Shown: positions 1-64,000 of the stretch, in pieces
Layout of the letters: the number at the start of each line of letters is the position of its first letter
How positions within the stretch are numbered: position 1 is the stretch's first letter
From: Chloroflexota bacterium
GTDB lineage: Bacteria > Chloroflexota > Anaerolineae > JAAEKA01
Assembly (NCBI GenBank): GCA_034717495.1
Contig: JAYELL010000077.1
Span: 1-64,000 of the forward strand
DNA length: 64,000 nt
Direction of reading: 5' to 3'
Made by a program: the position numbers and the translations under genes
Notes under the pieces: model-generated
Database searches by the model: none
The model's input: the letters and a program-made list of their open reading frames with translations, nothing else
Told to the model about the DNA's origin: nothing

Positions 1-1253
1 TCAGGCGTAGCCGTGTCGACAGGTTCGGGTGTAGCTGTGTCGGCAGGTTCGGGTGTAGCCGTGTCGGCAGGTTCGGGTGTGACGGTATCAGTAGGCGCTG
101 GCGCAGGCGTGTTGGCAGGCAAAGGGGTTGCCGTTGCAGCCGGCGCATCTGTCGCTGTTGGTTTTTCCGTTGGCGTCGATGTGGGCAAAACGGTCGGCGT
201 AGCCTCAGCAGGTATGGTCGGTTCCTCCTGCTCTTCTGGCGTTTCGTTCGCGCGGACTGCCACTTGATTTGTATCCGACTCGTGCGATTCACCAGCGATT
301 TCCCGATCGGATGATTGTCCTGCTTGTGCCAGTTGGTCGGGCGCGACGACCAGCCCCACGATCCCCTCCAGGATGGGATGGAACCAATCTGGCATATCCT
401 CATCCGTGGTGGTCACATCGTAAGCTCCCATCAAGGTACGATAGGTCAAAGCATAGAGCGTCTGGTCAGAGGCAGGCCCGCCAGAAAGATACTCACCTCG
501 GTTTGCGCGAAGATCTGCACCTTCCATAAGGTACAACAGTTCCTTCATTTGGTCCCGGTCCAGTTCTCCTTCCTGGATCACCCCATCTCGAGCGATGCTG
601 TACTTTCTGTCCACATGCACTAGAACGCGTTCTTCGGCCTGCGAGTCACCACCGCCACGGTAGAATTCAATGACTACCGGGCTGGAAGGCGCTTGCGGCG
701 CATCACCCTCCGTTTGTTGAACCGACTGGCGGTTTTCCCGCCCAGGCTGGGGCTTCAACAGGAGATTATCAAACAGGGGTACAATCGGCCGCGCCCATGC
801 TGGCACGGCACCTTCTGCGGTGTCTAACGTCGAGCGCAGTAATGTGTCCCGGCGTGTGATATTGTACCGGTAGCCTTCTCCCGCTGGCTCATCCGGAGCC
901 TCGTGTTCAGCCACACTGCGATGAAAGTCGGCCGAATCGAAAGCGACTCGAATGTGAGCCATTTCAGCCGGTGTCAACCAAAAGGTAACCGGTTCCTCGT
1001 CTCCCTGCTGCAGGATAACATGACCGTCGAGAAAAAGCTGGGCATGGTTGTCCACACCATCAGCGCCCCCGGTCCGTCTATACTCGGCTGTGACGAAGGT
1101 CGCGGGATCAACAGAGAACGAAAACGCTGATTCCCTGGGTTGTGGGGTCTGCAAAGGAATATCGGATACTGAGGAGGAGTCAGCAGTTGTGCAGGCTACC
1201 AGCCAGGAACCGATGAGGAGCAGAGCAAGCAAGTGAAGTGAAGGACGACGCAT
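1..1253 (-). CDS. Lipoprotein with Thr/Pro-rich C-terminal repeats (3' end cut by window edge)
   Basis: The reading frame is open from the ATG at 1253 to the window edge, so the C-terminus is missing. The N-terminus is a lipoprotein signal peptide: basic MRRP, a hydrophobic stretch, then LVAC, which predicts lipidation of the Cys and surface anchoring. A globular part of about 280 residues follows that I do not recognise. The visible end is low-complexity sequence with EPADTATP-type octapeptide repeats, probably a flexible stalk. An AGGAG lies 13 bases before the ATG, rather far for a ribosome site. No partner gene is visible. Function unknown; secretion and stalk are well supported. Confidence 0.8.
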   Translation of the reverse strand, partial: MRRPSLHLLALLLIGSWLVACTTADSSSVSDIPLQTPQPRESAFSFSVDPATFVTAEYRRTGGADGVDNHAQLFLDGHVILQQGDEEPVTFWLTPAEMAHIRVAFDSADFHRSVAEHEAPDEPAGEGYRYNITRRDTLLRSTLDTAEGAVPAWARPIVPLFDNLLLKPQPGRENRQSVQQTEGDAPQAPSSPVVIEFYRGGGDSQAEERVLVHVDRKYSIARDGVIQEGELDRDQMKELLYLMEGADLRANRGEYLSGGPASDQTLYALTYRTLMGAYDVTTTDEDMPDWFHPILEGIVGLVVAPDQLAQAGQSSDREIAGESHESDTNQVAVRANETPEEQEEPTIPAEATPTVLPTSTPTEKPTATDAPAATATPLPANTPAPAPTDTVTPEPADTATPEPADTATPEPVDTATP

Positions 1254-1359
1254 GGGCAATGTGGCTCCTTGCTATTTTCCACGAAAGACGCAGCGCATAG
1301 TATACCACGATCCTGCCAGTAGCGCCACAAGAATACTTCACCGCGTCAAGGGCAAATCA

Positions 1360-2073
1360 TCAGGTACCATGTACCAATATCACATGGATAAGGCGAGGAC
1401 CAAATAAACCGATTGTCCTGATAAGCTCGATATCCAGGGACATGCTGGGACCGGTTATCATTGTGACATTGCTGCGATCACAGATCCCAATGGTATCCTC
1501 CTGAGTAACCCAATCCAGCATTGTCGCGTGCAGAAGGCGCACAGGTACCAAAGCAACGTGTCGTCTGGGAATTTCGCTCACCAGGCTGGATCGTCCAGGA
1601 CCGCTGGCCAGTACCAGGGTGCCGGTTGAAGCGATGGCAGCATCGGCCCCGGTAATGCCCACAGGGATGGATTCCAGGTCCCTTATCAGTTCCCGGCGTT
1701 CGCGCGCCGCGACTGCCGGCCTCGCATCCCGAATGGCCCTCAAGTCGGGAACAACCGCCTCAATTTCCAATACATCCAAGGCTTCCAACAGGCCGCTCAC
1801 CGGCAGCTGATCTGCATCCCAACTAAGAACCCGCTGCACACCCTCCTCCTGCAACGCCACCATCAAGCCCAGGCGAGCGATGGCAGGACTCTCTGATATC
1901 TCCCAGGTCACTTCCAGCCGATCAAGAGCGGCTGTGAAGGTTTCGATCAGGTCATACGATTCATGGTCATGATAGCGCGTCACAGCGGGGTATCCCCTAT
2001 CAGCGGGCGATCTTTGCCGCAGGTCTTCTTGAGCAATCCGGCCCAAAATAACCTCCTTCGAGCTCGCCATCAT
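1360..2073 (-). CDS. lutC: LutC/YkgG-like lactate utilisation protein (LUD domain)
   Basis: About 237 residues, the usual LutC size. The fold is recognisable from the central DAAIASTGTLVLASG stretch and the C-terminal DIEL...GPRLIHVIL ending typical of LUD-domain proteins. LutC works with LutA and LutB in an iron-sulfur complex that oxidises L-lactate to pyruvate. I chose the ATG at 2073 because it overlaps the lutB stop as ATGA, a translational-coupling arrangement; an upstream in-frame start at 2184 would add a tail lying wholly inside lutB. The gene is the last of the lutB-lutC pair; no lutA lies beside it. Confidence 0.85.
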   Translation of the reverse strand: MMASSKEVILGRIAQEDLRQRSPADRGYPAVTRYHDHESYDLIETFTAALDRLEVTWEISESPAIARLGLMVALQEEGVQRVLSWDADQLPVSGLLEALDVLEIEAVVPDLRAIRDARPAVAARERRELIRDLESIPVGITGADAAIASTGTLVLASGPGRSSLVSEIPRRHVALVPVRLLHATMLDWVTQEDTIGICDRSNVTMITGPSMSLDIELIRTIGLFGPRLIHVILVHGT

Positions 2074-3614
2074 GGGCTGCCATCGATTGCTTCGACAGCT
2101 TGCCCCGAATCCTGAGTGCGCTCTGCCCATCGCTCCCTGAATGAACGCTGGGCAGGGGCCGGCAGATCCGAACCGGAAACCCATGCATGAAATGGCGGGG
2201 GTAGATGGCTAATGGTCTCCCGACCAAAGGGTCGGCTCAGCCGTGTCAGCCATTTTGTGGCCGACCGGTATCCGTTACTATCCTTCGTTGCCCAGGCATA
2301 AAGGCGACGGGTCTGCTGGTTTTTGACGGTACGATCGGTGCCGTCGATATCGCTGCGCAATTTGATCAGGAGCTGAGGCAGATCGATCCCAACGGGACAG
2401 ACATCGGCACACGCGCCGCACAGCGTGCTGGCAAATGGCAAATCGGCAAATGGAGTCTGCCCTAGCACGGACGCCAGAGACTGCGAAACGTTTGGGCAAT
2501 CAACTTGTTTGCCGGGGAATTGGAACCATCGCCTTCCATTCTGATCACCAGCCTCATCTCCGGCAGGGCTACTCGACATGGGCATCAGAGGCAGTGTCAC
2601 AGCACCTATCGGCCCGCTGGCGCCTCCCCCATAGGCGCGGCCTCCAACCTCACGGTAGACCGGGCAGGCATTGAGGCAGGCACCGCAACCGATACAGCCC
2701 AGGGCATCCCCATAACCCCACCGAATAAGATTTCCTCGCCCATTATCGAGAATCACGAGATGAACCTCGACCGGACCGTCAGGGTCACCAGGTCGGGAAG
2801 GCCTGTGGAGCAGATTCAGGTAGGTTGGCATAGCCTGCCCCGAGGCGCTGCGCGTTTTTACTTGAGCCAACAGACTCACATCCTCCAGGGAAGAAACGAC
2901 CTGGTCGATCCCCATGATTGCGACGTGAATCGGCGCCAGCGCATAACCGTAGCGGTCGTTCCCGCTGTTCGAAAGTGTGACCAGGCTGCCTGTCTGGGCA
3001 ACGCTGAAATCCAGCGCGCCAACACTGAGATCGGCTTCCGCAAACACCTTCCGCAACTTGAAGCAGACCATACCAGACATCGCCTGCACGTTGAGTGTCT
3101 CTGGCATATCCAGTTTCTTCTCAAACAGCGCAGCGACGTCCTCCTTTCGCCAATGCAGAGCCCCAAATACACGATGAGAAGGCCGGTCATCAGACAGTTG
3201 CAGGATATAATCGCCCAGTTGGGTTTCAACCAAGGCAACATCAACGGCTTGCAGCGCGCTGGCAAGGCCCATCTCCCGACTAAGAAAGGATTGGCTGTTG
3301 ACCGCGGTTCTTACCCGATGCTGCTCTGCCAACCCAACGATGTACCGATTGGCGGCGGCGGCATCCTCGGCCCAGAATACCTGAACACCGTTGGCCAGCA
3401 CCTGCTCCTCCAATTGCGCCAGCAGATCGGGCAGATGGGCCAGATTGCGCGACCGAATGGATCGAGCAGCCGACTGCAACTGCTCGAAGGAGGTGCCTTT
3501 CGCAGTGGCTTCCTGACGGCGACGCCTTAGCAGCGTTGTCGACCGTGCGACAGTGGTGCGCAGGGAAGAATCGCCGAGTGCTTCATTCGCACGTCTTTTG
3601 AAATCGGTAGTCAT
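2070..3614 (-). CDS. lutB: LutB-like iron-sulfur lactate oxidation subunit
   Basis: 514 residues. The N-terminal two-thirds is a LUD domain (VNSQSFLSREMGL, VAQTGSLVTLSNSG). The C-terminal third carries two 4Fe-4S cluster motifs, CIGCGACLNACP near residue 306 and CGACADVCP near residue 398, followed by the VGIDLPQLLI ending usual in LutB/YkgF. It should carry electrons in L-lactate oxidation together with LutA and LutC. Coupled to lutC downstream by a 4-base overlap. The preceding gene is argG, 126 bases away, so the usual first gene lutA is missing from this locus. A C-terminal tail of about 60 residues looks disordered. Confidence 0.88.
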   Translation of the reverse strand: MTTDFKRRANEALGDSSLRTTVARSTTLLRRRRQEATAKGTSFEQLQSAARSIRSRNLAHLPDLLAQLEEQVLANGVQVFWAEDAAAANRYIVGLAEQHRVRTAVNSQSFLSREMGLASALQAVDVALVETQLGDYILQLSDDRPSHRVFGALHWRKEDVAALFEKKLDMPETLNVQAMSGMVCFKLRKVFAEADLSVGALDFSVAQTGSLVTLSNSGNDRYGYALAPIHVAIMGIDQVVSSLEDVSLLAQVKTRSASGQAMPTYLNLLHRPSRPGDPDGPVEVHLVILDNGRGNLIRWGYGDALGCIGCGACLNACPVYREVGGRAYGGGASGPIGAVTLPLMPMSSSPAGDEAGDQNGRRWFQFPGKQVDCPNVSQSLASVLGQTPFADLPFASTLCGACADVCPVGIDLPQLLIKLRSDIDGTDRTVKNQQTRRLYAWATKDSNGYRSATKWLTRLSRPFGRETISHLPPPFHAWVSGSDLPAPAQRSFRERWAERTQDSGQAVEAIDGSP

Positions 3615-3740
3615 AGTCCCAAGACACCAATCGGGCTCTGTCCATGGCCAAAGTCAATCCTCCCGGCATAATTGCGCCAGGTCAGCGGGAGCGGGCCAGC
3701 CCACAGTTCAGACAGGAGGAAAAACCGTCTTCCTGAACGA

Positions 3741-5003
3741 TCAGTCCCGTTTGAACTTGGAGTAATCGGGAGCCCGGTATTTGCTTACGCCAACCCCAGC
3801 GATATCGAGCATCGCCTCGACCTTCATGGGCAATCCGTAGAGCTTGATAAAACCCTCAGCATCCTGCTGATCGTACACATCCTCGTCGCCGAAAGTAGCG
3901 AAGTCCTCACGATAGAGCGAATAGGGTGAGCGTCGTCCAACCACAAGACAATTGCCTTTGTAAAGCTTGAGCCGCACGCTGCCGGTCACATTGGCCTGAG
4001 TAGCGTCCACGAAAGCATCCAACGCCTTGCGCAATGGGGTGAACCACAACCCGTTGTACGTCAGTTCAGCGTACTTCAATGCGACCTGCAGCTTGAAGTG
4101 CAAGGTCGATTTGTCCAGGCACAGTTCCTCCAGCGCTTGATGAGCCGCGTAAAGAATGGTGCCACCAGGCGTCTCGTAGATACCATGGGATTTCATGCCC
4201 ACCAGGCGATTCTCCACCAGATCAACCCGACCGATCCCGTGTTTGGCGCCGACCGCGTTCAGATTGTCCATCAGGCTGATCGGTCCCATGGCAACGCCAT
4301 TCAACCGTTTGGGATACCCTGACTGGAAATCGATAGTAACCTCCTCCGGCCGGTTGGGAGCATCCTCTGGGCTCTTGCTCCAGAGAAACATAGTCTCTTC
4401 CGGCTCATTCCAGGGATCTTCCAAAAGCCCACCCTCGTGGCTCAAATGCCACAAATTGCGATCCCGGCTATAGATCGACTTTTCGGAAGCGGCCACAGGC
4501 ACGTTATATTCGGCTGCATAGTCCAGCGCATCCTCTCGACTGCGAATCGTCCACTCTCTCCAGGGCGAAATGGTGCGCAAGCGCGGATTCAAGGCCATCA
4601 CAGTCAGCTCAAAACGAACCTGGTCGTTGCCCTTCCCTGTACAGCCGTGGGAAACGGCATCGGCGCCCTCCAACTCAGCGATTTCCACCATCCGCTTGGC
4701 GATCAGCGGCCGCGCCACGCTGGTACCCAGGAGATATTTACGTTCGTAAACAGCACCGGCGCGCATCATGGGATAGAGGTAATCGCTAATGAATTCCTCG
4801 CGCAGGTCCTCGATGTAGATCTTACTGGCGCCTGATGCTATCGCTTTTTCTTCAAGACCCTCCAACTCTTCATCCTGGCCCAGGTTGGCTGTGAAACAAA
4901 TCACGTCGCAGCCATAGTTGTTGCGTAACCAGGGCACGATTACAGAGGTATCCAGGCCGCCCGAGTAGGCGAGAACGACCTTTTCGATTTCTTGTTTCGT
5001 CAT
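3741..5003 (-). CDS. argG: Argininosuccinate synthase
   Basis: Condenses citrulline and aspartate with ATP to argininosuccinate in the arginine pathway. The N-terminal ATP pyrophosphatase loop [10 protein letters not shown] (residues 13-22) and the body motifs [11 protein letters not shown] and [19 protein letters not shown] are diagnostic. At 420 residues it is close to the family norm of about 400. It ends the minus-strand arginine gene series, behind the permease gene; an AGGA lies 9 bases before the ATG. argF and argH are not in the window. Confidence 0.97.
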
Positions 5004-5044
5004 GTGCGCTTTCCTTTGAGCTTAATTATCTGGAGCCTTGCAGA

Positions 5045-5155
5045 TCAAGGCGAATATCCGGTAGAGTGCCGATCATAGTCTTCGGCTGTCCTGCCAAAAT
5101 CGATCTGGCGATGTACGTTTCCCAGGCCGATCAGCAACAGGTCGCGGGTTTCCAT
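5045..5155 (-). CDS. Possible 36-residue ORF coupled to the permease gene
   Basis: A short frame starts with an ATG that shares its A with the permease stop codon (TGATG) and ends 42 bases before argG. The product begins METRDLLLIGLGNVHR. The GLGNVxR piece resembles the start of a dinucleotide-binding fold such as homoserine dehydrogenase, but the frame stops after 36 residues, so it could be a remnant of such a gene or chance. Coding status is uncertain; only the coupling arrangement argues for translation. Confidence 0.3.
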   Translation of the reverse strand: METRDLLLIGLGNVHRQIDFGRTAEDYDRHSTGYSP

Positions 5156-6462
5156 CAGGTTACAGGCTCCTCCGCACCCTGATCATCATCCCCAGGCGTG
5201 AGGATCTCCGGAAAATCCTCCAGTCCCACGGCTCCCTCGTCAGATGCATCTGGTGCGGCTAACACAGGCACCTGACTTCCCTCCCCCATGCCAGTTGTTT
5301 CTGGAAACGGGGGACGATCGTTCAGTTTGGAATGAGCGTAATCAAAGAATATCTTGACTGAAGCTAACGTCGGCGCTGCCAAAAATGCACCAAGGATTCC
5401 ACCTGTTGCCGTACCGGCGATCACCCCCACCAGGACGATCATCGGATGCAGATTAAGACTGGTTCCAATGATACGCGGCACAAGCAAGTTGTTCTCCAAC
5501 TGTTGGATCAACACGTAAGCTGCAATGACAATCAGAGCAAATACAGCGTTATTGATATCCCAATGAGTGGAACCTTGTATCAATGCCAGCACCACGGCAG
5601 GAACGGCAGCCATGATGGGACCCAGGTTGGGCACGACCTCGAGAACGCCGGCAAGCAGCCCAAGTACGAAAGCGGCAGGCAAGCCCAGAATCAATGCCAC
5701 AATGAAAGTAACAACCCCTACCGTCAACGACAGAACAAGCTGGCCCCGGAAAAAGGAGTCCCAGACTATTTGCAGCCGAAAAAAGAGAATTTCCCACTCG
5801 GGCCAGGCGCCCTCCGGTGCGATTGACTTCAGCCAGGAACGCAGCTTGGGTCCATCCTTGGTCAGGTAAAAGGTAAACATGAGCAGCAATATCGCGCCCA
5901 GGGCAGCCCCGAACAAAAGAGCCATCGCGTCGGTCAGCACAACGGCAGCAGTGCCCAATAACCCTTTTGCTGCCTTTGCACTTTCCACCAGATAGCCTAC
6001 GATCTCACCTATGGAAGGTACAGATGCCTCCTGAATAGCCTGACTGATGGTTCGCTCCAGCGAAATCAGGGCATCTCCCAAATCGACATCGTAGCCACCA
6101 ACCGCAAAATCGGGAATCAACGCGGCTATCTCAGGCACCTCCCGATCGAAAAGCCGGGGAATCTGGGCCAATGCACTGAGAATTTCCGCAACGCCTTCGA
6201 TCACCCACGGCGTTACGAGGACCGGGACCAGGGCAGCCAGAAGCACGATCAAGAGCACGCATATCGCCGCAGCCACACCGCGAGGCATCCGACCTTCGAG
6301 ATGACCCACCAGGGGTTGAAAAATGTATGCCAGGACGGCTGATAATGCCAGGAGTGACAGCATGGATCGGGCCAGATAGAGCAAGAGAACTGCCCCGATC
6401 AGTATCACGACAACGACGATCCGTTTGGTATCCCGTGTCCAGGTGTTGGCGTTTTCGGACAT
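5155..6462 (-). CDS. AI-2E family transporter (PerM-like membrane protein)
   Basis: About 435 residues. Two membrane segments occupy residues 10-55, a further one is near 60-85, an extracytoplasmic or amphipathic stretch covers about 95-190, and several C-terminal helices follow around FIVALILGLPAAFVLGLLAG and LEVVPNLGPI; this is the layout of the AI-2E/PerM family. An acidic tail ends the protein. Substrates in this family are varied and unproven here; some members act as sodium-proton antiporters or exporters. The ATG at 6462 was chosen over 6489 because it leads straight into the polar head. It sits between the NAGS and argG genes, so it is probably co-transcribed with arginine synthesis. 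Confidence 0.85.
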   Translation of the reverse strand: MSENANTWTRDTKRIVVVVILIGAVLLLYLARSMLSLLALSAVLAYIFQPLVGHLEGRMPRGVAAAICVLLIVLLAALVPVLVTPWVIEGVAEILSALAQIPRLFDREVPEIAALIPDFAVGGYDVDLGDALISLERTISQAIQEASVPSIGEIVGYLVESAKAAKGLLGTAAVVLTDAMALLFGAALGAILLLMFTFYLTKDGPKLRSWLKSIAPEGAWPEWEILFFRLQIVWDSFFRGQLVLSLTVGVVTFIVALILGLPAAFVLGLLAGVLEVVPNLGPIMAAVPAVVLALIQGSTHWDINNAVFALIVIAAYVLIQQLENNLLVPRIIGTSLNLHPMIVLVGVIAGTATGGILGAFLAAPTLASVKIFFDYAHSKLNDRPPFPETTGMGEGSQVPVLAAPDASDEGAVGLEDFPEILTPGDDDQGAEEPVT

Positions 6463-6589
6463 TGAAATGCAGGTACCCTTCTGTAGCACCTAAGCGACTG
6501 CTATTCCGCTGTGGGGGAGCAACCAGACCGTTTTCTGGCTGAACCGCAGCGATTCGATTATATCGCAGACAACCGCAATATACCAGCGT

Positions 6590-7156
6590 CTACAGCAGCA
6601 GGGAACCAAGTCGACGCAAGACGGGCAAGGGCACGCGCCGGGCCAGGGTGGTCCACCGGGGGGATAGTTCCATAGCCTGACCTGGTTCTTCCAGATGAAT
6701 CAGGACAGCAACTTCATCGCAGCGGTGAAACTTGGGGCAATAAACGCATTCGCTCCAGATCTTTGGGGTCAGGGTCCAGCGATCAACCACGTGAAAGCCG
6801 GATCTCTGAAAGAGACGGGGGCGTAAGGTGAGCGCGCAGACGTGGTCGAGCTCACGCTCGCGCGCCAATTCCAGCAGGGCGGCCACGAGCCTGCCGCCCA
6901 GGCCATTGCCCTGAAAGGCCTCCGCGACCGCCACTGAACGGATTTCGGCCAGCCCGACAGTCAAGGCAACCAACGATCCGCAAGCGATGATGGTATTGTC
7001 ATCTTCGGCTATCAGGAAATCGGCAAGTACCGATGACACCTGAGCTTCGCTCCGGGGTAACATGCGATTGCGGGCAGCGAAGCTGTTCACCAGCTCGGAT
7101 ATGGCAGGAACGTCGGCCCCGATGGCAGGCCGGATGTTGATTTCGTTCAAAAACAC
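6590..7156 (-). CDS. argA: Short-form N-acetylglutamate synthase (GNAT family)
   Basis: 188 residues of a GNAT acetyltransferase. The opening IRPAIGADVPAISELV with MLPRS, the acetyl-CoA loop region EAFQGNGLGGRLV, and the late Cys pattern SECVYCPKFHRC are typical of the short stand-alone NAGS enzymes that make N-acetylglutamate, the first step of arginine synthesis. Position directly after argD supports this. No argJ is present nearby, so this enzyme may supply all acetylglutamate unless argJ lies elsewhere. The C-terminal 30 residues after the Cys motif are unusual. It could be a different GNAT, but context and motif agree. Confidence 0.82.
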   Translation of the reverse strand: MFLNEINIRPAIGADVPAISELVNSFAARNRMLPRSEAQVSSVLADFLIAEDDNTIIACGSLVALTVGLAEIRSVAVAEAFQGNGLGGRLVAALLELARERELDHVCALTLRPRLFQRSGFHVVDRWTLTPKIWSECVYCPKFHRCDEVAVLIHLEEPGQAMELSPRWTTLARRVPLPVLRRLGSLLL

Positions 7157-7175
7157 ACCTCTTGAAAACGAATCG

Positions 7176-8360
7176 TCATAGCTGTGAAAAGACCGTGGAA
7201 AGACGCTCTACCACCAGGTCGATCTCCTCTCGCGAAATAATCAGCGGGGGTACCAGACGGAGCACATTGGCGCCGGCACCCACAGTCAACAGGCCTTGTT
7301 CGTGCCCCGCTTCGACGACGGTCGAAGCAGGGATATCCAACTGGATTCCGATCAGCAAACCCTGGCCTCGAATCCCTTCAATATGAGAGCTGTTGATTTC
7401 AGAAAGACGGTCGAAAAAATAGGCGCCCTTCGCCCGAACATCCGCCAGAAACTCAGGCTGGCTGATGCGCCCGACAACCGCTTCAGCAACCGCGGCCACC
7501 AGAGGGCCGCCGGCAAAGGTGCTGGCATGGTCGAAGGCATGAATTGCGCCGGCGACCTGGTCGGTCATAAGGATTGCCGCCATGGGCAGGCCTCCCGCCA
7601 GGGGTTTGGCAACTGTGAGAAGATCGGGAGAAACTCCGTATCCCTGATATGCCCACAGATGCCCGGTGCGGCCCAGCCCACACTGAACCTCATCGAATAT
7701 CAGCAAGGAGTCGTGAGTGTCGCATAGCTCCCGGAGTCCTTTCAGAAAACTGGCTTCGGCTGGCAGAATACCAGCCTCTCCCTGTATAGGTTCCACGATC
7801 ACCGCGCAGATCGAGTCGTCGATCTCTCTTGCCGCGGACGCCAGGTCGTTGAAGCGGGCAAAGCGAACGCCGGGCATCAGGGGCTCAAAGGGTTGCCGGT
7901 ACCTGGGCCGATCGGTGGCTGCCAGGGAACCGAAAAGGCGGCCATGGAAACCACCGCTAAAGGCGACAATTGTGGATTTATCCTTGCCGTGCTGTTCGCG
8001 GGCATAACGGCGTGCGAACTTGAAAGCACCCTCGTTGGCGCTGGCGCCGCAATTGGCGTAATGCACCTTGTCGGCAAAGCTGGTTTCGCACAGCAACTTC
8101 GCCAGCCGGGCCTGGGGAGCGGTGTGATACAGGTTGCTGACGTGCCATAGCTTTCCCGCCTGTTCGGTCAACGCCGCCAGGCTCGCTGGGTCCCCATATC
8201 CCAGGGAATTCACAGCAATGCCGGCAACGCAATCGAGATACTCCTTGCCTGCCGAGTCGAAGACTCGACAACCTTCCCCTCGCTCCAACACGAAGTCGGG
8301 GCGAGCGTATACCTGCAGGACATAGTTCTTTTCCAGATCGATCACAGTTTGGCTTTCCAT
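7176..8360 (-). CDS. argD: Acetylornithine aminotransferase
   Basis: 394 residues, class III PLP aminotransferase. The cofactor motifs are visible: NCGASANEGAFKFARR (phosphate-binding region), FDEVQCGLGRTG, and LTVAKPLAGGLP with the PLP-binding Lys; canonical ArgD has AKGLGGG here, so the Pro is a small deviation. Converts N-acetylglutamate semialdehyde to N-acetylornithine. The ATG at 8360 (MESQTVIDLEK) was preferred; the frame stays open upstream to 8612 but that part overlaps argB. It sits 56 bases behind argB and 19 bases before the NAGS gene. Confidence 0.95.
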   Translation of the reverse strand: MESQTVIDLEKNYVLQVYARPDFVLERGEGCRVFDSAGKEYLDCVAGIAVNSLGYGDPASLAALTEQAGKLWHVSNLYHTAPQARLAKLLCETSFADKVHYANCGASANEGAFKFARRYAREQHGKDKSTIVAFSGGFHGRLFGSLAATDRPRYRQPFEPLMPGVRFARFNDLASAAREIDDSICAVIVEPIQGEAGILPAEASFLKGLRELCDTHDSLLIFDEVQCGLGRTGHLWAYQGYGVSPDLLTVAKPLAGGLPMAAILMTDQVAGAIHAFDHASTFAGGPLVAAVAEAVVGRISQPEFLADVRAKGAYFFDRLSEINSSHIEGIRGQGLLIGIQLDIPASTVVEAGHEQGLLTVGAGANVLRLVPPLIISREEIDLVVERLSTVFSQL

Positions 8361-8416
8361 CAATCCTTCACTCCTTGCCACATCGTTACGCAGTCCCGCG
8401 GCAGCGGGGTAAGCGG

Positions 8417-9202
8417 CTATCCAACAACGACGGCGGTGCCGCGGCCGCTTCGTAAGCCAGCGATATCGGTGATCACAGCCTGATGCACACCGTTCATAAC
8501 GGCTTCGGAAGCCGAGCGCACCTTGGGCACCATGCCACCATTGATACGACCCTCGGCCACGTGGCCTTCTACTTGCTGCGCGGTCAGTTCGGACACTGGC
8601 ATCGAATCCCAACTATCCAGCATGACACCCGGCACGTTGCTTACAAAGACCAGCTGCTCGGCTTCAAGGGATGCCGCAAGGGCAGCGGCCACCTGATCGG
8701 CATTGACATTGTAGGACTGCCCGTCAACCCCCAGGGACAGGGGAGAGACCACCGGCACGATCCCGGCATCCAGCAGTGCCCACAGTTTTTCGACCCGCAC
8801 CTCAACAACCTTTCCAACATAACCGATATCAACGCCTCTGGGCCGAAGGGGCTGCACCCGGATCAGGCCCAGGTCAACGCCGCTCAAGCCCAGAGCGTTA
8901 ACGCCGCCGTTGACCAGCCAGCGGGTCACCCGGGTATTGACAGCCCCGCTCAAGACCATCTTGACCAGGCGCAGACTGTCAAAACTGGTGACTCGCAAGC
9001 CCTCGACAAAGTCAAAGGGAACGCCCAGGCGGCCATGCAGGTCGGCAATCTCCTTGCCGCCGCCATGAACGACAACGACGTTGGACTGTTCACTGATAGC
9101 CTTGACTGCTGCAACGAGTTCAGCCAAAAAGCTGTCGTCGTCTATCTCGTTTCCGCCGACCTTCACAACGATGACTTGACCAATTGTATCACAGGTGTTC
9201 AT
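8417..9202 (-). CDS. argB: Acetylglutamate kinase
   Basis: 261 residues of the amino acid kinase family. Motifs are VVKVGGNEIDD near the start, VVVVHGGGKEI (glycine-rich ATP/substrate loop), YNVNADQVAAALAASL, and the C-terminal GGMVPKVRSA. Phosphorylates N-acetylglutamate, normally the arginine-feedback point of the pathway. Start at 9202 is supported by AAGGA 8 bases upstream; an alternative ATG at 9226 is less well placed. Members with the HGGGKEI form also occur as LysZ in the amino-adipate lysine pathway, but the argC-argB-argD context favours arginine. Confidence 0.93.
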   Translation of the reverse strand: MNTCDTIGQVIVVKVGGNEIDDDSFLAELVAAVKAISEQSNVVVVHGGGKEIADLHGRLGVPFDFVEGLRVTSFDSLRLVKMVLSGAVNTRVTRWLVNGGVNALGLSGVDLGLIRVQPLRPRGVDIGYVGKVVEVRVEKLWALLDAGIVPVVSPLSLGVDGQSYNVNADQVAAALAASLEAEQLVFVSNVPGVMLDSWDSMPVSELTAQQVEGHVAEGRINGGMVPKVRSASEAVMNGVHQAVITDIAGLRSGRGTAVVVG

Positions 9203-9309
9203 GGAGAGATCCTTGTGGTTTTGCATTCATACAGCCACACGAGGTTTCAGCGGATTCAGGCGCTTCAAACCATACCGTAGACAAGTTGGCCGATGCGCCA
9301 GGCACTGGA

Positions 9310-10347
9310 TCATGGCAGCCCCAGCGTCTCGTCCAGACCAAATACAACATTCATGTTTTGCAACGCCTGTCCAGCGGCCCCTTTGAGCAGATTGTCGATG
9401 CTGCTGGTAATGATCAGAGTTCGGGTACCAGGCACCGGAGTAAGCCCGATGACACACCGGTTGGATCCGGCCGAATGCTTCATAGTAGCAGGCTCAATGC
9501 CAGGCAGCACCTGCACGAAGGGTTCCGTTTCATAGGCTACCCCAAAGGCAAAGAACAGATCGGCCTCGCCGACACCTTCTGGCAGAGTCAGATAGATCGT
9601 CGACAGGATACCGCGGCTCACCGGGACCAGGTGGGGAGAGAAAATAAACCGCGGCTTGCCTGAAGCGGTGGATAGGACCTGGCTCATACCACCGCCAAAG
9701 GAGAGTTCCTGTTCCATCTCTGCAATGTGCCGGTGGGCGTAACCGATGCTATAGGGCGACAGGTTTTCGTTGGCCTCGACGAAGCTGGTCATTAACTTAG
9801 GTTTCCGCCCGGCACCACTGACGCCCGATTTGCTATCCACGATCACTTGCCCCGAGAGCCAACCCAATTGAGCCAGGGGCCATAGCGCCAGAATGACACT
9901 GGTCGGATAACAGCCAGGATTGGCCACCAGCTCGCTGCCAGCGATCTTATCCCGGTAAAGTTCAGGCAGACCATAGACCGCCTCGGCCAACAGATCTTTC
10001 TCGGTGTGTGGCGTTGCATACCAGTGCTCATAGGCCATAGGGTCGCGCAGGCGAAAATCGGCGCTGAGATCGATCGCCTTGACACCTGCCTTGCGCACGG
10101 TCGCGACTGCCTTCATGGAAGCTGCATGGGGAAGACAAACAAAGACCAGGTCGGCTTTGGTCAGGGGTGCCCTTGCCAGCGGTAACAGTGGATCGTGCCA
10201 GGAACAGGGATAGACCTGGGAAAGTGTCCGACCAGCGTAACTTTCCGAGGTCAGCCAGGCAAGTTCCACTTCAGGGTGGCCCCGCAACAGTTTGACCAGT
10301 TCGATGCCTGTATAGCCTGTCGCACCGATGACACCTGCTCGTATCAT
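9310..10347 (-). CDS. argC: N-acetyl-gamma-glutamyl-phosphate reductase
   Basis: 345 residues. N-terminal NADP fold MIRAGVIGATGYTGIELV, and the catalytic Cys in NPGCYPTSV; the C-terminal half has HRHIAEMEQEL with the usual catalytic His region. Reduces N-acetylglutamyl phosphate to the semialdehyde. First gene of the arginine operon; GGAGGAATTGC precedes the chosen ATG at 10347. Its 5' leader contains a promoter, a short Arg-containing ORF and a terminator hairpin ending about 15 bases before the start codon, so expression is probably controlled by attenuation. Confidence 0.96.
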   Translation of the reverse strand: MIRAGVIGATGYTGIELVKLLRGHPEVELAWLTSESYAGRTLSQVYPCSWHDPLLPLARAPLTKADLVFVCLPHAASMKAVATVRKAGVKAIDLSADFRLRDPMAYEHWYATPHTEKDLLAEAVYGLPELYRDKIAGSELVANPGCYPTSVILALWPLAQLGWLSGQVIVDSKSGVSGAGRKPKLMTSFVEANENLSPYSIGYAHRHIAEMEQELSFGGGMSQVLSTASGKPRFIFSPHLVPVSRGILSTIYLTLPEGVGEADLFFAFGVAYETEPFVQVLPGIEPATMKHSAGSNRCVIGLTPVPGTRTLIITSSIDNLLKGAAGQALQNMNVVFGLDETLGLP

Positions 10348-10361
10348 GCAATTCCTCCAAC

Positions 10362-10387
10362 AAAAAAAGCTCTCCATCTGGAGAGCT
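10362..10387 (-). terminator. Rho-independent terminator (attenuator) in the argC leader
   Basis: On the minus strand AGCTCTCC, loop AGAT, GGAGAGCT forms a perfect 8-bp hairpin followed at once by seven T residues. It lies between promoter and argC, not after a gene, so it must act as an attenuator or be bypassed. TCCAGAT (10382-10376), which overlaps the 5' arm and loop, can pair with GTCTGGA (10436-10430) just after the leader ORF stop, giving an alternative fold. Confidence 0.85.
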
Positions 10388-10436
10388 CAGCCGCAGTCAT
10401 CAACCTTGAAAACCGGCCCATGCCAACCATCCAGAC

Positions 10437-10490
10437 TTACGTCCGGGTCATGACATCAGGCCTCCTGGGGAAGTACAAAGTTGTGTTCAT
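10437..10490 (-). CDS. Candidate arginine leader peptide (17 aa)
   Basis: ATG to TAA frame encoding MNTTLYFPRRPDVMTRT, with three Arg codons (tandem AGG AGG at codons 9-10 and CGG at codon 16). The predicted transcript start lies only about 8 bases upstream, so translation would be leaderless or nearly so; no clear ribosome site is seen. GTCTGGA, the putative antiterminator strand, directly follows the stop codon. That arrangement is what ribosome-mediated attenuation needs: stalling at Arg codons would leave it free, termination at the stop would mask it. Confidence 0.55.
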   Translation of the reverse strand: MNTTLYFPRRPDVMTRT

Positions 10491-10504
10491 GATTGTTGCT
10501 CGGG

Positions 10505-10533
10505 GTTATAGCATAGAATTACAGGGCTGTCAA
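10505..10533 (-). promoter_or_regulatory. Sigma-70-type promoter of the argC operon
   Basis: TTGACA at 10533-10528, 17-base spacer, TATAAC at 10510-10505 on the minus strand: a near-consensus promoter. It lies just beyond the stop codon of the preceding gene and about 160 bases before argC. Confidence 0.85.
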
Positions 10534-10580
10534 ACGCCGCGCGACCGGGGGAGAGCATACATCGGCTGGGTGAGAATGGC

Positions 10581-11789
10581 CTAATCCTGATCTTCCTGCA
10601 GGGTGAAATCGGCCTCCATCGGCTCATTGAAGCCCTCTGGACCGTCAGACGACGCATCCGGCTCATCGTCCACCGTCGTGGATCTCCCTCGTTTTCTGTC
10701 AGGCGACCTCACGGTGGGGCGCCGAAGCCGTAAGGGAACTATCCTGGGAATGGCACGCGCGATGCGTCCTGTGGTCGTCTGCTCGGAGCCTTCCTGGCGG
10801 ACGCTGTTCACTAGTTCGGCTGAATATTCCCGGCCCCGCGCTACTGCCTCGGCGAAGACCTCCCGCAGCGCATCCCCTTCCATCCTTACGCCGGTGACAT
10901 ACCACTGGTAGACCATCTGGCCGATGGCGTAGGTTCCGGCGTAGGCAATGCCAACTTTGGGTACGAGGCCGATTCCAGGCAGCAAGCCCACCAGCGAGCG
11001 CGCCATCTGTCGCCAGATGAATCCGAATCCTACCACCGCTGCCAGTTGGGGAATCACCTCCCTGGCGGTACCGGTTTCGCCCATCAGAAGGCCGATCTTG
11101 TAAGCCAGCAATAGCTGATTCTTGGTGAGAACGATGCTATCGGCGACCGTTAGAGGAATCAACAGGCCGGGAACCAGTTCACCAATGCCTGTGCCAAAGG
11201 AGTAGGCAGCATTGGTTACCGAGGTATCGTTGACCAGCTTTTTGGCCACTACCGGTCTCAGCGCCGGATAGGCGCGAGCGAGCGCAACCTCTCGATCGGG
11301 GAATGCCGCCACGATTCGGGGATACAGGATTTCCTCAACCTCATCCGGATCATCCAGAGCACAGACCACAAAACTCTGAGCGAGCGGAATCGAATCTTCA
11401 ACACCAAAGCCGGCAGCTGCCAGCACCTGTTGGGCAAGGATATGGGGTTTATCCAGTACCAACAGCGTATTCGGCGACTGAGCCACAAGGTCAGTCATGG
11501 TGGAGGTGCGCAACTGATCAAGGCTGTCAAACAGAACCAGCACCAGGTCGTACCGGGCAAGGGTAGAAATCTCGTCCCGGGCCGGATCCAACCGGTACAC
11601 AGGCGCAGCCGTGATTGGTTGTCCTATCGCGTGGGGACCTTGTTGAAGCATAGCCTGCAATGCAGCTACCTTGTCGGGCGGGCCCAGGAGAGCCAGACGC
11701 GGCAGGAGCAACGCCTCATCGCGCAGCGACATCAGATCAATCTCCCCCAACATCTTCCAGATGTGTCCAACACTAGTCCATGATGCCAT
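10581..11789 (-). CDS. DUF697-like / GTPase-associated membrane protein
   Basis: 402 residues. The first part (about 30-160) looks like a nucleotide-binding-fold remnant with hydrophobic strands (YDLVLVLFDSL, NTLLVLDKP) but no P-loop. The middle (about 190-310) contains hydrophobic helices, including ADSIVLTKNQLLLAYKIG and GLLPGIGLVPKVGIAYAGTYAIG, which match the DUF697/YcjF-like helical domain. The tail is basic then acidic and probably disordered. The family is often linked to Era-like GTPases; none is next to it. Function unknown. It ends 48 bases before the argC promoter. Confidence 0.65.
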   Translation of the reverse strand: MASWTSVGHIWKMLGEIDLMSLRDEALLLPRLALLGPPDKVAALQAMLQQGPHAIGQPITAAPVYRLDPARDEISTLARYDLVLVLFDSLDQLRTSTMTDLVAQSPNTLLVLDKPHILAQQVLAAAGFGVEDSIPLAQSFVVCALDDPDEVEEILYPRIVAAFPDREVALARAYPALRPVVAKKLVNDTSVTNAAYSFGTGIGELVPGLLIPLTVADSIVLTKNQLLLAYKIGLLMGETGTAREVIPQLAAVVGFGFIWRQMARSLVGLLPGIGLVPKVGIAYAGTYAIGQMVYQWYVTGVRMEGDALREVFAEAVARGREYSAELVNSVRQEGSEQTTTGRIARAIPRIVPLRLRRPTVRSPDRKRGRSTTVDDEPDASSDGPEGFNEPMEADFTLQEDQD

Positions 11790-11839
11790 GGCAACTCCCA
11801 GAATTACTCTGACTCACACGACGCAGGAAATGGCAGGAC

Positions 11840-12280
11840 TCATCCCACAATGCCATCTTCGCCAACAGCACCCTTCAACAGGTCAAGCAATTGCTCCTGT
11901 TGCTCCAGGGGCGGCAGGCCCTTGAATTCCTGGTTAGCGATATCCAGTCGTCCCCGCTCGTCCATGGGATGATATCTCAAAAGCAAGGCATGACCCACCC
12001 GCGGCGAGCGCTCAACGGAAACCAGTTGCCGGAGGTAAATCACGGTGGACTTTCGCAGCGGCGTATTTACCACAAGACTCTCATCGTCTACGATGACTTT
12101 CGTCAGCGCGCGCGGCACCGTCATCACTGAAAACACAATGGCCAACAGCACAAGGAGCCAGCCATACTGAGCTGGACTTTTCACCTGGGTGACCAGAGCC
12201 AGCAGCACAAGGAGCAGGGGAACCAGGTATAACAGCCGAAAGCCCCAGCTAGTTCGAAAGATCTGTGCTTGCGTATTCAT
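11840..12280 (-). CDS. Small membrane protein with PH-like domain
   Basis: 146 residues with two adjacent membrane helices (about 14-34 and 40-56) followed by a soluble beta-rich part (KVIVDDESLVVNTPLRKSTVIYLRQLVSVE) that resembles bacterial PH-type domains found after paired helices. Cytoplasmic or extracytoplasmic side cannot be told. It precedes the DUF697-like gene on the same strand by 50 bases, so they may be co-transcribed. No catalytic motif is seen. Confidence 0.6.
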   Translation of the reverse strand: MNTQAQIFRTSWGFRLLYLVPLLLVLLALVTQVKSPAQYGWLLVLLAIVFSVMTVPRALTKVIVDDESLVVNTPLRKSTVIYLRQLVSVERSPRVGHALLLRYHPMDERGRLDIANQEFKGLPPLEQQEQLLDLLKGAVGEDGIVG

Positions 12281-12344
12281 CTCTTGTTTCAGGCCAGGCT
12301 TTTTTGCTCAACATGCCAACCGAAAATCGGGTCCAACCCAGGAA

Positions 12345-12373
12345 TTGCGTCGTGGCGATGCGTTCTGTATAAT
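12345..12373 (+). promoter_or_regulatory. Probable promoter of rsgA
   Basis: TTGCGT (12345-12350), 17-base spacer, TATAAT (12368-12373), about 136 bases before the rsgA start. Confidence 0.65.
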
Positions 12374-12509
12374 CGTAGCGGTGATTACTCAATCCTGAAC
12401 TTTCTGATTTTGACAGGCCTTCGCTGCCAGCAGGCCCCATTCCGGGGCAATCGACAGTATACATCAGCCGGGAGTTTCCTTCAAATCGATGCCGGGAAAT
12501 TAAACCTGA

Positions 12510-13466
12510 ATGTCTCCAGCCACACAGATTGAGAAGCCGTCCACCTACAGCGCGATGGGCACCGTCGTGCAAGCAAAGGCAGGACACTACACCGTTCTGA
12601 CGTCAAACGGCGAGGTTGAATGCCGGATTCGCGGCCGCCTCAAACGGTCGAGCGAGGGACGCTTAACGGCCAACCCCATCGCGGTTGGCGATCAAGTACG
12701 TATCGATGTTTTCGCATCCAGGCGCGGCGTTGTGGAAGAAGTTCTTCCGCGAACGCGAGTCTTCTCGCGAAGAGCCCGTGGATGGCCGCCCCGGGAACAG
12801 ATCATCCTGGCCAACCCCGACCAGGCTGTCTTTGTCTTCTCTTGCCACGAGCCTGATCCCAATCCCCGCCTGATTGATCGTTTTCTTGCCATTGCCGAGG
12901 CTGCGGAGCTTCCCACCATCCTGTGCTTCAACAAGGTGGATCTGCTGGTTGATCGGGAAATCGACAAGACCCTCCTCATCTATGAAAAGATCGGCTATCC
13001 AGTACTGCGTACCAGCGCCGTCAGAGGGGATAGCCTCGATGAGCTGAAGGAAGCACTGACCGATAAGATCAGTGTACTCAGTGGACCCTCTGGTACAGGC
13101 AAGTCCAGCCTGATCAACGCCATTGAACCTGATTTCAGGCGGAAGGTAACTGACATCAGCCAGTGGAGTGGAAAAGGGGTGCATACAACGGTTGAAACGG
13201 TTCTTCTGCCGCTCGGTTTCGGCGGCTTCATCGCAGACACCGCCGGTATTCGCCAGCTTGTTCCCTGGGATATGGACAAGGACCTGGATTGGTGCTATCG
13301 GGAGTTTCGCCCCTTCCTCAACGACTGCCAATACAGCGATTGTTTTCATACTCACGAACCAGGTTGCGCCGTTATGGATGCGGTGGAGCGGGGAAAGATC
13401 GACGAGGAACGATACGACAGCTACCAGCGCTTCTTCGAGCAAATGGAGGAGCAGACGGAGGGGTAA
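12510..13466 (+). CDS. rsgA: Ribosome small subunit-dependent GTPase A
   Basis: 318 residues with the circularly permuted GTPase order diagnostic of RsgA/YjeQ: G4 NKVD (141-144) precedes G1 GPSGTGKS (192-199) and G3 DTAG (243-246). An OB-fold occupies about 15-85, and a C-terminal zinc knuckle is formed by Cys273, Cys278, His280 and Cys286. Acts in late maturation of the 30S subunit. Convergent with thrC downstream. Confidence 0.96.
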   Translation: MSPATQIEKPSTYSAMGTVVQAKAGHYTVLTSNGEVECRIRGRLKRSSEGRLTANPIAVGDQVRIDVFASRRGVVEEVLPRTRVFSRRARGWPPREQIILANPDQAVFVFSCHEPDPNPRLIDRFLAIAEAAELPTILCFNKVDLLVDREIDKTLLIYEKIGYPVLRTSAVRGDSLDELKEALTDKISVLSGPSGTGKSSLINAIEPDFRRKVTDISQWSGKGVHTTVETVLLPLGFGGFIADTAGIRQLVPWDMDKDLDWCYREFRPFLNDCQYSDCFHTHEPGCAVMDAVERGKIDEERYDSYQRFFEQMEEQTEG

Positions 13467-13523
13467 TCGGGCGATCAGACTGGCAGGTTCGAGCTTCAGG
13501 CAAACAACCGTGCCCGGGCGCTG

Positions 13524-14852
13524 TCAAGCCAACCGTCGCTCGATCGTCTGCCTCACAATCTTCTCGTCGGCAGGCAAGTAGACAGGGGGATTGGCTGCCA
13601 TAGCCTCGACTTCCGACAGCGTGTCCTCATGATAGCCCACCTTGAACCGCGTAAACTTGAGCCCGTGGGCTGTCGAAATGACCACTACCCGTTCGTGGCG
13701 TTTTATCTCCCCCCGTTCGACCAGCTTGTGCAGAACAGCTAACGCCACTCCGGTGTGGGGACAGCAGTACATGCCTGTCAGGTCGGCCCGGGCCGCAGCG
13801 TTGGCCAATTCATGCTCTGTGGCCTGTTCCACGATTCCGTCGAACTGCTGCAGGACCTTGATGGCCTTCTCGTAGCTGACCGGATCCCCGATCTGGATTG
13901 CCGATGCCAGGGTTTTCCGGGCCGTTACGGCGACCTTCTCCCGAAAGTCCCCAAGATAGCTTTGATAGAGAGGGTTGGCCTTGGCCGCCTGGGCAGCGAC
14001 CAAACGAGGCAACCGGGAAACGATCCCCAACTCGCGCAGCAGAAGCAGTCCTTTGCCCAATGCACTGATGTTCCCAAGATTTCCCACGGGCATAATGATC
14101 CAGTCAGGCACTGCCCAATCAAACTGCTGAACGATCTCAATTCCCACCGTTTTCTGGCCTTCGATGCGCAGGCTGTTCATGCTGTTTGCCAGGTAGATGC
14201 TGTTGTCCTCCGTGACCTGCTGGACTATTCGCATACAACCGTCGAAGTCGGTATCCAGGGCCAGGACCAGAGCGCCGTTTGCGATAGGTTGAATGAGCTG
14301 TGCCGCACTGACCTTTCCGCGGGGTAGAAAGACGATGGTGGGAATACCGGCCGCGGCACCGTAGGCAGCCAGGGCTGCAGAGGTATCACCGGTGCTGGCA
14401 CAGGCGACAGCCTTAACCGGACTATTTCCGCTGCGAATCATCTGGTTCACAACGCTGACCAGCACGGTCATGCCGAGGTCCTTGAAAGAGCCGGAATGGC
14501 TGTTTCCACACATCTTGACCCAGAGATCCTCAACCCCCAGCTGTTGGCCCAATCGATTTGCCCAGAACAGGTTGGAGTTTCCCTCAAACATTGACACGAT
14601 ATTCTCCTCGTGAATGTCGGGGACTACCCACTCCTGTTTTCCCCATACACCACTGCCATAGGGCCATTGCGTGGTGCCTACCCGCTGGTCCATCAACCGC
14701 ATCCAGGCGATCGGACTGCGATCCCTGAGCGCGTTCACATCGTGGATTACCTCAAGAAGGCCACCACATTGGGGGCAGCGGTAGATTACCTCATAGAGCG
14801 ACCAACGTCCTTCACAGCCGCGCACACACTGAAAACAGGCTGAGTATGCCAT
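13524..14852 (-). CDS. thrC: Threonine synthase
   Basis: 442 residues. An N-terminal zinc ribbon (CFQC at 6-9, CPQC at 26-29) precedes a fold-type II PLP enzyme; the PLP Lys is Lys124 in SGSFKDLGM, and [16 protein letters not shown] and MPVGNLGN are the substrate and phosphate loops. Converts O-phosphohomoserine to threonine. An AGGAGCGGC ribosome site precedes the ATG. A strong promoter lies about 65 bases upstream; no attenuator hairpin is seen there, unlike in argC. Confidence 0.94.
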
Positions 14853-14918
14853 GCCATGCCGCTCCTAAATCAGCATTGGGGGATCCGGCCAATAGGTAGA
14901 TCTTTAAGGGATAGAAGC

Positions 14919-14947
14919 AGTCTAGCACCGTTCGCAAGCGGTGTCAA
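14919..14947 (-). promoter_or_regulatory. Promoter of thrC
   Basis: TTGACA (14947-14942), 17-base spacer, TAGACT (14924-14919) on the minus strand, giving a leader of about 60 bases before the thrC ATG. Confidence 0.75.
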
Positions 14948-14982
14948 AGGGAACTTCTTCTGCTTCTTCGAATGTATCATTC

Positions 14983-15011
14983 TTGTCATAGCAGCAGACC
15001 TACACTACAAT
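14983..15011 (+). promoter_or_regulatory. Candidate plus-strand promoter upstream of grpE
   Basis: TTGTCA (14983-14988), 17-base spacer, TACAAT (15006-15011). It is about 360 bases before grpE and is followed by repeat sequence, so the assignment to the chaperone operon is tentative. No CIRCE or HAIR element is visible in this gap. Confidence 0.4.
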
Positions 15012-15021
15012 ATGAATCAAG

Positions 15022-15336
15022 AGAAGATCAGCGACCTCTGCGCCGGAGGTCTGCGTAATCAGCGTTCCTCCGTAGAGTCTTGAGGAAAACGCGGAAATGA
15101 ACTGCAGCGCTGTCCTGAGCAACGTCCCGAACTTGACTTCGGCGAGCTCAGTCGAACCGCCTCCTCACGGAGCGCTTGCTAGCTCTCACATCGGCTAGCT
15201 CACGCACCGCTTGCTGCCTCCCGGCACGCCGACCTCTCGGCCCGCCTGCTGGCGTAGCGTGGCGGTGAGCCAGGTCGAACCGTCGAGGGGCGGTGTCGAA
15301 GTTCCAGGTTCTGACTTGTCCAGGTCAGGAAATCAA
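15022..15336. repeat. Repeat-filled intergenic region (partial copy of dispersed element plus REP-like sequence)
   Basis: 15022-15070 matches the second half of the element also seen near 30.0 and 32.7 kb (TCTGCGTAATCAGCGTTCCTC core). 15313-15336 matches its terminal CTTGTCCAGGTCAGG. Between them lies sequence with short GAGCTCA/CGAAC and ACGGAGCGCTTGCT motifs like other REP-rich gaps in the window; it seems to have been inserted into, or to have split, the element. No gene is supported here. Confidence 0.6.
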
Positions 15337-15370
15337 TTGAGTACAAGCAAGGAATACAAGGAAGCTGGCC

Positions 15371-16213
15371 ATGAGAAGATCCGACTATGATGACTACCTT
15401 CGCCGTCAGCGCGCCCAGGGCGAACCCACACGAACGTTGACGGCAAGTCAACTGAAGCAGATCGAGAACGCCTTTGAGGAAGTAAAACAACAGGCGAAAC
15501 AGTGGGAAACCGCGGCCAGGGAATGGGAAACTGCGGCGAAGAAGGCTCAGGAAAGAGCCAGTGACTATGAGGAAAAAACCAACTATTGCAAACAGCTGGT
15601 CGAACAGGCCCGGCAACAGTCTGCAGACTGGGAGGCCCGGGCGCGTGAATTAAGGGCCGCAGTAGTCGAAGCCCGGGAGCAACCGGAAGAGAAGGATCAG
15701 GAAATCGACGACCTGAAGACCGAAATGCTGACGGCAGAGGAGAGCATAGAAACGTTGCAGTCCGATGCCCAGGCCTCCGATACCAGGATCGCCGAGTTGC
15801 AGGAAGAACTGCTCCACCAGGAGGCGGAATACCGCAACAGCCGTCGGCGGCTTGAGCGTTTGTTCGCCAACCAGACAGAACAGGATAAACGGTCAATGCT
15901 TCTGGAAATGCTGCCGGTGCTGGACAACCTGCAACGGGCCCTCGATTTTACTCCGGGACAGCAGCCAGACGCCGACACACTTCGCGAGGGCGTCGAGTTG
16001 ACGCGCAGAACGTTTGTCAACGTATTGGAAAAAAATGGGATACAGGCGATCGATGCGGTTGGCCAGCCATTTGATCCCACGATCCACGAAGCAATCGGTT
16101 TGTTGCCCGCGCCAGGCCTGGCCCCGGATACCGTAGCGGCTGTGGAGCAACAAGGATATCGATACGGTGACGACATATTGCGTCCAGCCCGCGTGTTGGT
16201 GACACCTGGATAA
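15371..16213 (+). CDS. grpE: GrpE nucleotide exchange factor with long coiled coil
   Basis: 280 residues, longer than the usual 170-210. Residues 25-150 are almost continuous heptad-rich coiled coil, and the GrpE core follows: MLPVLDNLQRAL, EGVELTRRTFVNVLEKNGIQ, FDPTIHEAIG and a short beta domain ending RPARVLV. It should release ADP from DnaK. First gene of grpE-dnaJ-merR. AAGGA lies 9 bases before the ATG. The extended coil may set the dimer height or bind other partners. Confidence 0.9.
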   Translation: MRRSDYDDYLRRQRAQGEPTRTLTASQLKQIENAFEEVKQQAKQWETAAREWETAAKKAQERASDYEEKTNYCKQLVEQARQQSADWEARARELRAAVVEAREQPEEKDQEIDDLKTEMLTAEESIETLQSDAQASDTRIAELQEELLHQEAEYRNSRRRLERLFANQTEQDKRSMLLEMLPVLDNLQRALDFTPGQQPDADTLREGVELTRRTFVNVLEKNGIQAIDAVGQPFDPTIHEAIGLLPAPGLAPDTVAAVEQQGYRYGDDILRPARVLVTPG

Positions 16214-16263
16214 AGATTTTTGCAGATATACCCGATTCGGTCGTTTCCTAGTCGAGGAAAGAG

Positions 16264-17265
16264 GTGCCCGTGGATATCAAGGACTATTACCAGGTTCTAG
16301 GTGTTGACAAAAACGCCACCCAGGACACTATCAAAAAAGCCTATCGCAAGATGGCTCGCACTTACCATCCTGATGTAAATCCGGGCGACAAGGCATCCGA
16401 GGAACGCTTCAAGGAAGCCAATGAGGCCTACGAAGTCCTGTCCGACCCGGAAAAGCGAGGCAAGTACGATCGGTTTGGGGCCCGGTGGCGCGAGTATGAA
16501 CAGATGGGTGGACAACCGCAGGACTTCAACTGGGAGCAGTGGGCCGGTGCTGGTGCAGGTGCACGACAACGCGGGCAACGAAGCGGTACACGCACTGTTT
16601 CCCCAGAAGAGTTCGAACAGATTTTCGGCAACCAGCAAGGGGCAGATTTCTCCGATTTTTTCGAAACCCTGTTCGGCGGGGACGCCCGATATCGCACCGC
16701 CCGGACCGAAGGTGGTTTTCAGCCTCGCCCGCGACAAGGCCGAGACAGTACAGTCCCGGTCCAACTTAGCCTGAACGAAGCGTTCAACGGCACAACGCGT
16801 TCGATTCAATACGATGATGGCAGGGTCATCGAAGCCAAGGTCCCCCCGGGCGTGCGCACCGGATCCAAGGTGCGACTCCGCGGCCAGGGAGAATCGGGGG
16901 CCGGTGGCGGCGGAGCCGGCGACCTTTACCTGAATATCGAGGTCTTGCCAGATAACACGTTCAATCGCACCGGAGATGATCTGAACATCACGATTCCGGT
17001 AGACCTGTTTGAACTGCTTCTCGGAGGCTCCGTCCAGGTGCCAACCATGGATAAAACGGTGCAGTTGACCATCCCCAAGGGTACGACAAATGGCAAGACG
17101 TTCCGTCTGAATGGCCTGGGCATGCCCAAGCTGAAAAACCGCGATGAACGTGGAAATCTTTTCGTCACCATCGATACCAGGTTACCTGAAAAATTGAGTG
17201 ATGCCGAGGTTGAACTTGTCAAGCAGTGGCAGCAAACTCGAAGACGAGGAGGCGACAATGGCTGA
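16264..17265 (+). CDS. dnaJ: DnaJ-family co-chaperone (zinc-finger-less, CbpA type)
   Basis: 333 residues: J domain at 8-72 with the HPD motif in YHPDVNPGD, a Gly/Gln/Arg-rich linker, then two beta-barrel client domains ([27 protein letters not shown]...LTIPKGT). The CxxCxGxG zinc region of type I DnaJ is absent. The translated frame starts at a GTG (16264); a second GTG at 16270 is possible. Stimulates DnaK ATPase. It overlaps the next gene by 8 bases. Confidence 0.92.
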
Positions 17266-17626
17266 TCCGCAAGTAGACAAGCCCCGCTATACCCGCATTT
17301 TGGCTGCCGAACTCGCCGGCGTGTCCGTGCAATTCGTGGAAAAATGTGAACAGAACGAACTCGTCCGTGTCCGGTCAGAAGCTCCCGGTACGCACTGCTA
17401 CAGCATTCTGAATGTCCGGGAACTGGTTCGGATTCGAGATATGGTCGAGATATTGGAGCTGGATTTCGATACCGTCGAGGTAGTGCTCAACATGCGCAGT
17501 CAGATCGTCGACCTGCGGCAGCAAATCGGCCAATTGGAACAAGAGCTTGAGCAGCGCGAGCAAGAACTGTTGAGCCAGGTCTACCAGATGCGACGTCGAA
17601 TGAGTCTCGCAGGCAGCTGGGAATAG
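17258..17626 (+). CDS. MerR-family / CbpM-like regulator of the chaperone operon
   Basis: 122 residues. An N-terminal helix-turn-helix with MerR-like spacing ([27 protein letters not shown]), a middle region, and a C-terminal heptad-rich helix ([21 protein letters not shown]). Position behind dnaJ matches both HspR repressors and CbpM-type modulators that bind the J domain. Strong GAGGAGGCGACA ribosome site inside the dnaJ end, 8-base overlap. Whether it binds DNA is undecided; no HAIR repeat is seen upstream of grpE. Confidence 0.75.
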
Positions 17627-17645
17627 CTGCCCACCGTTATTCCAC

Positions 17646-18209
17646 ATGTCCAGAGATACGTCACAGCTTCCACCCACCCACATGCGGCGATCCGACCGTG
17701 CAGTGGAGGATGATGCATGGATAGGGAGTTTTTTGAGCGAGGCGCCCTTTGGAATCCTTGCCACCGAACGTGATGGACAGCCTTTCGTCAACAGCAATCT
17801 CTTTGTCTACGATGGAGCCAGTCGCTGCATCTACATACACACTGCCCGCACGGGCCGCACGCGAGACAATATCGAGGCCAACAACCGGGTGTGCTTCCAC
17901 GTGGCAGCGATGGGCCGCCTTTTGCCCGCCGATGTGGCGCTGGAGTTCAGTGTTGAATACGAAGGTGTTACTCTGTTCGGGCGGGCAACCATCATCGCCG
18001 ACAGGGATGAAGCCAGCTATGGCCTGCAGCACCTGCTGGACAAGTATTTCCCCCATCTGAAGCCTGGCCGCGATTACCGGCCCATCATAGAAGAGGAACT
18101 GAGCCGCACTACGGTGATCCGGATCGACATCGAGGGAATCACGGGCAAACGTAAGGCTGCGGATACTGGCTTTCCCGGTGCCTTCCTGTTCGGAGAAATG
18201 GCAGGCTGA
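17646..18209 (+). CDS. Pyridoxamine 5'-phosphate oxidase-family flavoprotein
   Basis: 187 residues with a split-barrel flavin-binding fold: FLSEAPFGILATERDGQPFVNSNLFVYDGASRCIYIHTARTG-type opening, then RDNIEANNRVCFHV and a C-terminal TVIRIDIEGITGKR. This pattern is typical of the NimA-like/PNPOx-like subgroup that binds FMN or F420-like cofactors. The reaction is not predictable from sequence. 19 bases after the MerR-like gene, so possibly read from the chaperone promoter. Start at 17646 chosen; Met13 is possible. Confidence 0.82.
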   Translation: MSRDTSQLPPTHMRRSDRAVEDDAWIGSFLSEAPFGILATERDGQPFVNSNLFVYDGASRCIYIHTARTGRTRDNIEANNRVCFHVAAMGRLLPADVALEFSVEYEGVTLFGRATIIADRDEASYGLQHLLDKYFPHLKPGRDYRPIIEEELSRTTVIRIDIEGITGKRKAADTGFPGAFLFGEMAG

Positions 18210-18242
18210 GCCACCCAACGGCTGGTTTGGCCCGAGTTCGGT

Positions 18243-18710
18243 TCAGCCCGATGACATGCTTTTCGCCATACCGATCACCCCGTGCATCGCTTCATCGCCA
18301 CTGGCCCCGCCGCCAACGCTCAGGTCATCGACCAGAGCCATCAGATCCACCCCGTCCACAGCCGCAACTGCAGCACACAGCTCTGGAAAGGACCCGGGCA
18401 ACACCTGCCATTTGACTGGCTGGGCCATTGCGCCGGCAGCCAGCGCCCCAATGGCCTGAAACATCATCTGCGATCCGGTCTGAAAGGCGATCACGGCAGC
18501 CGCCAGCCGATGGGCCAGATAGACTTCCGGCCTGGCGCCGGCGAATTCCAGGTGGTTACTGAGGTTGTAATGATGAATGGCACAGCGGTTCGGATCGTGG
18601 GCCGCATAAGCACGACTCAGCTCGGTCGCCTGGATCGTTGCCGATTGGGCGGCCGCGCTGGATTGAGAAGTCAGATTGGAGAAAAAGCCCGACGCCGGGG
18701 GCTCAGGCAT
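18243..18710 (-). CDS. Unrecognised protein coupled to the corrinoid protein gene
   Basis: 155 residues. The ATG lies 8 bases inside the end of the corrinoid gene, so translation is probably coupled. The sequence has an Ala-rich helical centre (YLAHRLAAAVIAFQTGSQMMFQAIGALAAGAMAQ) and a Gly-rich GGGASG stretch near the end, with no signal peptide and no known motif. Co-translation suggests a partner or assembly role for the corrinoid protein, which is inference only. Confidence 0.55.
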   Translation of the reverse strand: MPEPPASGFFSNLTSQSSAAAQSATIQATELSRAYAAHDPNRCAIHHYNLSNHLEFAGARPEVYLAHRLAAAVIAFQTGSQMMFQAIGALAAGAMAQPVKWQVLPGSFPELCAAVAAVDGVDLMALVDDLSVGGGASGDEAMHGVIGMAKSMSSG

Positions 18711-19347
18711 TCTCTACCCAGGCCCTTGCTCGCTTGGCAGCGGAAGACGCGTCGGGCGCAAACAGGTCCGCTTGAATCTCCTCGGCAAAGCCATCGGTGA
18801 CAGGAGCGCCGCCCACCATGATGGCAACCTGGTCACGTACACCCGCCTCTTCCAGGGCTTCGACGGTGGCTCTCATGCTGGTCATGGTGGTCGTGAGCAA
18901 CGCACTCATGCCGACGATCTGCGGTTGGTGCTCTTCGACAGCCTTCACAAAGGCTTCCGGTGACATATCGACGCCCAGGTCAACGACCTCGAAACCGGCA
19001 CCTTCCAACATCATGATCACCAGGTTTTTGCCAATGTCGTGCAGGTCACCGCGAACGGTTCCGATAACTGCCTTGCCCACCGGTTGGATGTCGGCAGCCA
19101 CCAGGTGAGGCCGCAAGACGGTCATGCCCTGCTTCATGGCACGGGCGGAGATCAACATCTCAGGCACAAAACACTCCTGGTTCTCGAACATGCGCCCAAC
19201 CTCGGTCATGGCGGCAACCATGCCGTCGTTGAGAATCTCTGCCGGACCGATTCCAGCATCCAGGGCCGCCTGAACATTGTCGGCAGCGCCCTGGGCATCA
19301 CCATCGATGATGCAATCGTAAAGTTGGTCGAGGATTTCTTCGGACAT
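18703..19347 (-). CDS. Corrinoid (methyl-carrier) protein, MtaC/MttC-like
   Basis: 214 residues: an N-terminal helical cap (about 5-85) and a B12-binding Rossmann domain with the cobalt ligand motif D101-x-H103-x-x-G106 in GDLHDIGKN, then VDLGVDMSPE and GGAPV. Such proteins pass methyl groups between a substrate methyltransferase and a second methyltransferase. Neither methyltransferase lies beside it here. AAAGGACC precedes the ATG. Downstream it overlaps the unrecognised gene. Confidence 0.93.
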   Translation of the reverse strand: MSEEILDQLYDCIIDGDAQGAADNVQAALDAGIGPAEILNDGMVAAMTEVGRMFENQECFVPEMLISARAMKQGMTVLRPHLVAADIQPVGKAVIGTVRGDLHDIGKNLVIMMLEGAGFEVVDLGVDMSPEAFVKAVEEHQPQIVGMSALLTTTMTSMRATVEALEEAGVRDQVAIMVGGAPVTDGFAEEIQADLFAPDASSAAKRARAWVENA

Positions 19348-19527
19348 AATCTGGTCCTTTCATTGGAAGAGTTTCACAGGCGTCGGTGGGTGATTGGGCA
19401 AATCAATGACGCCGCTATTATACCTCATTTGCAACAGCTGACCATGTTGGCGTGACAACCGGCGGGCCACAGCGTACAGCCTGCGCCAACGGCTGGCTGT
19501 GGGAGACAGGCACAATACTTACGATTC

Positions 19528-21021
19528 TCAATCATCCAGCCAGTTCATCGTGCGCTGCACAGCCTTTAGCCACCCCCTGTACAATTTATCCCGGGTCGCC
19601 CCACCCATCCGGGGTTGCCACGTAGTGTCGATCTGCCAGTTTTCTGTCATCTCTTCCAGGCTCTTCCAGAAACCGACAGCGTAGCCGGCCGCGTAGGCAG
19701 CGCCCAGGGCCGTGGTCTCAGCAACGACAGGCCGCACCACTGGCATATCCAGAATATCCGATTGAAACTGCATCAGCGTATCATTGTAAACCATCCCGCC
19801 ATCAACCTTAAGCGCGGTGACCTGGACACCAGAGTCCTTTTCCATCGCGTCCAGGACCTCCCGTGTCTGGTAGGCGGTAGCTTCCAGGGCAGCGCGGGCA
19901 ATGTGGTTCTTGTTGATAAAGCGCGTGAGCCCTACAATCACGCCACGAGCGTCAGACTGCCAGTAGGGTGCAAACAGACCCGAAAACGCCGGCACGATGT
20001 AGATCCCGCCGCTGTCGGGCACTTCTCTTGCATAATCCTCGACATGATGAGAGAAATCGAAAAAGTCGAGGTTATCCCGGAGCCACTGCACGAGAGCACC
20101 GGTGACGGCGATTGAGCCCTCCAACGCGTAAACAGTCGGCTCATCACCGAACTTATAGCAGAGAGTTGTCAGCAAACCACTCTCGCTGGGAACAATGTCG
20201 GTCCCGGTATTCATGATCATAAAACAGCCGGTGCCATAGGTGTTTTTGACCTGTCCAGGACAAAAACAGGTTTGTCCAACGGTAGCAGCCTGTTGATCCC
20301 CCAGGTCCCCGCAGACCGGCACATTGTTCCAATACCCGTAGATATCGGGATCGCTGGATGGTCGAATCTCCGGCAACATACGCCTGGGAATATCCATAAC
20401 CGCCAGTATCTCATCGTCCCAGGTCAGGGTCTTCAGATCCATGAGCATGGTCCGGCTGGCGTTGGTCACGTCGGTAATATGAGCACCACGACCGGGACCG
20501 CCAGTCATGTTCCAGATCAACCAGGTGTCCATGGTGCCGAAAATGGCCTCCCCTTTTGCAGCGGCCTCACGCACACCTTCGACGTTTTCCAGAATCCACT
20601 TGATCTTGGGGCCGGCGAAATAGGTGGACAGCGGCAGGCCAACCGTTGCCCGAAAGCGATCCTGGCCACCCTCGCTCGCCAACTGGCCACAGATATGGTC
20701 GGTGCGCGTATCCTGCCAGACAACAGCGTTGTAGAAGGGCTTGCCGGTGTTTTTATCCCATACAAGGGTCGTCTCGCGCTGGTTGGTGATGCCAATAGCC
20801 GCCAAGTCACCGCTGTCGATCCCGGCCATGTCCATGGCAACCGCGATGACCTCCTGGGTGCGCTGCCAGACCTCCATGGCATCGTGCTCGAGCCAACCCG
20901 GCTTGGGCAAAATCTGTTCGTGCTCAAGCTGGTGGTTGCCGACAACACCGCCACCATGGTCGAAGATCATGAATCGGGTGCTGGTCGTACCCTGATCGAC
21001 GGCACCTACATAGTTGGCCAT
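19528..21021 (-). CDS. glpK: Glycerol kinase
   Basis: 497 residues, the FGGY family size. [16 protein letters not shown] is the N-terminal phosphate loop, [12 protein letters not shown] and WQDTRT follow, with the C-terminal [17 protein letters not shown] and [12 protein letters not shown]. It phosphorylates glycerol to sn-glycerol 3-phosphate. The typical partners glpF and glpD are not in the window. AGGAGTTCCAAAC precedes the ATG. The corrinoid gene downstream is about 180 bases away and has its own ribosome site, so co-regulation is not evident. Confidence 0.96.
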
Positions 21022-21242
21022 GTTTGGAACTCCTGACTATCAGGTCACAAAGGAGACGGGGTCGGAATATTGCAACGTATCGGCTCTTTCCGATTGAGTC
21101 AATTTTTCCACCACTGCTGCGAATCCGCTATGCATGTTGGCGCCATGATCGACATCCCCAATGGGGGAGTCCAGATCGGTCAGGAATTCCTTGTTTTCAG
21201 CCAACACCTCTCGGGCTGGTTTCGATGACAGCGACTGAAATA

Positions 21243-21274
21243 GCAGGTCCGCGCGCAAAATCGCGCGGACCTGC
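21243..21274. terminator. Strong hairpin after katA
   Basis: GCAGGTCCGCGCG and CGCGCGGACCTGC form a perfect 13-bp inverted repeat around a 6-base loop, 13 bases after the katA stop. There is no T-tract on either side, so it may stabilise the 3' end or act with Rho rather than as an intrinsic terminator. Confidence 0.6.
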
Positions 21275-21286
21275 CATGCAAATCAC

Positions 21287-22813
21287 TCAGGACTTCGCGT
21301 CGGCGAATCCCTCTTCGCTTGTATTGGAGAAAAGCTCGTCGAGCGAGAGATCAGCCCAGGCTTCCACTAAAGCTGTATCCAGGCCAAGCTCCTTGGCGAC
21401 GCCGTTGCCGTACGCCGGATCAGCCAGGTAGAAGTGAACAAGCTGGCGAACCCTGATCCGTTCGGGTACACCCTCCATGGCTGCTGCGATATTTCCGAAG
21501 AGTTGCCCCTGCTGATCCGCGGTCATGAGCCGGAACAGATCGCCTGGTTGAGAATAGTCATCATTACCGTCGCGATGGTCGTAGCGGCCGGCATCGCCGG
21601 AGATATTGAGAGGCGGTTCGAGATACCGGGAATCCTCTTCCGGGCCTCCCATGCTGTTGGGCTCATAGTTGACCGCGCCACCAGCATTGTCATCGAAACG
21701 CATTTTGCCATCCCGGTGATAGGTGTTCACTTCGGATCGCGGCTTGTTGACCGGCAATGCAGCATAGTTGACACCGATTCGATAGCGATGAGCATCGGCG
21801 TAGGACATGATCCGGGCCTGAAGCATCTTGTCAGGTGAGAACCCTATTCCGGGCACAATGTTCGATGGCTCGAAGGCCGCCTGTTCGATCTCGGCATGAT
21901 AGTTCTCTGCATTTCGGTTGAGTTCCATAATTCCCACATCGATCAACGGGTAGTCGCCGTGGGGCCAGACCTTGGTCAGGTCGAAGGGGTTGAGATCGTA
22001 GGTCCCGGCCTCTTCTTCTGACATGATCTGAACACAGAATCGCCACTTCGGGAAATCCCCGCCTTCAATGGCCTCAAACAGATCCCGCTGGGAGCTTTCC
22101 CGGTCTTTCCCGATGATTTCGGCACCCTCGGCATTGGTCCAGGTTTTGATGCCCTGCATCGTCTTGAAATGGAATTTCACCCAGAATCGCTCGTCCTGGT
22201 CGTTAATGAAGCTGTAGGTGTGGCTCCCGTAGCCATTGATAAAGCGGTAGCTCTGAGGCAGACCCCGGTCGCTGAACAGGATGGTCACCTGGTGCAGGCT
22301 CTCGGGGGAGAGAGACCAGAAGTCCCACATCGCGGTGTTGGAGCGTATATTGGTCTTGGGATCGCGCTTTTGGGTATGGATGAAATCGCTGAACTTGTAG
22401 GGGTCGCGCACGAAGAAGACCGGGGTATTGTTGCCAACCATATCCCAGTTGCCTTCTTCCGTGTAGCATTTCACCGCGAACCCGCGCACATCTCTTTCGG
22501 CATCGGCCGCACCCCGCTCACCGGCAACCGTGGAGAAACGAACGAGAAGATCAGTCTCCTTGCCAATCTCGGAAAAGATATTAGCCTTGGTGTACCTGGT
22601 GATATCGTGGCTCACGGTCAGGGTGCCGAATGCCCCGGAACCTTTGGCATGCACAACCCGCTCCGGGACCCGTTCACGGTTGAAGGTCGCCATCTTCTCA
22701 AGAAGTTGGTAATCCTGCAAAAGCACCGGGCCGCGCGGCCCTGCCGTCTGGGTGTTCTGGTTGTCGCCAATGGGATTGCCGTGGGAAGTCGTCAACTTTT
22801 TGCGATCAGTCAT
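21287..22813 (-). CDS. katA: Monofunctional haem catalase
   Basis: 508 residues. The distal His is His55 in [37 protein letters not shown] is the family core, and the proximal haem Tyr sits in [15 protein letters not shown]. The length fits small-subunit (clade 3) catalases. Dismutates hydrogen peroxide. Start at 22813 (MTDRKK) chosen because AAAGGAGATAACC lies directly upstream; the frame is open further up. Divergent from the selenoprotein candidate, each with its own promoter. Confidence 0.96.
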
Positions 22814-22896
22814 GGTTATCTCCTTTGGTCTACCTGTTGGGCTCGTGATGCCGAACGTTTGCCAAGCCTGCAAGTGAATCAGTCAACTTGCAGGAC

Positions 22897-22926
22897 ATTA
22901 TACAATAGACGATCAATCGGTGTCTA
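22897..22926 (-). promoter_or_regulatory. Promoter of katA
   Basis: TAGACA (22926-22921), 18-base spacer, TATAAT (22902-22897) on the minus strand. No convincing PerR or OxyR palindrome was seen around it. Confidence 0.6.
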
Positions 22927-22970
22927 GTTGTCCGATCAAAAGACGCGCGTGCCGCCTGTATGGGCTGGAG

Positions 22971-22999
22971 TTGCTCCATCCCCGGTTCTGCGCTATACT
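22971..22999 (+). promoter_or_regulatory. Candidate promoter of the selenoprotein gene
   Basis: TTGCTC (22971-22976), 17-base spacer, TATACT (22994-22999), about 145 bases before the ATG at 23144. Confidence 0.5.
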
Positions 23000-23143
23000 T
23001 GCCCGACGCAAGCCTCATCATTGTGATCCTCACCGGCGGTAGTTTGGGATGCCATCTTGAGTTGACCCGGAAGCTGGTCGCCGGCTGTGCGTTGGTGGAT
23101 CAGATCAAGAGAGAGGAATCAGCCACTCCAGGAGGACACCGAT

Positions 23144-24025
23144 ATGTCAAAACGTAGCCTGCTGCTAACCCTTCTTTTATTGATCGGGTTGGTAGCATCA
23201 GCCTGTCAGGCGCCCGTGGCAGTCGCACCAGCGCCCGCCGACAACCCCGATGCACCGGCCGTCGAGCCGGACGAGGAACCGGTCGTAGAGGAGAACGCAA
23301 CCCCGACCGCCGAACCGGCGAGCGCCACCCAGCAGCCTGAGCCTACAGAACCCCCTGTCGAAGAGCTGGCCGCGGAAACGGAAGGGTCGAACGCCGAGAC
23401 GGTGGAGGGTGGGGAGATGGAGGGAGCGCCCCCGGACCCGCTGGCAGCCGATCCAGATCGGCCCGGCTTTGCCATGGATGGATCGCCAAGCCTGGGTGAC
23501 CCGGATGCACCGATCGTCATCATCGACTTTTCGGATTTTCAGTGACCGTTCTGCCGTCGCCACGTGTTGGAGACAGAACCACAACTGAAGGACACCTATG
23601 TCGCCGATGGCCAGGTACGATTGATCTATAAGCACTACCCCTTGCCAAATCACCCGTTGGCCGCCAAGGCAGCGGAAGCATCAGAATGTGCATCCCAGCA
23701 GAACATGTTCTGGGAGATGAAGAGATTGTTGTTCGAGACTGACGACGAATGGGGCCGGGCAAGTGATCCGGCAGACCTCTTCGAAAACTATGCTGCTGAC
23801 CTGGATCTGGACACGGCCGCCTTTCGCGCCTGCTATGACAGCGGCCAGGCGCAACAACGCTGGCAAGAGGATGTAATGCTCGGCCAGAGTGCCCAGGTTT
23901 CTGGCACGCCCAACTTCTTCGTCATTCGCATGGCGGATCACACCGGAACCAGGATTCCCGGTTTCGTGGATTTTGCCCAGTTCCAGCAACTCCTGGATCA
24001 GCTGTTGGCCACACCGGAAAGCTAA
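23144..24025 (+). CDS. DsbA-like thioredoxin-fold lipoprotein with in-frame TGA at the active site (probable selenoprotein)
   Basis: Read through one TGA (23543-23545) the frame encodes 293 residues. Residues 1-21 are a lipoprotein signal ending VASAC; 22-115 are a Pro/Glu/Thr-rich spacer; a thioredoxin-fold DsbA domain follows. The TGA is codon 134 and falls exactly at the first Cys of the active site: IDFSDFQ-TGA-PFCRRHV, giving UxxC with Cys137. The frame continues intact with the family features YKHYPLP and the cis-Pro loop VSGTPNFFV. A ribosome site (AGGAGGACACC) precedes the ATG, and a hairpin starts two bases after the TGA. Selenocysteine is the best reading; a nonsense mutation or sequencing error is the alternative. 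Probably a membrane-anchored extracytoplasmic thiol oxidoreductase. Confidence 0.8.
23548..23579 (+). promoter_or_regulatory. Candidate bacterial SECIS hairpin
   Basis: Arms GTTCTG (23548-23553) and CAGAAC (23574-23579) enclose 20 bases that can add a weaker upper stem (CCG/TGG side, then C-G and G-U pairs) with a small apical loop near 23559-23565. It begins two bases after the TGA, so the loop is about 13-15 bases downstream, near the spacing of known bacterial SECIS elements. I could not fold it computationally. Confidence 0.45.
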
Positions 24026-24044
24026 GTGCCATCTGGTTGATCCG

Positions 24045-24371
24045 CTACAGAACGTCGGACATCAAGGAATCCTGCTCAGCGGCGCATCGCGCGCAGTAGC
24101 CAGTCGCATCGAGTTGCGCCGAGTGTTTGGTGCAGATAACAAAAATCTCCATGCGCTCGCCAGAGAGAAACTGTTTGCGTATGGTGCCCTCGATCGCCAG
24201 ATAGGGGCAATTGGTCTCTCGCAACACATCGGGAACCGAACAGGTATCACAGATCTTGCGGTGCCAGTGGCGGGACTCCCGTCCTTTCGACAATCGGCAT
24301 TCGATGGTCTCCTGACCGCGAAAGTAATCCTCAAAGTAAAACCGGCAGTTTGGGGGGGCATTCTTGCTCAT
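24045..24371 (-). CDS. Small Cys-rich protein, function unknown
   Basis: 108 residues with nine Cys, arranged as NCRFYFEDYF, IECRL, ICDTC, NCPYL, ICTKH and YCARC. Several CxxC pairs plus His suggest bound zinc or an iron-sulfur centre. No signal peptide or membrane segment, so cytoplasmic. It converges on the selenoprotein candidate with a 19-base gap; this neighbourhood is suggestive of redox function but not evidence. I do not recognise a family. Confidence 0.6.
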   Translation of the reverse strand: MSKNAPPNCRFYFEDYFRGQETIECRLSKGRESRHWHRKICDTCSVPDVLRETNCPYLAIEGTIRKQFLSGERMEIFVICTKHSAQLDATGYCARCAAEQDSLMSDVL

Positions 24372-24460
24372 AGATTTTTCAACCTCTTGTTTATGAAGCC
24401 ATTGAGACCGGGTTACCTGGTCCCTACCGGCGGAAACCTTGCAGCTTCCTGCAGTTTCAG

Positions 24461-25375
24461 TTAAAGCATAACAAGCACGATGCCCAACACGGTCACGCCG
24501 GCGCCGACGATCTCGTTAACCCGCGGCACCTCGCCCAGCAGCAGCATCCCAAGCAAGATACCAAGCGTGACCTCCTGAGTGGCCACCAGATTGACGGTCG
24601 TCGCATGGGTGTGGCGAAGGGCAGCGTTGTAGAGCGTGTGTCCGAATCCCAGCGGAAAGATGCCCAGGGCAACAACGGCCAATATGGGGATCAACGTATA
24701 GGCGCCGGGCGTGAAGCTGGCGATCGCCGGTGGCAGACACCACAGCGCGGCAATGCCATAGACCAATGCTGCATAAACCAGCAGTGGATAGCGAGCGCGC
24801 TGCCCACGGCCTGCGACCGAGTAAAGACCGAACATGATGGCTGAGCCCAACGCCAGCAGATCACCAAAGGCCATGCGGGCATCCCAGCGGGGCTCAAAAC
24901 CAGCCAGAATCACCACACCAACCACCGCAACCAGAACGCCCAGCCATTTCCTCGGGGGAATCGGCTCCTTCAAAAACCAGGCCGATGCCAGCGTGACAAA
25001 GATCGGTGCGGTGTAGACGATCGCCAACGAATGAGCGATCGTCGTGAAACTTAGCGAAGCAATGTAGAAGAGAAAATGCAGGGCGGTCACCAGTCCAAAT
25101 CCGATGAACTTGGGCCAATCCCCTTCATGTAGATAGACTCTCTCCCCACGCAACCGCAAAAAAAGAAGGACGGCAACCGCTGCCACCGCCAAACGGCCTG
25201 CCGTCTTTTCGGTCGGACTGAGAGGGTCGGCCCAGCGCACCAACACGGGGCTGGTAGAAAAAAAGAAAACCGCCAGGGCTGCCAGGAGCAGACCGCGCCG
25301 GCTATCGGTAGTCGCCACCCGGGAAGCCCGGGTCCGGCCAGATGCGCCCTCGGACGTGTCGTGGGATTCTGCCAC
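24461..25375 (-). CDS. EamA/DMT-superfamily transporter
   Basis: 304 residues with a 30-residue polar head and ten hydrophobic helices in two repeats of five, each ending in the EamA pattern (FLKEPIPPRKWLGVLVAVVGVVIL; LLGEVPRVNEIVGAGVTVLGIVLVML). Such proteins export or import small metabolites; the substrate is unknown. Starts with GTG at 25375. A second, distinct EamA protein lies at 50.6-51.5 kb. Confidence 0.88.
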   Translation of the reverse strand: MAESHDTSEGASGRTRASRVATTDSRRGLLLAALAVFFFSTSPVLVRWADPLSPTEKTAGRLAVAAVAVLLFLRLRGERVYLHEGDWPKFIGFGLVTALHFLFYIASLSFTTIAHSLAIVYTAPIFVTLASAWFLKEPIPPRKWLGVLVAVVGVVILAGFEPRWDARMAFGDLLALGSAIMFGLYSVAGRGQRARYPLLVYAALVYGIAALWCLPPAIASFTPGAYTLIPILAVVALGIFPLGFGHTLYNAALRHTHATTVNLVATQEVTLGILLGMLLLGEVPRVNEIVGAGVTVLGIVLVML

Positions 25376-25421
25376 GGCTTTAACCGGGCCCTATCCGTTG
25401 GTCACCGGATGTCCCGATTTT

Positions 25422-25553
25422 CTACTGACCGGGTACGAGCAGCGGAAGAAAGGCCAGCGCCATGCTCAGGACAATAAGCAGGCTGACGATGATGAGAAGG
25501 ATCTGCCGCCAGTCACGGCGTTTGCGTGATCTTTTTGATTTTGATTTTGCCAC
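25422..25553 (-). CDS. 43-residue single-pass membrane protein
   Basis: GTG-started frame: a strongly basic head (AKSKSKRSRKRRDWRQ) followed by one membrane helix (ILLIIVSLLIVLSMALAFLPLLV) and a short tail. By the positive-inside rule the N-terminus is cytoplasmic. GGAG lies about 10 bases before the GTG. Ends 46 bases before the EamA transporter gene on the same strand. The composition is far from random; function unknown. Confidence 0.7.
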   Translation of the reverse strand: MAKSKSKRSRKRRDWRQILLIIVSLLIVLSMALAFLPLLVPGQ

Positions 25554-25679
25554 TTATAGGTCTCCAATGCCGGGTGAACTTGTATGATTTCCGTTGGCGA
25601 TTATACCACAGCGCCGGAGACGGCAGCAAAACAGGCGATTCATTAGCCATTGGTTGCGCCAGAGAAACCCGGCTAACCC

Positions 25680-25703
25680 AAAAAAAGGGGGCTGCGCACA
25701 GCC
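25680..25703 (-). terminator. Rho-independent terminator after the PBP gene
   Basis: On the minus strand GGCTG-TGCG-CAGCC is followed by CCC and seven T residues. It lies about 30 bases past the stop of the large PBP gene. Confidence 0.75.
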
Positions 25704-25734
25704 TCGATTCCTCTCCTTGCCGGCAATCGCTGGA

Positions 25735-28700
25735 TCAATTCTGTACTACAATGCCGACAATTGCAGTCGCGGCCTGACCATTTATTCCACGGACGGTGAG
25801 CTTGAGCATATAAGGCCCGTTGGGAACAAGAGTCGTGTCCCAAACACCTAACTCGCCAGCACGCGGAACCAGGATCTCGGGCTGTCCTGGATCGACCGCA
25901 AACCAGCCGTCATTCAGGCCGTATTCCAACTGATAACTGAGAAAGGCAAGACCCTCCGCGCGGCCTGTTATCGAGACATCGCCCGAAAGCGTCTCTCCGT
26001 TGCGTGGCGAGTCCAGCGATACGACCAGGGAACCGGGACCAGGAGGAGTCACAGTCGGTACAGGCGTGACCGTGGCACCAGGTGTCGCGGTGGGTGTCGG
26101 CAAAACGGGTGTGTTGGTCAGCGTCGGCGAAGCGAGCGGTTGCGTAGCAGTCGGGCTGGCAGTCACCGGTGTTTTCGTAGGGGTCGGCGTCGGCACAACG
26201 GGTGTGCTTGTTGGTGTCGCAGTCGGCAACAGCGCTGTTTCGGTCGGTGTTTGTAGCGTTGGAGTCCAGGTTGGAACTGCCGGAGTTGCTGTGCTGATCG
26301 GAGGTCCGGGCGTCTCGGTCAGCGGGGGCAACACCGTACTCGTCAGCGTTGCGGTTACCCAGGGTGTGGGCCACTGCCATGTTGCCGTAGGAATCGGTGT
26401 CCAGGTCGCGGTTGGCAGTAGGGTAGGCGTAGGTGTCCTTGTCGGTACAGGATGTATCACATCAACCCGCACGGCAGGTGATTCGTAGCGAACGCCGCGC
26501 CGGTCGACAGCTGCGACGCGCAGGACATGCGGGCCATCTTTGGGCAGGGGCCTGGTGTCCCATACAGCGAGCTGGCCTCCCTCGATCTGCTCCCGGATGG
26601 GGCCCGCTATGAGCCCCCAGGCGCCCGGGCTATAACTCTCGCCATATTCCACCAGATAGTGATCGAAGTCGGGTATTTTGGCGCTGCCCATGATCTGCAC
26701 CACCCCTTCGACCGGTTGACCGTCGCGGGGTTGGGCGATCAACACCTGATAGCGGGAGGGATCCGCGCCTGGAGGCAACTTACCGGCAGCGAAGACCTCG
26801 GCCCGTCGCAATTCTGGAGGGCAAGAGCTGTCGGGAACAGTACCGGTGGCCGAGCACACCTCGCTGACGACCACGCCATTGGGAATCGGGAAACCGCGGG
26901 CCGGCTGGGATGCCAGCGCATTCGTCATGAACTGCTTCCAGATCGGCGCCGCTACCTGGGAGCCCGAAAGATCCTGATGCATAGCAGCACCGCTGCTGTT
27001 TCCCACCCAGACGCCGGCAACCAGTTCGGGGGTGTATCCCAGGGTCCAGCCATCCCGCACATCGTTGCTGGTACCCGTTTTCGCCGCTGCCGGGCGATCC
27101 AGCCGCAACGCAGAATCGGGCCCGAAGGTAGAGCTGCGAGCCTCGTTGTCTTTTAGTATGTCGGTGATCAGATAGGCATCCTGGGGTGCCGCGGCCTGCC
27201 TTCTTTCCGCTGCCATGACCCGGGCGTCGGATGAAAAAGGTGCATTGCGACAGGTCTCTGGCAACTCAGGGACGTCGAGCATTTCAAGCACGCGTCCCTC
27301 GGCATCCAGGATGCAGAGAATGGACGACGGTGCAACCCATGTGCCGGCAGTGGCCAGGCCCGCGTAGGCGCCGGTCATCTCCAACAAGGTCACGTCCCCG
27401 CCGCCCAGAGTCAGGGACAGGCCGTAGGCTGGATGACCAGGTCGGGTCAAGGTCTCGATCCCAAAACGATCGGTGACATCCAGCAAGGCGTCCACGCCCA
27501 CATGCTCCAGTGCTTTCACAGCGGGAATGTTGAGGGAATTGGCCAGTGCCGTCCGCACACTGACCCAGCCATGTTCCTTGCCATCGTAATTGACAGGCAC
27601 ATAGGGCGGACGGCCGGGGCCATCATCGAACTCGGTGCGGACATCCTCGATCATGGTAGCCACCGTCCACCAGTCCTCGGATTGTTCGAAGGTGGCCAGA
27701 TAGGTAAAGGGTTTGATACTGGAACCAGGTTGGCGCGGTGCCAGCGCCACGTTGACCTGTCCGCTGATCTCGGGGTCGTTGAAATCTGCCGAGCCAACCA
27801 TGGCCAGGATTTCCCCCGTTCCCGGACGGATGGCGACCAGGGCACCGTTGCTCACATTCAAATGACGGAGCCGGTCAATCCCCTGGCGGATCGCTGTTTC
27901 CGCGCCATCCTGCAGCTCGGAGTCCAGCGAGGTGTACACCTGCAATCCGCTGCGGTAGGCGACTTCCGGGCCAAAGAGTTGTTCCAGCTGGCTGCGAACC
28001 ACCATCACGAAATGCGGCGCTTTCTCCAGCCGAATGCTCTCCAGGCCGCTGCCGTGATAGGTCAGAGCCTCCAGCCAGGCAGCATCAGCCTGCTCCGGTG
28101 TGATGGCCCCATGTTGCACCATCAGCCGTAACACATCGGATTGACGCCGCCTGGCCGCTTCCGGATTCTGAAGAGGATCGTAGGTGGCAGGCGATTGAGG
28201 GAGTCCGGCCAGTAAAGAAGCCTCCGCCAGGGTCAGTTCACTGGCCGCTTTGCCGAAATAGACCTGGGAAGCCGCCTCGGCACCATAGGCCAGGTTGCCA
28301 TAGTTGATCTCGTTCAGGTAGAACTCAAGCACCCTGTCCTTGTCGTAGCGCCGGGTAATTTCGGCAGCCAGGACGGCTTCCTTGAGCTTGCGACTCACAG
28401 TTCGCTCCGGCGAGAGGAAAACCAGTTTCACCAGCTGCTGGCTTATCGTGCTGGTACCGGCAATGGGTGCCTGGGTGCGCAGCGCTTGAAAGACCGCCCG
28501 CGCCAGGGCGACGGGATCTATGCCCCTGTGGTTGTAAAAGTTGGCATCCTCGGTAGCGACCGTGGCGGCGATCAGATAGGGCGAAATTTCGTCGAGCGAA
28601 ACACGCCGCCTGACACCGGCCGTAGGGTCGTTGGGCGCGAGGGGCGCCTGAAGCAGTTGCCCATCCCGATCATAGATTCGTGTTGTCTGGCCCTGGTTGG

Positions 28701-28911
28701 CCCGCGTCGCCAACTCACCGGGCGAAGGAAGCACACGAGCCACGCCAAAATAGCCGATCAGCGTTACCCCTGCCACCGCCAGAGCGATGCAGGCAAACAT
28801 GAGAATACCGAGAACAACACTGACTATGCAGCCCTCCACCCGGGAAGGTTGCGGTCTGCTGTTGGCCGGGTCTGGCGGCCGCGGCTGCCGCGCTGAAGAT
28901 TGCTCTGTCAT
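25735..28911 (-). CDS. Class A penicillin-binding protein (glycosyltransferase/transpeptidase) with duplicated C-terminal domains
   Basis: About 1058 residues. One membrane anchor (about 30-60), GT51 glycosyltransferase with the catalytic Glu in ATEDANFYNHRGIDP (about 120-135), transpeptidase with SSIK (about 400), SLN (about 461) and KTGTSNDVRDGW (about 614). It polymerises and cross-links peptidoglycan outside the cytoplasmic membrane. The C-terminal extension is unusual: one domain of about 95 residues (VLIAQPRDGQPVEG...YLVEYGESY), a Thr/Pro-rich linker of about 160 residues, then a second copy (SLDSPRNGETLSG...YQLEYGLND). The ATG at 28911 (MTEQ) may be used rather than 28920. Confidence 0.95.
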   Translation of the reverse strand: MTEQSSARQPRPPDPANSRPQPSRVEGCIVSVVLGILMFACIALAVAGVTLIGYFGVARVLPSPGELATRANQGQTTRIYDRDGQLLQAPLAPNDPTAGVRRRVSLDEISPYLIAATVATEDANFYNHRGIDPVALARAVFQALRTQAPIAGTSTISQQLVKLVFLSPERTVSRKLKEAVLAAEITRRYDKDRVLEFYLNEINYGNLAYGAEAASQVYFGKAASELTLAEASLLAGLPQSPATYDPLQNPEAARRRQSDVLRLMVQHGAITPEQADAAWLEALTYHGSGLESIRLEKAPHFVMVVRSQLEQLFGPEVAYRSGLQVYTSLDSELQDGAETAIRQGIDRLRHLNVSNGALVAIRPGTGEILAMVGSADFNDPEISGQVNVALAPRQPGSSIKPFTYLATFEQSEDWWTVATMIEDVRTEFDDGPGRPPYVPVNYDGKEHGWVSVRTALANSLNIPAVKALEHVGVDALLDVTDRFGIETLTRPGHPAYGLSLTLGGGDVTLLEMTGAYAGLATAGTWVAPSSILCILDAEGRVLEMLDVPELPETCRNAPFSSDARVMAAERRQAAAPQDAYLITDILKDNEARSSTFGPDSALRLDRPAAAKTGTSNDVRDGWTLGYTPELVAGVWVGNSSGAAMHQDLSGSQVAAPIWKQFMTNALASQPARGFPIPNGVVVSEVCSATGTVPDSSCPPELRRAEVFAAGKLPPGADPSRYQVLIAQPRDGQPVEGVVQIMGSAKIPDFDHYLVEYGESYSPGAWGLIAGPIREQIEGGQLAVWDTRPLPKDGPHVLRVAAVDRRGVRYESPAVRVDVIHPVPTRTPTPTLLPTATWTPIPTATWQWPTPWVTATLTSTVLPPLTETPGPPISTATPAVPTWTPTLQTPTETALLPTATPTSTPVVPTPTPTKTPVTASPTATQPLASPTLTNTPVLPTPTATPGATVTPVPTVTPPGPGSLVVSLDSPRNGETLSGDVSITGRAEGLAFLSYQLEYGLNDGWFAVDPGQPEILVPRAGELGVWDTTLVPNGPYMLKLTVRGINGQAATAIVGIVVQN

Positions 28912-29030
28912 GACATCCAATTAGACGGGTTCGCTAGCCGAATTGTTCATTTTATGGCCTGCTGTACCTCCGGGGGCTGATGGTATCATGCTGAACCGGG
29001 TAGAGCAAGCTGGTTTGTTATCCAGACCTT

Positions 29031-29059
29031 TTGCCGTAGCTGCCAGAAAAGGCTATAAT
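29031..29059 (+). promoter_or_regulatory. Promoter of the slipin gene
   Basis: TTGCCG (29031-29036), 17-base spacer, TATAAT (29054-29059), about 120 bases before the ATG. Confidence 0.7.
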
Positions 29060-29179
29060 AACGGCAGAGTTACCATCGTTGGATGGTTGCTATCCGACAG
29101 AGGTGCGACCTGTCGCAACTATCCCTGGACTTGGGCCCATTGCTGGGATGAAATTGCCCAACAACGAAAGGAATTCAAT

Positions 29180-30022
29180 ATGGGCGGTTTATTGAACTCG
29201 TTGATCGGTTTTATCATCTTGATTGCCGTCGTGCTGGTCATTGCCAGCTCGGCCATCAAGGTTGTGCAGGAATATGAACGGGGCGTGATCTTCCGTCTGG
29301 GACGCCTGGTTGGCGCCAAAGGACCCGGTCTGTTCTTCATCATTCCTTTCATCGATCGAATGGTCAAGGTTGACCTTCGTGTGATCACCCTGGATGTACC
29401 CTCCCAGGAGGCGATCACCAAGGACAATGTGACCGTTTCAGTCAATGCGGTCGCCTACTTCCGGGTCGTCGACCCGGCGGCGGCCATCGTCAACGTGGAA
29501 GACTATCGACGGGCCACATGGAATATAGCGCAGACAACCCTGCGTAACGTATTGGGGCAGAGTGAGCTGGACGAACTGTTGGCCCATCGCGAGCGCATCA
29601 ACCAGAAGCTGCAACAGATCATCGATGAGGCTACTGAGCCGTGGGGAGTCAAAGTGAGCGTCGTCGAGGTCAAGGATGTGGAATTACCTCAGTCCATGCA
29701 GCGAGCCATGGCGCGCCAGGCTGAAGCCGAGCGAGAGAAACGAGCCAAGATCATCCACGCATCGGGCGAGTACGAGGCCGCTCTGCAACTCACCGAGGCG
29801 GCTGGCAGAATGGCCAGTGAACCCGCAACTCTCCAACTACGCTATCTACAGACTCTGACCGAAATCGCCGCGGAGAAAAACTCCACCATCATCTTCCCGG
29901 TACCGGTAGAGATGATGGACGCGTTCAGTAGCTTCACGGCTGGCATGAGGGGTTTGAAGCAGCCTGAAGAAGCGGTGAAATCAGAAAAAACACAACCGCA
30001 GATAGACGCTGATAACCGCTGA
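29180..30022 (+). CDS. Slipin / SPFH (band 7) membrane protein
   Basis: 280 residues: an N-terminal membrane hairpin ([18 protein letters not shown]), then the SPFH domain with [44 protein letters not shown] and the Ala/Glu-rich coiled segment [21 protein letters not shown]. Slipins form oligomeric membrane rings linked to membrane quality control, usually with an NfeD protease; no nfeD is adjacent. AAAGGAATTCAAT precedes the ATG. The last ten residues ([10 protein letters not shown]) are encoded by a dispersed repeat element, so the original C-terminus was probably different. Confidence 0.93.
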
Positions 30023-30101
30023 TCGGAGATAAGAAAAGATCGGCGAGAATCTGCGCCAGAGGTCTGCGTAATCAGCGTTCCTCTGGCTTGTCCAGGTCAG
30101 G
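29989..30101. repeat. Dispersed inverted-repeat element, copy B
   Basis: Runs from ACACAACCGCAGAT to TTGTCCAGGTCAGG and is nearly identical to 32623-32744. Internal arms such as CGCTGAT and ATCAGCG allow a long hairpin. Its left end lies within the slipin gene and encodes that protein's final residues and stop codon. Confidence 0.8.
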
Positions 30102-30155
30102 ATAATGGCGCAGCGGCATACCATATTCACTTAAACCAGAAGCAGGGGAGATCAC

Positions 30156-31556
30156 ATGCGTCGTTGGTTATTGATATCGATTGTGGCCCTGGCAGCCATC
30201 GTTGCACTTACCGCGGTTTTCTACTTCTTCCCGGGGGAAACAGGTCAGCCTACGAGCCAGCCAGATCCTGTCGGCACCGCGTCGGCGCCGACGGTTTTGT
30301 CGGAAGAATCGCAGGAGTCGACCTCCCAGCTAACGCTCTGGATCCAGCCGGAAGCTGGGGTCGAGCCCATTGTGAACGCCTTGGAGGGAGCAGAGACCAG
30401 CATCCGCATGAAGCTGTACAATCTGACCCAGCCAGATGTGATTCAGGCCCTGAAAGATGCAGCAGGGCGAGGAATCGATGTGCAGCTGATGGTAGAGACA
30501 AATCCCTACGGCGGTGGCTCGACCACCGCATTGCTGATACCGGAACTGCGCGGGGCAGGCATCCAGTTCAAAGCAGATCCCCGCACCTTCAGATACCTGC
30601 ACGAGAAATCCATTGTCGTGGATGATGCCATTGCCTACGTCATGACGGCCAATATGACATCCTCCGCTGTGACCGCCAATCGGGAGTACATCGTACGAAC
30701 CACTGATCCGGCCCAAGTCGACGAAATCGCAGCCGTGTTCGATGCCGACTGGGAACGGGAGGCCATCGATCTCGATAACAGCCTTTTGCACTGGGCGCCT
30801 GACAACTCCCGCCAGCGAATCATTGATCTGTTCGATTCGGCCAGGACCTCTCTCTGGATCGAGCACCAGAACCTGCAGGATTCAGAGATCGTGCAACATG
30901 TTGCCGATGCTGCCAGGCGTGGTGTGGAAGTGCGCTATATCGGGTCGCCCAGGTTTCCTATCGACGAGGATTCGGACGAGCCGGGGCGCGAGCGGATACG
31001 GCAAGCCGGGGCCCAGGTGCGCTACCTGGATGATCCCTACGTCCATGCCAAGGTTTTCGTCGTCGACGGCAAGCGGGGCTTTGTGGGCTCACAGAACTTC
31101 ACTACCAACTCCCTGGACAACAACCGGGAGTTGGGCATCGATTTTGCTGACACTGAGCCGGTCGAGCAGATGGTGGCGCAGTTCGAGAGCGATTGGGCGC
31201 GCGGGACGGCCGATGCGTTCCCTGATGCTGACAAGCCGATGCCGGCAGTGATCCCCCATACCGACGCGGACAAGTACTATTATCGGGATGATGCGACCGT
31301 GGAATTGACGGTGCAGCGGATCTACAATAACCCCAACGGCAGTGTAATCTGGCTGATGGGCGATCAGAACGAGGATGCGAACTTCAAGGTCGTCTTCTTC
31401 CCCAGCGCCTACGGTGTTTTCGAAGAGGAATATGGGGCAGAACCGGACGAAGCCTTCATGGACAAGACGATCCAGGTTACCGGGCTGATCGAAAAATACC
31501 GGGGGTGGCCCGAAATCATCGTCAACGACCTGGAGCAGGTCGTTGTAATAGAATAG
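30156..31556 (+). CDS. Phospholipase D-family protein with OB-fold-like tail
   Basis: 466 residues. N-terminal membrane anchor or signal (LLISIVALAAIVALTAVFYFF), two HxK catalytic halves: H149/K151 with TANMTSSA, and H297/K299 with GSQNFTTNSLDNNRE. Both halves of the PLD active site look complete. The C-terminal 110 residues (ATVELTVQRIYNNPNG...KTIQVTGLIEKYRGWPEIIV) resemble an OB-fold found behind other extracytoplasmic nucleases. Could be a nuclease or a phospholipase; the tail favours nucleic acid. Followed after 12 bases by a small gene. Confidence 0.87.
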   Translation: MRRWLLISIVALAAIVALTAVFYFFPGETGQPTSQPDPVGTASAPTVLSEESQESTSQLTLWIQPEAGVEPIVNALEGAETSIRMKLYNLTQPDVIQALKDAAGRGIDVQLMVETNPYGGGSTTALLIPELRGAGIQFKADPRTFRYLHEKSIVVDDAIAYVMTANMTSSAVTANREYIVRTTDPAQVDEIAAVFDADWEREAIDLDNSLLHWAPDNSRQRIIDLFDSARTSLWIEHQNLQDSEIVQHVADAARRGVEVRYIGSPRFPIDEDSDEPGRERIRQAGAQVRYLDDPYVHAKVFVVDGKRGFVGSQNFTTNSLDNNRELGIDFADTEPVEQMVAQFESDWARGTADAFPDADKPMPAVIPHTDADKYYYRDDATVELTVQRIYNNPNGSVIWLMGDQNEDANFKVVFFPSAYGVFEEEYGAEPDEAFMDKTIQVTGLIEKYRGWPEIIVNDLEQVVVIE

Positions 31557-31568
31557 GCGAGGCGACAA

Positions 31569-31934
31569 ATGACACAGGAAGCGTTCCAGGAAATCAACCT
31601 GAGTACTGCCCTGGACCACCTGGTGAATGCAGGTTGGGATGGACTGGTCGACAAGTCTTCGAGCGAATTGACAGCCAGGTTGGAGCGACCACCGTCCCCG
31701 GGCGTGTGGACGATCTCGCTCGATCGCAGTGGCCGTTTTCGATTCACCGCGACCCGCGACGTGGAAGCTCCGCTGGGTGAACGATTGTCGCTAGGTGAAC
31801 GGGAATATCGGTTGCTGCTGGAAACACTGCAAGTCCTGACGATCATGGGGGTCATGGGGTCTGCCGATGAACTGCCGGAGGTTTTGGATCAACTGGCCCA
31901 GTTGGTCCAGAAGCCAACCGGCGCCTCCGTTTGA
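31569..31934 (+). CDS. Conserved-looking small protein after the PLD gene
   Basis: 121 residues, soluble, no signal peptide. Opening MTQEAFQEINLSTALDHLVNAGWDGL and a beta-rich middle (GVWTISLDRSGRFRFTATRDVE) followed by two helices. I recognise no family. The 12-base gap to the PLD-family gene indicates a shared transcript. It ends 36 bases before the toxin-antitoxin promoter. Confidence 0.55.
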   Translation: MTQEAFQEINLSTALDHLVNAGWDGLVDKSSSELTARLERPPSPGVWTISLDRSGRFRFTATRDVEAPLGERLSLGEREYRLLLETLQVLTIMGVMGSADELPEVLDQLAQLVQKPTGASV

Positions 31935-31970
31935 AGAAAGGGACAACAGAGCGCATCGCAGAACGGGAAA

Positions 31971-32031
31971 TTGACATCGGATTGCAATCCGTGCTAAAAT
32001 CAAGCAACCAATTGCTTATCAGTTGCTTGAT
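31971..32031 (+). promoter_or_regulatory. Promoter and operator of the toxin-antitoxin operon
   Basis: TTGACA (31971-31976), 18-base spacer, TAAAAT (31995-32000). Overlapping the -10 is a perfect 10-base inverted repeat, ATCAAGCAAC (31999-32008) and GTTGCTTGAT (32022-32031), with an additional TTGCTT half-site between them (32012-32017). This is the usual layout for autorepression by an antitoxin or toxin-antitoxin complex. Confidence 0.8.
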
Positions 32032-32043
32032 TGAAGGTGAACC

Positions 32044-32322
32044 ATGAACAGGATTCCGGAGCTGGTACCCATTTCCGACATGCGCCAACGACAAAACGAT
32101 ATCCTTGCCAGTTTGAGCGGGCAGCCTATCGTGCTAACCCAGCACGGTCGCAGCGCGGCCGTGTTGGTAAGCCCTGAAGAGTGGAATCGCATAGTCGAAG
32201 AGCTGGAAGATCTGCAAGACGCCCTGGACGCGATAGAAGCAAAGAACGAGCCAGGCGCAATTTCCTTTGGCGACTATCTAACCAGCAGGGGGAGCAGTGT
32301 ATCGCCTGCAGCTGAAGCCTAG
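32044..32322 (+). CDS. Phd/YefM-type antitoxin
   Basis: 92 residues. The N-terminal half matches Phd/YefM: LVPISDMRQRQNDILASLSGQPIVLTQHGRSAAVLVSPEEWN-type, which binds DNA; the C-terminal helix (EELEDLQDALDAIEAK) should wrap the toxin. Overlaps the toxin gene by 26 bases. Expected to repress its own operon through the adjacent palindrome. Confidence 0.9.
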   Translation: MNRIPELVPISDMRQRQNDILASLSGQPIVLTQHGRSAAVLVSPEEWNRIVEELEDLQDALDAIEAKNEPGAISFGDYLTSRGSSVSPAAEA

Positions 32323-32548
32323 CGCGCAGAAAGACCTTGATCGGTTGCGCGGTTCTTTGTGGGAGCGCGTCAAGACTGCCATAGTGCTGCTTGCAACCGA
32401 CCCGCGCCCACACCGTTGCTCCAAGTTGCGGGGGGATGCCGGCTACAAGATACGCGCAGGTGATTATCGTATCCTGTACGACATCGAGGACGAAAGCAGA
32501 ATCGTCACCATCTTGAGAGTGACGCATAGGCGGGACGCCTACAAGTAG
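32297..32548 (+). CDS. RelE/ParE-family toxin
   Basis: 83 residues starting with GTG inside the antitoxin gene. The fold is shown by YRLQLKPSAQKDLDRLRG, KLRGDAGYKIRAGDYRILYDI and the C-terminal VTILRVTHRRDAYK; the basic tail with Arg and Tyr resembles RelE-type mRNA interferases that cut on the ribosome. ParE-type gyrase poisoning cannot be fully excluded. AGGGGGAGCA precedes the GTG. Confidence 0.9.
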   Translation: MYRLQLKPSAQKDLDRLRGSLWERVKTAIVLLATDPRPHRCSKLRGDAGYKIRAGDYRILYDIEDESRIVTILRVTHRRDAYK

Positions 32549-32622
32549 ATACCAGTGACGCTTCGAGTGGATCGATGGATTGCGCCGGATTTGAGTGTGG
32601 CACTGCGGTGAAAAGAAGAAAA

Positions 32623-32744
32623 AACAAACACAACCGCAGATAACGCTGATAAACGCAGATCAGACAAAAAAAGATCAGAGAAGATCGGCGTGAATCTGCG
32701 CCGAAGGTCTGCATAATCAGCGTTCCTCTGGCTTGTCCAGGTTA
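32623..32744. repeat. Dispersed inverted-repeat element, copy C
   Basis: Nearly the same sequence as 29989-30101. Nested arms AACGCTGAT (32642-32650)/ATCAGCGTT (32716-32724) and CGCAGAT (32654-32660)/ATCTGCG (32694-32700) would fold into one hairpin. It fills most of the gap between the toxin and ComEA genes; no ORF is supported inside it. Confidence 0.8.
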
Positions 32745-32801
32745 GGGAATTCTCAGCCGCAACATTGAAGGGGATCATAACCGAAAAGTGGGGAGGGAAT
32801 C

Positions 32802-33467
32802 ATGGGAGAAGAAACGCCTCCGGTGGAAGGGGCTGCAAAGGGATCGCGCGTGCCGCTGGCGGTCCTGCTGACGTCCCTGTTTTGGGTGACAGTTTGTGGC
32901 CTGGCGCTGTTCCTATGGCGCAAACCGGCGCCCGTCGCGTTCGAAATCCAGCCGCCACCGGCGACGGTAACGCCGTTGCCAACAGCCACGCCAGAACCGA
33001 CAGCCACGCCGCCACCGTTACTCGTTCACGTGGATGGGGCAGTCGAGACCCCTGGCGTAGTTCAATTGGCGCCGGGCAGCCGGCTGCAGGATGCCATTGC
33101 GGCGGCCGGCGGCCTGGCGAAGGAAGCAGATCTGGCAAGCCTGAGTCTGGCAGTGGCCCTGCGAGATGGTCAGAAGGTATACGTACCGGTGGCCGGAGAA
33201 ACCCCGCCGCCTCAGCCGATCGTGGAAATGCAGACCGGGGAAAACCCGGCTGAGGAAACGCCGGTTGAAATGCCCATAAACATCAACCGCGCCTCGGAAG
33301 CAGAGCTGCAGGCTTTACCTGGTATTGGACCGAAAACGGCTGCAGCAATCCTGGCCTATCGCGACCAAAACGGTCCATTTGCTGCTGTGGACAATATCGT
33401 AGAGGTGAAAGGAATCGGAGAAAGTACGTTGGCGAAGCTGAGGCAGTTCATCACTGTTGGTCCGTGA
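32802..33467 (+). CDS. ComEA-like DNA-binding protein (SLBB plus helix-hairpin-helix)
   Basis: 221 residues: cytoplasmic head, one membrane helix (about 18-40), a TPEPTATPPP spacer, a SLBB domain (LLVHVDGAVETPGVVQL...VYVPV, about 73-130) and a C-terminal double HhH (ININRASEAELQALPGIGPKTAAAILAY). ComEA binds incoming DNA in natural transformation. comEC is not adjacent. A GGAGGGAATC ribosome site precedes the ATG. Its 3' end overlaps the convergent YihY gene by 17 bases. Confidence 0.9.
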   Translation: MGEETPPVEGAAKGSRVPLAVLLTSLFWVTVCGLALFLWRKPAPVAFEIQPPPATVTPLPTATPEPTATPPPLLVHVDGAVETPGVVQLAPGSRLQDAIAAAGGLAKEADLASLSLAVALRDGQKVYVPVAGETPPPQPIVEMQTGENPAEETPVEMPININRASEAELQALPGIGPKTAAAILAYRDQNGPFAAVDNIVEVKGIGESTLAKLRQFITVGP

Positions 33468-34404
33468 TGAGTTTCTCCCTGGCGGAGCGCCACCATTTGC
33501 TACGCAGGTGAAGTGAGATCGCAGCACTCAGATGCGCGCCGACCAGGATGATGAGCATGCTGAGATATACCCAAAACATGACAACCACGACCGTCGTAAG
33601 GGACCCATACACCAACTCGTAGCGAGCCAACCCACTGCTCAAATACCAGGAAAAGCCAACAGAAAGCACCTGCCAGGCCAGGGCAGCCAGTCCCGCTGCA
33701 ATAGCCGCAGCACGCCAGGGCACATGGGCGCGGGGAATCCAGTGATATAGGGCCAGAAAGACAAGGAAGCTGACCGCCAATGTTACAACCCGTGGATAGC
33801 TCGCTCCCAGTAGGGTGCCACCGTTCCATAGTTCGCTCACCAATGGGATATCCAGCGCTTCGAGAACACCGATAACTGTGCTGGCAACCAGCGTTGTAAT
33901 CAACGCGACACCCAGGATGATGATCATCGCGATGCCCAACAGCCGGTGTTGAATCGGGCTTCGAAGAGGTTCATAGTCCCAGGCGGCGCCAATGCTGAGG
34001 GTAAGGGTTGAAAAAGCCGCTGATGACGCCCAGAGCAGACCAAGGACACTGATAATCCCAATCTCTCCCCTCACTGTAAAAGCTCTTTCGATGGTGTTGA
34101 CTACCATATCCTGAATCCCCAAAGCATCTGGTAACACCAGAAACATTATCTCGACAAAAAACGCCTGAGCCTGATTGACGTCGACAAACAGGCTGGCGAG
34201 GAACACCAAAAAAAGCATCAAGGGAAAAAGCGAGAAGAGGGTGTAATAGGAAATGCTTGCAGCCGACTGGGCAGCCCGCTTCTCGCTGACTTGCTCAACC
34301 GTCCGGCGCAGGATGCCTGCTACTCCCCCGGATCTGGCGTTGGCCTCCTCGTACAATTCTTCGAATTGCTCGGCCAGCTTTTGGGTATTGTTCTCTTGCG
34401 CCAT
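33451..34404 (-). CDS. YihY/BrkB-family membrane protein
   Basis: 317 residues. Six hydrophobic helices with the family pattern: KRAAQSAASISYYTLFSLFPLMLFLVFLA near the start, ALYHWIPRAHVPWRAAAIAAGLAALAWQVLSVGFSWYL in the middle, and a last helix FWVYLSMLIILVGAHLSAAI. A former RNase BN annotation for this family is wrong; its role is unknown, perhaps transport. Convergent with comEA. Confidence 0.9.
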   Translation of the reverse strand: MAQENNTQKLAEQFEELYEEANARSGGVAGILRRTVEQVSEKRAAQSAASISYYTLFSLFPLMLFLVFLASLFVDVNQAQAFFVEIMFLVLPDALGIQDMVVNTIERAFTVRGEIGIISVLGLLWASSAAFSTLTLSIGAAWDYEPLRSPIQHRLLGIAMIIILGVALITTLVASTVIGVLEALDIPLVSELWNGGTLLGASYPRVVTLAVSFLVFLALYHWIPRAHVPWRAAAIAAGLAALAWQVLSVGFSWYLSSGLARYELVYGSLTTVVVVMFWVYLSMLIILVGAHLSAAISLHLRSKWWRSAREKLITDQQ

Positions 34405-34655
34405 CTCACACCAATCCGCGTGACCGATTCATTTCGGATTCATTGCGAACGATCCTTTATGGTATCGAACGATCTGGTCTGCCATAGTCTACCAAATCGT
34501 TCCCCGCAGGGCAAATGAGTGCGAACACCTCGCACAAACAATTGACTATTCACCCCAGGGTCCCACCGCCAGGTGCCCTTGGAGAACCACCCCGGAGCGT
34601 CAGCGAAGTGGGCGGAGCGGGCGAAGTGGATTGACCACTGACAATTGACAATTTG
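34405..34655. other. Intergenic gap without a gene
   Basis: No ORF with a ribosome site is seen. It contains short repeated words (GACAATTGACA-like around 34542 and 34634; CGAAGTGG twice around 34603-34629) typical of the degenerate repeats in this genome. Confidence 0.5.
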
Positions 34656-36425
34656 CTAGCTGGTCAGCCACATGATTTGATAGGGTTGAAGAACCACATG
34701 CAATCGGCCATCCGTGGCTCCAATATCTGCCTGGCTAACGAGGTCCTGCAAACTCCCGCCGCGGGTCAGAGACATGGCATTCAGACTCAGATCCACCTCC
34801 TGGCTGCGATCGGACACATTGATGAGGCAAATGACGGTATCGCTACCATCCAGAGAGGAACGGATGAGCCCGAAAACCGATCGACTCAGTGCAAGCACCT
34901 CCTGGATCGACGCCGGATGAAAGGCAGAGTGTTCTCGTCGCAGCTGCAGCAGCTGGCGAACTCCATGGTACACATGATGGCAATGCGAGCACTGATCGGC
35001 CAGCATTTCCTCGATCTGCCAGCATTCGAACTTCTCCCGGTTTAGCGACCGGGATCTGCCCGTTTCCTCATAACAGGGTCGACAGTTGCGCGAACCAAAC
35101 AGGCTGTGCACGTAGATACCGGGTACCCCCGCCAGCGACAGCAGGATCGCCTGTGAAGCAAGGAAACGGTTTACATCGATTTCGAGATCAGGACTGCGCG
35201 GGTCGTTCAGGAAATCGTAAAGGGTAGTATTCAACTCATAGACGTTGCGAGTGCCATCTGGATTGTCCTTGTAGCTCACCTGGCCACCATGGGCAATCGT
35301 TTGATCGACCAGTCGTTGCACCTCGTCAGCGGTCAGGATACCTTCGGCAGGTCGCACACCGATCCCATCATGGGACGCGATAAAGTTGAAGAAAGTGGCC
35401 CCGGGCACCGGCGTTTTGAGCATCGATGCCCACCGGGAAAGGCGCAACGCGTCACCTGTCTGCAGTGCATGCAAGGTCAGCGGAGCCAGGGAGAAATTAT
35501 AGACCATCTGTGCCTCGTCGGTACTCCCTGTCCCTGGCACCGCATCGCCAAAATAGCTGATATTCTCCTCATGAGGCACGTTGGTTTCGGTGATCAGCAT
35601 CACCCCCGGAGCAACCATATCCAACACCGCGCGCCATAACTTGACCACGAGATGGGTCTGGGGAAGGTGAATGCACGAGGTACCGATTTCCTTCCAAAGA
35701 TAGGCGATAGCATCCAGGCGAATGAATTCGGCGCCGTGGGACACATAATGCAGCAAAACATCGATGATCTCAAGCAGGACCTGAGGATCGGCGTAATTCA
35801 GGTCGATTTGGTCGTCACTGAAGGTCGTCCACACATGGCTCGTGCCATATATTGTTTCCACCGGCGTCAACAGGGGTAATGCCCGCGGGCGTACCACGTT
35901 GGAAAGGTCGGTCTCTGGATCAACCCGGATGAAATAGAGGGAATACGGCCTTTCCTCCTGTAAGAAGGCTTGAAACCAGGCACTCTGCCGGGAGATGTGA
36001 TTGATCACCGCATCGAGCATCAGGCGAAAGTCCTGGGACAGGGCATCAATATCTGCCCATGTTCCGAGATTCGGGTCGATCTGCATGTAGTCGATTACAG
36101 AGAAGCCATCATCCGAGGAGAATGGGAAGCATGGAAGAATATGGACGCCGCTAAGCACGTCCGCCAGATAAGTCCGAAGGAACCGGTGCAGCGTCTCAAG
36201 GGGGGCACGGTCGGGTTCCAGGAATTGATCCCCATAGGTGATCAGGATCGCATCCTTTTCGGTCAAGCGCTGGCCGGTGGACCTGACACCCCTGTTCAAT
36301 CCAGGATAACGCGCTGCAAAAACTGCCAGTCTTTCGGACAGTTGCTGCCAGGCCAGATCGGCTCGCCGTTCGCCATAGAGCAGTGCCAGATAGTTTTTTA
36401 TCTTGCGGTCAGATGGCATGAGCAC
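34656..36425 (-). CDS. GH13_18 sugar phosphorylase, probably glucosylglycerate phosphorylase
   Basis: 589 residues of the sucrose-phosphorylase subfamily: HRFLRTYLADVLSGVHILPCFPFSSDDGFSVIDY, nucleophile Asp238 in FIRLDAIAYLWK, acid/base Glu280 in LITETNVPHEEN, and SHDGIG (352-356). These enzymes split glucosides with phosphate to give glucose-1-phosphate. The last gene of the sugar operon, 10 bases behind glycerate kinase; glycerate kinase beside it is the reason to prefer glucosylglycerate (E. coli YcjM-like) over sucrose. Not resolved by motif alone. Confidence 0.8.
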   Translation of the reverse strand: MLMPSDRKIKNYLALLYGERRADLAWQQLSERLAVFAARYPGLNRGVRSTGQRLTEKDAILITYGDQFLEPDRAPLETLHRFLRTYLADVLSGVHILPCFPFSSDDGFSVIDYMQIDPNLGTWADIDALSQDFRLMLDAVINHISRQSAWFQAFLQEERPYSLYFIRVDPETDLSNVVRPRALPLLTPVETIYGTSHVWTTFSDDQIDLNYADPQVLLEIIDVLLHYVSHGAEFIRLDAIAYLWKEIGTSCIHLPQTHLVVKLWRAVLDMVAPGVMLITETNVPHEENISYFGDAVPGTGSTDEAQMVYNFSLAPLTLHALQTGDALRLSRWASMLKTPVPGATFFNFIASHDGIGVRPAEGILTADEVQRLVDQTIAHGGQVSYKDNPDGTRNVYELNTTLYDFLNDPRSPDLEIDVNRFLASQAILLSLAGVPGIYVHSLFGSRNCRPCYEETGRSRSLNREKFECWQIEEMLADQCSHCHHVYHGVRQLLQLRREHSAFHPASIQEVLALSRSVFGLIRSSLDGSDTVICLINVSDRSQEVDLSLNAMSLTRGGSLQDLVSQADIGATDGRLHVVLQPYQIMWLTS

Positions 36426-36435
36426 CTGAGCCCTT

Positions 36436-37827
36436 TCAGAACACGAAGGCCATGATCAGGTCGTTGACATTGGTTTGGGTCGGACCGGTGATAAGCATAT
36501 CGCCCACCGCCTGAAGGAACGGGTAGGCATCGTTGCCGGCCAGGTATTTGCCGGCCGGCATACCTGCAACATGGCCCCTTTTCACGGTCGTGCTGTCGAC
36601 CAGTCCACCAGCGGAGTCGGTAGGACCATCGGTGCCGTCGGTTGCCAGGGAAACCAGCACGATTCGCCCACCCTCGGGAATCCTGTCCAATTCCAGCGCA
36701 GCGGCCAGGGCCAATTCCTGGTTGCGTCCTCCCAGCCCATCACCCCGCAGGGTGACAGTTGTCTCACCGCCCATGATAAGACAGGCAGGAGCTACCGCGG
36801 GCCGGTTGTGGACCACAACCTCCCTGGCAAGACCCACTGCAACTTTGGCAACCTCGCTGGCTTCGCCCTCGATGAAGGTCGACAGAACGCGGGAGTCGAA
36901 ACCAAGCTCGGCAGCCTTGTCAGCTGCGGCGCCTGCTGCCACGGCGTTATCTGCGACGATCACCGTTTGAACCCGCTCAAACACCCGATCCCCCTGTTTG
37001 GGCGTATCCTCGATCTCGCCGGCAATCCCGCGTTCGAGGCGCTGCAAGACAGCTTGCGACAAAACGGGTTCCAGGTTGTACCGTTCGACGATCTCCCAGG
37101 CATCGGTCCACGTGGAGGAATCGGGCACAGCCGGGCCTGAAGCAATCACATCCAGGGGACTGCCCACCACATCGGAAAGTACCAGGCTGATAAGCGTCGC
37201 CGGTGCTGCCAGACGAGCCAGCTGCCCTCCCTTGACCACCGAAAGATGCTTGCGCAGCGTGTTGATCTCGTCAATACTCGCACCGCACTGCAACAGGGCA
37301 CTGGTGGTCTCCTGCAGGTCCGCCAGCGTCAGATCGTCAGCGGGCAACGTCATCAGGGCCGATCCACCCCCTGAAATCAGACAGAGCACGAGGTCGGTGG
37401 CGTTGGCGTGCCGGGCCAGGTCAACGACCTGCCGCGCTGCTGCCACACCCTGTTCGTCGGGCACCGGATGATCTGCCTCCAGGACGCGGATGTTGGGTTC
37501 GATCAGGCCAGTCGCAAGCCCCTGGCCATATTTGGTCACCAGGAGTCCTGCGGTTATGCGCTGGCCCAGCACATGAACCGTGGCCCTGGCCATTGGAAGC
37601 GTTGCCTTGCCAAAGCCAATCAGGTAACAGTTCTCAAATTCGTTCAGGTCATATCGTTGATCACCTGCCTGAAGCCAATTATCCTTCACTCGCAACACGC
37701 GCTGCACCGCTCGCTCCGGATCGACCGCATCCAGTGCGGCATCCAGCACTGGCAGGATGCGCGACCGTCGTTCCCGGTCAGGTTCCAGAACCCGTTCATC
37801 GAAACGGGATTCGCCGGCTTCTGTCAT
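36436..37827 (-). CDS. Glycerate 2-kinase (GckA/MOFRL family)
   Basis: 463 residues: DUF4147 domain with LIGFGKATLPMA, LISGGGSALMTLP and LRKHLSVVKGGQLA, then the MOFRL C-terminal domain (LGGRNQELALAAAL, LATDGTDGPTDSAGG). Phosphorylates D-glycerate to 2-phosphoglycerate, entering lower glycolysis. The ATG at 37827, 4 bases after the glycosyltransferase stop, was chosen; a GTG at 37842 overlapping that gene is possible. Directly followed by the phosphorylase that would release glycerate. Confidence 0.92.
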   Translation of the reverse strand: MTEAGESRFDERVLEPDRERRSRILPVLDAALDAVDPERAVQRVLRVKDNWLQAGDQRYDLNEFENCYLIGFGKATLPMARATVHVLGQRITAGLLVTKYGQGLATGLIEPNIRVLEADHPVPDEQGVAAARQVVDLARHANATDLVLCLISGGGSALMTLPADDLTLADLQETTSALLQCGASIDEINTLRKHLSVVKGGQLARLAAPATLISLVLSDVVGSPLDVIASGPAVPDSSTWTDAWEIVERYNLEPVLSQAVLQRLERGIAGEIEDTPKQGDRVFERVQTVIVADNAVAAGAAADKAAELGFDSRVLSTFIEGEASEVAKVAVGLAREVVVHNRPAVAPACLIMGGETTVTLRGDGLGGRNQELALAAALELDRIPEGGRIVLVSLATDGTDGPTDSAGGLVDSTTVKRGHVAGMPAGKYLAGNDAYPFLQAVGDMLITGPTQTNVNDLIMAFVF

Positions 37828-37831
37828 TGCC

Positions 37832-39202
37832 CTAAAAATCACTGCCCACTACCAACGGCGCCAAATATCCTCGAAGGGCATCCATCGAGTAATATTTCTG
37901 TCCCAACTGGAAGTTATGTTCGACCGTCTCTTCTCTCAATCGGCTATTGGCCAGCAGTTCGATTGCCTGGTCCGCGGCCGCTTCGATGATCTGTGGATCG
38001 ACCTCAGCCAGACCTGCCTCGTCCCGGCCGGCGATCTCAGAGCCGAGGGAGACAACTCGAAATCCCTTGTCCTTGATATCGGCCAGGTAAACAGGATATT
38101 CAAACAACATGAGGGGCAACCGTGCCCGCAGTGCCTCCAGGAATTGATTGCCCCAGCCTTCCCACAGGCTGGGATAGGTGACGAAATCGGCGAAGACGTA
38201 GGTATCCCAGAGCGAGTATATCTTGCGATCCCCCTGGATCTGGCGGCTCTCCTCAACCATCTCCTCGATAAACAGCGCATCGATACCGGTTTCCTCGATT
38301 TTCTCCTTGAGTCGCCTGACGTAGCTGCCCGTGGCATCGTCGCGTGCATAGCCGGCCAGCACGAAAACAATGCGGCTATCGGCATCGAAGGACCGTCCAT
38401 CGTACAGGCCCAGGTCGCTGAGCTTCTTCCGGCGCTCTTGGCTGTCCAGGGCCTTGACGAAATCAATGGCCAGCTCGATGCCCTTGCGGGAAACAATCCG
38501 CGTGGCCTGCAGGACCATCACATCCTTTTCCCGTAAGCCGATCTTTTGGCGGAAATCCCGGTTGAAGGTGTCCTTCTGCCATGCTGGCGCGTCGAAATCG
38601 AACACATTGGGCACCACTGCGGACTGAACACCCTTGCGTTCAGCCAATTGCTGTTGAGCCAGGCTGTTGATCACCACATGACGGGCCAGGGGATCACGAG
38701 GGGGCAGGTACTTATCGGCCAATTCCATGGCAGTACCACAGGTCAGGGCGACCCCATCGACGCGCTCCCAGTAGAAATCGTGGTTATGAGCCAATGCCGG
38801 TAGCGCCAGGTCGCGCATCACCTGCGTCACGGCAATCGCGACGGCCGGGTTGGCCGCAACCGACCACACATTTTGCGGAATGAGATAATCGACAGCGAAA
38901 TCGTCGACAAACTTGCGCAGTTTTTTTTCGATGACCGCCGCCAGACCATATAGCTCATCCCGGTAGGCCTGCTCGTCTGGATAGTCTGCCAGTTCTTTGA
39001 AGGTGTTGAAGTTCAGCCGTTTGGCATCGGCTCTGTGATGATACATCTCCTCGATCTGGGTGCCTTGCGCGGCCCCCAGATCGCCGGCGCAAAGGAATAC
39101 CTGGTGTCCCATCTCTTCCAATACACGCTTCCACTTTTCGATCTCCAGGGAGACCCCGTCGGTTCTGCCAACCTGATAATGGATTATGCCGAAAGTACTC
39201 AT
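37832..39202 (-). CDS. GT4 glycosyltransferase of the sugar locus
   Basis: 456 residues, GT-B fold. N-terminal FGIIHYQVGRTDGVSLEIEKW, donor-domain start VLQATRIVSRKGIELAI, and the C-terminal VTYPSLWEGWGNQFLEALRARLPLMLFE with the E-x7-E-like retaining pattern. The DGVSLE opening recalls enzymes that make glucosyl/mannosyl-glycerate solutes such as mannosylglucosyl-(phospho)glycerate synthase, from memory and unverified. A biosynthetic enzyme inside a catabolic operon is odd; it may make or remodel the same solute. Confidence 0.8.
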   Translation of the reverse strand: MSTFGIIHYQVGRTDGVSLEIEKWKRVLEEMGHQVFLCAGDLGAAQGTQIEEMYHHRADAKRLNFNTFKELADYPDEQAYRDELYGLAAVIEKKLRKFVDDFAVDYLIPQNVWSVAANPAVAIAVTQVMRDLALPALAHNHDFYWERVDGVALTCGTAMELADKYLPPRDPLARHVVINSLAQQQLAERKGVQSAVVPNVFDFDAPAWQKDTFNRDFRQKIGLREKDVMVLQATRIVSRKGIELAIDFVKALDSQERRKKLSDLGLYDGRSFDADSRIVFVLAGYARDDATGSYVRRLKEKIEETGIDALFIEEMVEESRQIQGDRKIYSLWDTYVFADFVTYPSLWEGWGNQFLEALRARLPLMLFEYPVYLADIKDKGFRVVSLGSEIAGRDEAGLAEVDPQIIEAAADQAIELLANSRLREETVEHNFQLGQKYYSMDALRGYLAPLVVGSDF

Positions 39203-39206
39203 AGTG

Positions 39207-39809
39207 TCACTCCTTTAGCCACCACGATCTTAGCAATTGCCAGGTGAGGGTTTTTTGCCACGCGCCAGACCAATCCTGGCTGCGAAACTGCAAAAAATGG
39301 AATGTGTCCGCCAGGAAAGGCTCGCTGGGCAGGGTTGCCTGCTCCAGATAGGCCAGAACTTCAGGTTGCATCTCCGGCGGGATATCCCGAAAGGCCAACG
39401 TGATATGAGCCCGGAAAGGGTCGCCCAGGTCCCTGGCAACGAAATCGCAGTCGGCCGCAATGAACGGGCGGACTGCGTCGACAACCTGTTCACGCAGCGC
39501 CATCAGACCTGGATTGACATCCCCATTCAGGCGTGACACATCCAGGCCGATCCCAACCGGATTGCAGCGATAGCCGCTGAACTCAATGGGAATCGGAGGT
39601 TGCCCGGCGAACACAGCATCCAGTCTGGCCTCCAGCTCGTCCAGAGGGCTTGGCGTCTTCTTGAAAAAACCCTTGATCGTTGCATGAACCTGAAAGCGTT
39701 CGGCCGCGATGAAGCCGAACTGCTTGCGCAGCAACCGGTGTACTTCGGCAACTGCCTGGGCAACTCGATAGGGCGGGATCAGATAAACGGCGAAACGGGA
39801 GTCGGACAT
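39207..39809 (-). CDS. 2'-5' RNA ligase-like 2H phosphoesterase
   Basis: 200 residues with the two catalytic HxT motifs, H42-A-T44 (FQVHATIKGFF) and H135-I-T137 (RAHITLAF), about 93 residues apart as in the 2H superfamily. Members act on 2'-5' or cyclic phosphodiester bonds in RNA or nucleotides. Start at 39809 chosen for the CAGGAGAGATC site. It lies 4 bases before the glycosyltransferase gene and 22 after a small gene, so it is co-transcribed with sugar metabolism; substrate unknown. Confidence 0.88.
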   Translation of the reverse strand: MSDSRFAVYLIPPYRVAQAVAEVHRLLRKQFGFIAAERFQVHATIKGFFKKTPSPLDELEARLDAVFAGQPPIPIEFSGYRCNPVGIGLDVSRLNGDVNPGLMALREQVVDAVRPFIAADCDFVARDLGDPFRAHITLAFRDIPPEMQPEVLAYLEQATLPSEPFLADTFHFLQFRSQDWSGAWQKTLTWQLLRSWWLKE

Positions 39810-39831
39810 GATCTCTCCTGATTGCGATACA

Positions 39832-40179
39832 TCAATAGCTTGTCGACCACTCTGCCTGCTCAGGCGGCAAACCCAGGCCAATGGCCCACTGTTTGACCAG
39901 CTCATTCTCCTCTGGGCTGGTGATTACGAAGGTCTTCTCCTGGAAGACCACCGCCGTCTTTCCCTGCCCGGAAAACTGGATGTCAACATAGTTAAAAGGT
40001 TCGTTGAGATGAGCCTGGCACAGCGAAGCAAACACCTCCAGGCGCTCAATCGGCACAGTGACCCTGATGTGCTCACTTTGTCCCTCCCGGGAAAAAGCGA
40101 AGCCGTTCCCGGTTAACTTCTTCTTCAACTGTGTGAAGTCGTGCATCGTCCATGCAACGATGAATGCATTGAAGTCCAT
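39832..40179 (-). CDS. Small protein of unknown function in the sugar operon
   Basis: 115 residues, soluble. Opens MDFNAFIVAWTMHDFTQLKKKL, with a beta-rich middle (HIRVTVPIERLEVFASLCQAH) and a KTAVVFQEKTFVITSPEEN stretch. GGAGGTAAAG is an excellent ribosome site for the ATG at 40179, 11 bases after the mannosidase stop. I recognise no family. Its tight spacing suggests a role with the mannosidase or the 2H enzyme. Confidence 0.65.
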   Translation of the reverse strand: MDFNAFIVAWTMHDFTQLKKKLTGNGFAFSREGQSEHIRVTVPIERLEVFASLCQAHLNEPFNYVDIQFSGQGKTAVVFQEKTFVITSPEENELVKQWAIGLGLPPEQAEWSTSY

Positions 40180-40190
40180 CTTTACCTCCG

Positions 40191-43442
<3,252 letters not shown>

Positions 43443-43456
43443 TCTACTGCCTGGCT

Positions 43457-44539
43457 TCAGATCCGCATCGTGGTATCGATGTCGAAGAAGTGGGTGGTCT
43501 CCTCGTCGAATGCCAGGTGGATAACCTCACCGTTTGCGATCTTGGGACGGGGAGGCGCGACGATCTTCACCAGTGTATCGCCGAACTCGACCGCCACAAT
43601 CTGGTGTGACCCCTGGGGTTCGGCCACCAGGCACTCGGTGGTCATCATCGAGTCCTTTTCGGGAACGATATAGATATTCTCCGGCCTGATGCCCATAACC
43701 ACCGACTTCTTGCCGTGGTCCTTCAACAATTGGGCTTGGTTTGGTGTGGCAACGATGTCGAAGTAGGGATTCGCCAGGTGCAATTCGCCGTTGGTCCGCT
43801 TGAGGTCGACATCCAGGAAATTGGTTGGAGGGGTGCCGATGAAGCCTGCTACGAAGATGTCGGCACTGTTTTCGTAGACTTCATCCGGAGCGCCAATCTG
43901 GACAATCCCGCCATTTTTCATGATAACGATTCGATCGGCCATGCTCATGGCTTCCGACTGGTCATGGGTCACAAAGACGGTGGTGGCTTCGGTCTTGGTA
44001 TGAATTGCCTTCAGCTCTGTTCGCATCGTACCGCGCAGCTTCGCGTCCAGGTTGGAGAGAGGCTCATCCATCAGAAAGACCTTTGGCTTGACAGCAATGG
44101 CTCTCGCAACAGCAACACGTTGCTGCTGCCCCCCCGACAACTGGGAGGGATACCTTTCCAGGAGTTCGCTGATATTGGTCATGCCCGCCACATCATTGAC
44201 GACCTGATCGATCGTCTCCTTGTCCATCTTTTTCAACTTGAGGGCGTACGCGATGTTTTCGTAGACCGTCATGTGGGGCCAGACCGCGTAGTTCTGGAAG
44301 ATCATGCTGATATTGCGCTTGCGTGGGGGAAGATCTGTGATATCCTGGCCGTCGATGGTGATCGAGCCCGCGGTCACTTCCTCCAGACCGGCCACCATGC
44401 GCATAGCTGTGGTCTTGCCGCAGCCCGATGGCCCCAGCAGCACCAGGAACTCGCCATCGTAGACATCCAGCGTCAGATCATTGACGGCGACGATATCGCC
44501 AAAGCGTTTTGTTACGTTGATCAGGTTTAGTTCCGCCAC
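43457..44539 (-). CDS. Sugar ABC transporter ATP-binding protein (MalK/UgpC/MsmX type)
   Basis: 360 residues. Walker A GPSGCGKTT, signature LSGGQQQRVAVARA, Walker B VFLMDEPLSNLD, switch His in VFVTHDQSEA, then the C-terminal regulatory OB-type domain (VVMGIRPENIYIV). Energises the two adjacent permeases for import of a carbohydrate. 12 bases behind the second permease gene. One such ATPase often serves several importers. Confidence 0.95.
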   Translation of the reverse strand: MAELNLINVTKRFGDIVAVNDLTLDVYDGEFLVLLGPSGCGKTTAMRMVAGLEEVTAGSITIDGQDITDLPPRKRNISMIFQNYAVWPHMTVYENIAYALKLKKMDKETIDQVVNDVAGMTNISELLERYPSQLSGGQQQRVAVARAIAVKPKVFLMDEPLSNLDAKLRGTMRTELKAIHTKTEATTVFVTHDQSEAMSMADRIVIMKNGGIVQIGAPDEVYENSADIFVAGFIGTPPTNFLDVDLKRTNGELHLANPYFDIVATPNQAQLLKDHGKKSVVMGIRPENIYIVPEKDSMMTTECLVAEPQGSHQIVAVEFGDTLVKIVAPPRPKIANGEVIHLAFDEETTHFFDIDTTMRI

Positions 44540-44551
44540 GGCAGGCTCCTT

Positions 44552-45640
44552 TTACACCGTGATCCCGCCCCACATCTGGTTGATGTAGTTGCGAATGAAG
44601 AATGTGAAAATCACTGCAGGGACGGCCATCGTCATGCCCGCGGCCGCGGCCAGGTTGACCTGACCGGTAGACCCCAATAGCGTCTGATAAACGACCACAG
44701 AGAAGGTAGGCCTGAACTGGGTAAGGATAATGGCCGACACCGTTTCGTTCCAGGCGCCAAGAAAAGCATACATGGCCGCGGCAGCCAGGCCAGGAAAGGC
44801 CAGGGGCAGGGTGATACGCAGAAAAGCGCGCAGGCGGCTGGCACCGAAGACCTGAGCCGCCTCTTCCAATGAGACCGGAATCCCCATAAAGATGCTGGCC
44901 GTAATCCAGACCGTCAGGCCGATAGAACCCACCGAGTAGACCAGCGACAGTCCCAGCGGCTGGTCATAGAGGCCCATATCCGCCAGAATAATGATCATGG
45001 GAATAGCGATCGCCACGGCAGGGAACATGCGAACAAACAGCACGCTGAACTTGAGGCCTTCCCGACCCTTGAAACGATAGCGGGCAAAGGCATATCCCGC
45101 CATACCTCCAATAGAGAGGGAGATAATAATGGTTAGAAGAGCAATCTGCAGGCTGCGAATCAGCGCGGGCACGGCATCGCGGGTAATCCTGAAAAACACC
45201 TTGTAGTTCTGGAAAAGGTCCCTGCGGTGGGTGAAGGTGATAGCATCATTCTCCATACCTGTCACCGTGATGTTTGACTCGAGTCTGTCAACCTGCTGCT
45301 GGATCTCTTCAGGAGTCATGAGGGTGTTGAGAAAAGTGCGCATGTAGGTGGACACCTTCTCCATGTCCTCCGTGTCGAGCACGGTCTCATATTCACCTGA
45401 CTGGTCATCGTAGACGCTGAGAAGATAGCCCCTTTCACCCCGCTCCAACTTGAATTCCGTGGTGAAATCGGGGAACAGTGGCAGGGGATACTGATAGGCC
45501 TCACGGGTCGACAAAAAGGAAAGGCTAACCAGGAAGTATACCGGTGTCAATATAACGAGGACCACGCCCACTACCACGATATAGAGCACTGTCCTGCGGC
45601 CCACCCTTTTTATATTAGAACGTCCTGATCGATCGCTCAT
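44552..45640 (-). CDS. Sugar ABC permease (MalG type) with a large insert
   Basis: 362 residues against about 280 for typical MalG-like permeases. The first helix (about 16-38) is followed by an insert of roughly 105 extracytoplasmic residues (LFPDFTTEFKLERGERGYLL ... FQNYKVFFRIT) before the remaining five helices. The EAA loop EEAAQVFGASRLRAFLRITLPLA is intact and docks on the ATPase. Start ATG overlaps the stop of the preceding permease (TAATG). The insert could contact the binding protein. Confidence 0.93.
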   Translation of the reverse strand: MSDRSGRSNIKRVGRRTVLYIVVVGVVLVILTPVYFLVSLSFLSTREAYQYPLPLFPDFTTEFKLERGERGYLLSVYDDQSGEYETVLDTEDMEKVSTYMRTFLNTLMTPEEIQQQVDRLESNITVTGMENDAITFTHRRDLFQNYKVFFRITRDAVPALIRSLQIALLTIIISLSIGGMAGYAFARYRFKGREGLKFSVLFVRMFPAVAIAIPMIIILADMGLYDQPLGLSLVYSVGSIGLTVWITASIFMGIPVSLEEAAQVFGASRLRAFLRITLPLAFPGLAAAAMYAFLGAWNETVSAIILTQFRPTFSVVVYQTLLGSTGQVNLAAAAGMTMAVPAVIFTFFIRNYINQMWGGITV

Positions 45641-46575
45641 TAAACGTCCTCCGCCTGTTTTCTGAAGGCACCAGTGACCTGTAAAAACGCAATAGCAGCG
45701 ATTGAGACAACCAGCGAGACGACGATAGTATAGGACGCGGCCATCTGGTATGAATTGTATAGCCCGGGCACTTCATCAGTGTAGTAGACGATTCGCTCAA
45801 CCAACACCGGCAGCCGGTTGAAGCCAAAGAGCATGACGATAATGAGCCAAATCTGAATGGCTGCAATCAGCCGCAAAATGACGGCGGTCTGAATCGTCGG
45901 CTTGACCATGGGAACTATAATCTTCCTGAGCACTGTCCACCAGGTGCCACCGAAGACATAGCCAGCCTCCTTAGCTTCCTCGGGCAGATTCTGCAATCCC
46001 GCCAGCAAAATGATCATGACGGAAGGGATGACGGTCCATGCGTCCACAAAGATGATCAAAAACAGGTTCTTGAGATCAGAGCCGGTGAGGAAGTATATCT
46101 TCTGCCCCTCCTCGAGAAAGCCCATATAGTAGAGCAGGCTGTTGATCCAGCCGTGGGATGTAAGTCCTGTCTGCCACATGGCAGCTACGGCCATGGCAGG
46201 CAGCGCCATGGGCAACATGGCGACAAAAAGGAACGCGCTGGCCCCCGGAAACTTCTCATTGATGAGCAAGGCCAATAGAAAGGCCACAACGAATTCCAGC
46301 GCAACGGAGAAGACCACGATGATCGTCGTATTGCGCACAGCGGGCCAAAAAGTGGGGTCCTGAAGAACCAGGCCAAAGTTTTGAAGGGTAAATCCCCCTT
46401 CGACCGCCGTAAAGCTGCCGATTACCAACTCTACAACAGGCCGCAACCAGAAAAAGATGTAGTAAATGATGACAGGGGCAATCAGCAGGTAGGGTGTGGC
46501 AGCCTTCCATGAAAATTGTCCGCGCTTCGGTGCCCTGGCGACACCACCACCCTCGAGGGCTACAGCTTCAGACAT
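45640..46575 (-). CDS. Sugar ABC permease (MalF type)
   Basis: 311 residues, six membrane helices, with the EAA loop LPEEAKEAGYVFGGTWWTVLRKIIVPMVKPT. It forms the translocation pore with the MalG-type protein. Coupled to that gene by TAATG. A long hairpin lies between the binding-protein gene and this one, which may lower its expression relative to the binding protein. Confidence 0.93.
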   Translation of the reverse strand: MSEAVALEGGGVARAPKRGQFSWKAATPYLLIAPVIIYYIFFWLRPVVELVIGSFTAVEGGFTLQNFGLVLQDPTFWPAVRNTTIIVVFSVALEFVVAFLLALLINEKFPGASAFLFVAMLPMALPAMAVAAMWQTGLTSHGWINSLLYYMGFLEEGQKIYFLTGSDLKNLFLIIFVDAWTVIPSVMIILLAGLQNLPEEAKEAGYVFGGTWWTVLRKIIVPMVKPTIQTAVILRLIAAIQIWLIIVMLFGFNRLPVLVERIVYYTDEVPGLYNSYQMAASYTIVVSLVVSIAAIAFLQVTGAFRKQAEDV

Positions 46576-46753
46576 GGGATAATTCCTTGTCCATACCCAG
46601 TGCTTTGGAAAGCAAGATTTTCCAGTTTGTCATTGCGACGTTACGCCACGCCAGCAGGCGTACCGGGAGGTAGCAGGCGTGCTGACGTCTCGCATCGTTT
46701 GCTGGCGTCGGATCCGCCGACCCCACCAATAGCTCGTTTCAGCCTAATCCTAT
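46576..46753. repeat. REP-like sequence in the binding protein-permease gap
   Basis: Contains the CGCCAGCAGGCGTACCG word (46650-46666) also seen near 58240 and 58347, and further GCTGACGTC/GCTGGCGTC pieces. No ORF is supported. Confidence 0.55.
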
Positions 46754-46797
46754 GGCGGTAATGGCACCGATCCTCAAAGGACCAGTGCCATTACGCC
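46754..46797 (-). promoter_or_regulatory. Intercistronic hairpin after the binding-protein gene
   Basis: GGCGGTAATGGCAC (46754-46767) pairs with GTGCCATTACGCC (46785-46797), 13 bp with one bulge; the loop can add TCC/GGA. It starts 7 bases past the stop of the solute-binding protein gene and has no T-tract, fitting an mRNA-stabilising hairpin that favours the binding protein over the permeases. Confidence 0.7.
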
Positions 46798-46804
46798 AAC
46801 ATGC

Positions 46805-48190
46805 TTATTTCAGCAGGCCGTCGATGCACGCTTGAGCTGCATCGGCGCGCTCCTGCGTGACCTCGTTGCCTTCCATAAGGGTGTCCTGGAACAGGTCGTC
46901 AAGGCACTGCTTGACAGCGCCCCAGTCCTGGTAGTTGCCGGCGGGCACGCCAGAAGCAATACCGTTCTCCAGCACCAGGATAGCTTTTTTGATGACCTCA
47001 TCAGTGGGATCGTCGCCCAGGAAATCGATCGCTTCCTGAACGGGCGGGATGAAGCCGCCGGTTCCCTTGGCCAACTTCACCTGGACATCGGGTCGGGTCA
47101 GGTACTCGAGGAAAGCGACCGCCAGGTCGTAGTTCTCCGAGCCTTTCATAACCCCGTAGCCGCTGACGCCGGCAATCGTACCGATGCCGGTCGGGCCACT
47201 CGGGGCCGGGCCCAGGGTATACTGGGTCTCATTGGAGGCGAAAACCTGGCCAGCGCGGGCGTTGTGGAATACCGTCAACCAGGCCTCTTCACGCATCATT
47301 GGATCAACACAGCTGTCCACGTTCAACACGCCGGGAATGAAGCCACCGGCCACGCCGATGTCGCCCCAGATCTTCCAGGCTTCCATGGCCTCGGGGGAAT
47401 TGGCATCGGGGAAACCGGCGCCGAAGGACAAGGCCTCGCCACCAAACTGATAGATCCACGACTTCTGGGGGATGCCGGTGATGCAGACCTTGCCTTCACC
47501 CTCGCCTTCGGCAATGGCCTTGGCCCATTCGGCGTACTGCTCCCAGGTGATGTTATCGATGTCAGCACCTTCGGGCACATAGGGCAGTGCCTTGTTGTTG
47601 GCCAACAGCAGATAAACATCGGCACCGACGGGCAGGAAGAACTGCTTGCCGTCCATGTTGGTATCCTGGTTGAAGGTCTCCATGAACGTGCGGTCTTGCC
47701 AGCCGGCGACCTGATCGGTGAGATCCTCGACCCAGCCAGCCTCAGTCCACTCGGGCATGCGGCTGTTGTGGGCAACCACGATGTCCGTGGTGACATGGTC
47801 GGTTTCCTGCTGAACCCGGGCGCGATCGAGCAAGGTGTTGTCGTCCAGAATCTGGAAGTTGACGGTCACGCCATGTTCTTCCTCAAACGGCTTGATAATC
47901 TCGTTGATGAAGAACTCCTGCTCGCGCGGGGGGCTGAACAGGCGAGAGGAGAAGACCAAAGTCTTGCTGGGTACCTCGATCTCCTTCTCGATGATCTTTT
48001 CAACCTCTTTCTCAACCTCTTTCTCGACCTCAACCACGACGGTCTCAACGACCTTCACTTCCTTCTCGATTTCGACGAGCACGGTCTGGACGACCGGCAC
48101 CTCGATCGTCTCCGGTGGTGGGGCGACGCAGGCACTTATGACCAGCGCCCCGACGATTGTGAGTACTGTGAGAATACTCAAGCGTTTCAT
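46805..48190 (-). CDS. Sugar ABC transporter solute-binding lipoprotein
   Basis: 461 residues. Signal peptide with lipobox LVISAC, then an unusual spacer of about 45 residues rich in Val, Glu and Lys (VEVEKEVEKEVEKIIEKEIEVPSK) that is probably an extended helix, then a family 1 extracellular solute-binding domain (LVFSSRLFSPPREQEFFINE; GYGVMKGSENYDLAVAFLEYL). Start at 48190 supported by AGGAGGAAAGTCA; the frame is open upstream. The ligand is unknown; the locus suggests a mannose/glucose-containing solute. Confidence 0.92.
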   Translation of the reverse strand: MKRLSILTVLTIVGALVISACVAPPPETIEVPVVQTVLVEIEKEVKVVETVVVEVEKEVEKEVEKIIEKEIEVPSKTLVFSSRLFSPPREQEFFINEIIKPFEEEHGVTVNFQILDDNTLLDRARVQQETDHVTTDIVVAHNSRMPEWTEAGWVEDLTDQVAGWQDRTFMETFNQDTNMDGKQFFLPVGADVYLLLANNKALPYVPEGADIDNITWEQYAEWAKAIAEGEGEGKVCITGIPQKSWIYQFGGEALSFGAGFPDANSPEAMEAWKIWGDIGVAGGFIPGVLNVDSCVDPMMREEAWLTVFHNARAGQVFASNETQYTLGPAPSGPTGIGTIAGVSGYGVMKGSENYDLAVAFLEYLTRPDVQVKLAKGTGGFIPPVQEAIDFLGDDPTDEVIKKAILVLENGIASGVPAGNYQDWGAVKQCLDDLFQDTLMEGNEVTQERADAAQACIDGLLK

Positions 48191-48325
48191 TGACTTTCCT
48201 CCTAAAGTTGAACTGAACACTTTTCGGCAGATAAACGGTTTCATCGCCGATTCACCACATCTTCTACTATCGGAAACCGGTCCGTTGTACCGACCGGAAC
48301 TCCACAATTTCGGGGGATCGCGGCC

Positions 48326-49354
48326 TCACGCAAATGCAGGCACCATCGATCCCGTCGATTGGCGGATGACGAATTTGGGCGCCAGCAACACCTGCCTTTC
48401 TTCCAGGTCTTCTCCGTTGAGAATCTGGATCAACATGGCGGTAATGCGGGTAGCAATCTGGTAAATAGGTTGGTGCACCGTGGTCAACGAGGGATGAGCA
48501 TGCTCTGCCGGAGGAATATCGTCGAAACCGACGATAGAAAGGTCGCTTCCGACCTGCAATCCCCGTTGCTGAGCAGCCGCCATGGCGCCCAGAGCCATCA
48601 AATCATTGGCGGCAATGATGGCCGTCGGTCGTCTTGGCATATCCAGCACATGCTGGCCCAGTTGATGCCCGCTGCGCTGGGTCAAGTCGCCGGTCAACAG
48701 CCATTCATCAGAAGCCACAAGGCCATAGTTCTCCAACGCCTGGCGAAATGCACGTAAGCGCAGATAGCCAAACATCAGACTGGAGGGAGCCCCAAAATAG
48801 GCGATATCGCTATGGCCAAGATTGACCAGGTGCTCAACAGCCATCGCAACACCTTTGGCTCCGTCGACATCTACCCAGGGAAATCCCAGGTCTTTTTCTG
48901 TATGCCCGAAGGCCACAAAGGGCATATCGTGCTCAAGCAGGAATTTGATACGGGCATCCTCGCGCCTGATGCGCACCACAATGATGCCATCGGCGCGACG
49001 GCTCAACACCTTACGGCGGTAGAGGTCGATCTCGGCTGGACCGGGAGCTGCCGTCGAGATCAACAGATCATAACCGCGACGACCCGCCTCATCGCCAATG
49101 CCGGCTAATAATTCGCTGAAAAAGGGATCAGAGAACCGGGGACCAAGGGTGGGAAGGATGAAGCCGATGACGTTGGTGCGCTGCTGCCGCAGGCGTTGCG
49201 CGGTTATGTCAGGCACATAACCCATCGTTTCGGCAACGCCCCGCACCCGCTGACGAGTCCGTTCGGAGACGTCATCGTAGCCAGCGAGCGCACGGGAGAC
49301 GGTAGTAACGGAAAGCCCAAGTTCGGCGGCAATATCCTTGAGACGAGGCGGCAT
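48326..49354 (-). CDS. LacI-family transcriptional repressor
   Basis: 342 residues. N-terminal helix-turn-helix and hinge LKDIAAELGLSVTTVSRALAG ... MGYVPDITAQRLRQQRTNVIG, then a periplasmic-binding-protein-like effector domain (GFDDIPPAEHAHPSLTTVHQPI). Start at 49354 (MPPRLKDI). First gene of the sugar locus; its own promoter carries two matching operators, so it should repress itself, and the rest of the locus if the transcript reads through. Confidence 0.94.
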   Translation of the reverse strand: MPPRLKDIAAELGLSVTTVSRALAGYDDVSERTRQRVRGVAETMGYVPDITAQRLRQQRTNVIGFILPTLGPRFSDPFFSELLAGIGDEAGRRGYDLLISTAAPGPAEIDLYRRKVLSRRADGIIVVRIRREDARIKFLLEHDMPFVAFGHTEKDLGFPWVDVDGAKGVAMAVEHLVNLGHSDIAYFGAPSSLMFGYLRLRAFRQALENYGLVASDEWLLTGDLTQRSGHQLGQHVLDMPRRPTAIIAANDLMALGAMAAAQQRGLQVGSDLSIVGFDDIPPAEHAHPSLTTVHQPIYQIATRITAMLIQILNGEDLEERQVLLAPKFVIRQSTGSMVPAFA

Positions 49355-49393
49355 TGCTCTCCTGCTCATACACAGCCATGGGAAATAACCACG

Positions 49394-49448
49394 GTTCCAA
49401 AACGTTTTGGAACATCTCAATTATAGCCGAAAACGTTTTGGAAGTCAA
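49394..49448 (-). promoter_or_regulatory. lacI promoter with two LacI-type operators
   Basis: Promoter TTGACT (49448-49443), 17-base spacer, TATAAT (49425-49420). Operator 1 is the perfect 20-base palindrome GTTCCAAAACGTTTTGGAAC (49394-49413), just past the start point. Operator 2 (AAAACGTTTTGGAA core, 49430-49443) lies in the promoter spacer. The centres are 31 bp apart, about three helical turns, so two dimers would sit on the same face. Confidence 0.88.
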
Positions 49449-49459
49449 GACCTTTTTTC

Positions 49460-49710
49460 ACAAAAGGATTCCTGAGCCTTCGCTCCCATCGACGCGATTC
49501 CAAAGGCGAGTTATCGTCGCAGGAATGCTGATCTTGACGACGGACTCCCGCGTACCTCACGGATCGTCTGCTGACGTTCGCGGGAGTGACGCGTACACGC
49601 AATCGTCCGGTTCGCCGTGTCACCCCCTCGCCCATTCGCCGTGTTGTCGTCCGCCGTCTTCTGAAAGCCCTCTGCGGTTCCGTCGTCTGCGGTCTTCTGA
49701 GAGCCCTCTC
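49460..49710. repeat. REP-like palindrome and low-complexity repeats
   Basis: ACTCCCGCG (49544-49552) and CGCGGGAGT (49579-49587) are perfect 9-base arms of a hairpin; the same GCGGGAGTGACGCG word recurs near 55080. The rest (49590-49700) holds GTCTTCTGAAAGCCCTCTGCGG-like repeats also found near 52870. No gene is supported. Confidence 0.6.
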
Positions 49711-50577
49711 TCACACCCACCAGCGCACAAATAACGCGTTGGCCAGGTTTCGTCCCCCGCTCTGTTCCCGGGTAATCAACGTGCCTGCGTTGAGTTGTCC
49801 CCCAAAGCCTGCAACCATTGCGGCAACCGCGTCGGTGATCTGCTCGATCTTCATCCCCCGCGTGTAAACTGTGGCGACGACGAACTTCGGCGCCAGCCCC
49901 AGCACAGAGCGACATGCCTCGCACAGCTCCGGGAACAGTTTCTCGAAGCGCCAAACCTCACCGCCCGGACCCCGCCCAAAGGCAGGCGGATCCAGTACAA
50001 TGCCATCGTAGTGCACACCCCGCCGCGCCTCCCGGCCAACATATTTTAAGGCGTCGTCGACGATCCATCGCACCGACCTGTCCTGCAATCCGGATAAGCG
50101 TTGATTCTCGCGGGCCCAGTTAACCGCCCGTTTACTGGCATCCACATGAGTCACCCGCGCCCCAGCTCTGGCAGCCACCAAAGTCGCCAGACCGGTATAG
50201 CCAAACAGGTTCAAGACGTGCGTTTGCTGCTCTGCGTTGGCGATCCGCCGGGCAATCCAGTCCCAATGGGTGGCGTTTTCCGGGAAGACGCCGATCTGGC
50301 GCGATCTATCGATCTGTAGCCGGAAGCGCAGGGCACGGTAGGTGATTTCCCAGGATGGCTCCATGGAGCGACGAATCTGCCAATGCCCTTTCTCTTTGCC
50401 CTTTTCGCGAAACTCCGCGTGCGCGTTATTCCAGTCGGCGCTGGGCAGCGCGGGTGTCCAGGTTGCCCGCGCCTCGGGACGACTCAGGACGTAGGGACCG
50501 AAGCGCTCCAGTTTGCGCCCGTTGCCGCTGTCCAGCAGAGCGTAATCCTGCCAATGAGTGGAGACCAGTTGTTCCAT
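49711..50577 (-). CDS. Class I SAM-dependent methyltransferase (RlmI/RlmK-like)
   Basis: 288 residues. SAM-binding motif I VLNLFGYTGLATLVAARAGARVTHVDASKRAV, motif IV IVLDPPAFGRG, and an upstream beta region (RLQIDRSRQIGVFPENATHWDW) place it with 23S rRNA 5-methylcytosine methyltransferases of the RlmI type or a related C5-methyltransferase. The PUA domain of full-length RlmI is missing at the N-terminus, so target RNA is uncertain. Confidence 0.85.
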   Translation of the reverse strand: MEQLVSTHWQDYALLDSGNGRKLERFGPYVLSRPEARATWTPALPSADWNNAHAEFREKGKEKGHWQIRRSMEPSWEITYRALRFRLQIDRSRQIGVFPENATHWDWIARRIANAEQQTHVLNLFGYTGLATLVAARAGARVTHVDASKRAVNWARENQRLSGLQDRSVRWIVDDALKYVGREARRGVHYDGIVLDPPAFGRGPGGEVWRFEKLFPELCEACRSVLGLAPKFVVATVYTRGMKIEQITDAVAAMVAGFGGQLNAGTLITREQSGGRNLANALFVRWWV

Positions 50578-50586
50578 AAACGCAAC

Positions 50587-51492
50587 CTATGTCAGGAAGA
50601 TCAAGGTGATTCCAGCCAGCGCCACCAGCGTTCCAGCTACGGCACGCGGCGTAATCTGCTCACCGAAGACCAGATGCCCGATGGGAATAAGAAGGATCGG
50701 CGGCAATGACATCAAGGTCGAAGCGATACCCACGTTGGCCGCCTGCACTGCGATCATCGAACCCCAGACGCCCAAAAACGGGCCGGTGAACGCGCCACCT
50801 GCAATGAGAAAAAGGGCTCGACGATCCTTAAGAGATCGCAAGGTCTTCACTGCCTTTCGTTGTAAAACAGCAAGCAGCCAGATAACGATCGTTGCCACCA
50901 ACATGCGCATGATGGTGGCCGAGAGCGCTGGAAACTCGCCCGCCAGGCCCCGCTTGGCCAACACCAGGCCCACGGCCTGACCAAGGGCACCTCCCAGGGC
51001 CAGAAGAAGCCCCAGGGTGTAGATTCGCCGGTCTCGATCCCCGGGGAATGTAGTGTAACCGGCGGCAGCCGTGCGTTGAGACACCACCCACGCGACCCCG
51101 CCGACGGTCAAGGCAATCGCGAATAGCTCGATGCCACTGAGAACCTCACCCAAAAAGACCCATGCCAGAGCAGCAGAAATAACGGGAACCAGGGTCATCA
51201 CGAGCATCGAGCGACGGGGACCAATGAGGACAAAGGATTGAAACAGGCTTGCGTCCCCCAGCACCAGACCGACGATGCCCGACAATCCCAGCCACACCCA
51301 CCTGTAGCTGGCTGCATCCAGCGGCCAGAGCCGGCCATAGATCAGGAAATGAGCAAGCGACAAAAAGAGCAAGCCCAGCACCAGCCTCACGCGGTTGACG
51401 ACCGGTGAGCCTACTCGCTGGCCCGCCAGTGTGAACTGGACGGAGGTGACAGACCAGAAAAGGGAAGTTGCCAGGGCTGCCAGTTCACCCAT
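50587..51492 (-). CDS. EamA/DMT-superfamily transporter
   Basis: 301 residues with ten hydrophobic helices in two EamA halves (LGEVLSGIELFAIALTVGGVAWVV; FGEQITPRAVAGTLVALAGITLIFLT). Substrate unknown. It precedes the methyltransferase gene by 9 bases on the same strand, suggesting a shared transcript. Confidence 0.88.
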   Translation of the reverse strand: MGELAALATSLFWSVTSVQFTLAGQRVGSPVVNRVRLVLGLLFLSLAHFLIYGRLWPLDAASYRWVWLGLSGIVGLVLGDASLFQSFVLIGPRRSMLVMTLVPVISAALAWVFLGEVLSGIELFAIALTVGGVAWVVSQRTAAAGYTTFPGDRDRRIYTLGLLLALGGALGQAVGLVLAKRGLAGEFPALSATIMRMLVATIVIWLLAVLQRKAVKTLRSLKDRRALFLIAGGAFTGPFLGVWGSMIAVQAANVGIASTLMSLPPILLIPIGHLVFGEQITPRAVAGTLVALAGITLIFLT

Positions 51493-51587
51493 TGCCTGGA
51501 TCGTTCCAAGAAACCCTGGCCGGTTTCAGGTCCAGGTGGGCACGCCCTCTTGAAGTACTCAAACGACACGAAAGCCAGGAGGTAGCG

Positions 51588-51974
51588 CTACACCAAAGCC
51601 GCAGCTTCTTCGACCCATCGCTCCACTTCGGTTTTCTGCCTGCCAGTAGCTTTGATCGCCTCCCGCACCTGATCTGGCGTGCTGGCCGCCAGTTGGGCAT
51701 AGGTAACAATGCCGGCCTGGCGCAATCGGTCTTGAAAAACAGGGCCAATGCCGCTGATGACCGTCAGATCGTCCTGAGATTCCGCGCTAACGTCAGCGCC
51801 ATCGGTCTTGGGAATCTCGATATAATCATCGACGGCCGTTGCCATCTGCTCCCGGGTGCGAATCGCCTGATCACGCGTGGATAACAACCGTTTCTTCTCG
51901 GATTGTTGGGTCACGTACTGGAAGAACACCCAGCCGGCCACGGCGCCAACGGCAATAATGGCGATCTTGCGCAT
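51588..51974 (-). CDS. Membrane-anchored helix-hairpin-helix protein
   Basis: 128 residues: one N-terminal membrane helix (IAIIAVGAVAGWVFFQYV), a polar linker, then a C-terminal HhH-like domain (LTVISGIGPVFQDRLRQAGIVTYAQLAASTPDQVREAI) resembling the DUF4332/ribosomal-S13-type units. It may bind nucleic acid or a protein partner near the membrane. Start at 51974 supported by AGAGGGATCATC; the frame is open upstream. Confidence 0.75.
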   Translation of the reverse strand: MRKIAIIAVGAVAGWVFFQYVTQQSEKKRLLSTRDQAIRTREQMATAVDDYIEIPKTDGADVSAESQDDLTVISGIGPVFQDRLRQAGIVTYAQLAASTPDQVREAIKATGRQKTEVERWVEEAAALV

Positions 51975-52150
51975 GATGATCCCTCTCTGAAGCAACTCCA
52001 TGACTGTCCGGAACGGTCTGGCCAACAACCTCCGAGTCCTGGCGCTGCGAAGGTTGGCTGCGGACCACCGGCCTTTCGACCCGATCACCCGCTGTGCTCA
52101 GCCGATCATACAGCCGTTGCCGAAGCCTGTCAAACGCGATTGCTTTCCAA

Positions 52151-52265
52151 CCAAAGAAAAAACCCCGGCATTCGGCCGGAGCTTTGCACGATGACTGCTG
52201 GTTTTAGGGGCGTTAGAGCCGGTGTGTGTGTTGACGTCGGCTTCGATGCCGGCTCCAACGCCTAC
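52151..52265 (-). ncRNA. Candidate structured RNA with terminator
   Basis: On the minus strand a 14-base stem with one mismatch (arms 52249-52262 and 52209-52222) is followed by CCGGC-CGAAT-GCCGG and GGTTTTTT, a Rho-independent terminator at about 52158-52178. It lies in a 950-base gap without a credible gene, 660 bases past the femAB-like stop. It may be a small RNA or just the 3' end of a long transcript. Confidence 0.35.
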
Positions 52266-52750
52266 CCTGGAACGGTTCGCGACAATGGTTACCAACTGCA
52301 CATGATACCTTAGTAACAGCGGCAATGGCCAGCCCCGCGACCAATGACCAGGCATAACCAAGTGCGTCGACCGAGGGAGGGCGGTCGACCACTCACCCGA
52401 CAGCGAACTGCCAGGCGCGAGAATGCCCACCTGAATTTAGTGGGGCAAGGAATTCTTGAGAGTTGCTCCTCCCTTGGGCTGAGGCATGTCTGAGGAACAT
52501 GCCAGGCGACAATGATTACTGCAAAGGACGGGAAGGGCACCTCCAAATACTTGGAGGATTGCCGAGGTTTTCCCATTGTCTGAGAAATTCCTCCCGAATA
52601 TTATGCACAGAAATAACGATGTTGTCAACCTGAGTCGCGCGGCCTGTGCAAAACCCCGCTTTCCCTGAAAGACCACTGACCGACGACCGCGGACCGTGGC
52701 TGATTCTTGCCAACACACAACTGCCGTCTGTGGCCCAGAGGGCCGGAGTT
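52266..52750. other. Intergenic gap without a supported gene
   Basis: Several open frames cross this stretch but none has a ribosome site, a recognisable fold or codon use like the neighbours. It contains a CAGCGGCAATGGCCAGCC word and other short pieces only. Confidence 0.4.
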
Positions 52751-52754
52751 TCAG

Positions 52755-52856
52755 GGTCGCAAGGTCGCCGTGTCGCAGCGTCGCCGTGTCGCCGCGTCGC
52801 AGGGTCGCCGTGTCGCGCCGTGTCGCCGGGTCGCAGCGTCGCCGTGTCGCCGCGTC
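52755..52856. repeat. Octanucleotide tandem array GTCGCNNN
   Basis: About 12-13 copies of an 8-base unit, GTCGC followed by AAG, CGT, AGC, CGC, AGG or CGG; one unit is shortened. The same units, in reverse complement, recur near 58190 and 58300. Not coding: an 8-base period shifts frame each unit. Confidence 0.8.
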
Positions 52857-52924
52857 CCTCTGCGGTCTGCCGTCTTCTGAAAGCCGTCTGCCGAGCACAT
52901 TGTTACCTGCGTAACTCCAGTTAT

Positions 52925-54001
52925 TTACCTGACCGCCGTCGATGTACGATGGCGACCGCGCATTCGGTCGAGGATTTTGGGCATCAACACCGTGTATGTT
53001 CGATAGAGGGGTGAGGACACCGGATAATCCCAGGCGCCAATGTGAGGTGAAAACTGAGCACCGAAACCCTGCTTGAAGCGCCACACTCCCCACATGGGAT
53101 CGGTCTCATCAAGCTGGTCCGGCGCTCCCCAGAGATCGTAGACTCTACAGCCCTGCTGCCGGGCCAGGCGCATCGCTTCCCACTGCAGCCGATGATTGGG
53201 CATCAACTTGCGATGGCGACTACTGGAGGCGCCGTACATGTACCATGCCATCTCACCAAAAGAAAACAGCATCAATCCGGCGATAGGATCTCCGTCCACT
53301 TCAGCCAGTAGCAGAAAGGCCGATGGCGAGTCGTCATCTTGCGGGGCCAAAAAAGTGCGCCACGTGTGGGCATAATATTCGTAGGGGCGCACAATGAAGC
53401 CATCGCGCTGGCCCGTTTCCGCGTACAGTGAATAAAAGGTACTCAGATCGTCCAGGTTACCCCGTCTGATTTCCACGCCGCGCCGTTCCGCCAAACGAAT
53501 GTTGTAGCGCCATTTGGACTTCATCGCAGCCAGCAGCTCATCCTCACCAGGCCGCAGGTCGACGAGGGCTGTATTGCGAAACTGGATCTGCTCATTGGAA
53601 AACCGCCATCCCCGGGTCGCCAACGATTTCAGAAGTCTTCGACCTTCGGGGGATTCCGGGGATACATCGGGATCGATTTTGATGAACAGCACCCGAAGGC
53701 GGCGGGCCTCTCTCTGCAAATCGGCAAGCACCTGATCCGCCAGAGATGCATCGGACCAATCCAGAATAGGGCCTTTAGGCACATAGGCTACCTTGAGAGG
53801 CAACGTGGTAGCCTGACGCACCAGCAGGCTGGCAGCCGCGCGCGGCTGCTCGTCCTGCTGCCAGAGAATCCGGTGGGCCGACCAGCCAGTCTGAGCCTTT
53901 GATTCTCCCCATTGCCATGTCTGCAACAGATGCGGTGCCGGAAGCGACAACAGCGCCCGATTCCAGTCAGCTCTTTCGACAACGATCCTTGGATTCATCA
54001 A
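52925..54001 (-). CDS. FemAB-type aminoacyltransferase-like protein
   Basis: 358 residues made of two GNAT-like halves: LPAPHLLQTWQWGESKAQTGW opening, KSKWRYNIRLAERRGVEIRRG at the middle junction, and AWYMYGASSSRHRKLMPNHRLQWEAMRLARQQGCRVYDLWG in the second half. These features define the FemAB/MurM family that adds amino acids from tRNA to lipid II side chains. In non-Firmicutes such proteins have less clear roles. Start at 54001 or the next Met at 53998. Confidence 0.87.
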   Translation of the reverse strand: MMNPRIVVERADWNRALLSLPAPHLLQTWQWGESKAQTGWSAHRILWQQDEQPRAAASLLVRQATTLPLKVAYVPKGPILDWSDASLADQVLADLQREARRLRVLFIKIDPDVSPESPEGRRLLKSLATRGWRFSNEQIQFRNTALVDLRPGEDELLAAMKSKWRYNIRLAERRGVEIRRGNLDDLSTFYSLYAETGQRDGFIVRPYEYYAHTWRTFLAPQDDDSPSAFLLLAEVDGDPIAGLMLFSFGEMAWYMYGASSSRHRKLMPNHRLQWEAMRLARQQGCRVYDLWGAPDQLDETDPMWGVWRFKQGFGAQFSPHIGAWDYPVSSPLYRTYTVLMPKILDRMRGRHRTSTAVR

Positions 54002-54012
54002 ACCCTGGCGCC

Positions 54013-54861
54013 TTAATCGCCGGAAACCTCTTCGTCGTCAAGGCGCATAGCCAGGATACGATCCATGCGAAAATTCCGTTCTTCGCCACGAAGCGTGCAG
54101 TAGGCCGCCAGATAGGAAACCCGCTCATCTCCAACCACGTCCAGCGGCTCAACCCAGCGCTCACTTATCAGGCCCGATTGACTGCGGTAACGTAGCCAAA
54201 GGCGACGCCCTTCGGCCATGGCAAGTTCGAGAGTCGGTGGCAGTTCCAGCAGTTCTCGTTCGGGCCACGGCACATTGCCTCCCTGGGCATCCAGTAAGTC
54301 CGCCAGGATAACGACATCCTCACGGTTGAGATCGGCCAGCATGACCTCCAGCACCCGAAGGTTCGTCCACACATCGCCCATGGCCCGGTGTTGCCGGTCG
54401 ACCCGTACCCGCAGAGATTGGGCTACCGCGCCCAGTCTGTTGCTGCGAAATGCGTACATCCGCCTTGCCAGCGCCAGCGTATCCACGGCAAAACCTCTTC
54501 GTGGTGGCCGGCGCAGACGCCTCCATTCATTTGCCAGAAAGTCCAGGTCGAATGGCGCATTATGTGCCACCAGTACAGCATCCGACATCATCTCGTTGAC
54601 CCGTTCTGCGACCTGCGAGAAAACCGGTGCGCTGGCCACGTGCCAATCGGTGAGGTTATTGACCGACGATGCGCCCGCTGATATTGAGCGCTGCGGGTTT
54701 ACCAGCGTTTCGAATGTCCCCAGAACCTCTCCGCCGCGATAGCGAAGCATGGCGATTTCACAAATCCGATGACCGCTGTTGACACTCAAGCCGGTGGTTT
54801 CCACGTCGACCACACAGAAGGTCACATTTCCCAAATAGTCCGCAGGTGAGATAGTACTCAT
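54013..54861 (-). CDS. DEDDh 3'-5' exonuclease fused to a WYL-like domain
   Basis: 282 residues. Residues 10-185 are a DnaQ-like exonuclease: D19-x-E21 in CVVDVETTGLS, AHNAPFDLDFL, and H-x4-D in HRAMGDVW. Residues about 210-282 (LAMAEGRRLWLRYRS...ERWVEPLDVVGDERVSYLAAYC...FRMDRI) match the WYL ligand-binding domain of transcription regulators. A nuclease with its own WYL sensor is an unusual pairing. It precedes the femAB-like gene by 11 bases. Confidence 0.82.
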   Translation of the reverse strand: MSTISPADYLGNVTFCVVDVETTGLSVNSGHRICEIAMLRYRGGEVLGTFETLVNPQRSISAGASSVNNLTDWHVASAPVFSQVAERVNEMMSDAVLVAHNAPFDLDFLANEWRRLRRPPRRGFAVDTLALARRMYAFRSNRLGAVAQSLRVRVDRQHRAMGDVWTNLRVLEVMLADLNREDVVILADLLDAQGGNVPWPERELLELPPTLELAMAEGRRLWLRYRSQSGLISERWVEPLDVVGDERVSYLAAYCTLRGEERNFRMDRILAMRLDDEEVSGD

Positions 54862-55294
54862 TACGATCGATCCGATCTACCAAAAAAAGGCTCGTAACCA
54901 TTCAGATGGGCTGGCAGGAAGCAAGGAACAAAGAACAAGGAAACAAGTAGACAAGGAACTCGTCTACTTCCTGCTTGGGGACAGCTGCTTTGAAAACAAT
55001 CGCTTTTTCGATATGCGAACATCATCCCTGCGAAAGCGGCCATCGTCATTCCCGCGTTCCCCGCGTCCGCGAGGATGACAGCGGGAGTGACGCGGTCAGG
55101 CAGCCCGTCTAAAAGACGCCTGAAAGGCCGGGTAGGGGAGCTTGAGCCTCTCCCCCTCCCAGTTTGGGAGGGGGTCGGGGGGTGAGTCAGACCCAGAAAG
55201 CACCGCATCCACATTTTCATTCATCGGAGTGAGGGACCGATCGTGCCAGCCTGTATTTTCATCGTTGCTGGTGTGCCAACGATCATGTTGACTC
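54862..55294. repeat. Intergenic gap with REP-like and octamer-related repeats
   Basis: Contains AAGTAGACAAGGAACTCGTC-type words around 54945-54967 related to the CTACTTGT array, and a TCATTCCCGCG...GCGGGAGTGACG palindrome at about 55036-55091 like that at 49.55 kb. No credible gene. Confidence 0.6.
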
Positions 55295-55481
55295 GTCTAC
55301 TTGTGTACTTGCCTACTCGTCTACTTGTGTACTTGCCTACTTGTCTACTTGTCTACTTGCCTACTTGTCTACCCGTCTACTTGTCTACTTGCCTACTTGT
55401 CTACTTGTCTACTTGTCTACTTGTCTACTTGTCTACTTGTCTACTTGCCTACTTGTCTACTTGTGTACCTGCCCTACTTGC
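55295..55481. repeat. Octanucleotide tandem array CTACTTGT
   Basis: About 23 near-identical copies of CTACTTGT (variants CTACTTGC, CTACTCGT, GTACTTGC). It ends about 130 bases before the first ADP-glucose pyrophosphorylase gene. All three frames read as Leu/Tyr/Thr/Cys repeats because the unit is 8 bases long. Confidence 0.88.
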
Positions 55482-55610
55482 CTTCCGCATGATTGCGCAG
55501 CTTCCAGACTTGCCTCCAACAGGGTGGTAGGCTAGAATATAACATACGTGGCATCGCAGGTCAATGCCATTCGATCGATCCTCCACAACAAGTTCTCCCA
55601 GGAGGCACCA

Positions 55611-56873
55611 ATGAAGGTAGTTGCCATGATCATGGCAGGAGGAGCAGGTACGCGCCTGACGGTCCTCTCTGAACGGCGTGCCAAGCCCTCGGTTCCCTTT
55701 GCCGGGAAATATCGCATCATCGATTTTACCCTCTCCAACTGTGTCAACTCCAATATCTATAATATTGCAGTTCTCACTCAATATCGACCTCACTCACTCA
55801 ACGAACATATTGGCATCGGCAAACCATGGGACCTGGATCGTGCGTCAGGCGGTGTGAGGCTTCTCCAGCCATACCAGGCCGGTGGAGGTACCCAGGTCTG
55901 GTATCGGGGGACAGCGGATGCTGTTCTACAGAACCTGGCCTTCGTCAAGGACCTGGCTTCCGACAGGGTGCTCGTCCTGGGCGGCGATCACATTTACAAG
56001 ATGGACTATGCAGAGATGTTGCGCTTCCACGACGAAAAACGCGCCGATCTAACGGTGGCCGTCATGAATGTGCCATTGGAAGAAACCGATCGATTCGGCA
56101 TCATGTCCGTCGACGAGGACTCTCGCATCACGGCATTCCACGAAAAACCCAGGGATCGCGACAAAGGCACCCTGGCGTCCATGGGAATCTATGTTTTCAA
56201 TGCCGATGTCCTGGAGCAACGTCTGTTGCAGGAAACCCAGGCATTCCCTGACCTGGATTTCGGCAAACATGTCATTCCGGGCATGATCGAAGAAGCCAAT
56301 GTCTTTGCCTATGAATTTGATGGTTACTGGGTAGATGTCGGTACGGTCGAGAGCTATTGGCAGACCAGTATGGAGCTACTGGAGCCCGACTCCCCATTGA
56401 ATCTGTACGACAGTTCGTGGCCCTTGTTGACTCGCAGCCAGGAGCGTCCCCCGGTCAAAGTGGGACCCCAGGCGCGCGTGCATGATAGCCTGATATCCAA
56501 TGGCTGCGTGGTACGCGGCCATGTAGAAGGCTCGGTTCTATCGCCCGGGGTTTACGTCTCACCCGGTGCAGTGATCAGAGAATCGGTTGTCATGAACGAC
56601 ACGTGGATCGGTCCCGGCGCGGTGCTGGACAAAGTTGTCATCGACAAACAGGTTGTAGTCGGGTCAGGGGCACTGGTTGGCTTTGGCGATGATTTGACGA
56701 TCGCCAACATGGAGATACCTGACCGCTTGTATACCGGCATCAGTGTGGTGGGAAAGAGCGCCCATATTCCACCCAATGTTCGCCTCGGTCGCAACGTGCT
56801 GGTCAACGCTGGTCGCGACGAGGAGGATTTCGAGGCCTTCGGCGACAACGTCCCCAGTGGCGAGACGGTATAA
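55611..56873 (+). CDS. glgC: Glucose-1-phosphate adenylyltransferase, catalytic copy
   Basis: 420 residues. The nucleotide loop MAGGAGTRL with Arg15, RAKP with Lys25, [11 protein letters not shown] and FHEKPRD are all present, and the C-terminal left-handed beta-helix follows ([18 protein letters not shown]). Makes ADP-glucose for glycogen synthesis. CCAGGAGGCACCA supports the ATG at 55611. The second paralogue starts 27 bases later, so they are co-expressed and may form a mixed tetramer. Confidence 0.95.
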
Positions 56874-56900
56874 AAGAAAGGGATTGAATAGGAGACAATC

Positions 56901-58151
56901 ATGCGCGTACTCGCAATGATCCTGGCCGGTGGATCCAGCCCCGCTCTCAGCATACTCACTGCAGACCGAGCTGAGCCCGCGATTCCCTTTGGCGGCAAAT
57001 ATCGAATTATCGATTTCACCCTTTCCAACTGTGTCAACTCCGGCATTTATAACGTCGGTATATTGACTCAGTACAAGCCCCGTTCCCTCAATGATCATGT
57101 CCGTGTTGGCAAGCCCTGGGATTTGGACCGGGCCGTTGGTGGCGTGCGTTTACTGCAACCCTATGTCAGCGGTGCTGGTGAGTCGGGCGCCTGGCAGCGG
57201 GGCACTGCCGATGCCGTGCGCTTCAACCTGGACTTTCTGGAGGAACAAAGAGCCGACACAGTATTGCTGCTGGCCGGTGACCATATTTACAAGATGGACT
57301 ATCGTCCCTTGTTGCGTTTCCACCAGGATAGGGATGCAGACTGCACCATCGCCACGCGTTCTGTCAGTCCCCATGATGCCCACCGTTTTGGCATGGTTGG
57401 AGCAGACAATACAGGGCGTGTCATCCGTTTCCAGGAGAAGCCCAGGCGCACCACGAGCCGGCTGGCTTCCATGGGAATCTATGTGTTTAAACGAGACGCT
57501 CTGGTTTCCTGGCTGACCGGTGCGGGAGCGTGTGACGTGGATTTTGGCAGAAACGTCGTGCCGGACATGCTCGATGCCGGGCATCCCTTGTACACCTACA
57601 GCTACGATGGCTACTGGATGGATGCGGGCACTGTCCAGTCCTATTGGGAAGCAAACATGGCCTTGCTGGCAGAAACGCCCGCGCTGGATCTCTACGATCC
57701 CAGTTGGGTACTGCACACCCGCAGCGAGCAATTGCCTCCTGCCTTCACCGGCGAGCAAGCGCAGGTCGATGCCAGCCTGCTCTGCGACGGTTGCCGCGTC
57801 TTTGGACGGGTCGAACGCTCGATCATCGGTCCTGGCGCCGTGGTGGAAGCGGACACCGTAGTGAGCGACTCGATCATAATGAACCACGCCACGATCGCTG
57901 CTGGCGCCGTCATCGAACACTCTATCCTGGACAAAAGAGTGGTTGTCAACGAGGGCGCTATCGTGGGATGGGGAGATGACAGTACACCCAACCGGGCTGT
58001 GCCCAACAATCTTAACACCGGCATCACACTGATTGGAAAACGCGCCCAGATCCCGGTCGGCCTGCGCATAGGACGCAACGTGGTTGTCCGGCCCAGGACG
58101 CCCGCCTCGGCGTTTCCTGCAGAAGAGATCAGGAGCGGCGAAACGGTGTAA
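56901..58151 (+). CDS. glgD: ADP-glucose pyrophosphorylase paralogue, probably regulatory (GlgD-like)
   Basis: 416 residues, clearly homologous throughout to the preceding gene, including [22 protein letters not shown] and [10 protein letters not shown]. The catalytic nucleotide loop is degenerate: GGAGTRL is replaced by GGSSPAL (Arg15 to Ala), and RAKP by RAEP (Lys25 to Glu). The same two positions are lost in regulatory subunits of other heteromeric enzymes. The beta-helix is complete. I infer a non-catalytic modulator; weak activity cannot be excluded. The symbol reflects role, not proven orthology with Bacillus GlgD. Confidence 0.85.
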   Translation: MRVLAMILAGGSSPALSILTADRAEPAIPFGGKYRIIDFTLSNCVNSGIYNVGILTQYKPRSLNDHVRVGKPWDLDRAVGGVRLLQPYVSGAGESGAWQRGTADAVRFNLDFLEEQRADTVLLLAGDHIYKMDYRPLLRFHQDRDADCTIATRSVSPHDAHRFGMVGADNTGRVIRFQEKPRRTTSRLASMGIYVFKRDALVSWLTGAGACDVDFGRNVVPDMLDAGHPLYTYSYDGYWMDAGTVQSYWEANMALLAETPALDLYDPSWVLHTRSEQLPPAFTGEQAQVDASLLCDGCRVFGRVERSIIGPGAVVEADTVVSDSIIMNHATIAAGAVIEHSILDKRVVVNEGAIVGWGDDSTPNRAVPNNLNTGITLIGKRAQIPVGLRIGRNVVVRPRTPASAFPAEEIRSGETV

Positions 58152-58172
58152 GGCGATGGTTAATTGGTGAAT

Positions 58173-58384
58173 GGCGGAGGGGAAAGGGACGCGGCGACAC
58201 GGCGATGGTTTGGAGCACGAAGGCGCGAAGGCTCACGCGCCAGCAGGCGTACCGTGAGGTAAGGGCACGAAGACGGCGGAGGGGAAAGGGACGCGGCGAC
58301 ACGGCGACACGGTGTTGGTTTGGAGCACGAAGGCGCGAAGGCTCACGCGCCAGCAGACGTACCGTGAGGTAAGGGCACGAAGAC
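58173..58384. repeat. Tandem duplication (102 and 110 bases) with octamers
   Basis: Unit 1 is 58173-58274 and unit 2 is 58275-58384. They are almost identical; unit 2 is longer by one CGACACGG octamer, the reverse complement of the GTCGCCGT-type unit at 52.8 kb. Each unit also carries the CGCCAGCAGRCGTACCGTGAGGTA word. The following 58385-58496 has no gene. Confidence 0.8.
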
Positions 58385-58496
58385 GGCGGTCAGCGGTCTT
58401 CGGTCGGGGATACGGAGATGTCGGGCACGCACCCCCTCCTTTTTGGAATTGGCGTGCAGGCGTGCTTCGACTCAAACGGTCAGACTGCTTGAGACT

Positions 58497-59126
58497 TTAG
58501 CGCATCAAAACGTGGTCGGAAAGGGGATCGCGGGGTTTATGCCTCACACGGTCGTCAGGTGGATAACCAATCGTCAGCAGGGCCTGAGGCTGCCACGTTT
58601 CGGGGAGATCCAGAATCTGTTGGACCAGGTCGGGGACAAAAATGGGAGCACACATCCAGCAGCCCACCAAATCGTAATGATGGGCCGCCAATAGCAGGTT
58701 CTGGCAGGCCAGCGCCACCGACTGTACACCCATCTGCCACTCAGCCTGCCGTCGTCGTTCATCGGAGTAGTCATCCATTACATCCAGAACCAGGCAGGGC
58801 AAGATCACAACCGGGGCATTCACGATGCGCGCCTCTGAGATCGCCTCGCGCCGGGAGACATCTTCGGGATCGGCGCCATCTGCCAGCAATTCGGACCGCC
58901 AACGTTTGCTCATCGCCATGGCGAGTCGCTGTCGGTTTTCGGATGACCGCAACCAGACAAACTGCCAGGGTTGCCGGTTGTGAGCCGACGGCGCCCAATG
59001 GGCAGCCTCCAGCAAACGCCACACAATTTCGCCAGGCACAGGCCTGTCGGCATAGCGCCGGACCGTGCGCCTTCCCTTGATTAACTGCCAAAACATCACT
59101 TCAGAATTGGACTGGTACTCGGTCAT
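58497..59126 (-). CDS. Nitroreductase-family flavoprotein
   Basis: 209 residues. FMN-binding features GRRTVRRYADRPVP, AAHWAPSAHNRQPWQFVWL and the C-terminal AAHHYDLVGCWMCAP...LLTIGYPPDD match the group that includes the C-terminal domain of FbiB and other F420-linked enzymes. It probably reduces a small substrate with NAD(P)H or F420; substrate unknown. Last gene of the five-gene operon, 35 bases behind the PfkB kinase. Confidence 0.87.
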   Translation of the reverse strand: MTEYQSNSEVMFWQLIKGRRTVRRYADRPVPGEIVWRLLEAAHWAPSAHNRQPWQFVWLRSSENRQRLAMAMSKRWRSELLADGADPEDVSRREAISEARIVNAPVVILPCLVLDVMDDYSDERRRQAEWQMGVQSVALACQNLLLAAHHYDLVGCWMCAPIFVPDLVQQILDLPETWQPQALLTIGYPPDDRVRHKPRDPLSDHVLMR

Positions 59127-59161
59127 GGGCGTACGCGATAGATGACTATTGATAACCGCAG

Positions 59162-60067
59162 TTAGATCTCAGCCAGCTCGATCACCTGCCGAAGATCAGG
59201 CGTTCGATCCCCGCCGCGCGGTGCCGAGATGAACAGTGATGCCGCCGCACAGGAAAATTGCGTTGCCTTGATCAGATCCCAGTCTTGCAGCCGGCCATAT
59301 ATCTCGGCAGCCTTGAAGACATCCCCAGCCCCAGTTGTATCCACCGTCCGGACGTGATAAGGTTCCACAGTATGGGGCCGACTGTCGCAATCGACAGCCA
59401 ACACCGGATTCTTGCCCTGGGTGACAACAATCTCGCCCGCGCCGGCGCGTTGCAGGTCGAGCACGTGGTCGTAGGTGTAAACGCCGGGAAAATAGCGGTT
59501 CAAAAAATCTCTTGAGATGACGATCAGATCGCTCAAGCCTGCCAGGGGATAGTCAGGCCAAATGGCGTCGGCAGACACCACCGGGCGTCCCAGACGCCGG
59601 GCAATCATGGCCGCCTGATCGCGCTCGGCCTTGCCATAGACATCGACGCTGAGCAGCCTGGCCTTTTTCATCATCTCCTCGGTTAGCGACGATTTTGGCG
59701 CCTCGTCGAACCAGTAGCCGAGGATGCTGCGCTCTCCATCGGGGGTCACCAAAATGCGACAGAAGGGGGTTTGAACGTCCGCGCGCTGGACCAGATAACG
59801 GGTATCAACCCCGGGAAAAGCTGCGAGTTGATCGACGATGAAATGTCCCCAGAAATCCTTACCGATGGCATTACCCACCACTGCAACACGAAGACCCCAT
59901 CTGCTCAACACCTCTGCGACGACAAGGGCCTCCCCTCCCAGTCGACGCATCTCCTGCTGAACGTGGCTGTCTCGTCTCGGGTTGGGCAGATAGGGCACGT
60001 AGATCAGGTTATCGGCGCTGATGGTGCCATAACAGAGAACGTCGAATTTTATCTCACCGGACGACAT
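59162..60067 (-). CDS. PfkB-family carbohydrate/nucleoside kinase
   Basis: 301 residues: N-terminal YGTISADNLIYVPYLP and RRLGGEALVVAEVLSRWG (substrate side), and the ATP/anion-hole motif DTTGAGDVFKAA (243-254). Phosphorylates a sugar or nucleoside; substrate not predictable. The PRTase and DapA-like genes of the same transcript hint at nucleoside or sugar-acid metabolism. 15 bases behind the PRTase gene. Confidence 0.88.
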   Translation of the reverse strand: MSSGEIKFDVLCYGTISADNLIYVPYLPNPRRDSHVQQEMRRLGGEALVVAEVLSRWGLRVAVVGNAIGKDFWGHFIVDQLAAFPGVDTRYLVQRADVQTPFCRILVTPDGERSILGYWFDEAPKSSLTEEMMKKARLLSVDVYGKAERDQAAMIARRLGRPVVSADAIWPDYPLAGLSDLIVISRDFLNRYFPGVYTYDHVLDLQRAGAGEIVVTQGKNPVLAVDCDSRPHTVEPYHVRTVDTTGAGDVFKAAEIYGRLQDWDLIKATQFSCAAASLFISAPRGGDRTPDLRQVIELAEI

Positions 60068-60082
60068 TGCAAATCTCCACTT

Positions 60083-60574
60083 TCACCCCATGCCGGCAGC
60101 CACGATCTCTCGGTCGGCGCCCCGCTCGATTTCCCAGGGATAGAGTACCCAGGCATCGGTCACGGCCCCGAAGTAATCCGGTGCCGCGTCACGAAACATG
60201 CTTTCGGCTGGCTTATAGTGCAACACTGTCAGTTCCGGGTTTCCGCCTACTGTCTCCACCCTGGATTTGACAGTCATGATCGTGCGACCTGAGCTCCAGA
60301 CATCATCTACCACCAGAGTTCGCCGGCCCCGTAGCAGAGAGTCTCCGGGAAACTGGAGAAAGGTGGGCCACGCCAGGCGTTTCTGAACTCCGGTGTGAAA
60401 TTCGACTGCCGCCGTCAATATCTCTTTGATGCCAAGCGCTTCACTGAGAATACCTCCAGGTACGATGCCGCCGCGAGTGATCATTAACAGGGAGTCAAAG
60501 GTTCCTACGAACTGGGGCAATAATTCCTCGATCACGCGGTCCACATCCGACCAGGACAACACTTCCTTGCGCAC
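60083..60574 (-). CDS. Phosphoribosyltransferase-family protein
   Basis: 163 residues with the PRPP motif LVVDDVWSSGRTIM (Asp90-Asp91) and the start LMITRGGIVPGGILSEAL, like hypoxanthine/xanthine PRTases. Many stand-alone members salvage purines. A YKPAES... tail and the W-rich PWEIER ending are as in xanthine-type enzymes. Sits between the DapA-like and PfkB genes with gaps of 3 and 15 bases. Confidence 0.87.
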   Translation of the reverse strand: MRKEVLSWSDVDRVIEELLPQFVGTFDSLLMITRGGIVPGGILSEALGIKEILTAAVEFHTGVQKRLAWPTFLQFPGDSLLRGRRTLVVDDVWSSGRTIMTVKSRVETVGGNPELTVLHYKPAESMFRDAAPDYFGAVTDAWVLYPWEIERGADREIVAAGMG

Positions 60575-60577
60575 AGG

Positions 60578-61483
60578 TTAACTCCTTGCCACCTTGATGT
60601 CCAGCTGGACGGCCAATGCTTGCAGTTCCCGACGCTGCTGATCAGTCAGTTCGATCATGGGAGGACGTACAGCGGTCGGCTCGAGATTGCCGTAGAAGGA
60701 TACGAGAAACTTTGTCGCGGCCCGCATGGGAAAATCGGAAAGCCATCCCCGCACGGTATCAAGTTGACCCTGGACCTCCGACGGATCCTGGCCATCCTGG
60801 ATAGCCCGTCTTACCGCCTGAATCAAATTCGGTGTTATGTTTGCCGCGGCTGAAATGGTTCCGCTGACGCCTGCCGCATAGACGTCGCTGGCCAGGTAAT
60901 CGCTACCGGCAAAGACCTTCAGTTCGGGAAAGTCAACGTTCCAGTGAAGAACACTGTCCAGATCGCCGGAGGAATCCTTGATGCCAGCGACGCAGCCGGG
61001 ATGGGAACTGGCCAGACCACCAACCACGGAATCCGCGATGGGTACGGCACTCATCTGGGGAAAGTGATAGAGCAGCAATTGTTGCCCCGGTTGCAGCGCG
61101 CCATCACAGAGCCGTTGGTAGTAGATTAAAACGCCTTGCGGGGAGACATTTTTGAAGTAGAAGGGAGGAATCACCAGGACAGACAGGGCACCCGCTGCCA
61201 ACGCGGCGCGGGTCAGTTCGATCGTATCGGTCAGACTGGCACAGCCCGTGCCGGGCACCACAGCCAGGCCATCGGCAGCGTCCACAACCGTATCGACGAC
61301 AGCCAGGCGCTCGGCAACACTCAAGGAGGGACCTTCTCCATTGGTGCCCAGGGGCACAACGCCATCACAACCCATGGCGCGCAAAAAGGCCAGATGTCCC
61401 CGTATCCAACTGTGATCCACAGCACCCGTTTGCCGATCGAAGGGTGTAACTGAGGCGGCGAATACGCCGCTAAGTTCTGCCAT
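60578..61483 (-). CDS. DapA-family class I aldolase/lyase
   Basis: 301 residues, TIM barrel of the dihydrodipicolinate synthase family. The Schiff-base Lys169 in AGIKDSSGD, Tyr139 in LLLYHFPQ and the GTNGEGPSL loop (46-54) are visible. GTNGE rather than the usual GTTGE, and the operon context, make it more likely a sugar-acid or hydroxy-oxo-acid aldolase than DapA itself. Starts 1 base after the membrane protein gene ends. Confidence 0.88.
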   Translation of the reverse strand: MAELSGVFAASVTPFDRQTGAVDHSWIRGHLAFLRAMGCDGVVPLGTNGEGPSLSVAERLAVVDTVVDAADGLAVVPGTGCASLTDTIELTRAALAAGALSVLVIPPFYFKNVSPQGVLIYYQRLCDGALQPGQQLLLYHFPQMSAVPIADSVVGGLASSHPGCVAGIKDSSGDLDSVLHWNVDFPELKVFAGSDYLASDVYAAGVSGTISAAANITPNLIQAVRRAIQDGQDPSEVQGQLDTVRGWLSDFPMRAATKFLVSFYGNLEPTAVRPPMIELTDQQRRELQALAVQLDIKVARS

Positions 61484-61484
61484 C

Positions 61485-61859
61485 TCAGATCCTTAGCCTG
61501 CTACGTTGGGCCATCCGGCCACCAATCAAGCCGCCGAGCACCTGCATGAGGAATCCGGCAATCTCGACAACCGTCAAACCAGTTGAAAAAAGGTTAAGAA
61601 CGAGTCCAATCAGGCCAACCGTAAGGCCAACTAAAAATCCATGCATGATCGGCTGCCGCTCAGCCCGCGTGGCCACCCGATAGGCAGCCCCCACAGTTGC
61701 CAACGATACCAAAAGGGTCAGCGCCGGCACAAAATCGCGCGATTGATCCAGGACCAGGATCCGGGCGAAAAAAGCAATCGCCAATCCCAGAAGCCACACG
61801 TAGACCGAGTGCAGGATCACACCTGACCAATTAATCTCTCGCCAATCCACCGATCCCAT
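61485..61859 (-). CDS. Four-helix membrane protein (TIGR04086-like)
   Basis: 124 residues with four membrane helices (VILHSVYVWLLGLAIAFFARIL, PALTLLVSLATVGAAYRVA, IMHGFLVGLTVGLIGLVLNL, VVEIAGFLMQVLGGLIGG). The start at 61859 follows GGGAG at 7 bases; an ATG at 61901 is possible. First gene of the operon with the DapA-like gene. Function unknown. Confidence 0.75.
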   Translation of the reverse strand: MGSVDWREINWSGVILHSVYVWLLGLAIAFFARILVLDQSRDFVPALTLLVSLATVGAAYRVATRAERQPIMHGFLVGLTVGLIGLVLNLFSTGLTVVEIAGFLMQVLGGLIGGRMAQRSRLRI

Positions 61860-61980
61860 GCCGGACTCCCAATCGCACAGCATCTCAAAGATGCCAGGCA
61901 TTGTACCATACTCCCATCGGATGCCAAAGCAAGATTGCTTTGACGGGTATATTTTGGAGGCTGCCAACGGTGTCGAAATG

Positions 61981-61989
61981 TGTTATAAT
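61981..61989 (+). promoter_or_regulatory. Extended -10 promoter of the peroxidase gene
   Basis: TGTTATAAT (61981-61989) is an extended -10; a weak CTGCCA at 61961-61966 stands 17 bases before it. The ATG lies about 70 bases downstream. Confidence 0.6.
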
Positions 61990-62059
61990 CTAAAAAGAAA
62001 TCACCGTTCGAAACACAGGTCCGGACACCCATGTTCGACTGCAGAAAGGCTCCCCGATC

Positions 62060-64000
62060 ATGATACGGGCAAACAGAAAAGACAATCATCGATCTACAGG
62101 AAGAGCGTCAATAAACACGCTCATTATTATGTTCACGTTGTTCCTGATCGCTGCTCTCGCTGCTTGCACAGGTATTGAGCCAGTTCAGCCCCCCCTGATC
62201 TCCACAACGGAGCCCTCCCAGCCGGTGGAAAAGAAGTTGGATGACCAGTTGCGGGACCTGTTGCGTGCCCAGGACATCACCTCTCTTGACCCGGGACCCT
62301 CACCCGAGCCAGGTAAAGTGGCATTGGGACAGGCCCTTTTCTTCGACAAGGAATTGAGCGGAAACCGAGACATCTCCTGTGCCACCTGTCATCATCCCAC
62401 CCTGGCAGGCGGCGATGGGATTTCCCTGTCCGTTGGCACGGGAGGGTTTGGCCTGGGTACCGAACGCCGCAGAGGCACCATGCGGGGAATCATCCCGCGC
62501 AATGCTCCAGAGATATTCAACCGAGGTGCGCCCGAATGGCACACCATGTTCTGGGATAGCCGTGTTTCGACCACGCTGCACGGTGGATTCACGATGCCCG
62601 CCGAAATCGACAGCGCCATCTATCCCGCCGGGTTGGATAACGTAGTGGCGGCTCAAGCCATGTTTCCCGTCACCTCCCGCGGTGAGATGCGCGGCGACCT
62701 GCGCGATGTGGACGTGCATGGCAACATCAACGAACTGGCGGTGCCCAGGGATGACGATCCCCACGAGACCTGGCAAACGCTGATGACACGCTTGATGGCC
62801 ATCGACGAGTACCGCAGCCTGTTCGCGGATGCTTACCCGCAGCTTGCACCTGAGGATTTGGGTTTCCAGCATGCCGCCAATGCCATCGCGGCCTTTGAGA
62901 TCGGCGCATTTACCCTGCTCGATGCTCCCTGGGATCGCTATCTGGGCGGCGATGACACCGCGCTGAGCGAGGACGCCAGACAGGGCGCCATACTCTTCTA
63001 CGGCAAGGCTCGCTGTTCCGAATGCCATAGCGGTAATTTAATGACCGATCAAAAGCACCACAACGTTGGCATTCCCCAGATTGGCCCAGGCAAGGGACGC
63101 GAAAACCGTTACGTAGATATGGGTCGCGCCCGCGAAACTGACGATCCCTCCGACGAGTTCGCCTTCCGAACACCGCCCTTGCGCAATGTGGCAATCACCG
63201 GGCCCTGGATGCACAACGGTGCCTACACCAGTCTGGAATCCACGGTTCGCCATATGCTCGATGCCAGGGAAATGCTGGAAACCTACGATCCGTCACAGCT
63301 CTCCATCGACGTGTTAAGCGAAACTGAACTCAAGGAGGAGATTGTCCAACGGATCAGCGCTTCCCTCGACCCAATAATCAAAAAAACCGTCCAGTTGAGC
63401 GACGAGGAAATCGCCAAACTCACGGCCTTCCTGCAGTCCTTGACAGATCCTGCTGCGGTTGACCTCTCCCATCTGGTGCCTGAAAGCGTACCCAGCGGTC
63501 TTCCTGTGGCAGACGGACCAACCGCGCCAACCATGTTCCGGCGTATTACTGAGGAGGCAGGAATCAGAATGCCTCACCGGCCAGGTTACCAGATCACAGG
63601 ACAGGCCTGGGGAGATGTGAACAATGACGGGTGGTTAGATCTCTACCTCACCACCGGCGAAGGCGCCAACCAGCTCTATCGTAACAACGGTGATGGCTCG
63701 TTCAGCCTGTCGCCGTTGAACAGCCAGGTCGCCCTGTCCGAGCACGACAGCGGCGGTGCACTCTTTGCAGACTACGACAACGATGGATGGAGCGACCTCT
63801 ACGTGTTGGGCCGGGGACCTAATATTCTTTTCCACAATGAGGAAGGGCTGGGTTTTACAGACGTTACGGCTGATGCAGGCGTTGGCGGCGACAAGACCAG
63901 CAAATCGGCTACCTGGGGGGACTTCGACAGCGACGGCAATTTAGACCTCTATGTCGTCAACTGGTCATGCATTCCTCGCTGTGCCCATCCCCTTGAGGGT
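62060..64000 (+). CDS. Di-haem cytochrome c peroxidase-like lipoprotein fused to FG-GAP repeats (3' end cut)
   Basis: The frame is open for 647 codons to the window end. It begins with a lipoprotein signal (LIAALAAC). Residues about 55-470 are a di-haem peroxidase/MauG-type module with two haem sites, C107-A-T-C110-H111 and C319-S-E-C322-H323, plus FRTPPLRNVAITGPWMHNGAY. From about residue 510 it continues into FG-GAP/VCBS-like calcium repeats (DVNNDGWLDLYL, DYDNDGWSDLYV, DFDSDGNLDLYVV). AAAGG lies 11 bases before the ATG. It should be an extracytoplasmic peroxidase or oxidase carrying an adhesion or propeller domain. Confidence 0.92.
   Translation, partial: MIRANRKDNHRSTGRASINTLIIMFTLFLIAALAACTGIEPVQPPLISTTEPSQPVEKKLDDQLRDLLRAQDITSLDPGPSPEPGKVALGQALFFDKELSGNRDISCATCHHPTLAGGDGISLSVGTGGFGLGTERRRGTMRGIIPRNAPEIFNRGAPEWHTMFWDSRVSTTLHGGFTMPAEIDSAIYPAGLDNVVAAQAMFPVTSRGEMRGDLRDVDVHGNINELAVPRDDDPHETWQTLMTRLMAIDEYRSLFADAYPQLAPEDLGFQHAANAIAAFEIGAFTLLDAPWDRYLGGDDTALSEDARQGAILFYGKARCSECHSGNLMTDQKHHNVGIPQIGPGKGRENRYVDMGRARETDDPSDEFAFRTPPLRNVAITGPWMHNGAYTSLESTVRHMLDAREMLETYDPSQLSIDVLSETELKEEIVQRISASLDPIIKKTVQLSDEEIAKLTAFLQSLTDPAAVDLSHLVPESVPSGLPVADGPTAPTMFRRITEEAGIRMPHRPGYQITGQAWGDVNNDGWLDLYLTTGEGANQLYRNNGDGSFSLSPLNSQVALSEHDSGGALFADYDNDGWSDLYVLGRGPNILFHNEEGLGFTDVTADAGVGGDKTSKSATWGDFDSDGNLDLYVVNWSCIPRCAHPLEG

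Follow-up and report, generated by a model that had tools for sequence, protein, structure and literature searches.

The window, by which we mean the whole 64,000-nucleotide stretch analysed here (contig JAYELL010000077.1 of assembly GCA_034717495.1, from a Chloroflexota bacterium of the class Anaerolineae), carries on its minus strand a run of arginine biosynthesis genes in the order argC-argB-argD-GNAT-permease-argG, located 3' of a short leader. The first gene after this leader is argC, which starts with an ATG at 10347 and has its own ribosome-binding site. The genes are listed below.

9310..10347, minus strand: argC, N-acetyl-gamma-glutamyl-phosphate reductase (TIGR01850, 374.6 bits)
8417..9226, minus strand: argB, acetylglutamate kinase (TIGR00761)
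7176..8612, minus strand: argD, acetylornithine transaminase (TIGR00707)
6590..7156, minus strand: GNAT acetyltransferase (NF005840 above cut-off, NF005921 below cut-off)
5155..6489, minus strand: AI-2E family transporter, within the arg gene run (PF01594)
3741..5003, minus strand: argG, argininosuccinate synthase (NF001770)

The true start of argD probably lies downstream of the start of the listed ORF, and the GNAT acetyltransferase is possibly an N-acetylglutamate synthase. Upstream of the leader, positions 10581-11789 (minus strand) encode a 402-residue protein that has no match in Pfam or NCBIfam. No second leader was seen in the 151 bases preceding argG, and the source genome (G000; 5.0 Mb, 95.6% complete) contained no convincing further copy of the leader cassette; one candidate, at G000:C51:75908, was rejected, as it has neither a suitable short ORF nor a T run.

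Organization of the argC leader

The region between 10533 and argC contains the following elements, the RNA segments being numbered in order of transcription.

10528..10533, minus strand: -35 hexamer TTGACA (read directly in the sequence)
10505..10510, minus strand: -10 hexamer TATAAC (read directly in the sequence)
10437..10490, minus strand: leader ORF of 17 codons, MNTTLYFPRRPDVMTRT (read directly; position and Arg richness kept in relatives)
10461..10466, minus strand: tandem Arg codons AGG AGG, codons 9 and 10 (read directly)
10443..10445, minus strand: third Arg codon CGG, codon 16, within segment 1 (read directly)
10441..10446, minus strand: segment 1, CCGGAC, partner of segment 2, with a GUAA loop (pairing counts in the alignment)
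10430..10436, minus strand: segment 2, GTCTGGA, adjoining the stop codon (2:3 pairing counts; own-versus-foreign test)
10376..10382, minus strand: segment 3, TCCAGAT, which pairs with segment 2 in the antiterminator (pairing tests)
10415..10462, minus strand: 1:2 anti-antiterminator rod, -25.2 kcal/mol (fold, z -3.2)
10362..10388, minus strand: intrinsic terminator, 3:4 hairpin of 9 bp and T run (fold; compensatory changes)

An earlier sequence-only reading of this locus had proposed a near-consensus promoter, and TTGACA-17 nt-TATAAC indeed agrees with the consensus at 11 of 12 bases; the promoter scan of this region of the window did not list it, because the scanner requires a T at the last base of the -10 hexamer, which here is C. 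In most relatives, too, the leader ORF is preceded by TTGACA or a close variant of it and a spacer of 16-18 nt. Direct reading bore out the 17-codon ORF with AGG AGG and CGG at 10490-10437, its Arg codons being codons 9, 10 and 16, as well as the claim that GTCTGGA (10436-10430) follows straight upon its stop codon, TAA at 10439-10437. The ORF has no Shine-Dalgarno sequence, and its ATG lies 14 nt past the -10 hexamer; it is thus near-leaderless.

The same reading had described an 8-bp hairpin with seven T directly before argC. The hairpin, with the core AGCTCTCC-AGAT-GGAGAGCT (10387-10368), and the seven T (10368-10362) are both present, but the first T of the run is itself paired, the only point on which the described features needed correction. 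One terminator is found in the leader region against 0.2 expected from shuffles, and its fold has a z of -3.3. Segment 3 overlaps an arm and the loop of this terminator and can, as had been claimed, form 7 bp with GTCTGGA, one of them G-U. That reading had overlooked segment 1 as well as the extended 1:2 rod, which starts at the second AGG codon and is equalled by the fold of 1 of 200 shuffles. Since segment 1 pairs with segment 2, the leader comprises four segments, as do the trp and his leaders. The features by which attenuators are recognized are thus found together: a short leader ORF with clustered codons for the amino acid of the pathway, a 3:4 terminator and a 2:3 antiterminator that exclude each other, and a 1:2 anti-antiterminator that overlaps or adjoins the specifier codons.

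Within the window alone, the 2:3 pairing (-13.6 kcal/mol, p 0.14, z -1.7) does not exceed chance, whereas the terminator and the 1:2 rod do. The antiterminator pairing proposed from the sequence finds its support in the comparison across relatives and not in the window by itself, and it is on this conservation that the case rests.

Conservation of the pairings

Orthologues of argC are present in most of 100 genomes of the class, in which 54 argC upstream regions were read; the MAG contigs may be chimeric or contain indels (L010). Leaders were sought by a blind rule: once promoter and terminator had been placed, the first ORF with an ATG start (or, failing that, GTG) was accepted whatever its content. 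Promoter and terminator were obtained by this rule in 46 of the 54 regions, the other eight not yielding the two together. One ORF was retained per genus, giving 35 genera from 22 families.

Pairing of the stretch between Arg codons and hairpin with the 5' arm of the terminator was better than in shuffles (p<0.05) in 18 of 32 genera, and the combined Fisher value over the 32 genera was 9e-17. Each leader paired better with its own arm than with foreign ones, on average by 2.9 kcal/mol over 32 genera and by 3.7 kcal/mol over 22 families (p at most 5e-5); when arms were swapped between genera, the observed value was reached in none of 20,000 permutations. For 1:2, 98.8% of the cells were paired in an alignment of 14 sequences and 97.2% in 47 cassettes, and for 2:3 the figure was 95.9% in the alignable group of 14; sliding the structure by one column in the 14-sequence alignment left about 55% or less of the cells paired. 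Changes in the 2:3 helix of the aligned group were one-sided only, because segments 1, 2 and 3 constrain one another. The terminator displayed compensatory changes at all eight modelled pairs among 47 cassettes, in an alignment fitted to the model, which favours such an outcome.

These results bear on the idea that a ribosome does stall in the leader while control is exerted through Rho-dependent termination or RNA decay, which has a precedent in orf34-speF of Salmonella, a known leader with Arg codons that works in this manner (PMC6386406). The cassette, however, has a strong intrinsic terminator, whose pairs are subject to the compensatory changes just described, and its segment 2 pairs more favourably with the arm of its own terminator than with foreign ones; we thus consider control of that kind highly improbable.

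Conservation of the Arg codons and of their spacing

Arginine makes up 19.6% of the residues of the leaders from the 35 genera, compared with 12.6 ± 1.5% in shuffles treated by the same rule, and at least three Arg within six codons occur in 24 of the 35 genera, as against 19% in shuffles (maximum 40%, 300 rounds), a null that is severe because the shuffles keep the Arg-shaped composition. Examples of conserved leaders are MSQNINIRFYRRRPTPLKVVLGNLCS, MFFNAIPRRRRSRRPVTNEVSSGFLR and MSTLADALFIRRRRPDSFHGLAWCVA. MAGs of Caldilineaceae and Anaerolinea also have the leader (e.g., DYEI01000233.1, Anaerolinea sp.), as do argC loci in other Chloroflexota classes (L146, L147 and L152), while the same script found no such leader at argC loci outside Chloroflexota. 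The leader of L016 contains one Arg only. The codons used are mixed (CGC 37, AGG 36, CGT 36, CGA 21, CGG 14, AGA 4), and hence it is the amino acid, not a DNA word, that is kept. Comparison among relatives, which the sequence-only reading had named as its check, thus finds the ORF, its Arg codons and the antiterminator pairing maintained in 22 families.

The AGGAGG of the window could also be taken for the Shine-Dalgarno sequence of a tiny ORF encoding MS or MTRT, in which case the Arg codons would be accidental and the element a plain terminator with a short frame: AGGAGG lies 4 nt before ATG TCA TGA and 9 nt before ATG ACC CGG ACG TAA, and the 17-codon ORF is without such a sequence of its own. 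However, this position is occupied in relatives by runs of CGC, CGT or AGG; sequences such as CGT CGC, CGC CGC and CGA CGA, which are found there, constitute no Shine-Dalgarno and yet preserve Arg. In the related cassettes described below, the position is taken by Lys or Pro codons. With the Arg codons varying between AGG, CGC and CGT, AGGAGG is not a conserved Shine-Dalgarno sequence, and this explanation, rejected in the main on account of the relatives, retains almost no credibility.

The spacing of codons, stop and segments likewise agrees with an attenuator. The distance from the end of the last specifier codon to segment 1 has a median of 4 nt and stays within 12 nt in 49 of 51 cassettes. 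In 49 of 52, the stop codon is found from -6 to +9 relative to where segment 2 begins, a placement at which a terminating ribosome would mask segment 2, as is expected of an attenuator; for these counts the ORF richest in the specifier residue was chosen under a loose limit on stop position, a rule by which L200, L249 and L235 were misassigned. A stalled ribosome reaches about as far as 12 nt, as known from toeprints. From the spacing of codons and stop it follows that a stalled ribosome would cover segment 1 and a terminating ribosome segment 2. The window departs slightly from this pattern, in that its AGG AGG ends 14 nt before segment 1; since CGG lies inside segment 1, stalling at CGG may matter as much as stalling at AGG AGG, which may not fully open the inner hairpin with the GUAA loop, 14 nt further on.

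A family of cassettes with interchangeable specifier codons

The 100 class genomes were searched with a covariance model (R1) trained on nothing but 14 argC leaders, whose E-values are rough; the genes behind the cassettes were named by NCBIfam, and the residue type of each leader was assigned without sight of the downstream gene. Besides the leaders of argC, the model found others: matches 5' of argG or argG-argH contain Arg codons (MPVWFIRARRNRFRRPDHPSG), those 5' of lysW/lysX/lysY or homocitrate synthase operons contain Lys codons (MRTLLLLVKQIKRGKKPDLWSG, VGIANFKKQSKKQKPDRRVW), and those 5' of proS, which is either the next gene or separated from the leader by one or two others, contain Pro codons (MPMRLPSPPEPEKPDRRSG, MLGFPLPCPIPRSFPAPGSG). 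The residue that was highest or tied was Arg at 28 of the 30 Arg loci, Lys at 19 of the 25 Lys loci and Pro at all 11 Pro loci. Close relatives are not independent, and counting by genus or family was confined to argC, where it was done as far as possible. The summed cognate count was 209, compared with a mean of 111 and a maximum of 173 in 100,000 permutations (p at most 1e-5). The leader peptides share the ending (K/E/R)PDxxSG-stop, which is the conceptual translation of the hairpin CCGGAC...GTCTGG(A/G)TAG. With a wider model (R2), Lys and Arg cassettes were also found in genomes of other Chloroflexota classes, so that the family spans at least two classes of the phylum. Four model matches (L213, L216, L217 and L244) were judged false.

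We consider it likely, from the comparison of these sequences, that one homologous chassis radiated within Chloroflexota into sensors of Arg, Lys and Pro (perhaps also Gln) through exchange of nothing but the specifier codons next to an unchanging segment-1/segment-2 hairpin, and that in these classes the resulting sensors would serve instead of ArgR and of dedicated lysine or proline sensors. That the hairpins form an arginine-binding riboswitch with an incidental ORF, as the strong conservation of CCGGAC/GTCTGG might suggest, is scarcely credible and was rejected, since the hairpin stays constant while the codons switch between Arg, Lys and Pro along with the gene, meaning that codons and not hairpin carry the specificity, and since no Rfam family matches the leader.

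Cassettes with Lys codons preceding genes of the alpha-aminoadipate route of lysine synthesis include L189, L191, L196, L198, L201, L206, L214, L215, L225, L250 and L251. Two Lys cassettes in tandem 5' of the same operon occur at L199 (318-438 and 496-609), L221 (2464-2586 and 2665-2782), L224 (383-483 and 528-647) and G086:C103 (3660-3925). Cassettes with Pro codons before proS include L203, L208, L209, L210, L211, L218, L234, L235, L240 and L246; a metallophosphoesterase gene or others stand between leader and proS in some of them. A Gln-rich cassette, MTPHTRTSQQRGQQQPDRRSG, precedes a gene for a LysE/RhtB-like exporter in another Chloroflexota class (L255:1501-1620). We also would like to mention a Pro-/Gln-rich leader, MLAVLQPLPYKRPQPQPPKWAAG (L241:2561-2670 and L245:2636-2745, minus strand), which is followed by a relative of NifV-like homocitrate/isopropylmalate synthases of uncertain function.

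Searches for ArgR, T-boxes and known leader families

The sequence-only reading had named ArgR control as the alternative that could explain regulation of this operon. When looked for with PF01316, ArgR was absent from all 100 class genomes, that of the source included; the same search gave matches in nine control genomes and in 41 of 201 genomes of the phylum, none of the 41 belonging to this class. Neither finding that would have overturned the sequence-only reading, loss of the leader features among relatives or control by ArgR, was thus obtained. No Rfam family matched the leader at its curated threshold, the three sub-threshold matches being all at chance level (for Phe_leader, 15.3 bits with a cut-off of 55), and the T-box covariance model had no match in the window.

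Proposed mechanism

The element very probably subjects the arginine operon to ribosome-mediated attenuation of transcription, as a member of a family with interchangeable Arg, Lys and Pro specifiers. The parts of the leader, their conservation, pairings and geometry and the match between codon and gene are read from the sequence, and from these we infer as follows where transcription starts, that the ORF is translated, and how stalling, termination and read-through come about. RNA polymerase would begin some 7 nt upstream of the ATG of the 17-codon leader, which a ribosome would start translating immediately. Given abundant arginyl-tRNA, this ribosome would reach the stop codon adjoining segment 2 and cover segment 2, whereupon the 3:4 terminator would form and transcription end before argC. 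With arginyl-tRNA short, it would halt at AGG AGG or CGG and cover or break the 1:2 rod, allowing segment 2 to pair with segment 3; no terminator would then form and transcription would continue into argC and beyond. If the leader were left untranslated, the 1:2 rod would form and termination would ensue. Read-through would thus probably take place only at arginine shortage.

Relation to known systems

The classical attenuation described so far concerns few amino acids and comes mainly from Proteobacteria and Actinobacteria, and to our knowledge gene control has hardly been studied in Chloroflexota. The leader shares with the his, trp, leu, thr, ilv and phe attenuators of Proteobacteria a leader peptide with clustered codons for the end product, the 1:2, 2:3 and 3:4 alternatives, a stop codon beside segment 2 and a terminator before the first structural gene, and it differs from them in its Arg specificity (Lys and Pro in relatives) and in being near-leaderless. 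By its proposed mechanism it is a classical attenuator; new are its specificity, the taxon and the interchangeable design. In a 2013 survey of RNA regulons that included five Chloroflexi, the Rfam attenuator motifs were only those for His, Leu, Thr and Trp, beside which Ile/Val and Phe attenuators are known, and a gamma-proteobacterial origin was suggested (PMC3766115). In the leaderless leaders of Actinobacteria (trpL, leuL, ilvL and alaL of Streptomyces), transcription similarly starts at or close to the ORF, downstream of which hairpins are found; they differ in specifying Leu, Trp, Ala, Ile, Met and Thr, in preceding other genes and in that the paper describing them reports no common chassis (PMC8079986).

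Sensing of arginine through Arg codons of a short ORF is also performed by orf34-speF of Salmonella and rbfL-rbf of Staphylococcus aureus (PMC6386406; PMC13009471). Differently from the Chloroflexota leader, orf34 acts via Rho, RNase G and the speF ribosome-binding site (PMC6386406), rbfL blocks the start of translation (PMC13009471), and neither controls arginine biosynthesis or uses an intrinsic-terminator switch. Control of arg genes by ArgR/AhrC repression or by T-boxes fulfils the same physiological task as proposed for the Chloroflexota leader. A screen for premature terminators does not mention arginine (PMC2965389), and no Arg attenuator of arginine biosynthesis was found in the open-access literature searched.

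The family would extend attenuation to arginine biosynthesis, to lysine synthesis via the LysW route and to proS, and it suggests how arginine synthesis may be controlled in a class that lacks ArgR. As the chassis is constant and the codons vary, it also provides a natural set of sensors in which codon identity can be tested against switch specificity.

Variant argC upstream regions

Several argC loci depart from the arrangement described above. At L019 an in-frame TAG separates the leader ATG from the Arg run, where the sister L021 has CAG, which points to decay of the leader or else to an error in the sequence. In another class, L148 and L150 have a conserved ORF of 28 residues (MFTRFLKFLRRLGQIHPAVIAIAPDRTW and MFTRILAFLRRLGQIHPAVIAIAPDRTW) 5' of argC without a terminator. 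L159, from another Chloroflexota class, contains before argC, at 183-227, what resembles the 3' part of a T-box (RF00230, sub-threshold at 18.7 bits, E 0.063), possibly a third mode of argC control in the phylum. Finally, the Arg-rich ORFs upstream of argC in L009 and L160 (MMAQRKRRSSPRWRAFF... and MARKSNLALSFLRREMRGRERVF...) have the terminator hairpin inside their coding part, an arrangement that suggests a less elaborate switch, with the hairpin blocked directly by the stalled ribosome.

Follow-up and report, generated by a model that had tools for sequence, protein, structure and literature searches.

DsbA-like selenoproteins with a UxxC active site, in which U is selenocysteine (Sec), have been known for some time. 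They were described in 2005 from nine sequences of COG2761 (Zhang et al., PMC1088965), again in 2006 (PMC1794560) and in 41 organisms in 2016 (PMC5029168). A 2026 catalogue lists a DsbA-like form 1 (PF01323, UxxC) and a DsbG-like type (NF041057, UxxC), each with one Sec (PMC13188914), and a 2026 review describes the functions of DsbA-like and similar selenoproteins as largely uncharacterized. Chloroflexota members of the PF01323/COG2761 selenoproteins are not mentioned in the accessible parts of the catalogues from 2005 onwards, and the deep-Sep paper makes no mention of Dsb proteins. The NCBIfam family NF041057 (Rcas_1661 family thioredoxin-like (seleno)lipoprotein) is defined by a lipoprotein signal, a single thioredoxin-like domain and a C/UxxC motif.

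Here we describe a gene at 23144-24025 (+ strand) of a 64,000-nucleotide window, by which we mean the whole stretch of DNA analysed, from a Chloroflexota draft genome of 5.0 Mb in 120 contigs, with an estimated completeness of 95.6%. With a probability of about 0.94, we consider this to be an intact selenoprotein gene in which a TGA encodes Sec at a DsbA-like active site, with decoding by SelB and a downstream hairpin, and whose product would carry out disulfide exchange while tethered to the membrane. A Shine-Dalgarno sequence (AGGAGG, 23131-23136, +) precedes the ATG at 23144, from which translation gives 293 residues, including Sec134, up to a TAA stop. The predicted lipoprotein signal peptide MSKRSLLLTLLLLIGLVASAC (23144-23206, +) places the putatively lipidated cysteine at position 21, the lipobox (...LVASAC) having been called by inspection rather than with a signal-peptide program. 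It is followed by a low-complexity acidic spacer rich in Pro, Ala and Glu (23207 to approximately 23458, +; residues about 22-105), presumed from its composition to be a flexible tether, and by a DsbA-like thioredoxin-fold domain with a helical insertion and the cis-Pro loop SGTPNFF (23459-24022, +). The first-pass annotation had pointed to a frame running cleanly through a TGA where the first Cys of CxxC belongs, and this is borne out: the only internal TGA (23543-23545, +), which falls inside the interval 23535-23560 singled out there, lies in the context FSDFQ-TGA-PFC and corresponds to the first residue of U-P-F-C. An in-frame UGA thus stands at a redox-active position with the frame open on either side. 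Plain open reading frame calling divides the gene into two fragments, 23087/23144-23545 and 23564-24025. Codon-position GC content 5' and 3' of the TGA was uninformative.

The same annotation had recognized DsbA-family features and a cis-Pro in this frame, which profile searches and structure prediction confirm. With the TGA read as Cys, both Pfam Thioredoxin_4 (PF13462; 90.8 bits, cut-off 23.2) and DSBA (PF01323; 45.4 bits, cut-off 25.6) span it, and the TP of the cis-Pro loop is almost invariant among 41 homologues of the domain. The UxxC motif and cis-Pro therefore lie within a DsbA fold recognized by PF01323, as in the DsbA-like UxxC family. An AlphaFold2 model of the domain, built with the 41-sequence alignment as input, had a mean pLDDT of 97, and the best Foldseek matches to this predicted fold (TM about 0.8) were the Cys-type Wolbachia alpha-DsbA1 (3f4r), Corynebacterium diphtheriae DsbA/TsdA (4pwo, 7unn) and Bacillus subtilis BdbD (3eu3). 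These share the C/U-x-x-C and cis-Pro active site with the window protein at 21-29% identity, however, the latter has Sec as the predicted attacking residue. The catalogued PF01323/COG2761 selenoproteins have the DSBA/Thioredoxin_4 domain, UxxC motif and downstream bSECIS in common with the window gene, whereas the lipoprotein anchor and acidic Pro-rich spacer are absent from the accessible parts of their accounts. This layout is not new, contrary to what had been suggested at first, as it is already captured by NF041057. The window protein aligns over positions 2-246 of the 247 in that model and shows the same lipoprotein signal (lipobox by inspection), single domain and active site, but scores 162.5 bits (Sec read as Cys) against a curated cut-off of 190. 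It is thus a diverged relative of this family, just below the curated cut-off.

A second Sec-DsbA lipoprotein is encoded in the same genome (G000:C100:30277-31092, - strand; L007), with a TGA at the same place (YSDFL-U-GAC). This paralogue exceeds the NF041057 cut-off at 243 bits, has U-G-A-C where the window protein has U-P-F-C, and carries a perfect 7-bp hairpin with a CGUGU loop 3' of its UGA. Conservation of the codon extends far beyond this genome. Among 396 genomes of the class, a degenerate active-site motif with TGA occurred at 110 sites in 83 genomes, the same motif with TAA or TAG at three, and the reversed pattern of the TGA search gave 0 matches. A stricter TGA motif was found at at least 120 loci in GTDB species genomes from many phyla; record labels among the matches listed include Chloroflexi, Acidobacteria, Rokubacteria, Myxococcales, Rubrobacter, Nitrospirae, Nitrospinae, Planctomycetota and Binatia. 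One locus (L084, CAMBFS010000190.1), from a metagenome-assembled genome labelled Klebsiella pneumoniae, holds a Sec-DsbA of a type otherwise seen in Rokubacteria and Acidobacteria records, and this bin is probably mislabelled or contaminated. Aligning homologues had been proposed as a check on the selenoprotein reading, and the active-site column proved to hold Cys or TGA, with TAA and TAG not above chance. In a FastTree phylogeny built from 177 domains with Sec and 34 with Cys, the Sec/Cys state changes at least 11 times, seven of these changes being forced by well-supported branches, although the rows were gathered mainly via TGA and the tree therefore gives neither the direction nor the true rate of change. 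The window domain sits there on a long branch with no supported neighbours; its highest identity, 47%, is to the Sec domain of L038.

A SECIS-like hairpin lies immediately downstream of the TGA (23548-23579, +). Its outer stem (23548-23552/23575-23579) has 5 bp, its inner stem (23556-23562/23568-23574) is paired at six of seven positions with one G.A mismatch, and its 5-nt loop CGUGU (23563-23567) begins 17 nt after the UGA. The published bSECIS description gives a loop of 3-9 nt, an upper stem of 4-16 bp, a G in the first two loop positions, a distance of 16-37 nt from the UGA and a minimum free energy of -7.5 kcal/mol or lower (PMC13188914); the window hairpin, at -9.6 kcal/mol, agrees with it in the size and G of its loop, in its distance from the UGA and in its energy, and has a stem with one mismatch. 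By itself it is not remarkably stable (z of -0.10 for the single-sequence fold and -0.45 against synonymous codons), and such folding is no proof of a SECIS. An Rfam search of the window at gathering thresholds gave no match, the only match being a tRNA in a comparison locus. When 131 Sec loci were set against 31 Cys loci with roughly the same GC content, the 42 nt 3' of the codon proved more structured in the former, mean z against synonymous-codon nulls being -1.39 for Sec and +0.19 for Cys (p 3e-9, which is optimistic given the relatedness among the Sec loci). For the subgroup of the window gene we took 40 distinct loci selected solely by CGTG at positions +18 to +21 downstream of the TGA, which fixes the CGUG loop. 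In the 7-bp stem flanking it, 94% of cells are paired, compared with 32-51% when the stem is slid and at most 74% when sequences are shuffled, and several compensatory pair types occur at most positions. The case for a putative SECIS in the window gene is comparative rather than single-sequence, and this covariation is its strongest evidence.

The first-pass annotation also called for a search for the Sec machinery, which was largely but not wholly successful. The host genome encodes selA (465 bits) and selB (349 bits, contig C99), both above their cut-offs, and a tRNA-Sec (71 bits, anticodon tca, contig C108), but no SelD exceeded its cut-off in the 95.6% complete assembly, and a SelD from the same family gave no match to it as query (run without a positive control). 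Two candidates were rejected. C16:23113-23877 reached 94.5 bits, below the SelD cut-off, and scored higher as HypE, also below the HypE cut-off; C103:9546-10268 is HypE-like and adjoins, by inspection, a HypD-like open reading frame. SelD is above cut-off in 126 of 150 relatives from the class, including three of five members of the family, and one relative (G002) resembles the host in having selB with SelD below cut-off. We read the missing SelD as a probable assembly gap rather than a dead pathway. SelD itself has an in-frame TGA in nearly all class relatives (e.g., CAGUASKM, L290:990-1937), and its annotation in the class is for this reason probably truncated as well. Within the first 150 relatives, the host included, 35 genomes have the TGA site and 32 of these have selB, the others (G053, G125, G135) all being fragmented drafts. 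This association is weak evidence alone because selB is present in 124 of the 150 regardless of the site.

Could the TGA instead have arisen recently by nonsense mutation, or be a miscall of TGC or TGT, leaving a 133-residue lipoprotein stub as the sole product? The source is a draft in 120 contigs that lacks SelD, and the hairpin is unremarkable as a single sequence, all of which would fit a pseudogene or a sequencing error. However, the same codon is TGA in the paralogue and in over 100 loci from independent assemblies, the 159 codons downstream are intact and the hairpin covaries. The excess of TGA over TAA and TAG at that codon rules out random nonsense mutation, as had been anticipated when the site was first noticed, and we regard this explanation as a whole as highly improbable. 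A frame open across a TGA would likewise be expected if UGA were read as another amino acid, whether by reassignment to Trp, Cys or Gly or by leaky readthrough. Against this, TGA acts as an ordinary stop here, ending 17 of the 33 long open reading frames in the window and occurring internally in none of the nine genes neighbouring the Sec gene, which rules out genome-wide reassignment; moreover, the sites cluster at a single catalytic Cys column and selA, selB and tRNA-Sec are present. Decoding as something other than Sec seems to us slighter still in its chances. The selenocysteine reading of 23543-23545, proposed at the outset from the sequence, is strongly supported by the machinery genes, the homologues, the TGA of the paralogue and the comparative hairpin.

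The data establish the reading frame and its TGA, the machinery genes other than selD, a SECIS on comparative grounds and a predicted DsbA fold, and from these a mechanism may be outlined for this selenoprotein. SelB bound to the hairpin 3' of the UGA would deliver Sec-tRNA-Sec, such that the ribosome reads UGA as Sec, and the product would be exported and lipid-anchored, with the acidic Pro-rich tether keeping the catalytic domain off the membrane. The selenolate would act as nucleophile on disulfides or oxidized thiols of presumed client proteins, and Cys137 would resolve the reaction via an Se-S bond. Relative to the Cys paralogues of the same genome, the Sec protein may exchange disulfides faster and recover better once over-oxidized. 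The net role could be that of an oxidase, isomerase or reductase, depending on the direction of electron flow. A catalase gene (21287-22873, -) is the divergent neighbour across a 270-bp intergenic region, and the two genes may share an oxidative-stress context; no recognized redox partner gene adjoins the Sec gene. Just downstream and convergent with it is a Cys-rich open reading frame of 108 residues (24045-24371, -) without a Pfam match. The adjoining catalase could also speak for a role in peroxide or in selenium or metal handling, and peroxidases are generally known among other thioredoxin-fold selenoproteins, including in the 2026 catalogue (PMC13188914). Such a role is compatible with a selenoprotein, but UxxC, cis-Pro and the helical insertion together are features of DsbA/DsbG enzymes and we find it unlikely.

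Cys-type relatives also exist in the host genome. One is a Cys-only three-domain DsbA lipoprotein (G000:C38, L012:2163-4046), which is followed downstream by a CcmE-domain gene and preceded by what looks, by inspection, like a prolipoprotein diacylglyceryl transferase gene. Another is a Cys-type DsbA (G000:C108, L013:885-2189) immediately followed by a VKOR gene, the two being likely to form an oxidative pair. Elsewhere the domain occurs in tandem: L185:3643-6885 has five DsbA domains, of which three carry Sec and two carry Cys, L183:6232-7957 has at least three Sec in a partial sequence, and L077, L207 and L059/L197 have two Sec each. In these chains, from Myxococcales/Deltaproteobacteria and Chloroflexota records, each TGA corresponds to the first CxxC Cys of its own domain. 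DsbA chains with more than one Sec did not turn up in a brief search of the open-licence literature. The window gene probably belongs to a large radiation of Sec-DsbA proteins that is poorly covered by the catalogues and in which single domains switch between Sec and Cys; the tandem chains of this radiation, with two to three Sec, would be among the few multi-Sec proteins of bacteria.

Overall, this kind of protein is already catalogued, yet it is far commoner in the class than the literature suggests (83 of 396 genomes). Standard gene calling breaks the gene at its active site, and such proteins would therefore be overlooked or recorded as fragments where they are common. The co-occurrence of Sec and Cys paralogues in one genome, the Sec copies being backed by clean comparative evidence of a SECIS, would allow a direct test of what advantage Sec may bring to extracytoplasmic disulfide exchange.
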